Position numbers and translations under genes: made by a program. 37,263 nucleotides of DNA from Methylococcaceae bacterium (GTDB lineage Bacteria > Pseudomonadota > Gammaproteobacteria > Methylococcales > Methylomonadaceae), in assembly GCA_028748685.1 (NCBI GenBank), contig JAJRDU010000214.1:1-37263 (forward strand), given 5' to 3'. The notes below the pieces were generated by a model. It was not told the DNA's origin and did no database searches. It saw nothing but the letters and a program-made list of their open reading frames with translations. How positions within the stretch are numbered: position 1 is the stretch's first letter; each line of letters starts with the position of its first letter. This document shows positions 1 through 37,263 of the stretch, one piece after another.

Positions 1-164
1 CCTTCGGTTTTTTCAAGTATGGAATTCGCTATTTGGCAGCATTTGTTTATCGCTTTAACCGACGCTTCCACTTGGAGACTTTACCCACGCGTCTACTCGT
101 TGCCGCCGTCACCATTGGACCACGTCCGGCCGCTTGGCTTCGTCAAGCTGAAGAAGCTTGCTAA
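1..164 (+). mobile_element. IS1595-family transposase, C-terminal end (cut by the window edge)
   Basis: The reading frame is open from base 3 to a TAA at 162-164. Its roughly 53 residues include YLAAFVYRFNRRFHLE, then a stretch with RLLVAAV and a PAAWLRQAEE ending. This pattern (YL..F.YRFNRR followed by RLL.A) is the typical C-terminus of IS1595/ISXO2-type DDE transposases. Only the tail is visible, so I cannot say whether the element is intact upstream. I could not identify a terminal inverted repeat between the stop and the neighbouring lnt 3' end at 211. The family call rests on the C-terminal motif alone. Confidence 0.72.
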
Positions 165-210
165 TCAGGACAGGAATTGATTTATCGAAGACCTATGGAA
201 TCACCAAAAT

Positions 211-1782
211 TCACAAAGATTTGCGCCGGATTGTTAGACCTACTCCGGTGACCAGCAATATTACCAAAGCACTCCACAATAGCCCTTGCATCAAGCCAAA
301 ATGGCGCTGATAAAAAGTAGTTTGCGGCTTAGTCTGATAAGGGATGCGATAAGCACCCGCCCAGCTGGTATCCATGGGCGACAAGGCTAATACGTCGCCG
401 TTTGCCAATGACACGGTCGAAATGCCAGTATTCGTGACCCGCAGCACCGGGCGCCTGAATTCTATGCCGCGAGCCAAAGTCATGTATAAATGTTGATAAG
501 GCTCCTGCCAGGTTCCGTACCAGGAATCATTGGTCACGTTGACGATAAATTGCGCCCCCAGATCGGCCAATCCCTTGGAAAACTCGGGAAATAGACTCTC
601 GTAACAGACTTGAGGCCCCATCGTATAGTCATTCGTTTTCAACAATACGGTCGGCCCGGGGCCGCGGCCAAAATGGCTTACCATGGGTAACATGGTCCTA
701 AGCCAAGGAAAAGTCTCTTCGCCGGGAATATATTCACCCAACGCCAACAGAATGGTCTTGCTGTAATGAGGCTCCGTGACAGTTCCCTGTTTATCGATAG
801 CAAATAGGGAGTTGGTGATCAATCCGGTTTTCTGATCCTTAGCATAAGCGCCGGTAAGTAAGGCTACGTCACGGGTCCGCAAAAAATCCTGCGTAGCTTG
901 GGCAAGAACAGATTGATTGTAAGCTCCGCCCAGCAGAGCCGGAAAAGCCGTTTCCGACCACATAACAAAATCAATATTCGAATTTTGGGCGAGGCCATCA
1001 TCGGTAACCTGTAAATATTTTTTTAATATTTCAGCTTGAAAACCTTTGCCATGCTCCATCGACTGTTTTTCAAGATTGCCGATATTCGCCTGTACCAATA
1101 AGGCATTTAGGGAAGCATCGGGCTCCGGCAACCGGCTTTTAAGCCAAAGGCCGCCGCCATTAAGCCCAAAAAAAACCATCAGAATTGCTACGAAACCTAA
1201 TTTGCCGACGCGACTCGCACGCTGACGCCAGGCCGCCAGAACGGCTAGATTCGCCAGTATCGTCAACATGCTCAAACCGGTAAAACCGATCACTTCGGCC
1301 CATTGGTAAATGGGTAAGCCTGCTCCGTACCAGCTATAGCCGAAATTCCATTTGAACAGCATCGGCACATAGAGTTCGGCCAGCGCCGTGAACACGGCCA
1401 TCAAGGCAAACGATAGCCAGGCAGAACGCACGCAAAGTTTGCGACACCAGAACCACAACATCCCGGCAACGGGTACAAACAGATGCCCGAATAATGCGAA
1501 TAAAATCATACCGATGCCGGCCGCGAACCAGTTCACCTTGGCGAACTCATGCAGGGTATAAGTTACCCAGTTGAAGCCAATCAAGGTATAGATGAAGCTG
1601 GTCAGAAAACCGCTGAAGAAAACATTTTTCAGTTTGTCCTGTTGCAGCCAAAACAGCCACAACGGCACGAAACAGAACAACGACGCCCAAGGCGGAAACG
1701 GAATATAACTGGTGCCGATGAAAAAACCGGACAAAACCGGCAACAGCCATTGAGATTTTTTAGACTGCCATAGATTGTGCAT
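211..1782 (-). CDS. lnt: Apolipoprotein N-acyltransferase Lnt
   Basis: This inner-membrane enzyme adds the third acyl chain to the N-terminal cysteine of apolipoproteins, the last step of lipoprotein maturation. The first ~215 residues are a run of hydrophobic helices. The rest is a periplasmic nitrilase-like (CN hydrolase) domain. The expected Glu-Lys-Cys triad is visible: E277 in WSETAFP, K342 in YSKTILLALGEY, C393 in PQVCYESLFPE, close to E. coli positions 267/335/387. Length from the ATG at 1782 is 523 residues, normal for the family. The frame extends to a TTG at 1809, but that codon has no ribosome binding site and the ATG is preferred. It is divergent from the acetyltransferase at 1921. 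The usual partner corC/ybeX is not in view. Confidence 0.95.
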   Translation of the reverse strand: MHNLWQSKKSQWLLPVLSGFFIGTSYIPFPPWASLFCFVPLWLFWLQQDKLKNVFFSGFLTSFIYTLIGFNWVTYTLHEFAKVNWFAAGIGMILFALFGHLFVPVAGMLWFWCRKLCVRSAWLSFALMAVFTALAELYVPMLFKWNFGYSWYGAGLPIYQWAEVIGFTGLSMLTILANLAVLAAWRQRASRVGKLGFVAILMVFFGLNGGGLWLKSRLPEPDASLNALLVQANIGNLEKQSMEHGKGFQAEILKKYLQVTDDGLAQNSNIDFVMWSETAFPALLGGAYNQSVLAQATQDFLRTRDVALLTGAYAKDQKTGLITNSLFAIDKQGTVTEPHYSKTILLALGEYIPGEETFPWLRTMLPMVSHFGRGPGPTVLLKTNDYTMGPQVCYESLFPEFSKGLADLGAQFIVNVTNDSWYGTWQEPYQHLYMTLARGIEFRRPVLRVTNTGISTVSLANGDVLALSPMDTSWAGAYRIPYQTKPQTTFYQRHFGLMQGLLWSALVILLVTGVGLTIRRKSL

Positions 1783-1920
1783 ATTCGGACATCTAGCCCC
1801 AAGATTCAAAAGCGATCATTGTACCCGATTGATTATTGCAACAATTAGAACCAGCCACCTGATAAGATTCGCCTCTATCCCAAGTTAAAGGTACAAATTC
1901 AATAACCACCGAATTGAACA

Positions 1921-2880
1921 ATGAATATCCCAAACTATTACCTTGAACCAGCCAACTACCAGGTTGATTTTGAGGATCTACATTACCTGCGAAATTTGGT
2001 GTTCGTTGAAGAGCAACAAATACCACCCGAAGTTGAGTTCGACGAACTCGATCGGCAATGCCATCATTTTATCGCGCGCGATGTCGAGCGCCGGCCCATC
2101 GGCACGGGGCGGCTGTCGCCGGAAGGTAAGATAGGCCGCATGGCGGTTCTACAGGAATGGCGCAGTCAACGCGTTGGAGAGTCATTGCTGCGCGCCTTAA
2201 TTGAAAAAGCGCGCAACCAGGGGCTGACGAAAGTTTCGGCTCATGCGCAACTCGCTGCACTGGGCTTTTACGAAAAATGCGGCTTTACCCGGGAAGGCGA
2301 GGTATTTATGGAAGCCGGCATCCCACATCAAGCCGTACAACTAATGCTTGAACCGCTCGCTCAACCGAAACGCCCGCCACCCAAGCCACGAGAGTCTTCG
2401 GTTGAGGCTCAGCGGTTAGAAACCGTTGAGTCGGCATTAGCCGCTACCCTGCAACTCATTATGAACGCGCGTCGTCAGCTCTGTATATACAGTCGCGATC
2501 TGGAGTATTGGCTGTATGGGCAAAACGATATAGTCGAGGCTCTTAAACAGTTTGCGCTCCGCAATCGCAACGCCACCGTGCAGATCATCATTCAAGATCC
2601 GGCGAGCCTACAGAGCCAGACACATCCCGTTTTAGAATTAGCGCAAAAGTTGCCATCCTATTTTCTGATCCGCGCTCCCTTGGAAACCGAGGATCTACAG
2701 TATCTTTCGGCTTTCGTGATCAATGACTTCGACGGTTATTTGTTTCGACTGCAGGGGAACCGCTATGAGGGACATTGGAGTCCAAACCTACCGGCGCGAA
2801 ATCGCCAACTGCGCGAGGAATTTGAGCGCGTTTGGCAGCGCTCGCGTCCTTGTACCGAATTTAGGGCTTTAGGTTTGTAG
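1921..2880 (+). CDS. GNAT-family N-acetyltransferase with an extra C-terminal domain
   Basis: Residues 1 to about 145 form an ElaA/YjcF-like GNAT acetyltransferase domain. It has the strand RMAVLQEWRSQRVGESLL, whose Q83-x-x-G86 element is the acetyl-CoA pyrophosphate loop, followed by LGFYEKCGF and a hydrophobic LML end strand. After a proline- and lysine-rich linker (about 145-165) comes a second region of about 155 residues that GNAT enzymes do not normally have. It is mixed alpha/beta with LYGQNDIVEAL and NRYEGHWSPN, and it resembles the uncharacterised domain annotated DUF7931 behind such acetyltransferases. The acyl acceptor is unknown. The start ATG lies 111 bp from the lnt TTG, and the ribosome binding site is weak. 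A cytosolic location is expected, as no signal peptide or membrane helix is seen. Confidence 0.8.
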   Translation: MNIPNYYLEPANYQVDFEDLHYLRNLVFVEEQQIPPEVEFDELDRQCHHFIARDVERRPIGTGRLSPEGKIGRMAVLQEWRSQRVGESLLRALIEKARNQGLTKVSAHAQLAALGFYEKCGFTREGEVFMEAGIPHQAVQLMLEPLAQPKRPPPKPRESSVEAQRLETVESALAATLQLIMNARRQLCIYSRDLEYWLYGQNDIVEALKQFALRNRNATVQIIIQDPASLQSQTHPVLELAQKLPSYFLIRAPLETEDLQYLSAFVINDFDGYLFRLQGNRYEGHWSPNLPARNRQLREEFERVWQRSRPCTEFRALGL

Positions 2881-3596
2881 ATGCATCCTAGCGATCCAAA
2901 CCTGATAGACGCCCAGTGAGTGCTGTCAGTTTCATGCTGCCAACTTTGTCAGTTAATGGCATATGTCTGAGTGACCGCAGATAAGGCGACATTCGTACCG
3001 CCCACAACTCAAAACCAATCACTACACTGTTATTCAATTCCGTACTCTCCCGGTAGCCGCACCACTAGGCAGGTGTCGCAACCGCTAGGCCAATGGCGAG
3101 CGGCCTAATGTCGCCTGATTTAATGATTTAAAGCAGAGACATTATTAGTTCTGATCTTATGGCATACTATTTTTAGGTAACTGCCACCGGGACATAATTT
3201 TAGAAACCGTTGTTTACGTAATGCTTTACTATCAACAATTCCAAAGCATAAGTCATGCCATAAACAACCAAGCCCTTACCATATTAACGAACGCAATTAG
3301 CGTTATGTTTTTGAACGAACCGGATAGGCGCACTACTTTCTTAGAGCCGATTAAACTGGCTAGGCGCGGCAACGCGTCAACGACTTGTGGTTTTTTACTT
3401 TTTGATAGCCTTGACTGAACGACTCAGCAAGCTAGCCTTGCCGATATTGCTACTGTAGTCCACAAACCATGAGTAAAAACCATGATGGTAGTAAATACCC
3501 CCCGGCAATACAATTTCGTATTTTATTCCCCAGCCCAAGCTGAAAGTCCAACCACTGTTAAGCCTGGCCGGCAATAAATACCCTTACATAAAGTTT
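2881..3596. other. Gene-poor spacer between the acetyltransferase and mnmH
   Basis: About 716 bp, more AT-rich than the flanking genes, with no convincing coding region. A 65-codon frame at 3221-3418 has no ribosome binding site or recognisable motif and I do not call it. The stretch around 2965-3005 is palindrome-like and resembles decayed intergenic repeat. I looked for a tRNA-Sec gene because of the selenium genes next door and did not see one. The promoter of mnmH-selD should lie in the last 150 bp, but I could not fix its boxes. Confidence 0.5.
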
Positions 3597-4679
3597 ATGA
3601 ATAAACACCCTACCATCCCTGCTTCCGAGGCTTTCAAACTGCTGGGTAATCATGAACTTGCCATCATCGATGTCAGATCGGAAGGCGAATTTGAAAAAGC
3701 TCACTTTGGACACACGGCCAATATTCCTATCCTGTCGGATGCGCATCGTCATGAGGTGGGACTGACTTACAAAATCAAAGGCTCGGAAGCCGCAAAGGCG
3801 CTGGGGCATCAGCTCGTCAGCGGCGACTACAAGGCAGAGTTGATTGACCGCTGGTGCGAGACTATCGAAAGCCGCCCTCGGCAGCCGGCTTTGATTTTTT
3901 GCTGGCGTGGCGGACTACGTTCGCAATTGGCTCAGGATTGGATATATCAAAACGGCCGTGAAGTCATCCGCGTCGAAGGCGGCTACAAAGCCCTGAGACA
4001 TGAGGCACTCAAGGTGCTGGAAAATCCCGCGCCCTTCATCGTGCTTTCCGGCATGACCGGCGCCGGTAAAACTCGCTTGCTGCATCAACTTAAGTGCTAT
4101 GTCGACATCGAAGGAATCGCCAAACATAGAGGCAGCGCCTTTGGCTTGCATTTCGGCGCCAGCCAGCCGCAACAAGCCACCTTCGAAAACCAGCTTGCGC
4201 TATCGTTTTCCCAAGCCTCCGAAAACTACGTGCTCGAAGACGAAAGTCCCAATATCGGCCGCTGCCACCTGCCCGACCATATTTATGCCTTATTGGCCAA
4301 GGCGCCGATGGTGATGATAGATACGCCCGTCAGGCTGCGGGCCGTGGAAATCTATCGGGAATATATTCAAGCGCCTCGCGCAAACGGCGCGCCTAAAAAT
4401 GAAGAGGAAAATCGCTTCCTGCAAAACATGGAAAAAATCCGCACCCGGCTGGGCGGTTTGGAGTGCGATCAAATTAAAAGCCTGCTGAAAAAAGCCTTTG
4501 CATTGGATGCCATGGACGAAGACGGTCAAGAAGCTCATCTCGACTGGATAGAACGTTTGCTGAGCATCTATTACGACAAACGCTATCTGTATTCGCTTTC
4601 GAAAAAATCACGGCCCACCTTGTTCAATGGATCCTGGCAGGACTGCCTGGATTTCTTGAAGAGTCTGCAAAATGCGTAA
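3597..4679 (+). CDS. mnmH: tRNA 2-selenouridine synthase (SelU/YbbB)
   Basis: MnmH replaces sulfur of 2-thiouridine at the wobble position of certain tRNAs with selenium, by way of a geranylated intermediate, using selenophosphate. Residues 1-135 are a rhodanese domain whose loop FCWRGGLRSQ carries the catalytic cysteine C102. The second half starts with a Walker A loop, GMTGAGKT at 152-159, followed by the family-typical KHRGSAFG. Length (360 residues) is normal. The last eight bases overlap the start of selD (ATGCGTAA), so the two are almost certainly co-translated. That overlap couples selenophosphate synthesis to its user. Confidence 0.95.
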   Translation: MNKHPTIPASEAFKLLGNHELAIIDVRSEGEFEKAHFGHTANIPILSDAHRHEVGLTYKIKGSEAAKALGHQLVSGDYKAELIDRWCETIESRPRQPALIFCWRGGLRSQLAQDWIYQNGREVIRVEGGYKALRHEALKVLENPAPFIVLSGMTGAGKTRLLHQLKCYVDIEGIAKHRGSAFGLHFGASQPQQATFENQLALSFSQASENYVLEDESPNIGRCHLPDHIYALLAKAPMVMIDTPVRLRAVEIYREYIQAPRANGAPKNEEENRFLQNMEKIRTRLGGLECDQIKSLLKKAFALDAMDEDGQEAHLDWIERLLSIYYDKRYLYSLSKKSRPTLFNGSWQDCLDFLKSLQNA

Positions 4680-6942
4680 AAACCCGGCTCCCATCGTTTC
4701 GGATTTGGTCCTGCTCGGCGGCGGACATGCCAATATCCAGGTCTTGAAGATGATGGCGATGAATCCCATCGGCGGCCTGAGAATTACATTAATCTCCGAT
4801 CAGACCCATTCGCCCTACTCCGGCATGATACCCGGCTTTCTGGCGGGCTATTATTCCTACGAGGAATGCCATTTCGATCTCAGAAGGCTCTGCGAAGAAC
4901 TTGGCCAGCGCTTCATCAAGGCGAAAATCATCGGGCTGGACCCACAGCGAAAAACCGTCCTACTGGAAAACAGGGCGGAAATCAGCTACGACTGCGCGGC
5001 TATCAATGTCGGCATTCAGCCCAAAAACATAGAAAATATCTCGCAAGAAGCCGCTTTAAAACTCATCCCGCTCAAGCCGATTTCCAGATTCATTGCCCAT
5101 TGGCAGCGGCTGATTGCCGATCTCGAGGCTTATCGGGGCAACGAGCCCTTGCAACTAGCGGTCGTCGGGGCCGGAGCCTCGGGTGTCGAAATCGCTATCA
5201 TCCTGAAAATGCTGATCGATAAGAATCGCTGGAATGCCCGGCTGAGCCTGATACACCGGCATGAGTTCTTGGTTTCGGCAAAAGACCTCGGCGCCCAGAA
5301 GCGGCTATCGAAAACGCTTGAAGAATTGGGCGTAAGAGTCTTACAGAACACCGAAGTGCTCGAAGTTCGTGAAAATGGCCTGATGCTCAAAGATGCTAAA
5401 GGCCAGATTCGCAGCGAGGATTTTCATAGGGCGCTGATCGCCACCCACGCCGCCGCGCCGGATTGGTTCAAAAGCTCGGGGCTGGCAGTCGATCAGGAAG
5501 ATTTCGTCAAAGTCATGGGGAATCTTCAGGTCGAAAATGCGGACGCCCTTTTTGCCGCCGGCGATTGCATACACTTCTCGCCTTCCCCTTTGAAAAAGGC
5601 AGGGGTTTATGCGGTCCGGCAAGGCATGGTGCTCGAACACAATATCCGCTGTTTTTTTACACGCGAATCTTCATTAAAAACCTTTCATCCCAAGAAACAT
5701 GTACTGTCCTTGATTACCATTGGAGACCGGCGAGCCCTGGTTCACCAGGACGATGTTTCCATCCTAAGATGGATGTGGCCTTCACTGTTGTGGCGGGTCA
5801 AGGATCAAATCGACAGACGCTTCATGCGTCGTTTTCAGGCCGAGACTTTTAATGTAAAGCCCGAGCATTTCAGTAAAGCCATGCCCGAGCTCAAGACGAC
5901 CCTGGTACCGGCGGATTGGGAAGACAACACCTGCGGCGGCTGCGGCAGCAAGCTGGCTGCTTCCACGCTGACACAGAGCCTGAATAAACTGACGATTCCC
6001 CAAGACGACCATGTGCTCCTGGGCGTAAACGACGGCGAAGATTGCGCCTTGACCCGGTTTTCCGAGCATACGCTGTGCCTGCAAACGATAGACCAGTTCC
6101 GCTCCTTCATTTCGGACCCTTATCTGTTCGGACAAATCGCCACCCAGCACGCATTGAGCGATGTCTATGCGATGGGCGGCGTCGCCAAGACCGTCCAAGT
6201 CGGCTTGACGCTCCCGGCGGCAACCGAAAGGATACAACAGGAAGATATTTTTCAAGTCATGTCCGGGGTACTGGATATTTTGACCAAAAGCGGCGTTTCT
6301 CTGGTTGGCGGCCACACAGGTGAAGGTTCGGAGTTTTCTCTTTCAATTGCCGTTCAGGGTGAAGTGGCTCCGAATCGGGTTTTGCGGAAACAGCTGACCA
6401 AGCCCGGCAACCGCTTGATACTCACAAAACCCATCGGTACCGGCGTGATCCTTGCGGCCAACATGCTGGCGCAGGCCAACGGCAAACTGGTGGACGAGGC
6501 GCTTTCCAGCATGCTCCAATCCAACAACGTCGCGATGGAAGCGATCAGAATCTTCGATATTTCCGGTTGCACGGACATTACGGGCTTTGGCGTATTAGGC
6601 CACGCCTTTGAAATGATGGGGAAAAAAGGCGAGAAAACCCTAGGCGTTAAGATCGACTACCAGGCTATTCCCTTATTCGACGGTGTTTCCGGATTATTTG
6701 AAAAAGGCTATTCCGCCTCGCTTGCGCTTAAAAATCATGCATCATTAGCTTGCATGCTGGATGCCAATATCACGCCTCAAAACTATCCGGCGCTCTTCGA
6801 TCCGCAAACCAGTGGCGGGCTTTTGTTTTCAGTGCTACCGAATCAGACGGAGGACTGTCTAAAAGCCCTTCATGAATGCGGCGTACCCAAAGCCTGCGTC
6901 ATTGGCGAGGTAATTGATGAGAATGCAATAATCATTCTTTGA
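4672..6942 (+). CDS. selD: Selenide, water dikinase fused to an N-terminal FAD/NAD(P) oxidoreductase
   Basis: A 756-residue two-part protein. Residues 1 to about 385 are an NDH-2-like pyridine nucleotide-disulfide oxidoreductase: FAD loop LLGGGHAN near residue 15, NAD loop VGAGASGVE near 168, and second FAD site LFAAGDC near 295. From about 415 to the end is SelD, which makes selenophosphate from selenide and ATP. Its catalytic loop reads CGGCGSKL. C424 aligns with E. coli C17, while the second cysteine (E. coli C19) is serine. HALSDVYAMGG, GGHTGEG and DPQTSGGLL are present. The start overlaps mnmH by 8 bp. The flavoprotein half may reduce selenium or sulfur compounds to feed the kinase; this is inference. 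Such fusions are known in other bacteria. Confidence 0.94.
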   Translation: MRKNPAPIVSDLVLLGGGHANIQVLKMMAMNPIGGLRITLISDQTHSPYSGMIPGFLAGYYSYEECHFDLRRLCEELGQRFIKAKIIGLDPQRKTVLLENRAEISYDCAAINVGIQPKNIENISQEAALKLIPLKPISRFIAHWQRLIADLEAYRGNEPLQLAVVGAGASGVEIAIILKMLIDKNRWNARLSLIHRHEFLVSAKDLGAQKRLSKTLEELGVRVLQNTEVLEVRENGLMLKDAKGQIRSEDFHRALIATHAAAPDWFKSSGLAVDQEDFVKVMGNLQVENADALFAAGDCIHFSPSPLKKAGVYAVRQGMVLEHNIRCFFTRESSLKTFHPKKHVLSLITIGDRRALVHQDDVSILRWMWPSLLWRVKDQIDRRFMRRFQAETFNVKPEHFSKAMPELKTTLVPADWEDNTCGGCGSKLAASTLTQSLNKLTIPQDDHVLLGVNDGEDCALTRFSEHTLCLQTIDQFRSFISDPYLFGQIATQHALSDVYAMGGVAKTVQVGLTLPAATERIQQEDIFQVMSGVLDILTKSGVSLVGGHTGEGSEFSLSIAVQGEVAPNRVLRKQLTKPGNRLILTKPIGTGVILAANMLAQANGKLVDEALSSMLQSNNVAMEAIRIFDISGCTDITGFGVLGHAFEMMGKKGEKTLGVKIDYQAIPLFDGVSGLFEKGYSASLALKNHASLACMLDANITPQNYPALFDPQTSGGLLFSVLPNQTEDCLKALHECGVPKACVIGEVIDENAIIIL

Positions 6943-7199
6943 CACAAATCTCCGGTGGGAAAAAGCAGAAAAACTTAATAGCTTATATTTTTTGGGGTAT
7001 CAATTCGCAACCGTTCTAGCAAGGCGGCAAACTTTGTATAAAACAGCATTGAAATTTTGCCAGCAAATCGCTCAATTTCTAAAATATTTACTTTAAATCA
7101 ATAACTTAATGAATTTCATCTCGATTAAACTGGCAAAATACAAGCTAATCATTAAAACAGCCGGAAGCTGTTTTACACCTAATAAAGAACCAACTTTAC
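6943..7199. other. Convergent spacer between selD and the GH31 gene
   Basis: 257 bp of AT-rich sequence between two convergent genes. The only clear structure is the hairpin listed separately at 7154-7174. No open reading frame with a ribosome binding site is seen. Confidence 0.5.
7154..7174 (-). terminator. Probable terminator of the GH31 gene
   Basis: A perfect 8-bp stem (AAAACAGC / GCTGTTTT) with a 5-base loop lies about 26 bases after the GH31 stop. Read on the minus strand, the second arm ends in four Ts and runs into TTAAT. The U tract is short, so this is a moderate call. It could also stop transcripts arriving from selD on the other strand. Confidence 0.5.
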
Positions 7200-10199
7200 C
7201 TAAAACGCCCCGGCACTAATGCCCGCATAACCCGCCGCAGGTGTGGAAATCACATTGTTGCCCCCTGGCTGCCACTGCCATTGCCCCGAGGCCAGATGCT
7301 TGACGCATTTCCATTCGATGGCTGAATTCGTCGGCAATCCCTGGACTACGCCCGTCCATTTGGGGCTGTTGGGGCCAGGGCCGTTGTGGTTCGGCGGTGG
7401 ATTGTAGATGTATTCGTAATAGACGCTGGGCTGGAGTTTGATGGCCTTTTCCGGGTTCCAGCTACCCATGGAGGCTAGATTGCCGACGGCGTATATATTT
7501 TCCCCCAGCGCGGTCCAGCCGTTGTCGCAAACCAGATTCACGGTAGCGGTGCGCGCAACGGACTGCAGCGCCACATTAAAGGTTTTTGGCGTCGCGACAT
7601 CGCTGGTACCCGACTTAATCAGCACCAGATTGCGCTCGGCATTGAACCAGCCACTGTCAGCGGTCGCGAAGGATGCATCGGAATTTAGCTGCGGCAAGGC
7701 TACCCCGTTGAGTTTCACAGCGGTGGCTCGCGCATCCCGGACGATCAGACGAACGATGTTGTTACGCTGCGCAAGCGCACCGGAATAATTACCCACCGCC
7801 CGGTCGATGACCACTTTCACCCCATTACCGGTCTGTTGCTGAGAGATTGCGGTGCTACGCGTCTGATAGACAGGGCGCGTGTCCTGGCCATAGGCTAGCG
7901 TGGTACCGTCGTCCTCGTATAGGGAGAATTGGCTGGGTACGGTATCGGCATAGACTTGCATCAGCAGATCGCTCTGCGGAGCACCGCCTTGACGATGGCC
8001 GAATGCATCCTTGGTCTGCTCGTCCACCTGCATCATCGGGATGATCGCTCCTGCCCGGGCAAAGGCGGGCAACCTGAATATGCCCTCGATATAGGTCGGG
8101 AAATTATTCACCCATTGCCCTTCGCTATCGAACCAGTCGCGGGTATGATAGTTCACCCAGCGTCCCTTGGGTAAATAGATATTCCGTTTATATTCGCCGT
8201 GGCTGGCCACCACACCTACCAACAGGTCGCGGCCTATCAACTTTTCGTGGCCGATCTGCCGCACGTTCGGATCGTCCTGATAGTAATATACCAAGGGCGG
8301 CACCACGGGTTCTCCGGCTAGATAAGCGCGATAGGCGAGCGAGTAATAATAGGGGATCAACTCGTAACGCTGGCGGATGTTTTCGCGATTCGCACGCTGG
8401 TCGCCCACCAAATTGGGCGCGGTCTCGTAACGCAGCGATTTCTGGAAGCTGTTGTCCGTATGCGGGCGCACCGGCACATCGAACCAGGCGCCGTTGGCGA
8501 ACCACTGGGTATAGAGCTCATTCTGGTACTGCAGCTTTCCGGAGTGGCCGCCGTTGTAAGGCATGCCTTCGCGGCGGAAGCCGCCGATGTCGGAGCCGTA
8601 ATAGTCGATACCGGAAAACGACATGTGCATCTGGGCGTTCATGTGAGTCGCCAGCAAATCGAGGTTCGAACCGATATCGCCGGACCACATGGCGACGCCC
8701 CATCTATCAGACCCTGGCGCGCCGGAACGGCTGACGATGAAAGGCCTGCGGTTAATCAGGGTGTGATTCAACCTGTAGCCTTCGTAGATGGATTTGTTCC
8801 ATAAGAATGCGTACAGATTATGGATGTCGCCATGGGTATTTTTCGGGCCGGCGGATGTCGTTTCAACGCCATGATAACAAGCGGTACCATCGTATTTTTC
8901 CGGTTCACCCAAATCCGTCCAGTGCGCCGTTACGCCGTTGATTGCCAGATTCGGCAGACGCCGGTTGTTGTGTACCCAAGCGCCGGCATCCGGATTGGAC
9001 CAGTCTATCATCGCCGCCTGGCCGAACCAGTTGCTGAGAATGACCGACGACTGGGCTGAGGGATCACATTGGCTTGCGGTTCTGCCGTAGGCAAACATGC
9101 CTCCGGCTCCGTTCATCTGCGCGTAAGTAATGGTATTCTGGCTCACATAGGATTCTTCGATGGCCACCAAGCCAATATCGTCCTGGGCAAGGGCGTCGAT
9201 GTGGTTTTCGGGAGCGGGAAAATTAGCGAGGTCCCAATCCAGCCTTCCCATGGCGCTATCCGGGCTACCAGCCTGCACGCCGCCGAACCACTGCAAATCT
9301 AGCACGAAGCCATCCTGCGGAAAATTGGTTTGCTTCAGGCCATCGCGCAGTTTGCCGACCTGATCCCAGTTCTGGTAACCGAACTCGGACACCCACAAAC
9401 CGAAAGCCTTACGTGGCGGAACCGGCGGCGTGCCAACCAGCTCCATATAATCCTTGCGCAAATCAGGCAGATTCGGCCCCGACATCACATAAAAACGAAT
9501 CTGGTCGCCCCACATGCGCAGCTGCCACGGATCGCTGTTGAAATCCCAGCGCTGCTTGTAAACATTGTCCAGCAACAGCGCATAATTCAGGCCATTATTG
9601 CCCAGCGCATACATCACCGGGAAGTGAACGTTTCCCACCATCCCGGCCTGACCGAACGGCATGAAGCCATTTCCGTGCACTTGCTCCTGACCACTCGGTT
9701 GCTCCTCGCGCACCTTATGCTGCAACCAATCGCCATCCGCAGAACCCAAAACCTTGAATTGCTGGCCCAACCCGTAAACGTTGGTAATCTGCCCCTTGGC
9801 GAGACTCAATCCCTTCCAGTCTTTGTCGAGATCCCGCGGACAAATCGTCGTCAGTGCCTGCTGAGTGTCCTTATAGGTCAGCGCCAGGCACAGACTCTGC
9901 GCATCCACCGCGATCTTGAATTCAGCCGTTTCTATTACATTGCCCTGCTGCGAATAAGTGGCTGGACCGTGGTAATCGGTCTTGTGTATTGTCGGCGAGG
10001 TGTACAGCGGCGACGTGACATCAGGTCCAGGCCCAGTGGCGGAAAGCTCGAAGTGAATCAGATCGTCGTCCAGCGCTTCCACCATCAAATAGCGATTGCC
10101 GGAGACGAACTTCGCATGCTGAACCGCTGCCTGAAGCGTATTGCTCGCCAGCAACAACAGGGACAACAGCCAAATACCTATAAAGTGGATTGATTTCAT
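7200..10199 (-). CDS. Secreted GH31 alpha-glycosidase with C-terminal CBM20 starch-binding domain
   Basis: A 999-residue exported enzyme. The chosen ATG at 10199 follows AGAGGAG at proper spacing and begins a clear signal peptide (MKSIHFIG, a leucine-rich core, then LQA). A longer frame upstream would bury that signal. The GH31 barrel shows HWTDLGEP with the probable nucleophile D429, and SRSGAPGS...MWSGDIGSN with the probable acid/base D508. Beta-sandwich modules follow. Residues ~880-985 (ENIYAVGNLASMGSWNP, then a W-rich end) are a CBM20 starch-binding fold. The enzyme probably acts on alpha-glucans (glycogen or starch) outside the cytoplasm, as an alpha-glucosidase or transglucosylase. The exact reaction cannot be read from sequence. 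It stands alone, with no transport genes beside it. Confidence 0.88.
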   Translation of the reverse strand: MKSIHFIGIWLLSLLLLASNTLQAAVQHAKFVSGNRYLMVEALDDDLIHFELSATGPGPDVTSPLYTSPTIHKTDYHGPATYSQQGNVIETAEFKIAVDAQSLCLALTYKDTQQALTTICPRDLDKDWKGLSLAKGQITNVYGLGQQFKVLGSADGDWLQHKVREEQPSGQEQVHGNGFMPFGQAGMVGNVHFPVMYALGNNGLNYALLLDNVYKQRWDFNSDPWQLRMWGDQIRFYVMSGPNLPDLRKDYMELVGTPPVPPRKAFGLWVSEFGYQNWDQVGKLRDGLKQTNFPQDGFVLDLQWFGGVQAGSPDSAMGRLDWDLANFPAPENHIDALAQDDIGLVAIEESYVSQNTITYAQMNGAGGMFAYGRTASQCDPSAQSSVILSNWFGQAAMIDWSNPDAGAWVHNNRRLPNLAINGVTAHWTDLGEPEKYDGTACYHGVETTSAGPKNTHGDIHNLYAFLWNKSIYEGYRLNHTLINRRPFIVSRSGAPGSDRWGVAMWSGDIGSNLDLLATHMNAQMHMSFSGIDYYGSDIGGFRREGMPYNGGHSGKLQYQNELYTQWFANGAWFDVPVRPHTDNSFQKSLRYETAPNLVGDQRANRENIRQRYELIPYYYSLAYRAYLAGEPVVPPLVYYYQDDPNVRQIGHEKLIGRDLLVGVVASHGEYKRNIYLPKGRWVNYHTRDWFDSEGQWVNNFPTYIEGIFRLPAFARAGAIIPMMQVDEQTKDAFGHRQGGAPQSDLLMQVYADTVPSQFSLYEDDGTTLAYGQDTRPVYQTRSTAISQQQTGNGVKVVIDRAVGNYSGALAQRNNIVRLIVRDARATAVKLNGVALPQLNSDASFATADSGWFNAERNLVLIKSGTSDVATPKTFNVALQSVARTATVNLVCDNGWTALGENIYAVGNLASMGSWNPEKAIKLQPSVYYEYIYNPPPNHNGPGPNSPKWTGVVQGLPTNSAIEWKCVKHLASGQWQWQPGGNNVISTPAAGYAGISAGAF

Positions 10200-10856
10200 G
10201 TGGCTATACTCCTCTAATAACGAATTGACCGCGACCAGATAGACTCGCCCCCGGCGGCTACCGGTGGACAAAAAACCCATTTCTAATTTTGAATTCAGCC
10301 CATCGTGGGAAACGGACTAAATACACTTTTTGCACTTCACATTTCGGCACATTGCTTACCTCTCCCACGGGGAGGGGACTAATGCAATGCCCTTAAGTTA
10401 TGAATTAACCGTTCGCCTTTAAGCCCTGTGGGTAGTGAGCCTGTCGAAGGGTGAATGGTTAAGCCGCTCATGGTTCGACAAGGCTCTCCTGAGCGTCGTC
10501 GAAGGGCTCACCACTAACGGCTTAACTGAATGGCACTGGGGCTGGGGTGAGCTCATCAATAAACCGAAGTTTGAAACACTAAGACTATGCCTCTCATAAC
10601 CCAGCTAAAAATGATCAATCCTATCCGACGTAGGACCGCTCAATAAGCAAGTTAACCAATCAAGCGGCTGATTTTTTTACTAGAATAATGCTCCCGATAT
10701 TCGCTTCCGTCAAGATTGATTAAGGTCCAACCACCTGCGTTTCTTCGACAGTCTTGAGGGCGTTTTTTATATACAAATATTTGAGTATTGGGCCGAAGCG
10801 TGATCTTGTTCGGCTGTCCATGCCATGCAGCCAGCCGATCAACCCGCTGGCACTAT
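10200..10856. other. Spacer with dispersed intergenic repeats
   Basis: 657 bp between two minus-strand genes, with no credible ORF. It holds the ribosome binding site of the GH31 gene at its left edge and repeat material around 10361-10381 (CTCTCCC...GGGAGG type) and 10430-10530 (listed separately). The remainder, 10530-10856, is ordinary sequence in which I saw no clear terminator for the operon ending at 10857. Confidence 0.5.
10430..10530. repeat. REP-like palindromic repeat cluster
   Basis: Contains GGTTAAGCCG (10458-10467) and its inverse CGGCTTAAC (10519-10527) flanking internal copies of the GTTCGACAAGGCTC / CTGTCGAAGGG motif in opposite orientation. This TTCGAC-based unit is a widespread type of extragenic palindrome in Pseudomonadota. 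It is not coding. Confidence 0.65.
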
Positions 10857-12824
10857 TCAGGCAACGACGACCCTGTTGCGTCCGGAATGCTTAGCCTCAT
10901 AGAGTGCCCGATCGGCACGGACAAGAATCGCTCCGATGGTAAACTCTTCCCGCCCCAAGGTGGCCACGCCAATGGAGGTCGTGAAACGAAGCGGCGGGTT
11001 CTCGCCAACGGGCACTTTGACGGACGCCACCGCCCGACACAAGCGCTCGGCGACTTCCAAGGCTTCCTTGCTCCCGGTTTCCGGTAAGAGGATAGCGAAC
11101 TCCTCTCCGCCCAAGCGGCCGATCAAATCTTCCGCGCGCAAAGTAACCGTACTGACCTGTACAAATTTCTGCAAGACCAGATCCCCAACCTGATGCCCGT
11201 AACTATCGTTGACGCCTTTGAAATTGTCTAGATCGAGCATTAACAACGAAACCTCCAGTTTGTAGCGGTGAGCTCGCGCCAATTCGTGCTCGGCCAACTT
11301 CAGGAAATACCGCCGATTGGCGCAGCCGGTAAGCGGATCGGTGTGCGCTTCCTGTTCGAGCTTCCATTCCAGCTCCTTGCGGTCGGTAATATCCTGAATC
11401 ACGCCCAATAACTGGGCTCGCTGCACTCCTGTGTAGCCTTGAGCGGCCTTAACGGTTTGCGCCCGCACGTCAACTCCGAGCAATATCACTTCGCCTATGC
11501 CATGCAGCACACGCCCTCGTCCATCGGGCATGACGACTCTGAACTCGATGTCGAAGCGGCGGCCATCACGAGCCACTTTGATATGACTCGCCACTCTCTC
11601 CCTGTCATCAGCATGTATTGCCTGGAGAAACAAATCATAGCTGGGGATAATCGTTTCCGGCTCGTAACCGAGAATGCGGAAAGTCTCATCGGACCACTGG
11701 ACATCCCCTGTGTCCAGATCCATTTCCCAATGCCCGAGGCGCGCCATGGTTTGCGCCATGGTCAGGCTTCGTTCTCTCTTCCTTAGCGCCTCTTCGGTTT
11801 CCTTGATTCGCCTGTAGGTGCGCGCATTGTCGATAGCCAAACCGGCAACACCGGCGATGGAGATCGCCAAATTGAGGTAACGGGTGAGATATTCAGGAAA
11901 CGCGAAATGATCGACAACCACGACGCCAAGCGTTTCGCCCGCCCTGAAGATACGCAATAGGAAGCCCGACTGAGATTCCATCCAGGCCCAGTTATTATTC
12001 AAAGTTCGGACTTGCCTAAATAGATCGTCTGGCAGCGTATCGTCACATTGCGCAACACCACCCTCGAAGCGCACGTAGTAAAAGTCTTGCGGCGCGAACA
12101 ACATGTGAAACAGCTCTTCGATGGCGGCGATGGTTTCCCGCTCATCCTTCATTAACGGTAGCCGCCCCAAAAAATCCATCGCCGCTTTATGATCGGCCAG
12201 TTCGCGGGCAAAGTTACGTTCCTGCTCGCTCGCATCCTGTTGCGCTTCTCGCAGACGCCACTCCGCCACCAGACCGGCGAGCAGTTGGCGAATGTAATCG
12301 ATGCCTACGGCCATTCGACTAGCCGGGATATTGAGCACATTGGCTAGCTCGGCAAGCTTACTCGGCGCATCGACGACAACACCCGTATCCAGCAATACCA
12401 GTTCGCTGGCAAAGTCTTGAAAGAATCCCGCCGCGCTTCCCTCGTCGAATCCCATCTCGCTCAGATTCCCGCGCCAGTCAACCAACCAAGCCGGTGTGAT
12501 CAGGTACGCCCCGCGGGCGATCGCATCACTAACTAGGGTGCTACCCGCTAATAAATCGAAGCAATTCTCCAGCGACATCTGCGTTAGCGGCGGCCAACCA
12601 ACCGGTGGGTCGCCAAGTTCTTTCAAGCAGGAACGCCCGAAAAGAATCACCTGAGTGCAGCCTTCCCCCAACAAGTACCCTAGTTCGTCCCAACTAAGCG
12701 GGGGACGGCCACAGCGGGAAGGAAAGGCGGCGACGCCGACGTCGGACCAGCCCTCGGCTACGATCACGGCCTCGACCTCGGGTTGAAAGTTACGGCAGCA
12801 GAGGATGCATAGTTTTCCGGACAT
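10857..12824 (-). CDS. Diguanylate cyclase with DUF1638-like, GAF-like and PAS sensor domains
   Basis: A 655-residue cytoplasmic protein. Residues 1-200 resemble DUF1638, a domain encoded beside corrinoid methyltransferases: ILFGRSCLKEL, NCFDLLAGS and GAYLITPAWL match that family's pattern. Residues ~215-345 look GAF-like and end in a helix. Residues ~360-490 are a PAS_3/PAC unit (LGHWEMDLDTGDVQWSD to GVIQDITDRKELE). The rest is GGDEF with the active-site motif GGEEF at 572-576 and an RxxD product-inhibition site (RAED) five residues upstream, so it should make c-di-GMP and be feedback-inhibited. The ATG at 12824 lies 4 bp after the UroD-like stop, so the gene closes the operon. A longer frame to 12926 would overlap that gene and is rejected. 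The DUF1638 assignment is by motif only. Confidence 0.85.
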   Translation of the reverse strand: MSGKLCILCCRNFQPEVEAVIVAEGWSDVGVAAFPSRCGRPPLSWDELGYLLGEGCTQVILFGRSCLKELGDPPVGWPPLTQMSLENCFDLLAGSTLVSDAIARGAYLITPAWLVDWRGNLSEMGFDEGSAAGFFQDFASELVLLDTGVVVDAPSKLAELANVLNIPASRMAVGIDYIRQLLAGLVAEWRLREAQQDASEQERNFARELADHKAAMDFLGRLPLMKDERETIAAIEELFHMLFAPQDFYYVRFEGGVAQCDDTLPDDLFRQVRTLNNNWAWMESQSGFLLRIFRAGETLGVVVVDHFAFPEYLTRYLNLAISIAGVAGLAIDNARTYRRIKETEEALRKRERSLTMAQTMARLGHWEMDLDTGDVQWSDETFRILGYEPETIIPSYDLFLQAIHADDRERVASHIKVARDGRRFDIEFRVVMPDGRGRVLHGIGEVILLGVDVRAQTVKAAQGYTGVQRAQLLGVIQDITDRKELEWKLEQEAHTDPLTGCANRRYFLKLAEHELARAHRYKLEVSLLMLDLDNFKGVNDSYGHQVGDLVLQKFVQVSTVTLRAEDLIGRLGGEEFAILLPETGSKEALEVAERLCRAVASVKVPVGENPPLRFTTSIGVATLGREEFTIGAILVRADRALYEAKHSGRNRVVVA

Positions 12825-12828
12825 GGCG

Positions 12829-13866
12829 TTATTCCAGCCAATCCAGAGGATAGCGCCCCCATCGGTCCAAGGCATCGCGTATCGCCAACAGGACATCGTC
12901 CGGCACTTGCCATGGAATTTCGCCATGGTTATCGGAAAGTATGAAACCGCCGCCGCGCCCAGCCTTGGCGATAGCCGTCTTCACCTCGCTCTCAGCCTGC
13001 GCCGCCGTCCAGCGCCTCATTTCCACGCCGTTGAGGTTGCCGATCAGCGTAAATCGGTTGCGCGCGGCGGCTTTCCAGTCGGCCAGATCTTCGAGCGCGC
13101 TGACTCCGACCGCCGCCGTCCCGGTAGCCAGGAGGTCGTCGACAATACCCAAACCCCGCCCCGAAGCAAGATGGGTTGCCGCCGGCCCCTGAATTTGGCG
13201 CAGCGTTTCCACGGCCACCCGATGCCCGGTTTTCAGATACAGCTCGCGCGGAATATTCGTCGTGGAAGATAAAGGATCGAAATAGCAGATCGCCGTAGCA
13301 CCAGCCGCCATTTGGGCATTGGCCCACTCCAGACAAAAAGTCTGATTGACCGCCATCAGCCGGGCGAACCGCACCGGCTGCTCATAAATCAACTCGATGT
13401 AACGGTCGAACCCCATCTGCATGACCGGCAGGGAAAAAGGAGAAATTGCCACGCCGATGATAGGCACCGTGTCGCCCACCCTTTCCTTAAGCCCACGTAT
13501 GGTTTCCAGTCCGCGAACCAGACCCGCTGCCTCCATCACCCGCGGCGGCTCCAGGTAGTCGATGTCCTCGTCATGGCGAATGATCGGTTCCCCGGCATTG
13601 GGCGGCCCATTGTCGAAAAAAAGAGTATCGCCACCGAACGCCTCGACTTCGAGCGACGCGTAATAGAATGCCGACAGGCAGTCGCCACGGTATTTGGCCA
13701 GTAAACGAATCTGCCCCTCGACCACATATTCGGCGCGCGAAAAGTATTCGCGGATGCTCAGGCCCAGTTCCTTGGCCCCGTGCATGGTGGGAAAAAGAAA
13801 CAAGGGCACCCGATCCGGCTCTTGCTGGCCCATGGCGGTCAATACCCTTTGCATTGCCGTCATCAT
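12829..13866 (-). CDS. Uroporphyrinogen decarboxylase-fold (MtaA/CmuA-like) protein
   Basis: 345 residues with the UroD/methylcobamide methyltransferase fold: N-terminal MQRVLTAMGQQEPDRVP, central LSSTTNIPRELY and a C-terminal barrel strand. Genuine HemE features are not obvious, and pairing with a corrinoid protein argues for methyl transfer. The zinc site of MtaA/CmuA enzymes (HxC and a later Cys) is not conserved: the first position reads H232-L-A234, and the later one is SDNHGEIP (D312, N313, H314, E316). Metal binding, if any, must use other residues. The start ATG overlaps the corrinoid gene stop as ATGA, and the stop lies 4 bp before the diguanylate cyclase. The substrate is unknown. 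Confidence 0.85.
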   Translation of the reverse strand: MMTAMQRVLTAMGQQEPDRVPLFLFPTMHGAKELGLSIREYFSRAEYVVEGQIRLLAKYRGDCLSAFYYASLEVEAFGGDTLFFDNGPPNAGEPIIRHDEDIDYLEPPRVMEAAGLVRGLETIRGLKERVGDTVPIIGVAISPFSLPVMQMGFDRYIELIYEQPVRFARLMAVNQTFCLEWANAQMAAGATAICYFDPLSSTTNIPRELYLKTGHRVAVETLRQIQGPAATHLASGRGLGIVDDLLATGTAAVGVSALEDLADWKAAARNRFTLIGNLNGVEMRRWTAAQAESEVKTAIAKAGRGGGFILSDNHGEIPWQVPDDVLLAIRDALDRWGRYPLDWLE

Positions 13867-14495
13867 GCCGCCTCCTCGCGCCAGCGCTGCACTATCGTCA
13901 CGGCATCGGCCGCATTACACCCCATGGCATCGGCGCCTACCTCGCGCCATAGTTCGGAATCGAATAGGAAAGGCGCGCCGCCCACGACGATGCGCACTTG
14001 TGCGCCTCTGGCATCCAACGCCGCTCTCAACGTTTTCACCTTGAGCGCCGCGGGCAACATCAGGACGGAAACCAGCAGATATTTCACGCCATCGGCCAGG
14101 ATGCGCCCGACCAGCGCATCAACATCCATGCGGCCGTAATCAAGCACATCGAACCCACTGGCCTGCATGACGGACAATACGATACGCTTGCCGAGCGTGT
14201 GATAATCGTTGAGCACGACGATAGCCATCGGAGGGTAAGCTTTTCGCTCCACGGCCATTGCCGGGAGCACACGTTCTACGATGTCCTCGCAGATGCGGCT
14301 CGCCATGTAAATTTGGGACAAGGCAATTTTGCCAGCACTCCACTCATCTCCCAGCCGGATCAATAACGGCGTTATCAGTTCCTCGACGACCTGCATAGGT
14401 ACCTTCTGGCTGATAGCTTGTTGGAAAAGAGCCTCTACCCGAGGACGATCCAGCAACGCCAGTGCTTCATAAAACTCTAGTGCCAATTTATCCAT
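13863..14495 (-). CDS. Corrinoid (B12-binding) protein, MtaC/MtbC type
   Basis: A 210-residue methyl carrier. Residues 1-85 are the helical cap domain. The B12-binding domain follows with the base-off signature DxHxxG (D97-Y-H99-T-L-G102, H99 being the likely lower cobalt ligand), then SVL at 143-145 and VVGGAPF with G172-G173. The ATG at 14495 is chosen because AAGGAG precedes it at good spacing. An upstream ATG at 14528 in frame lacks one. This is the first gene of the operon, and its stop overlaps the UroD-like start. No cobalamin riboswitch (B12 box) was seen upstream. It should carry a methyl group between a donor and the UroD-like partner, or serve as a corrinoid sensor. Its donor-specific methyltransferase is not in the window. 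Confidence 0.9.
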   Translation of the reverse strand: MDKLALEFYEALALLDRPRVEALFQQAISQKVPMQVVEELITPLLIRLGDEWSAGKIALSQIYMASRICEDIVERVLPAMAVERKAYPPMAIVVLNDYHTLGKRIVLSVMQASGFDVLDYGRMDVDALVGRILADGVKYLLVSVLMLPAALKVKTLRAALDARGAQVRIVVGGAPFLFDSELWREVGADAMGCNAADAVTIVQRWREEAA

Positions 14496-15059
14496 CCCAC
14501 TCCTTATGTAGGCCTTGACTGACGCCATAAACGATCGTTAACGGTCAAATTTCGCCTTCAATCAGCATGCAAAAACCGGCTTTTACCAGTCAAAATGAAA
14601 ATCAAACCTCAACGTCCCAATCAGCCAACACGCCAAAACGACCCGCTGTAGAGGTTAAATTTCCATGTAAACCGCAAAAAATCTTGCCGACACATTCGAT
14701 ATAGGATCATAAACTGATTCGGTATCTGCTTCCAATCGCATATCGAATCAGACCTTCACTTGCTGGCTTGCCGGATAGCCGGAATGACGGCGCAGCTGTA
14801 AGCGTATTCCTACTCAACCAGTCACTGGTGATGTTATTTTCAATTTCAGTCCATGGCCCCAAACCAAAACATCGACAAGAAATGCTCGCCATGCGCACCT
14901 TGCCCGAAAGCAGTTTCACCCGGCACAAGCCACAGGTGCCGGAACGGCAGGTGCTTTGGCAGGGGAACAATGACGTCTTGGGCGCTTATGAATGATCCGG
15001 CCGCTCGTTGCCCGGAACACGAGACTTAGCGAACGACCAATACAGAAAAGCCGCCATGC
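14496..15059. other. Spacer upstream of the corrinoid operon, with a gene remnant
   Basis: 564 bp between minus-strand genes. It should contain the promoter of the corrinoid operon (I could not fix boxes with confidence) and holds the ferredoxin-domain remnant at 14890-14985. Around 14758-14795 is a short repeat-like segment (GCCGGATAGCCGGAATGACG) of a type common in intergenic regions. Confidence 0.5.
14890..14985 (-). pseudogene. Remnant of a plant-type [2Fe-2S] ferredoxin domain
   Basis: In one frame, bounded by an upstream TAA, the translation reads PCQSTCRSGTCGLC followed by RVKLLSGKVRM. The C-x4-C-x2-C spacing and the following R-V-K-L-x-S-G-x-V-R-M are typical of plant-type ferredoxin domains found in oxidoreductases. 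The fourth cluster cysteine and the rest of the domain are missing. The sequence after the motif runs into repeat-like DNA, and there is no start codon or ribosome binding site. It is therefore a decayed fragment, transferred or left behind by a deletion. It is not the N-terminal domain of a corrinoid activator (RACo/RamA), whose cysteine spacing differs. Confidence 0.65.
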
Positions 15060-16712
15060 TCAACTTCCACCGTTCACCTTGGTTTTCAAGTGCATCGCCA
15101 GGCGCTTCATGGCCGACGAGGCATCGTCGGCCGAGAGGTGCACATTAATAACGCTCGGCATGGTTCGGTTGTTCAGTGCATTGGTAAGCGCCTCCTCGAA
15201 TGCTTCTTCGGTACTGGCTTCATAACCTTTTAAAGGACCAAAGACTTCCCCCAGCCGATCGAAACGCCAAAGACTAATGTCGTTGAACGGCCCTTCCAGG
15301 ATGCAACGTTCGGTGCTATAGCCGCGATTGTTGAACACCACCACGATGGGATTCAATCCAAGCTGCGCGTGTGTCGAAAGTTCGGTGCCGGTCATTTGAA
15401 AAGCGCCGTCTCCCACCAGAATCAGCGCACGATGGTCGGGACGCGCAATTTGCGCGCCAAGCGCAACGGGTACGGCAAAGCCCATGGTGGCATAGAAACC
15501 GGAAGCCAGGAACTCGCTTTGCTCGTGCACCTGTAAATCGAGGGCCGCAAAAAGGCAGTCGCCAACATCGCAAACCACGATCATTTCATCACTAAGCGCC
15601 TGGTTGAGCCGCTCGACCATACGAGCGGTGGTAATCGGCCGGTCGGGTTCGGGAAACTCAATAGCAACCGATGCCTCGGTTTTCGGAAAAACCACCTCGT
15701 TTCGGGCGGACACGGCACTCAGTAATTTCGTTAAAAAATCGGCTAACGCGACGCGAGGATAACGGTGGGCGCTGATCACGACCTCGTTCATCGATGCGCG
15801 GACCATCAGATGCGGATCGAGTTTTGCGGTGTAGATGCCGGTATCGATGTCATTCAAAGTCACGCCCAACATCAGCAGTAAATCGGATTGCTCTACCGTG
15901 TAGCGCGCATTTTCCGAACTCATCGCGCCCTGATAGATGCCGAGATAGGCGGGATGCCGCTCGGCAATCACCGACTTGCCGCTTAACGTCGCTACGACCG
16001 GTAACTTGGCCCGTTCGACGAATTCCACCAATGTCCCTTGCAGCCGGCGCCGGTGTAATTCGACGCCGGCGATTATCATCGGCGAAACCGACTTGGCCAA
16101 TAGCGCCATCGTTTCGGCGACCGCTTCCGACAACGCGGTTTCATCGCTAACGAACGGTTCTATGGTTTCATCCGGCGCCGGATAGCCTTCAACCATGACC
16201 ATGTCGCGCGGAATTTCGATGTAAACCGGTTTACAAAACCGGCGAGCAGAGGCGAGGGCGCGGTCGATCTGCCGAAAAGCCATCACGGGATCATCAAGCA
16301 CCACGGACGCGCAGGTAATGCGTTCAAAAATTTCGCGTTGAAAGGTGAATGGTCCAAACCGGTGATGAAGCAAGGGATCGTCGCGCTGTTCGCGCCCCCC
16401 CGGCGCGCCGCTGATGACGACCACCGGGGAAGATTCCGCATAGGCACCGGCCACGGCGTTGACCGTATTAAGCGCCCCCACGCCATAAGTCACCGCCAAC
16501 GCACCCATACCCAGGCAGCGCGCATAACCGTCGGCCGCAAAGGCCGCGGTATCTTCCCGCGTGGTGCCTATATGCCGGACCGGACTCTTGGTCATCAGGT
16601 CATAGAACCCCAGCACATAATCGCCCGGAACCCCGAAAACATGCTTAACCCCCGTCTCGTAAAGACGCTTGAGGAGGTATTGGCCGATCGTGTCGAATTT
16701 AGCGGTGCTCAT
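15060..16712 (-). CDS. Thiamine diphosphate-dependent 2-keto acid decarboxylase (pyruvate/indolepyruvate type)
   Basis: 550 residues with the three-domain PDC/IPDC layout. The catalytic glutamate E53 lies in TTREDTAAFAADGYAR. The HH pair (H116-H117 in LLHHRFG) is typical of pyruvate and indolepyruvate decarboxylases rather than acetolactate synthases. The TPP/Mg site is GDGAFQ (D435) followed by NNRGYSTE. It would convert a 2-keto acid to an aldehyde and CO2. The best substrate (pyruvate, indolepyruvate, phenylpyruvate) cannot be decided. The ATG at 16712 is preceded by GAGGTGG, and a TTG five codons upstream is less likely. It has no clear operon partner. The upstream side carries an aconitase remnant and the downstream side a ferredoxin remnant. 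Confidence 0.88.
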   Translation of the reverse strand: MSTAKFDTIGQYLLKRLYETGVKHVFGVPGDYVLGFYDLMTKSPVRHIGTTREDTAAFAADGYARCLGMGALAVTYGVGALNTVNAVAGAYAESSPVVVISGAPGGREQRDDPLLHHRFGPFTFQREIFERITCASVVLDDPVMAFRQIDRALASARRFCKPVYIEIPRDMVMVEGYPAPDETIEPFVSDETALSEAVAETMALLAKSVSPMIIAGVELHRRRLQGTLVEFVERAKLPVVATLSGKSVIAERHPAYLGIYQGAMSSENARYTVEQSDLLLMLGVTLNDIDTGIYTAKLDPHLMVRASMNEVVISAHRYPRVALADFLTKLLSAVSARNEVVFPKTEASVAIEFPEPDRPITTARMVERLNQALSDEMIVVCDVGDCLFAALDLQVHEQSEFLASGFYATMGFAVPVALGAQIARPDHRALILVGDGAFQMTGTELSTHAQLGLNPIVVVFNNRGYSTERCILEGPFNDISLWRFDRLGEVFGPLKGYEASTEEAFEEALTNALNNRTMPSVINVHLSADDASSAMKRLAMHLKTKVNGGS

Positions 16713-16905
16713 TTTGAACCACCTCAAGGAACTCGGTTAACAGAAAAACAGCGACATCAAACCCGCTTAGCGTGATTACCAATCCCTTTGAATTTCGATT
16801 TGATGATCAACGCCGCCATCCACGAGTTTCGGGATAGAATCGAGATAGATACTAGCATGAGATCAAAAGCAGACAACTGAATTCAGCCTTGCCTTGAACA
16901 GAGTA

Positions 16906-17088
16906 TCAATGGTGGAGCCCCCCAATTTTCAGCATTTTCTTTAAAACCGTGCGCGGAATACCGCCATCCCGGTAGTATTGGACTTCTATCGGCGTATCGA
17001 TATGGCTTATTGTCTTGAAACAAGTGATGATGGCGCCACCGGTCCTGGTTGCCGTCACTTCGATTTCCTGTTTCGGCTCTGATACCAA
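16906..17088 (-). pseudogene. acnA: C-terminal remnant of aconitate hydratase (AcnA)
   Basis: The 60-codon frame reads EVTATRTGGA, then HIDTPIEVQYYRDGGI, then TVLKKMLK near its end. IDT.(V/I)EV.YYR.GGI followed by a V-L-(R/K)-(K/Q) helix is the very C-terminus of aconitase A. There is no sign of the [4Fe-4S] core or swivel domains upstream, where the frame soon hits a stop (TAA in GAGCGCTAA). The expected aconitase wording between the two conserved parts has drifted. It is a broken relic of the last ~50 residues; a functional aconitase is presumably elsewhere. Confidence 0.8.
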
Positions 17089-17152
17089 AAGAATCAGTTA
17101 GCGCTCCAGAATCTAATCAGCGAATCAATTCCGGCATAACGATTTAATTTGG

Positions 17153-17181
17153 TTTCTTTGGCACCACAAAAGTCTTATAGT
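17153..17181 (+). promoter_or_regulatory. Possible sigma-70 promoter of the bacterioferritin-like gene
   Basis: A good -10 box TATAGT (17176-17181) stands 17 bases after a weak -35, TTTCTT (17153-17158). It lies 34 bp before the start codon. I saw no obvious Fur box. Low confidence because the -35 is poor. Confidence 0.35.
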
Positions 17182-17214
17182 GAAGGCCGCTTCATCCTGA
17201 CACAGGAGGCTATC

Positions 17215-17658
17215 ATGGCTAACATCGAAATCGATCAAGACGCCGTCATCAAGGTGTTGAATAATATTCTCGAAGCCGAATTGGCTGGCGTTGTCCGCTA
17301 CACGCATTATGCTTTTATGGTTTTCGGCTATAACCGCATTCCGATCGTATCCTGGATGCGCGCCCAAGCCACCGAGTCCCTGGCGCATGCCGACCAGGCC
17401 GGCGAGATGATCACTCATCTAGGCGGCCATCCGTCCCTGGGCATCGGCCCGTTGTTGGAAACCCATCGCCACGACATCGGCGATATACTGCGCGAATCCC
17501 TAGACCACGAAACACGGGCCTTGGCGGAATACCATCGTTTGCTCGATCTGGTAAACGGGCGCAACGTGCTGCTGGAGGAATATGCGAGGCGGATGTGTGC
17601 CCTGGAAGAAACGCATGTGGGCGAGGTGCGGAAGATGCTGTCAAAACCCGGAGAATAA
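17215..17658 (+). CDS. Bacterioferritin-like ferritin-family protein
   Basis: 147 residues, a four-helix ferritin-like protein for iron oxidation and storage or oxidative protection. The start ATG at 17215 has a perfect AGGAGG at 17204-17209, and upstream frame extension is not used. Di-iron ligand candidates: E22 with Y29 in the first helix, E54 and H58 in ESLAHAD, E99 in the third helix, and E131-x-x-H134 in the last. The second helix has E-x3-H where E. coli Bfr has E51-M52-K53-H54. The position of the haem-ligand methionine is leucine, so haem binding of the classic type is doubtful. It is followed 32 bp later by fumC. Confidence 0.85.
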
Positions 17659-17690
17659 AGAGGCAAGGCTTTCGGCGGCGGACCAGAAGC

Positions 17691-19094
17691 ATGGGCGGCG
17701 AGTCACCCACCAACCGAATCGAGACCGACTCGATGGGCGCCATTGAGGTGCCCGCCGACAAATATTGGGGCGCGCAAACCCAGCGCTCGCTGGAACATTT
17801 CAAAATCGGCGACGAACGCCTGCCACGGCCGTTTATACGAGCTCTGGGCATCGTCAAACGTTGCGCGGCGCTGACCAACATCGCCCAATGCAACATTGAC
17901 GAAAAAATCGGACAGGCCATCGCCGATACGGCGCAAGATGTGATAAACGGCAAGGTGGACGAGCACTTTCCGCTGGTAATCTGGCAAACCGGCTCCGGCA
18001 CGCAATCGAATATGAACGCCAACGAAGTGATCGCCAATCTGGCTAGCCAGCGGCTAGGCGGTGCGCTGGGATCAAAATCGCCGGTCCATCCCAATGATCA
18101 TTGCAACCTCGGCCAATCGACCAACGACGTTTTTCCGACCGCGATGCATATCTCCACGGTCGAGCAACTCCATCATCTGTTGCTACCGGCACTGCGGCAT
18201 TTGCACCAGGCGCTATTGGAAAAATCCCAGGCATGGGAAGCCATCATCAAGATCGGACGCACCCATTTGCAGGACGCCACGCCGTTGACGCTGGGCCAGG
18301 AATTTTCCGGTTATGCCGCGCAACTGCAACTGGCTAACGAGCGGATTAACGACAGTATCAAACGCCTGTATCCGCTCGCCCAAGGCGGCACGGCGGTAGG
18401 GACCGGCCTGAATACCAAGCCCGGTTTTGCGGAAGTCTTTGCCGAACAAGTGGCGAGCCTTACCGGCCTGCCGTTCAGTTCCGCCGCTAACAAGTTCGAA
18501 GCGATGGCCAGCCACGATGCGCTGGTGGAAATTTCCGGAGTGCTGAACTGCATCGCCGTCGGCCTTAATAAAATCGCCAACGACATCCGCCTGCTCGGCT
18601 CCGGTCCTCGATCCGGGCTGGGCGAGCTGATTCTGCCGGCCAATGAACCCGGCTCGTCTATCATGCCGGGTAAAGTCAATCCCACCCAATGCGAAGCACT
18701 CAGCATGGTATGCGCTCAGGTCATGGGCAACCACGTCACCGTGACGATTGCCGGCGCCCAGGGGCATTTGGAGCTGAATGCCTTCAAGCCGGTCATTATT
18801 TTTAACGTGCTGCAATCGATACGGCTGCTAGGCGATGCGGCGATCAGCTTTACCGATCACTGCGTAACAGGCATAAAGCCGGATACCGGCCGCATTGCCG
18901 AGATGATGGAAAGATCGCTGATGCTGGTCACCGCCCTGGTTCCGCACATCGGTTACGACAACGCCGCCCATATCGCGAAAATGGCTTTAAACAATCGAAG
19001 CACACTGCGCGAAGAGGCTGTTGCCAGCGGTTTAATCACCGCCGAAATGTTCGATGCGGTAGTCCGGCCGGAACGGATGATCTCGCCAAGATAG
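17691..19094 (+). CDS. fumC: Class II fumarate hydratase
   Basis: 467 residues, the oxygen-stable, iron-free fumarase of the TCA cycle (fumarate + water to malate). The superfamily signature [11 protein letters not shown] starts at G321 and includes the catalytic serine. [13 protein letters not shown] starts at T100. [16 protein letters not shown] holds the catalytic-site T191-H192. The ATG at 17691 gives the standard N-terminus ending in [20 protein letters not shown] longer frame from 17595 lies inside the bacterioferritin gene and is rejected. The ribosome binding site is weak, which suggests coupling to the gene 32 bp upstream. An aspartase or argininosuccinate lyase is excluded by the FumC-type motifs and the start. 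Confidence 0.95.
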
Positions 19095-19226
19095 GACGTC
19101 GTGTTATTCCATCGCGATTGAGGAAAAGCATGTAAAGCGATGGAAATTTCAACATTAACAGTCTCCGTATGCGTCGCGCTTTGCTTGTCGCTGGAAAGCG
19201 AGAACCGAGCCTGTCGATACCTCCGT

Positions 19227-20027
19227 TCACTGGTCTACAAACTCCATCGCTTCCCGCCACCACGGACGCCACGGTTCCATGGGCAAGGTGTTATGGCCCG
19301 CACCTTCGAAACGCCAGAGCTTTTTTCGTTCCGGTAGAGCCTCGAACAGGGCCATTGTGCGCCGGTTCGGGATCACCTCATCATGCTCGGCCAACAGCAC
19401 CGCGATAGGGTCCTGAAAATCACGAAGTTTTGGAACATTGTCGTATTTATCCCGGATCAGCCACTTAGCCAGAAAAAACCAATAATGATGCTGCGCGACC
19501 TTGTCCATCGCATCGAACGGCGTGATCAACAGCAATCCCTTCACGGGAACCTGCTGCGACGCCACGATGCCAGCCACGACGCCACTGCCCAGCGATTCGC
19601 CGCACAGGAACAAAGGCTCCTTGAATTCGCGCCAGGCCATTTTGGCGGTGGCAATGCCATCCTCAATCAATGCCGCCTCGGAAGGCGTTCCTCCCCGCTC
19701 GCCGTAACCCGGATACTCGGCGACAATGACTCGGTACCCCAAGCCTTGTAAGGCGTCGATGAAATACGTCCGATGTAGGGCCGAACCCGCGTTGCCGTGA
19801 AAAACCAACACCGTGCCTTTCGTATCGGCCGGAGGTGTTCTGCTCATCAAGCCATGCAGTTCGCCGCCGGATGGCCAGGCTTGCAAATTCAAAGCCACAA
19901 GCAATTCTTCCTGCTGTGCTTGACTATAGCGGACCGGGAAATACATCATTTTGCGCTGCAGTAGAAACACCGCCAGCAGTATCAGCAAATAGGTCAATAG
20001 AAAAGTCATAACGCCTGGAATTTTCAT
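19227..20027 (-). CDS. Membrane-anchored alpha/beta hydrolase (YfhR/Bem46-like)
   Basis: 266 residues. One N-terminal hydrophobic helix (about 7-23) should anchor the protein in the inner membrane with the catalytic domain outside. The fold shows the oxyanion strand VLVFHGNAGS, the nucleophile elbow GESLGSG (S145), and candidates for the acid (D216 in AEHDEVIP) and base (H245 in GAGHNTLP). This matches the Bem46/YfhR branch of serine hydrolases, whose substrates are not known. It lies 53 bp after the FapA-family gene on the same strand and may be co-transcribed with it. Its 3' end converges on fumC. Confidence 0.85.
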   Translation of the reverse strand: MKIPGVMTFLLTYLLILLAVFLLQRKMMYFPVRYSQAQQEELLVALNLQAWPSGGELHGLMSRTPPADTKGTVLVFHGNAGSALHRTYFIDALQGLGYRVIVAEYPGYGERGGTPSEAALIEDGIATAKMAWREFKEPLFLCGESLGSGVVAGIVASQQVPVKGLLLITPFDAMDKVAQHHYWFFLAKWLIRDKYDNVPKLRDFQDPIAVLLAEHDEVIPNRRTMALFEALPERKKLWRFEGAGHNTLPMEPWRPWWREAMEFVDQ

Positions 20028-20080
20028 GACAAATTACGAGTTGGCAAGCCACGGACTAAGCTAACAGGGTTCGATACATC

Positions 20081-21724
20081 CTAACCCCCTATGCTCCCGT
20101 AAATGATTTCACTCTCGACCAACTGGAAAGCGCCTTTCCCCCTATCGAGATTATTTCTCCAAAAATGATTTCCAATCTGGATTTCGACACCGGAATAGAC
20201 CGTGTCGTCGACAATCACTTGAACCTGCTCGGCGAGCGTCATTTCCGTGTGTAAATCGGCAAGATCGGCATGAAGCTGGGCATTATCATTTTCAAGCTTT
20301 TCCTTGGTATTGATAGCCTTGTCCAGCAAGTCGTTTTTGTTCTTTTCGGGGTGAGCGGAGATAAAGGTGAACACTTTCTTGATGTCCTCCAATTCCTTTT
20401 CGTTCGCTTCAATCATCCGTTTCAGCTTGTCCAACCTGGCGTGAAGCAGAGGGTTAAAACCGACCCTAATCTTGGTGATAAAGCCGGCGTTCGATCCTAT
20501 CTTAGCCGCCCAGACCAGAGCCGTTGCGCAGGTAAAACCACCGATGATGCGGCCTTTTTTGCCGCCGGGTTTTCCCACCACTATTTGATTCAGCGAGACC
20601 AGATGATTGTGCATGGAGTATTCTTCGATGTTGATGTCCACGCCGGCTTCCATATAGACGTTTTCGGCATAACGGGTGCTAATGGAACCCTTGCTGACGA
20701 CTCGCGCGTTGAAGATGGGCGCTTCTTTGGGATCGGCGGTATGTTCACTGTGACCAATCACGCCGCCTTTGATGACAATATCGCCACCGGCTTCAATTTC
20801 CGCCGCCTCGACGGTGCCGCCGACGAATACGTCTCCCGACGCATGAACTTTCATCCCCTCTTTAACATCGCCCTTGATGATGATGGCACCGTCAAAACTC
20901 ACGTTTCCGGTTGAAATATCCACTACTTTCACGCTGATGGTGGGATCCACCGTGACACCATTAGGGGCTAGCTTGGGTTGGCCGGTAATCGAAGCCAGTA
21001 ACAGATTGTTGTCGCCGGGATCAATCTGTGCGCCCTGTAGTCTGGATGAAAACTGCACATCCTTTCCTGCCTTCGGACTCAGCACTTGCCCGGTCACATC
21101 CTGACCATTTTTTCCCGCGGTAGGCGGCGTGCGGCGCATTAGCGGACTGCCTTGTTTTACGACGATCATCCCCCCAAGCTCGCGGTAATCGACATTACCA
21201 TGCTCGTCTTCCAGGGGCTTCCGTTCCCGCATTTCCGGCAACAGGCTTTGAAATTGCGCGTCAACCCCAGGCTCGGGAGGCTGTCCCTTGGCGATGATAC
21301 GATCCTTAACATCGCGCTCTTTTAAGGCTGCCTCGATGACAGGGATCATGACGCCGTAGACCACCCCTTTCTCCTGCAAAGCCTGCTCGACTTGAGCCAG
21401 ATTGACCGGGTGGCCGCCGCATGGGGGTTCTAAAGTCAGCCTAGCGATCATTCTATCGGCGTCGATGTCAATAATGCATCTCCCGTCGCGACGCTCACCG
21501 ATTTCCAGCACAAAATTCTCATTGGATTCACTATATTGAGTGACCAGCCGTGAGAGCGAGTTTTCATGCAAATACAAGTGGGAGAAACCTTGTTTAGCCA
21601 AGGCCTCTTCGATCGCTGCTTTGTCCAAGGGGGGCTTATCTTCAAGCGCTTCAAATTCGGCGAGCAACTTACCCTCGTCGTTCAACTTAAACGTCAGCAC
21701 ATCGGTCAATAACACATCAGTCAC
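20081..21724 (-). CDS. FapA-family protein (DUF342, flagellar assembly protein A)
   Basis: 547 residues with the DUF342/FapA layout: an N-terminal alpha/beta region, a middle part with GGMIVVKQGSPLMRRTPPTAGKNGQDVTG, then a right-handed beta-solenoid made of repeats such as GAIIIKGDVKEGMKVHASGDVFVGGTVEAAEIEAGGDI, and a C-terminal coiled coil (about 440-505). FapA has been tied to flagellar placement in Vibrio, but many copies occur away from flagellar genes, as here, so the role is open. The start is GTG at 21724 with AAGGA eight bases upstream. It is cytoplasmic, with no signal peptide. Confidence 0.85.
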   Translation of the reverse strand: MTDVLLTDVLTFKLNDEGKLLAEFEALEDKPPLDKAAIEEALAKQGFSHLYLHENSLSRLVTQYSESNENFVLEIGERRDGRCIIDIDADRMIARLTLEPPCGGHPVNLAQVEQALQEKGVVYGVMIPVIEAALKERDVKDRIIAKGQPPEPGVDAQFQSLLPEMRERKPLEDEHGNVDYRELGGMIVVKQGSPLMRRTPPTAGKNGQDVTGQVLSPKAGKDVQFSSRLQGAQIDPGDNNLLLASITGQPKLAPNGVTVDPTISVKVVDISTGNVSFDGAIIIKGDVKEGMKVHASGDVFVGGTVEAAEIEAGGDIVIKGGVIGHSEHTADPKEAPIFNARVVSKGSISTRYAENVYMEAGVDINIEEYSMHNHLVSLNQIVVGKPGGKKGRIIGGFTCATALVWAAKIGSNAGFITKIRVGFNPLLHARLDKLKRMIEANEKELEDIKKVFTFISAHPEKNKNDLLDKAINTKEKLENDNAQLHADLADLHTEMTLAEQVQVIVDDTVYSGVEIQIGNHFWRNNLDRGKGAFQLVESEIIYGSIGG

Positions 21725-21842
21725 GGTTTATTCCTTGGAGAATTATTGCGGGCCGCGATGGCTTGCGATCTGAACCACCCTAAGCCCGAGACTAACAAAT
21801 AAACTCAAGCAAATGCAAACCGCCTGATTGCAACCCGGTTTT

Positions 21843-22550
21843 TTATGAAAATGCGGCTCGTAAACCTGCCGCTTCAAGTTCAAGCCGCCGCAACACAAAC
21901 CTGCAATTGGCGGTTACCAACGCCGCGCAGGTGCTGGCATCTACTGGTAATTCGATCGCCTTCCAAGCCGTCGCCGGCCCATATTCGGTGGGAACAACCA
22001 GTAAATCGCCGCCTTCTTCCAGTTCGACTTCACATTGCTCCAAGCCCAGGGCGATACCGCGACCCACCGCTTTGACAAACGCCTCTTTCTTGGTCCACAG
22101 CCGGTAAAAAGTCTTGGTCCGTTCCGCCTCTGGCAATAATTGCCAACGCTCGAATTCCCGGTCGGAAAAACAGCGTCTGGCGATGCTTTCCAAGCTAGCT
22201 CTTGGCTTGATGCTTTCGATGTCAATACCGATGTCGGGGAAATCGGCCACGGCAATGATCAATGAATCGCCCGAGTGGGAAAGGTTGAAATGCAGAGAAC
22301 CGCAAGCCAAGCGGGGCTTGCCGTGTTCGCCGATTTCAAACGCCAAGTCTGCCGGATCGGCGTGCAGATAGCCGGCCAGCGTCCGCCTTAACAGTACGCG
22401 TACCGCAATATAACGATCTCGCATAAGCGGCAGCTTGAAAGCTTGGGCCTTTTGCCGTTCGCTATCGTTTAATACGCCGGCCGAACGCTGCACTTCTTCC
22501 GCCTCTAACGCCAGACGTCCGTGCCAGACATCGACAAAATACTGCTGCAC
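21843..22550 (-). CDS. 4'-phosphopantetheinyl transferase, Sfp type
   Basis: 235 residues. It transfers the phosphopantetheine arm of CoA to carrier proteins, activating acyl or peptidyl carrier domains. The two family motifs are present: GIDIE with D110 and E112 (Mg2+ ligands), and WTKKEAFVKAVGRG with E156 and K160. Sfp/Gsp length (about 220-240) fits; AcpS would be half as long. The start is GTG at 22550, with GAGGAG six bases upstream. It is on the minus strand, divergent from ilvB, with fapA 118 bp downstream. No polyketide or nonribosomal peptide cluster is in the window, so the client protein is unknown. Confidence 0.92.
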   Translation of the reverse strand: MQQYFVDVWHGRLALEAEEVQRSAGVLNDSERQKAQAFKLPLMRDRYIAVRVLLRRTLAGYLHADPADLAFEIGEHGKPRLACGSLHFNLSHSGDSLIIAVADFPDIGIDIESIKPRASLESIARRCFSDREFERWQLLPEAERTKTFYRLWTKKEAFVKAVGRGIALGLEQCEVELEEGGDLLVVPTEYGPATAWKAIELPVDASTCAALVTANCRFVLRRLELEAAGLRAAFS

Positions 22551-22777
22551 GCATCGCTCCTCGTTTTGGGTTTACACCATGGCCGCCGCCGAAAACCTAA
22601 GCAAAACACTTGGTTTTCCTTGACGAAAAAGGTCAAAAACAGTAGCTTATCCAACCTTTTTTGTAAAATAATCCTTGTAAGCCGTTTGAAAGCGGCGGCG
22701 CCTGCATTAAAACCAGGCCGCGATGCTTTTAAACCGTTTATGATTCAGGTTCAGTCGTTTTATTCGAGGGCTTTAAA
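22551..22777. promoter_or_regulatory. Divergent promoter region for the transferase and ilvBH
   Basis: 227 bp between divergent genes. A TTGACG hexamer at 22620-22625 with a weak TAGCTT 17 bases on could drive ilvB. I checked for an ilv-type leader peptide rich in Ile, Val and Leu. The short frames here (for example one of 14 codons starting at 22579) are not enriched, so I see no attenuator of that kind. Confidence 0.35.
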
Positions 22778-24514
22778 TTGGAACTCAGTGGCGGACAAAT
22801 CCTTGTCCAATGTCTTAAAGACGAAGGTGTCGAATTTGTTTTCGGCTATCCGGGTGGCTCTGTTTTGCACATCTACGATGCCATTTTTCATCAAGACGAT
22901 GTCAAGCATATCCTGGTGCGGCATGAACAGGCGGCCGCGCATTCGGCCGACGCCTATGCGCGCGCCACCGGCAAACCCGGCGTGGTGCTGGTGACCTCCG
23001 GCCCCGGCGCCACCAACGCGGTCACCGGCATCGCCACCGCTTATCTGGATTCGATTCCGATGGTGATCATTTCCGGCCAGGTGCCGTCGCCGGTGATCGG
23101 CAGCGATGCCTTCCAGGAAGTCGATACCGTCGGCATCACCCGCCCCTGCGTCAAACACAACTTCCTGGTGAAAGACGTCAACGATCTGGCGGAAACCATG
23201 AAGAAGGCGTTTTATGTCGCCACCACCGGCCGGCCAGGTCCGGTCTTGGTCGACGTGCCCAAGGACATCACCGATCCCAATATCAAGGTGCCTTACAAAT
23301 ACCCGAAAAAGGTGGTAATGCGCTCCTATAACCCCGTCGTGACGGGACATAAGGGCCAGATCAAGAAAGCCGTGGATCTGCTGCTGGCCGCCCAACGGCC
23401 GATCATCTATGCCGGCGGCGGCGTCATCCTGGGCGAAGCGCACAAGGAACTGACCGAACTGACGCATTTGCTCGGCTATCCGATTACCAACACGCTGATG
23501 GGCCTGGGCGGTTATCCGGCCACCGACAAGCAGTTCGTCGGCATGCTGGGCATGCATGGCACTTACGAAGCCAATATGGCGATGCACGAAAGCGACGTGA
23601 TACTCGCAGTCGGCGCCCGCTTCGACGACCGCGTCACCGGTAAACTGACCGAGTTCTGTCCTTACGCCAAGATCATCCACATCGACATCGACCCGGCCTC
23701 GATCTCCAAAACCGTCAAGGTCGACATTCCCATCGTCGGCGACGTCAAGCCGGTACTGGAACAGATGATAGAACTGATCAAGGACGGCAAGCACAAGCCG
23801 TCGAAATCGGCGCTGGAATCCTGGTGGCAGCTGATTCAAAGCTGGCGCGATGTGCACTGTCTGGAATACGACAGAGAAAGCAACATCATCAAGCCGCAAT
23901 ACGTGGTCGAACAGCTGTATCAGGTCACCAAGGGCGATGCCTATGTCACGTCGGACGTGGGCCAGCACCAGATGTATGCGGCCCAGTATTACCATTTCGA
24001 TAAACCTCGGCGCTGGATCAATTCCGGCGGCCTGGGTACGATGGGCTTCGGCTTGCCGGCGGCGATCGGCGTGAAACTGGCCTTTCCGGAGGCGGATGTC
24101 GCCTGCATCACCGGCGAGGCCAGTATCCAGATGTGTATTCAGGAGCTGTCCACCGCGCTGCAATATAATGCGCCGGTGAAGATCGTCAATCTGAACAACC
24201 GTTACATGGGCATGGTGCGTCAATGGCAGGAGTTTTCCTATCAGTGCCGCTATTCGCAGTCCTACATGGACACCATCCCCGACTTCGTCAAACTGGCGGA
24301 AGCCTACGGCCATGTCGGCATGCGCATCGAAAATCCGGAAGACGTGCGCGGCGCGCTGGAGGAAGCCTTCGCGCTGAAGGACAGAACCGTGTTCCTGGAT
24401 TTCATCACCGACCGTACCGAAAACGTTTATCCCATGATTGAAGCTGGCAAGGCCCATCACGACATGAAACTGAGAGTCGCCCCCGGCACGCCGGTAGACA
24501 GGGAGCTGTCATAA
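22778..24514 (+). CDS. ilvB: Acetolactate synthase, large (catalytic) subunit
   Basis: 578 residues. This TPP-, Mg- and FAD-dependent enzyme condenses two pyruvates, or pyruvate and 2-oxobutyrate, in the first common step of valine, leucine and isoleucine synthesis. The catalytic glutamate is E50 in [15 protein letters not shown], and the FAD/AHAS middle domain follows. The TPP motif reads GEASIQM (E447, A448) where many enzymes have GDG; GEG variants occur in related proteobacteria. The start is TTG at 22778 with GAGGG about eight bases upstream. No better ATG starts a full-length protein. The stop overlaps the ilvH ATG (TAATG), so the two subunits are co-translated. Confidence 0.95.
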
Positions 24515-25005
24515 TGAGACACATCATTTCCATCCTGATCGAAAACGAAGCTGGCGCATTGTCGCGGGTCGCCGGCCTGTTCTCGGCGCGGGGCTACAAC
24601 ATCGAATCCTTGACGGTAGCGCCGACCGAAGATGCCAGCCTGTCGCGGATGACCTTGGTCACCAGCGGCAGCGATGAAATCATCGAACAGATCACCAAGC
24701 AGTTGAACAAGCTGATCGACGTGGTGAAATTGATAGACCTGGCGGAATCCGGGCATATCGAGCGCGAACTGATGCTGGTCAAGATCAAAACCAGCCACGA
24801 TACCCGCGAGGAAGTTAAACGCATGGTCGACATTTTTCGCGGCAAGATCATTGACGTGACGCCGAGCAGTTATGTGGTCGAAATGACCGGCCAATCCAGC
24901 AAACTGGATGCCTTTATCCACGGCTTCGAGGAAGGCAGCATCATCGAAGTGGTGCGCTCCGGCCCGACCGGCATTTCCAGGGGTGAAAAAGGTTTGCATC
25001 TTTAG
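24514..25005 (+). CDS. ilvH: Acetolactate synthase, small (regulatory) subunit
   Basis: 163 residues. The N-terminal ACT domain ([21 protein letters not shown]...YNIESLTV) binds valine and confers feedback inhibition on the catalytic subunit. The C-terminal half (EVKRMVDIFRGKIIDVTP...SRGEKG) activates it. GGGAG at 24501-24505 and the one-base overlap with ilvB fix the start. Length and wording match the IlvH/IlvN family closely. Confidence 0.96.
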   Translation: MRHIISILIENEAGALSRVAGLFSARGYNIESLTVAPTEDASLSRMTLVTSGSDEIIEQITKQLNKLIDVVKLIDLAESGHIERELMLVKIKTSHDTREEVKRMVDIFRGKIIDVTPSSYVVEMTGQSSKLDAFIHGFEEGSIIEVVRSGPTGISRGEKGLHL

Positions 25006-25009
25006 CCCC

Positions 25010-25056
25010 TCACCCTAACCCTCTCCTTTATGCCCTTGGGTACAAAGGGAGAGGGG
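25010..25056. repeat. CTCTCCC-type hairpin repeat between ilvH and ilvC
   Basis: CCCTCTCC-TTT (about 25019-25029) pairs with AAAGGGAGAGGG (25042-25053) around a 12-base loop, next to CTCACCCTAAC. This is a common kind of extragenic repeat. It sits inside the ilvBHC transcription unit and could tune the ilvC mRNA level. It lacks a T tract, so it is probably not a full terminator. Confidence 0.6.
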
Positions 25057-25089
25057 AATTTAATCAAAGCTTTTAATTAAACACCCTAG

Positions 25090-26121
<1,032 letters not shown>

Positions 26122-26138
26122 TCGACATCCCGTTCGGC

Positions 26139-26169
26139 AAAAAGCCCGTCCTCGACGGGCTTTTTTTTT
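26139..26169 (+). terminator. Rho-independent terminator after ilvC
   Basis: A 7-bp GC-rich perfect stem, GCCCGTC (26144-26150) with GACGGGC (26154-26160), has a 3-base loop. It is preceded by five As and followed by nine Ts (26161-26169). It lies 18 bp after the ilvC stop. Textbook form. Confidence 0.93.
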
Positions 26170-26180
26170 AACCTTCGCAA

Positions 26181-26340
26181 CGCTTAAGAAGCCATTTAAC
26201 AACGTCGCGGGCCCATTCAGGGCAAGACGAAAAAGCGCGAAAAACCGGAGTGTACACGTGGTACATGAGGATTTTGAGCGCTTTTTCAACACGGCTATGG
26301 GCGGGCGCAGCAGTTTTTAAACAGCTTCTAAGTTAGCGCT
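26181..26340. repeat. Long imperfect palindrome (MITE- or BIME-like)
   Basis: Two ~72-base arms are roughly complementary around the centre TGTAC-ACGTG-GTACA (26251-26265). Perfectly matching parts include GAAAAAGCGC (26229-26238) with GCGCTTTTTC (26278-26287), and AGAAGC with GCTTCT near the ends. No ORF is inside. The unit resembles a dispersed intergenic repeat that I recall from related genomes, but copy number cannot be judged from one window. Confidence 0.7.
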
Positions 26341-26393
26341 TGTAATATTGCCCATGTACAATGCCCGCCAACGTGTAATCCATAGTCAGAACC

Positions 26394-27134
26394 ATGATTG
26401 AGAAAAAAACCACACCTCGCCATCGCGGTATTTATCTGCTGCCCAACCTGTTCACCACTGGCGCGATGTTCGCCGGATTTTATGCGATCACCTCGGCGAT
26501 CAACGGCCACTTCGAAACCGCCGCCATCGCCATCTTCGTTGCCATGGTCCTGGACGGACTCGACGGCCGAGTCGCCCGTCTGACCAACACCCAAAGCGAA
26601 TTCGGCGTGCAGTACGACAGCCTGTCCGACATGGTGTCCTTCGGAGTGGCGCCGGCGGTCGTGATGTATTTATGGATACTGTCGACGATGGGGCAACTCG
26701 GACTATTCGCAGCCTTCGTACACATGGCGGGAGGCGCATTGCGGTTAGCGCGCTTCAACACCCAGGTCGAAACCGCCGACAAACGCTATTTTCAGGGCCT
26801 GCCCAGCCCGGCCGCGGCGGCGATTCCGGCCGGCGGCCTGTGGTTCTGCATCGAAAACGGTTACGACGTCGAAAACTTCAAATATCTGGTGCTGGTCGCC
26901 ACGATCACGACCGGCTTGCTGATGGTCAGCAATTTCCGTTATTCCAGTTTCAAGGAAATCGATTTCAAGAACAAGGTGCCGTTCATCTTCACCATCATCG
27001 CCATGCTGGTAATCAGCTTCGTGATGGCTCAACCCCAGCGCATGCTGTTCCTGCTATTCGTCGCCTACGCCGCCTCCGGCCCCATCGTGACGCTGGTGCT
27101 ACGTAAACGCAAGTTGCAGAGCCGAAAAACCTAA
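26394..27134 (+). CDS. pssA: CDP-diacylglycerol--serine O-phosphatidyltransferase
   Basis: 246 residues, a polytopic inner-membrane enzyme making phosphatidylserine, the precursor of phosphatidylethanolamine. The CDP-alcohol phosphotransferase motif D-G-x2-A-R-x8-G-x3-D-x3-D is complete: D57, G58, A61, R62, G71, D75, D79. About seven hydrophobic helices follow. This is the Bacillus/subclass II-like (CDP-OH-P) form, not the PLD-like E. coli PssA. The gene follows a strong terminator and so has its own promoter. The CHAD gene starts 3 bp after its stop. Confidence 0.94.
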   Translation: MIEKKTTPRHRGIYLLPNLFTTGAMFAGFYAITSAINGHFETAAIAIFVAMVLDGLDGRVARLTNTQSEFGVQYDSLSDMVSFGVAPAVVMYLWILSTMGQLGLFAAFVHMAGGALRLARFNTQVETADKRYFQGLPSPAAAAIPAGGLWFCIENGYDVENFKYLVLVATITTGLLMVSNFRYSSFKEIDFKNKVPFIFTIIAMLVISFVMAQPQRMLFLLFVAYAASGPIVTLVLRKRKLQSRKT

Positions 27135-27137
27135 ATC

Positions 27138-28019
27138 ATGCCCAGACAAGGCGGCAAGTTGTTGAGTGGCGCACTGGATGAGCTCTGGTGCAAATACCGC
27201 AAACGCCTCAATACTTGCCGCCAGGATGTCAGCGAGGACAATGTCCACGAACTGCGCATCAGCACCCGCCGACTGCTGGCACTGATCGAACTGCTCCGTA
27301 CCCTGCACCCACAAGCCACGCTGGGCAAGCTACGCAAGACTCTGAAACACCAGTTGGACGGCTTCGACGAATTGCGAGATACCCAGGTGATGCTGCTGGA
27401 AATCGCCAACGGCATGCTCGCACTCCCCGATCTGGCGCCGTTTCTAAGCTATTTGCAACAACGCGAACAACAACTGTTTCAGGAAACCGGACCGCATATC
27501 GCCAGCCTGCGGCAAGGCAGGCTGCGCCGGAAAATCCAAAAAGCCGGCCGGCGTATCAAGACACATTCTTCCAAGACCGACCTAAACACCGCCGTACTGA
27601 ACGCGATAGACAAGGTTTACGCCACCGCGTTGCAACGTTATCTGGCTATCACCGTGGACGACTTAGCCAGCATTCACCATCTGCGCATACCGCTCAAAAA
27701 GCTGCGTTATCTGCTGGCATCGGTACCCGCCATGGTTCCGGATTTACCGGAAAACCATTTAAGAAACCTGCAAGACTATTTGACCCGGATGGGCGACATT
27801 CAAAATTCGGCGGTGTTGTTGCGGGCGCTGGAGTTGTTCTTTGTGGATGGCGTACCCGAAGAAATTCAGCAGTATTACCGCAAACAACAGCGGGCACTGA
27901 TAGACGAATTCATCGAACATCGCGGGGAAATTTTTGGGCTTTGGCGATCCACGCCGGATCAAGCCTTGCCGTGGCAAGCGGAACATTCCGGCTCAGCACC
28001 CTGGAGGAACAGACCATGA
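27138..28019 (+). CDS. CHAD-domain protein (polyphosphate-binding type)
   Basis: 293 residues. The helical CHAD fold is marked by the conserved histidine/arginine helices: VHELRISTRRL near residue 37 and IHHLRIPLKKLRYLL near residue 178, with many lysines and arginines on the same faces. CHAD domains bind inorganic polyphosphate, often at polyphosphate granules. No CYTH triphosphatase domain is fused here. The start is 3 bp after pssA, and the stop overlaps the next gene as ATGA, so the three genes form an operon. The function in this setting is not known. Confidence 0.88.
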   Translation: MPRQGGKLLSGALDELWCKYRKRLNTCRQDVSEDNVHELRISTRRLLALIELLRTLHPQATLGKLRKTLKHQLDGFDELRDTQVMLLEIANGMLALPDLAPFLSYLQQREQQLFQETGPHIASLRQGRLRRKIQKAGRRIKTHSSKTDLNTAVLNAIDKVYATALQRYLAITVDDLASIHHLRIPLKKLRYLLASVPAMVPDLPENHLRNLQDYLTRMGDIQNSAVLLRALELFFVDGVPEEIQQYYRKQQRALIDEFIEHRGEIFGLWRSTPDQALPWQAEHSGSAPWRNRP

Positions 28020-28405
28020 AACAGTCCAACCTGATCAATGTCATCGATTTACTGTCGTTCATCGCCTTGGTGGCCATGATCTCGACCGGCGCACTCCTGG
28101 AATTTACCCTGCCGATCAGGAGCGGCCCCTCCAGCGTCTGGAGTTTGACGCGGCACGAATGGGGCGATCTGCATACCTATATTTCCGTGGCATTTTTGGT
28201 CTTGATGTCCGCGCACTTGTTAGTGCATTTCAGATACATAAAATGCGTCGTCATCGGCAAGGCAAGCCGCGAGCAGAACTACCGGATTGCGATAGGTCTA
28301 GTGGGTGTCGTGACCTTGTTGGCATTGGCGGTTGCTCCGGTCGTTTCGCCTGTCGACGAATCTTCCGATGCGCGACGAGGCTATCACGGCAACAGGCCCT
28401 GGTAA
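28016..28405 (+). CDS. Small DUF4405-like membrane protein
   Basis: 129 residues. The start ATG at 28016 overlaps the CHAD stop (ATGA) and has GGAGGA at 28003-28008. A much longer frame upstream is a shadow of the CHAD gene. Three hydrophobic helices are seen (about 8-30, 52-75, 90-112). Histidines in HEWGDLHTYIS and MSAHLLVHF sit where DUF4405/cytochrome b561-like proteins place haem ligands, so a b-type haem is possible but unproven. The tail after the last helix is short and polar. Confidence 0.78.
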   Translation: MKQSNLINVIDLLSFIALVAMISTGALLEFTLPIRSGPSSVWSLTRHEWGDLHTYISVAFLVLMSAHLLVHFRYIKCVVIGKASREQNYRIAIGLVGVVTLLALAVAPVVSPVDESSDARRGYHGNRPW

Positions 28406-28442
28406 CAGAGAACGCCAAAGTGTAGTCGTCCGAACTTGAGGC

Positions 28443-28471
28443 TTGAGACTGGCCGTTCAATGCAGTATAGT
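28443..28471 (+). promoter_or_regulatory. Sigma-70 promoter of leuA
   Basis: TTGAGA (28443-28448), 17 bases, then TATAGT (28466-28471): near-consensus boxes at ideal spacing. Transcription would start about 28478, at or just before the first codon of the leader ORF. Confidence 0.68.
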
Positions 28472-28479
28472 TGCCAGCC

Positions 28480-28575
28480 ATGAACACTCGTACCCTCTCC
28501 TCACACATTGCCATGAATTGCATGCCGTTTACCGGCAGGCTATTGCTCGACCTGTCTCTAAGACTGCTGCCCTGA
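28480..28575 (+). CDS. leuL: Leucine-rich leader peptide (leuL-like attenuator ORF)
   Basis: A 31-codon ORF, start ATG 28480, stop TGA 28573-28575. Its end reads GRLLLDLSLRLLP: seven leucines in the last eleven residues, spelt CTA, TTG, CTC, CTG, CTA, CTG, CTG, so two are the usually rare CTA. Such clusters upstream of leuA are the hallmark of ribosome-mediated leucine attenuation. In-frame ATGs at 28513 and 28522 could also be the start; none has a good ribosome binding site. The predicted transcription start is so close to 28480 that translation from there would be leaderless. Downstream, TCGGC occurs twice (28594-28598, 28626-28630), and either copy can pair with GCCGA (28638-28642). This may be a switch, but no classical terminator with a GC stem was evident. 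Confidence 0.72.
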   Translation: MNTRTLSSHIAMNCMPFTGRLLLDLSLRLLP

Positions 28576-28664
28576 GGGGCACACATTCTTTCCTCGGCTA
28601 AACCCATAAAACCTTTTTCTGTTTCTCGGCCCCAAGCGCCGAACGTTTCATGAACGGAGTTCTC

Positions 28665-30209
28665 ATGAAAGATAAATTGATAATATTCGATACCACTTTG
28701 CGCGATGGCGAGCAAAGTCCCGGTGCGTCGATGACGCGCGATGAAAAAGTCCGGATTGCCCGCGCGCTGGAGCGCATGAAGGTCGACGTGATCGAGGCCG
28801 GTTTCCCGGCCGCCAGCCAGGGCGATTTCGAGGCGGTGCAGGCCGTGGCAGACACCATCAAGGACAGCACCGTCTGCGGTTTGGCGCGAGCGCTGGACAA
28901 GGACATAGACCGGGCCGGCGACGCACTGAAGGGCGCGAAGAGTTCCCGCATCCATACCTTCATCGCCACCTCGCCTATCCACATGCAGATGAAGCTGAAC
29001 ATGCAGCCCGAGCAGGTGATCGAGTACGCGGTGAAAGCGGTGAAACGCGCCCGGCAATACACCGACAACGTCGAGTTTTCGCCGGAAGACGCCGGCCGCT
29101 CGGAAGAGGATTTCTTGTGCCGTATCCTGGAAGCGGTCATCGATGCCGGTGCGACGACTCTTAACATCCCCGACACGGTCGGTTACAGCATGCCGCAACA
29201 GTTCGGCGCGATGATCGCCAACCTGAGACAGCGTATACCCAACGCCGACAAGGCGATCTTCTCGGTGCATTGCCATAACGATTTGGGTTTGGCGGTGGCC
29301 AATTCCTTATCGGCAGTGATGAACGGCGCGCGGCAGGTAGAGTGCACCATCAACGGCTTGGGCGAACGCGCCGGCAACGCTTCCCTGGAAGAGGTGGTGA
29401 TGGCGATCCGCACCCGCCAAGACTTTTTCCAATGCGACACGCGCCTGGATACCCGCGAGATCGTTACCTGTTCGAAACTGGTTTCGTCGATCACCGGATT
29501 TCCGGTACAACCCAACAAGGCCATCGTCGGCGCCAATGCGTTCGCGCACGAATCCGGCATTCATCAGGACGGCGTTCTCAAGAACCGTGAGACTTACGAA
29601 ATCATGCGGGCCGAGGACGTGGGTTGGACCACCAACCGCATGGTGTTGGGTAAGCATTCCGGGCGCAACGCCTTCAAGACTCGAATGGCTGAACTCGGCG
29701 TGCAATTTACCGGCGAAGCGGAATTGAACGACGCGTTTTTCCGTTTCAAGCAACTGGCAGACAAAAAGCACGACATTTTGGACGAAGACTTGCAGGCCTT
29801 GATCTCTCAGCAAAGCTTCGAAGCCGAAGACGAGCACATCAAATTGGTGGCGCTGAAAGTCTGCTCCGAAACCGGCGAAGTGCCCAATGCCACGGTGACC
29901 ATTCGTATCGACGGCAAGGAAATGACTGGCAGCGCCACCGGCGGCGGGGCGGTGGATGCCAGCTTGAAGGCGATCGAAAGCCTGGTGAAAACCGGGGCGA
30001 CCCTGGCTTTGTATTCGGTGAACAACATCACCACCGGCACCGATGCCCAGGGCGAGGTGACGGTACGCCTGGAACACGCCGGCCGTATCGTCAACGGTTC
30101 CGGCGCCGATACCGACATCGTGATCGCTTCGGCCAAGGCCTATATCAACGCGGTCAATAAATTGCAAAGCGCCGACCTGCGCCAGCATCCGCAAAAAGGC
30201 GACGTCTGA
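28665..30209 (+). CDS. leuA: 2-isopropylmalate synthase
   Basis: 514 residues, the proteobacterial LeuA type. It condenses acetyl-CoA with 2-oxoisovalerate, the committing step of leucine synthesis. [13 protein letters not shown] opens the TIM barrel. [15 protein letters not shown] holds the metal-binding histidines, and [10 protein letters not shown] follows. From about residue 385 on is the LeuA dimer (leucine-sensing) domain, with [15 protein letters not shown]. The ATG at 28665 has GGAG five bases before it. An in-frame ATG at 28650 precedes that site and is less likely. The upstream leader points to leucine-dependent attenuation. The other leu genes (leuBCD) are not in the window. Confidence 0.97.
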
Positions 30210-30218
30210 TAGCTAGAA

Positions 30219-31124
30219 ATGGATAACGCGACGCGCTTGCAATATCTTGAAGCGATGGGCATAGATGTCTGGGTTTCCAGGCATCCGCCCGTCGCCGTTC
30301 AAGCGCCGCAAGCAACTCACGTTGGTGATGGCTTAATCGAAAACGTAGAATGGGCTGAACATAGTGAATCCCATCAAGACAGCTCTCTCGCACAGGAATC
30401 AATTGCCGATCAACGCGAAACGCATCAAACCCATTACGACCGATCCGTTGACCAAAGCGGAGCCGGCTACGCCGATACTTATCATGCCGAATCTCTCAAC
30501 AGTTGGGATGCGTTTTACGCGGCAAACGTAGCGGTACAAGATCAACCTAAGCATCACGGCCATGCAACCGACCACGCCTGGACCGACCTGCAACACGAGG
30601 TCGCCAGCTGCCGGGCCTGCGGTTTATGCGAAACCCGCACCCAGACCGTTTTCGGCGTCGGCAACAAACACGCCACCTGGATGCTGATCGGCGAAGCGCC
30701 CGGACAAAACGAAGACTTGCAGGGCGAGCCCTTCGTCGGCAGAGCCGGGCAACTGCTGACGGAAATGCTGCGGGCGATTGGCTTGAAACGCGAGGAAGTC
30801 TACATCGCCAACATGCTGAAATGCCGGCCGCCCAACAACCGCGATCCGCAAGCTGACGAGGTTGCCGCCTGCCACAACTTCCTGCAACGGCAGATCGCCT
30901 TGCTGCAACCTAAAATTATTCTGGCGGTGGGTCGCATCGCCGCACAAAATTTACTCAAAACCCAGCAACCTCTGGCAAAATTGCGCGGCGTCCGGCATCA
31001 ACTGGACAACATACCGCTGATTGTCATTCACCACCCGGCTTACCTGTTACGCTCGTTGCCGGAAAAGGCCAAGGCCTGGGAAGATCTGCAATTCGCTATG
31101 TCGGTTTACAAAGCACAAGAATAA
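30219..31124 (+). CDS. Family 4 uracil-DNA glycosylase ([4Fe-4S])
   Basis: 301 residues. It removes uracil from DNA. The catalytic domain begins near residue 120, with iron-sulfur cysteine candidates C131, C134, C202 and C218. The motifs are GEAPGQNED (158-166), EPFVGRAGQLL, NMLKCRPPNNRDP and HHPAYLLR (271-278), all typical of family 4. The first ~118 residues are a poorly conserved, polar, histidine-rich and probably disordered extension. Such variable N-termini are common in this family in proteobacteria. It lies 9 bp after leuA and 4 bp before rimI. Confidence 0.92.
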   Translation: MDNATRLQYLEAMGIDVWVSRHPPVAVQAPQATHVGDGLIENVEWAEHSESHQDSSLAQESIADQRETHQTHYDRSVDQSGAGYADTYHAESLNSWDAFYAANVAVQDQPKHHGHATDHAWTDLQHEVASCRACGLCETRTQTVFGVGNKHATWMLIGEAPGQNEDLQGEPFVGRAGQLLTEMLRAIGLKREEVYIANMLKCRPPNNRDPQADEVAACHNFLQRQIALLQPKIILAVGRIAAQNLLKTQQPLAKLRGVRHQLDNIPLIVIHHPAYLLRSLPEKAKAWEDLQFAMSVYKAQE

Positions 31125-31128
31125 AACC

Positions 31129-31683
31129 ATGTTGAAACTGCTATACAAACTGAAAGACTACGTCATTTACGATGCCGACCGCGAATTTTACGCCAAGGTC
31201 TTCCCCGACTCGGTGGAAAGCAAAGACCTGCTGAGACTGCGCAAAATGGATCATTCCCATTTACCGGCCGTTCTTGAAATTGAAGCGCTCAACTACGAAT
31301 TCCCCTGGCCCGAAGGCATTTTCAAGGACTGTCTACGCACCATGACCTATACCAACTGGGTCTGCGAAGCGCCGGACGATGTCATCGTCGGTTACTGCAT
31401 CATCTCGGTGGCTGCCGGTGAAGCGCACGTCATGAACATCAGCGTCAGCCCCAATTTCCAGCGCCAAGGCGCCGGCCGCAAGATGCTGGAGCACCTGATC
31501 GAATACGCCCGCCCCCGCGCCGAAAAAATCTTCCTGGAAGTGCGTCCCAGCAACCCCGGTGCGATCGACCTGTACCGTAAGACCGGCTTCCGGGAGATAG
31601 GCATCCGCAAGAATTATTATCCCGCCAAAAACGGCAAGGAAGATGCAATCATGTTTGAGCTGGATTTAGTGCCGATGCTGTAG
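31129..31683 (+). CDS. rimI: Ribosomal protein S18-alanine N-acetyltransferase (RimI)
   Basis: 184 residues. RimI acetylates the N-terminus of ribosomal protein S18. The GNAT core covers residues ~34-180, with VMNISVSPNFQRQGAGRKML (Q111-x-x-G114-x-G116 for acetyl-CoA), LEVRPSNPGAIDLYRKTGF and the family-typical YYPAKNGKEDAIMF. RimI of E. coli is 148 residues; the extra ~34 at the N-terminus (MLKLLYKLKDYVIYDADREFY) are unusual. The ATG at 31129 is the first after the glycosylase stop, and the pair glycosylase-rimI is a common neighbourhood. A longer frame starting inside the glycosylase gene is rejected. Confidence 0.92.
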   Translation: MLKLLYKLKDYVIYDADREFYAKVFPDSVESKDLLRLRKMDHSHLPAVLEIEALNYEFPWPEGIFKDCLRTMTYTNWVCEAPDDVIVGYCIISVAAGEAHVMNISVSPNFQRQGAGRKMLEHLIEYARPRAEKIFLEVRPSNPGAIDLYRKTGFREIGIRKNYYPAKNGKEDAIMFELDLVPML

Positions 31684-31768
31684 GCCCGAATAAGCCTGTT
31701 TGAGCGACAGCGAAAACAGGTGTTTCCGGCAACACTGCCAGAAACGCCTACCGGCTTATTCTGGCCTA
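31681..31768. repeat. REP-like nested palindrome after rimI
   Basis: TAGGCCCGAATAAGCC (31681-31696) is inversely repeated as GGCTTATTCTGGCCTA (31753-31768), 15 of 16 matching. Inside lies a second hairpin, GTTTCCGGCA with TGCCAGAAAC. It begins on the rimI stop codon and could act as an mRNA end or a BIME. The rest of the spacer to 31962 includes AAGAAAAGTATCCAAAAGAAAGG, cut here by reading as two shorter motifs, a kind of segment often found next to such repeats. Confidence 0.75.
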
Positions 31769-31962
31769 CATTGCTGGTTGTGTCGCTTTGCGACGGATTA
31801 TTTGAATCGGGTTCTCGCACCCTCCGGCGAGATACTTTCGCTACGAAAACCATCCCTGGTTTTCGCCCTTCGGGCCAGCCGTTGGCTGTTCAAATTCGCT
31901 CCCGGCGAATTTGTGCGTCGCCAAAGAAAAGTATCCAAAAGAAAGGCGATGTTTGGGGTGAA

Positions 31963-33639
31963 TCACCATCCCCCGCCCAAGGCCTTAAATAAGGCCACAT
32001 GCGCCGTCGCCCAGGCCAAGCGGCTCTGAGCCAGTTGCTCGCGGGCATTGTGCCAACTGCGGCGGCTATCCAGCACGCTTGAGAGATCGGCCTCGCCTTC
32101 GGTGTAATACACTTGGGCGGTTTCCGCGGCCTTTCTGGCCGACTGCTCGGCATTTTCCAAGGCCAATCGCCGGCCGTGTTCGCCTTGCATCGTGGCCAAC
32201 CCGTCTTCGACTTCCCGCAACGCCGCCAAGACCGATTTCTCGTAAGTAGCCAAGGCTTCCTGATGGCGGGATTCTTGGGCGTCGATGTTGGCCAGCAGAC
32301 GTCCGGCCTGGAAGATCGGCAGCGAGAGACGCGGGCCGAAGCCATAGAAACCGCTGGACAGGCTGGTGAAGTTACTCAAATCCTGGCTCTGGAAGCCGGC
32401 CGTACCGGTCAGGGATAGTTTTGGGAACAATTCCGCCACCGCCGCGCCGATGGACGCGGAAGCGGAAGCCACCGTGCGTTCGGCCTGGCGGATGTCGGGA
32501 CGGCGCCGCAGCAAATCAGATGGCATACCCGGCTGGACGGCCGGCGGCACGGGAATCGCCGCCTGGACTTCAGCCAGTTCGGCATCCAACCCTGCCGGCG
32601 GCAAACCGGCCAACAGCGCCAAGGCATGCCGGGTATTCTTGATCTGGGCTGCGATAGGCGAGATGGCACTCTCGGCCGTCTCCAGTTCCGCTTGCGCCCG
32701 TTGCACGTCCAACGCCGTCGCCATGCCTTCCTGAAAGCCGGCTTCGGCCAGAACCAACACCTGGCGCTGGTTTTTCACGTTGTCTTCAGCGATGGCTAAT
32801 CGGGAATGCAATGCCGTTAATTCCAGATAATTCCTAACCAACTCGGCGGCGAGACTGACCTGAACGTCGCGCAAACTCTCGGTTATCGCCTCGGCGTTGG
32901 CTGCGGCCGCTTCCTGTTGGCGGCGAATACCGCCAAACAAGTCCAGTTCCCAGGAACTGTCGAAACCGGCCTGGAACAGGTTAAACGGCGTGCCGATTGG
33001 CCCCAGCGAGGAAAGCAGCCCACTCTTACTTTGTCCCCCACCCTGCATCGAGCCAAAGGTGCCCAACAGTGCATTGGGACTGATCCGTTGCCGTTGAAAG
33101 GCGCTGGAAGCGTTGACGCTGGGCCAGCGTTCCGCGTCGGTCGCGTCGCGTTGGGCTCTGGCGGCCTGAATGCGCGCACCGGCAGCCTTGAGATCGAGAT
33201 TGCCTTGCAACGCCCGTTCGACCAACCTGTTCAGGCGGTCATCGTTGAAGCCTCGCCACCATTGGGCCAGATCGTTACTGGCAGCGGGGTTCGTCGGCAC
33301 AGCTTCGCCCCAGCGTTCCGGCATCGCCGGCTGCGGAGGCTGATAATCGGGACCCACCGCGCATGACGTTAGCAGGACCGCAAGACCATGCACCAATAAA
33401 TACCGAATGCCGCGAGAGCTTGCCTCGTTCCCACGCGCCGCGTGGGAACGCAGGTCTTGGCCGCGCTGCGGCAACATCGCACCGCAGCGCGGTGCATCTT
33501 GGTTCCCACGTAGCGCATGGGAACCAGGAAAAGCCCATTTTAGGGTACGCATTGCGTACCTTGTTGGGCGATCCAATTGCCAATGCCGCAAGAGGTACGC
33601 GATGCGTACCCTACCTTTTCTTATCTGGTCCCTAGCCAT
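31963..33639 (-). CDS. RND efflux outer-membrane lipoprotein (NodT/OprM family) with a repeat-expanded N-terminus
   Basis: This TolC-like outer-membrane channel is the exit duct of the pump encoded upstream. The lipobox LLTSC (C93) is followed by AVGPDYQPPQPAMPERW, a standard NodT start, then two OEP repeats with long coiled-coil helices and the PDIRQAERTVA motif. ATG 33639 is chosen because GGAGG lies seven bases upstream; an ATG at 33645 overlaps the pump stop. From this start the signal peptide core only begins near residue 79. The ~65 residues ahead of it are encoded by palindromic repeats (33426-33612), so the first ten residues and the signal core look like one N-terminus split by an in-frame insertion. 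A start at ATG 33477 is an alternative. 558 residues against a usual 460-490. Confidence 0.86.
   Translation of the reverse strand: MARDQIRKGRVRIAYLLRHWQLDRPTRYAMRTLKWAFPGSHALRGNQDAPRCGAMLPQRGQDLRSHAARGNEASSRGIRYLLVHGLAVLLTSCAVGPDYQPPQPAMPERWGEAVPTNPAASNDLAQWWRGFNDDRLNRLVERALQGNLDLKAAGARIQAARAQRDATDAERWPSVNASSAFQRQRISPNALLGTFGSMQGGGQSKSGLLSSLGPIGTPFNLFQAGFDSSWELDLFGGIRRQQEAAAANAEAITESLRDVQVSLAAELVRNYLELTALHSRLAIAEDNVKNQRQVLVLAEAGFQEGMATALDVQRAQAELETAESAISPIAAQIKNTRHALALLAGLPPAGLDAELAEVQAAIPVPPAVQPGMPSDLLRRRPDIRQAERTVASASASIGAAVAELFPKLSLTGTAGFQSQDLSNFTSLSSGFYGFGPRLSLPIFQAGRLLANIDAQESRHQEALATYEKSVLAALREVEDGLATMQGEHGRRLALENAEQSARKAAETAQVYYTEGEADLSSVLDSRRSWHNAREQLAQSRLAWATAHVALFKALGGGW
33426..33612. 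repeat. Cluster of four palindromes inside the outer-membrane gene
   Basis: Perfect or near-perfect inverted repeats follow one another: CGTTCCCACG/CGTGGGAACG (33426-33450); CCGCGCTGCGG/CCGCAGCGCGG (33461-33471 and 33482-33492); GGTTCCCA/TGGGAACC (33501-33525); and a 19-base pair of arms, 33542-33560 against 33594-33612, 18 of 19 matching, each arm itself palindromic (GTACGC...GCGTAC). Such units normally lie between genes. Here they are translated in frame. Confidence 0.85.
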
Positions 33640-33641
33640 CT

Positions 33642-36600
33642 TCATTCCTCCCGTATTCCAAACCAAGCCGCATATAAGGCCGGAAGAAACAATAGCGTCA
33701 GTACCGTGGCGACCAGCAAACCACCCATGATCACCACCGCCATCGGCCCCCAAAACACGCTGCCGGCCAAGGGTATCATCGCCAGAATCGCCGCGGCGGC
33801 AGTCAGCACGATGGGGCGTAGCCGGCGCACGGTGGCTTCGATGACGGCATCCCAGGGACGTACCCCGGAAGCGATGTCTTGATCGATCTGATCGACCAGG
33901 ATCACCGAGTTGCGCATGATCATCCCGGCCAGCGCGATGACGCCCAGCGTGGCGACGAAGCCGAAGGGCACATCGAAGACCAGCAGGAAGACGGCGACAC
34001 CTATCATGCCTAGCGGCGCCGTCATCAACACCATCGCGGTGCGCTTGACGCTCTGCAACTGCATCATCAACAGGGTCACCAGGCCGAACAACATCACCGG
34101 CATCACCGCATTGATCGAAGCCTGAGACTTTTGGCTGCTCTCCACAGCGCCACCCAACTCGATGCGATAGCCGTCGGGCAGTTTGGCGCGCAAGGGTTCC
34201 AACAAAGGCTCGATTTGCGCGGCTACCTCCGGCGCCTGGGTGTCGTCGCGGATGTCGCTACGCACCGTGAAGGTCGGGAAACGGTCGCGGCGCCAGATGA
34301 TGCCTTCCTCGAATCCGTATTCGGTACGCACCAATTGGCTCAACGGCACCGACTTGCCATTGCGGGTCTGGATATTGACTTCCTCGATCAGCGACGGGTT
34401 GTTACGCTCGCCGGATTCGCCGCGGCCCAGCACTTCGATCAGTTTGTTGTTTTCCCGGTAATCGGTGATTCCAAGTCCCGATAGCACGGTGTTGAGAGCC
34501 AGGGAAATGTCCTTGGAGCTGACGCCCAATACCCGCGCCTTGTCCTGATCCACGTCCAGACGCACCACTTTGCTTGGCTCACTCCAATCCATCTGTACAT
34601 CCAGCGTATGCGAATTGGTACGCATCACTTTGGCAACTTCATCGGCAATGGCGCGGGTTTGTTTGATGTCTCGGCCGGACACCCGGAACTGCACCGGAAA
34701 GCCGACCGGCGGACCGTTTTCCAGGCGATTGACGCGGGCGCGCAGCAGCGTGAAGTCGTTGTCGAACGCCGCGCGCAAACGGGCGATCAATTTTTCCCGC
34801 GCCGCCAGATCCTTGGTCAGCACCACGATCTGGGCGAAGTTGTCGCGATCCAGTTGCTGATCCAAGGGCAGGTAAAAACGGGGGGAGCCGGCACCGACAT
34901 AACTGACGAAGTTGACGATGTCGGCATCATCTTTAAGTAAGGCTTCGGCTTTCTTGGTCTCCTTCTCGGTGGTCAGAATCGACGAACCTTCCGGCAGCCA
35001 TAGATCGACCAATACTTCGGGACGTGCGGAAAACGGGAAAAATTGCTGTTCGACCCAACGGAACGAAACCATCGCCAGTACGAACAGCGCGGCGGTCGCC
35101 GTCAGCACCCAGCGCCTGCGGCGCAGACAGCCGGCCATCAGCCGCCGAAATGTCGGATAAATGCCCCGGTTATAGACATCGGCCTCATCATGCACCCCAT
35201 GCCCACTGACATTGGGCAAAATCAGATAACCAATATAGGGCGTGAAGATCACGGCGACCAGCCAGGACACCAATAAGGCGATGCCCACCACCGCAAAGAT
35301 GGTGAAGCAATATTCGCCAGCGGAAGACTTGGCGAAACCGACCGGCGTGAAGGCCGCCGCCGTCACCAGGGTGCCGGTCAACATCGGAAATGCCGTGGAT
35401 GTGTAGGCGAAGGTCGCCGCCTTGATCCTGTCCCAGCCTTGCTCCATTTTCACTACCATCATCTCGACCGAGATGATCGCATCGTCCACCAATAGCCCAA
35501 GGGCGATGATTAGCGCCCCCAGCGAAATGCGCTGCAAATCGATGCCCAGCAACTTCATCACCAAAAAGGTGATGGCCAGCACCAGCGGGATGGACAAGGC
35601 CACCACCAAGCCGGTGCGCCATCCCAAAGACAGAAAGCTGACCGCCAGCACGATGACCAGTGCCTCCTCCAGGCTTTTCATGAATTCGTGGACCGAATCC
35701 CTGACCACGCGCGGTTGATCGGACACCTGATGCACATCCATGCCGACCGGCAGATTGGCCGACAGGCGGCCGATTTCGGCGGACAGTTTCTCGCCCAAGG
35801 CCAGAATATCGCCACCCTTGGTCATAGATACCGCAAGGCCTATGGCATCCTCGCCCATGTAGCGGAACTTGGGCGTCATAGGTTCGGCGTAGCCGCGATA
35901 AACCCTGGCGATGTCGCCCAACCGGAACTGCCGGCCGTTGGCTGCTATGCCGATTTCGCGGATCGCCTCGACCGATTTCAGGTCGCCGCTGACACGCAGG
36001 TAAATTTTGTCGCTGGAGGTGTCTATACTGCCGGCGGGGTTCATGCCGTTCTGCTCGCGCAGGGTCTGGGTGATGGTCATAGGGTCTATGCCCAGCGTTG
36101 CCAATTTACGGTGCGACACCTCGATATAAACCTTCTCCTGCTGCACGCCGATCAAATCGACCTTGGCGACACTGGGAATTCTCAACAGCTCCTGGCGCAC
36201 GTCGTCAACGGCGTCCTTCAGCTCGGCATGGGTGAAGCCGTCGGCGGTGAAGGCGTAAATCGTGCCATAGGTATCGCCGAACTCGTCGTTGAAAAACGGC
36301 CCTCGCACCCCCTCGGGCAGGGTATGGGCGATGTCTTTCAGTTTCTTTCTCACCTGATACCAGGCATCGGCGACTTGTGCATTGGGGGCGTATTCCTTGA
36401 GATTGACGAAAATGAAGCAACGGCCGGGCTCGGAATAACTTTGCACGTAATCAAGCCAAGGCGTCTCCTGCAATTTCTTTTCCAGGCGATCGGTGACTTG
36501 CTGCTCCATCTCCCGCGCCGTCGCCCCCGGCCATTCGGCGCTGACGATCATGGTCCTGATCGTAAAATCCGGGTCCTCGGCACGACCCAGCGTGAAATAA

Positions 36601-36692
36601 GCCAGCGCTCCGGCCAAGGTGACGGCGACCAACAAATAGGCGACGAAAGACTGATGGCGCAAGGCCCAGTCGGACAGATTCAATGACCTCAT
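33642..36692 (-). CDS. RND efflux pump, inner-membrane permease (HAE1/AcrB-like)
   Basis: 1016 residues. This proton-driven transporter exports drugs or other amphiphiles from periplasm or inner membrane. It has the AcrB plan: a first helix, a large periplasmic loop, helices 2-6, a second loop and helices 8-12. The proton-relay aspartates D403-D404 are in GLLVDDAIISVEMM of helix 4, which marks the drug-type (HAE1) rather than the metal-type (HME) branch. MRSLNLSDWALRHQSF is a standard start. The ATG overlaps the adaptor stop (ATGA), and its own TGA overlaps an ATG of the outer-membrane gene. The substrate cannot be inferred. Confidence 0.95.
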   Translation of the reverse strand: MRSLNLSDWALRHQSFVAYLLVAVTLAGALAYFTLGRAEDPDFTIRTMIVSAEWPGATAREMEQQVTDRLEKKLQETPWLDYVQSYSEPGRCFIFVNLKEYAPNAQVADAWYQVRKKLKDIAHTLPEGVRGPFFNDEFGDTYGTIYAFTADGFTHAELKDAVDDVRQELLRIPSVAKVDLIGVQQEKVYIEVSHRKLATLGIDPMTITQTLREQNGMNPAGSIDTSSDKIYLRVSGDLKSVEAIREIGIAANGRQFRLGDIARVYRGYAEPMTPKFRYMGEDAIGLAVSMTKGGDILALGEKLSAEIGRLSANLPVGMDVHQVSDQPRVVRDSVHEFMKSLEEALVIVLAVSFLSLGWRTGLVVALSIPLVLAITFLVMKLLGIDLQRISLGALIIALGLLVDDAIISVEMMVVKMEQGWDRIKAATFAYTSTAFPMLTGTLVTAAAFTPVGFAKSSAGEYCFTIFAVVGIALLVSWLVAVIFTPYIGYLILPNVSGHGVHDEADVYNRGIYPTFRRLMAGCLRRRRWVLTATAALFVLAMVSFRWVEQQFFPFSARPEVLVDLWLPEGSSILTTEKETKKAEALLKDDADIVNFVSYVGAGSPRFYLPLDQQLDRDNFAQIVVLTKDLAAREKLIARLRAAFDNDFTLLRARVNRLENGPPVGFPVQFRVSGRDIKQTRAIADEVAKVMRTNSHTLDVQMDWSEPSKVVRLDVDQDKARVLGVSSKDISLALNTVLSGLGITDYRENNKLIEVLGRGESGERNNPSLIEEVNIQTRNGKSVPLSQLVRTEYGFEEGIIWRRDRFPTFTVRSDIRDDTQAPEVAAQIEPLLEPLRAKLPDGYRIELGGAVESSQKSQASINAVMPVMLFGLVTLLMMQLQSVKRTAMVLMTAPLGMIGVAVFLLVFDVPFGFVATLGVIALAGMIMRNSVILVDQIDQDIASGVRPWDAVIEATVRRLRPIVLTAAAAILAMIPLAGSVFWGPMAVVIMGGLLVATVLTLLFLPALYAAWFGIREE

Positions 36693-37263
36693 GGTTGATC
36701 TCCCAACAGGCGCACCTTTTGGCCCACAACCAATTTGTGTACGCCGGCGGTGACGACTCGTTCGCCCTCGTTCAGCCCGGCTATCAGTTTGACGTTCTCG
36801 TCGTCGTAACCGTCCACGGTGACGACTCGCGGGCTAACGGTCTCGGTGGCCGGATCGAACACCCACACCGCCGGTTGGCCGTTATCCTGGGTCAACGCCG
36901 TCAACGGCAGGCTGACCACCGGCTGCGCCTCATCCTTTTGGACATGCACGGTAGCTGTCATGCCCATGCCGACTCCGGCGTCGGCATCCGGCACCGAAAC
37001 CTTCGCGGTATAGGTGCGCAGCACCTGATCCACGCCCGGTGAGACTTCCCGTAGTCGCCCCTGGTAGAAATGTTCGGGATCGGCCCACAGGTTGACCTTG
37101 ATAGCAGTGGCGGCGCGCAGATCCTGCAAGCGGTTTTCCGGCACGCTGATGACGACTTCCTTCTCCTCGGTTTGCGCCAAACGAACGATGGATTGCCCAG
37201 GCGAGACGATCTGTCCCGGTTCGGCATCGACGGCGGTGATGACGCCGGGACGGTCGGCCCGCA
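36689..37263 (-). CDS. RND efflux periplasmic adaptor (membrane fusion protein), 5' end beyond the window
   Basis: The frame is open to the window edge, so the N-terminus (signal peptide, first lipoyl half and hairpin) is missing. What is visible: the second lipoyl half (DRPGVITAVDAEPGQIVSPGQSIVRLA), the beta-barrel domain (VVISVPENRLQDLR to TYTAKVSVPDADAGVGMGMTATV) and the membrane-proximal domain (VVSLPLTALTQ...VWVFD...VKLIAGLNEGERVVTAGVHKLVVGQKV). It joins pump to outer-membrane channel. It is the first visible gene of the operon; any regulator would be upstream of the window. Confidence 0.93.
   Translation of the reverse strand, partial: RADRPGVITAVDAEPGQIVSPGQSIVRLAQTEEKEVVISVPENRLQDLRAATAIKVNLWADPEHFYQGRLREVSPGVDQVLRTYTAKVSVPDADAGVGMGMTATVHVQKDEAQPVVSLPLTALTQDNGQPAVWVFDPATETVSPRVVTVDGYDDENVKLIAGLNEGERVVTAGVHKLVVGQKVRLLGDQP

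Follow-up and report, generated by a model that had tools for sequence, protein, structure and literature searches.

A corrinoid, UroD-like and DUF1638-fused cyclase gene cassette suggests that bacteria use B12-type methyl chemistry for sensing, here in the control of c-di-GMP

The stretch of DNA analysed here (the window; 37,263 nucleotides of contig JAJRDU010000214.1 from the Methylococcaceae bacterium assembly GCA_028748685.1) carries three co-directional genes on its minus strand, running from position 14495 to position 10857, that encode in order a corrinoid protein, a protein of the UroD superfamily, and a fused diguanylate cyclase. The tight linkage of these genes described in the initial annotation was confirmed, in that the first two share an ATGA overlap and the second and third are separated by a gap of 4 nucleotides, and the B12 protein, its probable partner enzyme and the fused sensor are likely to constitute one operon. 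The features of the locus are as follows.

13863..14495, minus strand: corrinoid (B12)-binding protein, 210 aa (both B12 domains over the Pfam cut-off; ribosome-binding site)
14190..14207, minus strand: DxHxxG motif (DYHTLG), the lower axial His ligand site for cobalt (sequence)
12829..13866, minus strand: UroD-superfamily (MtaA/CmuA/HemE-like) protein, 345 aa (Pfam URO-D, 159.1 bits)
10857..12824, minus strand: fused sensor diguanylate cyclase, 655 aa, DUF1638-GAF-PAS-GGDEF (Pfam and predicted fold)
12225..12824, minus strand: DUF1638 domain, residues 1-200, two-lobed alpha/beta model (Pfam PF07796; AlphaFold)
12795..12797, minus strand: conserved Cys10 of DUF1638 (C in 99/101 distinct sequences)
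12627..12629, minus strand: conserved Cys66 of DUF1638 (C in 101/101)
12561..12563, minus strand: conserved Cys88 of DUF1638 (C in 100/101)
11763..12209, minus strand: GAF domain, residues 206-354, missed by Pfam (predicted fold, Z 15.4)
11484..11702, minus strand: PAS domain (PAS_3), residues 375-447 (Pfam, 51.6 bits)
10872..11348, minus strand: GGDEF diguanylate cyclase domain, residues 493-651 (Pfam, 161.3 bits)
11127..11138, minus strand: RxxD (RAED) inhibitory I-site (sequence)
11097..11111, minus strand: GGEEF active-site motif (sequence)

The corrinoid gene was assigned an ATG start at position 14495, with AAGGAG four nucleotides upstream, within a longest frame that opens at 14528. Its product, which consists of a helical cap domain and a Rossmann B12 domain, scored over the Pfam cut-offs for both B12-binding_2 (48.4 bits) and B12-binding (51.5 bits) when scanned from position 14498, and together with its DYHTLG motif displays the domain content of the corrinoid proteins of methyltransferases. 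Across the family, 82 of 83 rows have the D, H and G of that motif, and the remaining row is gapped there. Against the pyl_corrinoid model TIGR02370, the protein scored 68.6 bits, below the cut-off of 215.3.

The UroD-like protein fell below the NCBIfam cut-offs for both MtaA/CmuA (TIGR01463; 84.6 bits against 235.4) and HemE (TIGR01464; 52.0 bits against 302.95). The MtaA/CmuA methyltransferases possess a zinc-binding HxC motif, which is absent from the UroD-like protein: its HLASG aligns with HI-CG of the MtaA structure 4ay7, such that His falls on His and Ser replaces Cys. Identity as a CoM-type thiol methyltransferase was ruled out by the missing motif and the score below cut-off, and methyl transfer by a UroD protein without MtaA's HxC is not assured. 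The protein is highly conserved across the family, with H314, G315, E316 and W286 found in 83 of 83 rows, and H232 and A234 each in 82. The best PDB relatives by sequence were HemE chains (3cyv, 59.5 bits, as compared to 48.5 for 4ay7), and His314-Gly was aligned to an HG pair of HemE.

The third gene was confirmed as a single frame, in keeping with the initial annotation, which had placed DUF1638 at the N-terminus of a sensor protein and had proposed that this be checked by HMM; that comparison matched PF07796 to residues 65-182 (profile positions 37-161) with an E value of 3.2e-7 and a score of 30.8 bits, only 3.8 bits over the cut-off of 27. The AlphaFold model of the domain (pLDDT 96.5) is a two-lobed alpha/beta cleft, and nothing further was read from it; structural comparison gave no clear solved relative (best VIA Z 7.9, to 9s3o_D), and Foldseek returned weak matches only, such as the PrpR sensory domain 2pju (TM 0.41). 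In the model, Cys10, Cys66 and Cys88 are each placed at or shortly past the end of a strand. Among 101 distinct DUF1638 sequences (104 aligned rows less three repeats), these cysteines are present, respectively, in 60/61, 61/61 and 60/61 of the fused proteins and in 39/40, 40/40 and 40/40 of the others. This three-cysteine trait, all of which is found in the window sequence, was derived in the present analysis and has no published definition.

The GAF domain that had also been ascribed to the cyclase is borne out by fold comparison, although not by Pfam. In the AlphaFold model of residues 1-365 (pLDDT 95.7), residues 206-354 resemble the GAF domain of 3jab_B (147 aligned residues, rmsd 2.9), that of KdpD (4qpr; Z 14.8) and many other GAF entries, and no Pfam GAF family matched at a maximum E of 10, a setting at which HMMER filters drop most matches above approximately 0.1. 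The intact GGEEF motif and I-site described earlier are both present, with the RxxD five residues ahead of a GGEEF that conforms to GG(D/E)EF, and the fused protein is predicted from these motifs to be a diguanylate cyclase that makes c-di-GMP.

Neither the reductive activator RACo nor a donor methyltransferase was recognised adjoining the triad, as had been noted at the outset. Absence of an activator from the neighbourhood does not imply that the chemistry is idle, because two RACo genes are located on other contigs (C2 and C138) of the source genome, which is 77% complete. Two other DUF1638 genes in that genome also lie within corrinoid operons that run into kinases, and its three cassettes are of the MtaB, UroD/RACo and window types; a PocR domain is present in the MtaB-linked kinase. 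Binning error was considered and rejected: positions 15060-19094 partly match 27 of 37 genomes of the genus, a count that includes the source genome, with main matches at 71-82% DNA identity, and the contig therefore fits the genus. The gene at 7200-10280 in effect matched only itself, and is uninformative on binning.

A UroD-only query against named genomes retrieved 274 relatives, the best 80 of which were combined with seven loci from Methylococcales to give 87, and then 83 distinct loci once four repeat contigs were dropped (L053/L074, L015/L102, L016/L090 and L050/L092). Domain labels at these loci came from our own HMMs, built from a few seeds, rather than from Pfam, upon mechanically defined frames; labels for L078 and L129, missed by the automatic procedure, were assigned by hand. 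For DUF1638 itself, 29 of 68 matches plus one further match were examined. A corrinoid gene is present in all 83 distinct loci, which were found by UroD or DUF1638-GAF similarity. This repeated pairing of adjacent corrinoid and UroD genes, almost always accompanied by a sensor of GAF type, is more than chance. In 81 of 83 loci the corrinoid stop lies no more than 60 nucleotides from where the UroD domain starts; a sensor was found in 78 loci, and in 70 of these its domain starts within 100 nucleotides of the UroD stop. The next gene could be read in 75 loci, the contig of the other eight ending too early for the sensor to be read, and in 63 of the 75 a (DUF1638-)GAF sensor is joined to a histidine kinase (53, including the apparently split kinase of L104) or to GGDEF (10); without L104, the count is 62 (52 and 10). 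The carriers of these fusions include Proteobacteria, Desulfobacterota, Chloroflexi, Nitrospirota and others, and many carriers are named as sulfate reducers and other sediment anaerobes.

Within Methylococcales, at least seven such loci were found in 6 of 311 genomes, a lower bound because the Pfam search missed L016; conservation of the triad in other genomes, which the initial annotation had set as a test, was seen in the larger set, far beyond that order. GAF without a detected DUF1638 was observed in 12 of the 75 readable loci (10 of those 12 being small GAF proteins that lack a fused output), and DUF1638 therefore cannot be the reader everywhere. Individual arrangements also vary: the corrinoid gene of L129 sits between UroD and sensor; L114 has no sensor gene adjoining its corrinoid-UroD pair; L052 is a free DUF1638 of the window type, near which neither a corrinoid nor a UroD gene was detected; and in L070 a window-type corrinoid and UroD (sharing one frame) and a free DUF1638 directly follow genes for RACo, corrinoid-UroD, DUF1638 and PAS-HK-REC.

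On the UroD-only tree (83 rows, 62 with labelled fused outputs) the output switched at least four times, which indicates a conserved input with an exchangeable output. Both GGEEF and the I-site are found in all 10 GGDEF fusions, and a loose H-box pattern in 43 of the 50 histidine kinase fusions tested, being missing in seven. Zoogloea ramigera and Desulfonema magnum are among the named isolates that carry kinase-output forms, so that genetics and biochemistry may be possible. The earlier proposal of a possible corrinoid sensor wired to c-di-GMP is partly supported; c-di-GMP is one output among several (10 of 62). The annotation's further suggestion is that the methylation or redox state of the corrinoid, or occupancy of the UroD-like protein, may set cyclase activity.

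Two of the 83 loci were flagged for RACo within 6 kb, and the flagged protein of L015 reads by sequence as NqrF-like. RACo was not found in 16 of 35 carrier genomes chosen from among all carriers; many of these are incomplete MAGs, but two are Zoogloea isolates, and ordinary reductive reactivation therefore seems to be missing in the 16. The MetH reactivation domain, which serves MetH, was found in 14 of the 16 (three matches having an internal stop). Clustering of flanking frames gave no recurring metabolic gene, which is weak evidence; since the clusters consisted largely of frames antisense to the triad genes, no metabolic neighbour can be named. A catabolic operon with an adjacent RACo was rejected, no activator or donor methyltransferase having been recognised by the triad and RACo being rare near the other loci. 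The preference for sensing over metabolism voiced in the initial annotation is supported by the fused sensor, the swapped outputs and the scarcity of nearby RACo.

In the explanation that we propose, the three proteins together form a receptor, assembled from the parts of a corrinoid methyltransferase and wired to a diguanylate cyclase. The UroD-like protein would bind a small ligand, probably methylated, and would act with the corrinoid protein to alter the state of the cobalt (methyl-Co(III) versus Co(II) or Co(I)); DUF1638 would then dock on the corrinoid protein and read that state at a cleft lined by the three conserved cysteines, and the signal would travel via GAF and PAS to GGDEF, so setting c-di-GMP output. 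The sensor reading of the cassette is well supported, and that the corrinoid/UroD pair serves as its input appears quite likely. The overall explanation, which includes complex formation, the ligand, the reading of methyl or redox state and the effect on c-di-GMP, is favoured by a modest degree; that the property being read is the corrinoid's methyl or redox state has slightly less than an even chance. More tentative still is the suggestion of a new receptor class, in which an active corrinoid methyl-transfer pair acts as a chemical sensor for a three-cysteine DUF1638-GAF transducer with varied outputs (GGDEF and several histidine kinases) across phyla. On that reading, one of the DUF1638 cysteines could itself accept a methyl group, by analogy with Ada, which takes a methyl group on a cysteine, with methyl transfer itself being the signal.

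Four other explanations were weighed. The triad might instead sense redox state or oxygen, reported by the cobalt of the corrinoid, by the DUF1638 cysteines (acting as thiols or forming a metal site) or by both, with UroD as a scaffold and no methyl substrate; the cysteines, the 16 carriers in which RACo was not found and the UroD lacking HxC all fit this reading, which we nevertheless judge unlikely, since the UroD conservation exceeds the needs of a scaffold and the GAF-only relatives retain corrinoid and UroD with no DUF1638 detected. Somewhat less probable is non-catalytic binding of a tetrapyrrole or other ligand by UroD, with the corrinoid structural or reporting cobalamin supply: the relationship to HemE chains and the alignment of His314-Gly agree with it, but the score lies far below the HemE cut-off, and the fact that UroD is strictly linked to a corrinoid protein of two domains, in which DxHxxG is conserved, favours cobalt chemistry. 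Pairs of corrinoid and UroD proteins are catabolic in methanogens and acetogens, and the locus might accordingly be a metabolic methyltransferase operon with which the cyclase is merely co-regulated; the fusion of DUF1638 to a sensor, the exchange of kinase and GGDEF on one input, and the rarity of RACo within 6 kb render this improbable. The least credible is a light sensor, in which the corrinoid protein would be a CarH- or photocobilin-type photoreceptor (using adenosylcobalamin) that drives the cyclase; we know of no role for a UroD partner in CarH, and that partner, together with the many carriers named as sulfate reducers or sediment anaerobes, weighs against it. B12 photoreceptors fused to a diguanylate cyclase do exist (PMC11796333), and the CarH model gives a weak match to the corrinoid protein (40.1 bits, where the cut-off is 400). 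Of the signature published in that paper (GxxW, EH, GxxH and GxxxP), however, EH is found in 0 of 80 family rows, while 1 row of 82 has the glycine of GxxH and 1 of 83 the proline of GxxxP. Photoreceptor identity was ruled out by the absence of those three; GxxW, with G and W in 80 of 83 rows (three gaps), is the only element in the window protein.

A widespread receptor cassette based on B12 methyl chemistry would tie methyl metabolism to c-di-GMP and two-component signalling, would give DUF1638 a testable role, and would provide natural variants with swapped outputs for direct comparison. To our knowledge, few receptors for one-carbon compounds are known, and methanotrophs and many bacteria of sediment and sludge must sense such compounds. 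If the more tentative reading of a new receptor class is true, the three cassettes of the source genome would enable what is likely to be a methane oxidiser to detect methanol and other C1 compounds and to adjust c-di-GMP and phosphorelays. No published description of the cassette was found among open-licence PMC papers, which were mostly judged by listing.

We know of no corrinoid-UroD-DUF1638 input for RdmS of Methanosarcina. That protein is a sensor kinase tied to methyltransferase genes and, by the title of a reference in PMC11784639, is a thiol-based redox kinase. The PocR and MEDS domains are predicted (PMC1592074) to detect substrates for growth or simple derivatives of hydrocarbons, and are comparable in their predicted role in substrate sensing by kinases; they are, however, domains within one protein rather than a receptor made from an enzyme pair. 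One acidophilic methanotroph lacks MtaB (PMC2474590). The MtaABC, CmuA and type 1 mlp clusters pair a UroD-superfamily protein with a corrinoid protein, as here, but they are metabolic, and the zinc HxC of MtaA is replaced here by H-L-A-S-G; the text of the mlp paper (PMC10418091) makes no mention of histidine kinase, GGDEF, signal or two-component. CarH and the photocobilins likewise employ a corrinoid-binding domain as a sensory input, in one case with a diguanylate cyclase domain, but have no UroD or DUF1638, and uroporphyrinogen is not mentioned in PMC11796333. Finally, in the split methionine synthase system of Phaeobacter, a DUF1638 gene adjoins that of a B12-binding protein, as in the window, and both DUF1638 and a RamA-like protein are needed for methionine synthesis, providing genetic support for DUF1638 acting alongside corrinoid methyl transfer; PMC5764234 proposes no specific function for DUF1638, which in Phaeobacter is a separate metabolic protein, whereas here it forms the N-terminus of a GAF-PAS-GGDEF protein.

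The three linked genes of the window, all of them transcribed from the minus strand, were delineated as follows:

14495-13863, minus strand: corrinoid protein, 210 amino acids, with both B12 Pfam domains above cut-off
13866-12829, minus strand: UroD-superfamily protein, 345 amino acids (Pfam URO-D, 159.1 bits)
12824-10857, minus strand: DUF1638-GAF-PAS-GGDEF protein, 655 amino acids (Pfam matches, with GAF taken from the predicted fold)

The first two genes share an ATGA overlap, and the cyclase gene lies 4 nucleotides downstream of the second. A Pfam scan of the cyclase returned DUF1638 (30.8 bits, cut-off 27), PAS_3 (51.6 bits) and GGDEF (161.3 bits), with GGEEF and an RxxD I-site unbroken; that scan gave no match for GAF, and the AlphaFold model of residues 1-365 (pLDDT 95.7) matched GAF domains with a Z-score of 15.4. 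The Pfam scan, motifs and GAF-type fold bear out the domain anatomy proposed in the initial annotation, and the intact GGDEF domain suggests that the triad may influence c-di-GMP.

The recurrence of this arrangement was established by scanning named genomes with an alignment of the UroD protein alone, ignoring its neighbours, which yielded 312 pattern matches and 274 relatives. Combining the best 80 of these 274 with seven loci from the order Methylococcales, and removing four repeats, gave 83 distinct loci. A corrinoid gene is present in every one, the UroD domain begins no more than 60 nucleotides from its stop in 81, and the sensor domain begins no more than 100 nucleotides from the UroD stop in 70 of the 78 loci where a sensor was found. 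In eight loci (L091, L099, L101, L103, L106, L107, L127 and L133) the contig stops short of a readable sensor. Among the other 75, the sensor is fused to a histidine kinase in 52 and to GGDEF in 10; the kinase is apparently split at L104, a small GAF-only protein occupies the position in 10 (by record title, nine Desulfobacteraceae and one Thermodesulfovibrio), L070 has a free DUF1638, and no sensor gene was seen beside the corrinoid-UroD pair at L114. DUF1638 went undetected at the small-GAF loci (L109:11002-11781, L122, L126, L128, L135, L141, L142, L144, L145 and L147), and the proteins of L109 and L126, the two seen in full, end in a CxxC zinc-ribbon-like tail. It was likewise undetected in two of the 52 kinase fusions, the Nitrospirota GAF-kinases L146:11087-12754 and L148:11051-12340, which makes GAF a possible constant contact across the cassette family. 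As raw counts, uncorrected for background, 62 of the 83 loci have a further signalling gene no more than 6 kb away, and a GGDEF or EAL domain is fused or nearby in 24. A DUF1638-GAF model matched 18 of 398 genomes sampled across the phylum at E ≤1e-15, the window's genome included, some matches being part-length.

On a tree of the UroD protein alone (83 rows; a quick search that left 32 of 80 inner branches weakly supported), the fused output switches at least four times, the 52 kinase and 10 GGDEF rows being scored and 21 left out. The window's UroD falls within an eight-row group (SH-aLRT 96) made up of L070 and seven GGDEF loci; the group includes one MAG each from Comamonadaceae, Hyphomicrobiales and Holophagaceae. 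Two Methylobacter GGDEF loci cluster with four kinase loci from the window's own family, with a further GGDEF locus, from Chloroflexota, placed on its own. GGEEF and the I-site are retained in all 10 GGDEF fusions, and a loose H-box pattern was matched in 43 of the 50 kinase fusions tested. Judged from sequence, the same input joined to swapped outputs is what a sensor family would look like. The Hyphomicrobiales locus (L070:2570-11633) carries both cassette types in tandem, in the order RACo (reductive activator of corrinoid proteins), one-frame corrinoid-UroD fusion, DUF1638, PAS-kinase-receiver, then window-type corrinoid, UroD (81% to that of the window) and free DUF1638.

Three DUF1638 genes were found in the window's genome, all within corrinoid operons adjoining signalling genes; the window holds one, and two other contigs, C2 and C138, hold the rest:

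L012:583-12608 (C2): MtaC-like protein, MtaB, RamA-like activase, DUF1638, then a large multidomain kinase frame
L013:5674-13722 (C138): RACo, corrinoid protein, UroD, DUF1638, histidine kinase-receiver, receiver-PAS-GGDEF-EAL

The C2 MtaB scores 657.6 bits against PF12176 and 639.4 against the NCBIfam MtaB model (below its cut-off of 720), and is alignable to 2i2x across almost its full length; the MtaB zinc ligands Glu164, Cys220 and Cys269 read as retained. Its activase exceeds the TIGR04270 cut-off (725.5 against 500), and the kinase frame, of up to 2532 amino acids, contains protein kinase (STK), AAA, GAF, PocR, PAS, HisKA, HATPase and receiver domains. In this likely methanotroph the operon is a candidate cassette for sensing methanol. 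Related MtaC-MtaB-RamA-DUF1638 sets occur at L054 and L062. The C138 UroD has YYCG at the position of the MtaA HICG.

Across Methylococcales, 68 DUF1638 matches were found in 57 of 311 genomes by a search that failed to pick up one known fused case, L016; 29 of these matches plus L016 were examined. These 30 loci, sorted by reading, comprise seven of the window type, 18 of the free-DUF1638 corrinoid type (the C138 arrangement, with variations), three of the MtaB type and two exceptions. A kinase, receiver or GGDEF gene lies within or adjoins the DUF1638 set in 27; at L018 the contig holds only the initial part of the following GAF-type gene. RACo was seen in 16 of the 18 free-DUF1638 loci, one of which begins at a contig end and one of which (L066:4854-7842, RACo-corrinoid-DUF1638 downstream of a PAS-kinase-receiver gene) has no UroD. 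The exceptions are L052:7286-7912, a free window-type DUF1638 with neither corrinoid nor UroD gene detected nearby, and L056:61-4487, a possible non-signalling relative, in which corrinoid, DUF1638 (the top Pfam score of the search) and RACo occupy a 4.6-kb contig where no signalling gene was seen.

The corrinoid DxHxxG appears in 82 of 83 rows (the remaining row is a gap), and the UroD protein keeps H232 in 82 and W286, H314, G315 and E316 in all 83. It reads HLASG at the MtaA HxC position, and therefore is not a CoM-type thiol methyltransferase. Of the 101 distinct DUF1638 sequences, 99 keep Cys10, all 101 keep Cys66 and 100 keep Cys88; the corresponding counts are 60, 61 and 60 among the 61 fused sequences and 39, 40 and 40 among the 40 others. 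In a DUF1638-only model (pLDDT 96.5) the three cysteines lie at or just past strands 4-10, 56-63 and 80-84, which points to a shared cleft. Structure searches gave no clear solved relative of this fold. Price et al. found that Phaeobacter requires a free DUF1638 together with a RamA-like protein to make methionine, and they offered no specific function for this DUF1638 (PMC5764234); a later paper groups it with RamA as predicted to recharge cobalamin (PMC12478193).

RACo was found in 19 and not found in 16 of the 35 cassette-carrying genomes searched, mostly of unstated completeness; the 16 include Zoogloea oleivorans and Z. ramigera, and 14 of them encode a MetH reactivation domain. Judging by these 16, RACo seems dispensable for the cassette, and this apparent independence is the chief result against a plain methyl-turnover model: either resetting is performed by DUF1638 or another reductant, or the cobalt does not pass through Co(I).

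The best account is that the corrinoid/UroD pair would act as receptor and DUF1638-GAF as transducer. Two rivals remain, namely redox sensing without a methyl substrate and a UroD protein that serves as a non-catalytic ligand binder. Photoreception was rejected since the corrinoid protein family lacks the published B12 light-sensor signature. For the preferred receptor-transducer reading, the MtaB sister cassette prompts the guess that the ligand might be methanol or another C1 compound. A search of open-licence papers found no description of a corrinoid-UroD-DUF1638/GAF sensor cassette; DUF1638 itself is named in three of them. The parts of the cassette are known, and modular sensor proteins and B12-based sensors have already been described; within the reach of these searches, the joint use of corrinoid, UroD and DUF1638-GAF as a signal receptor is new.
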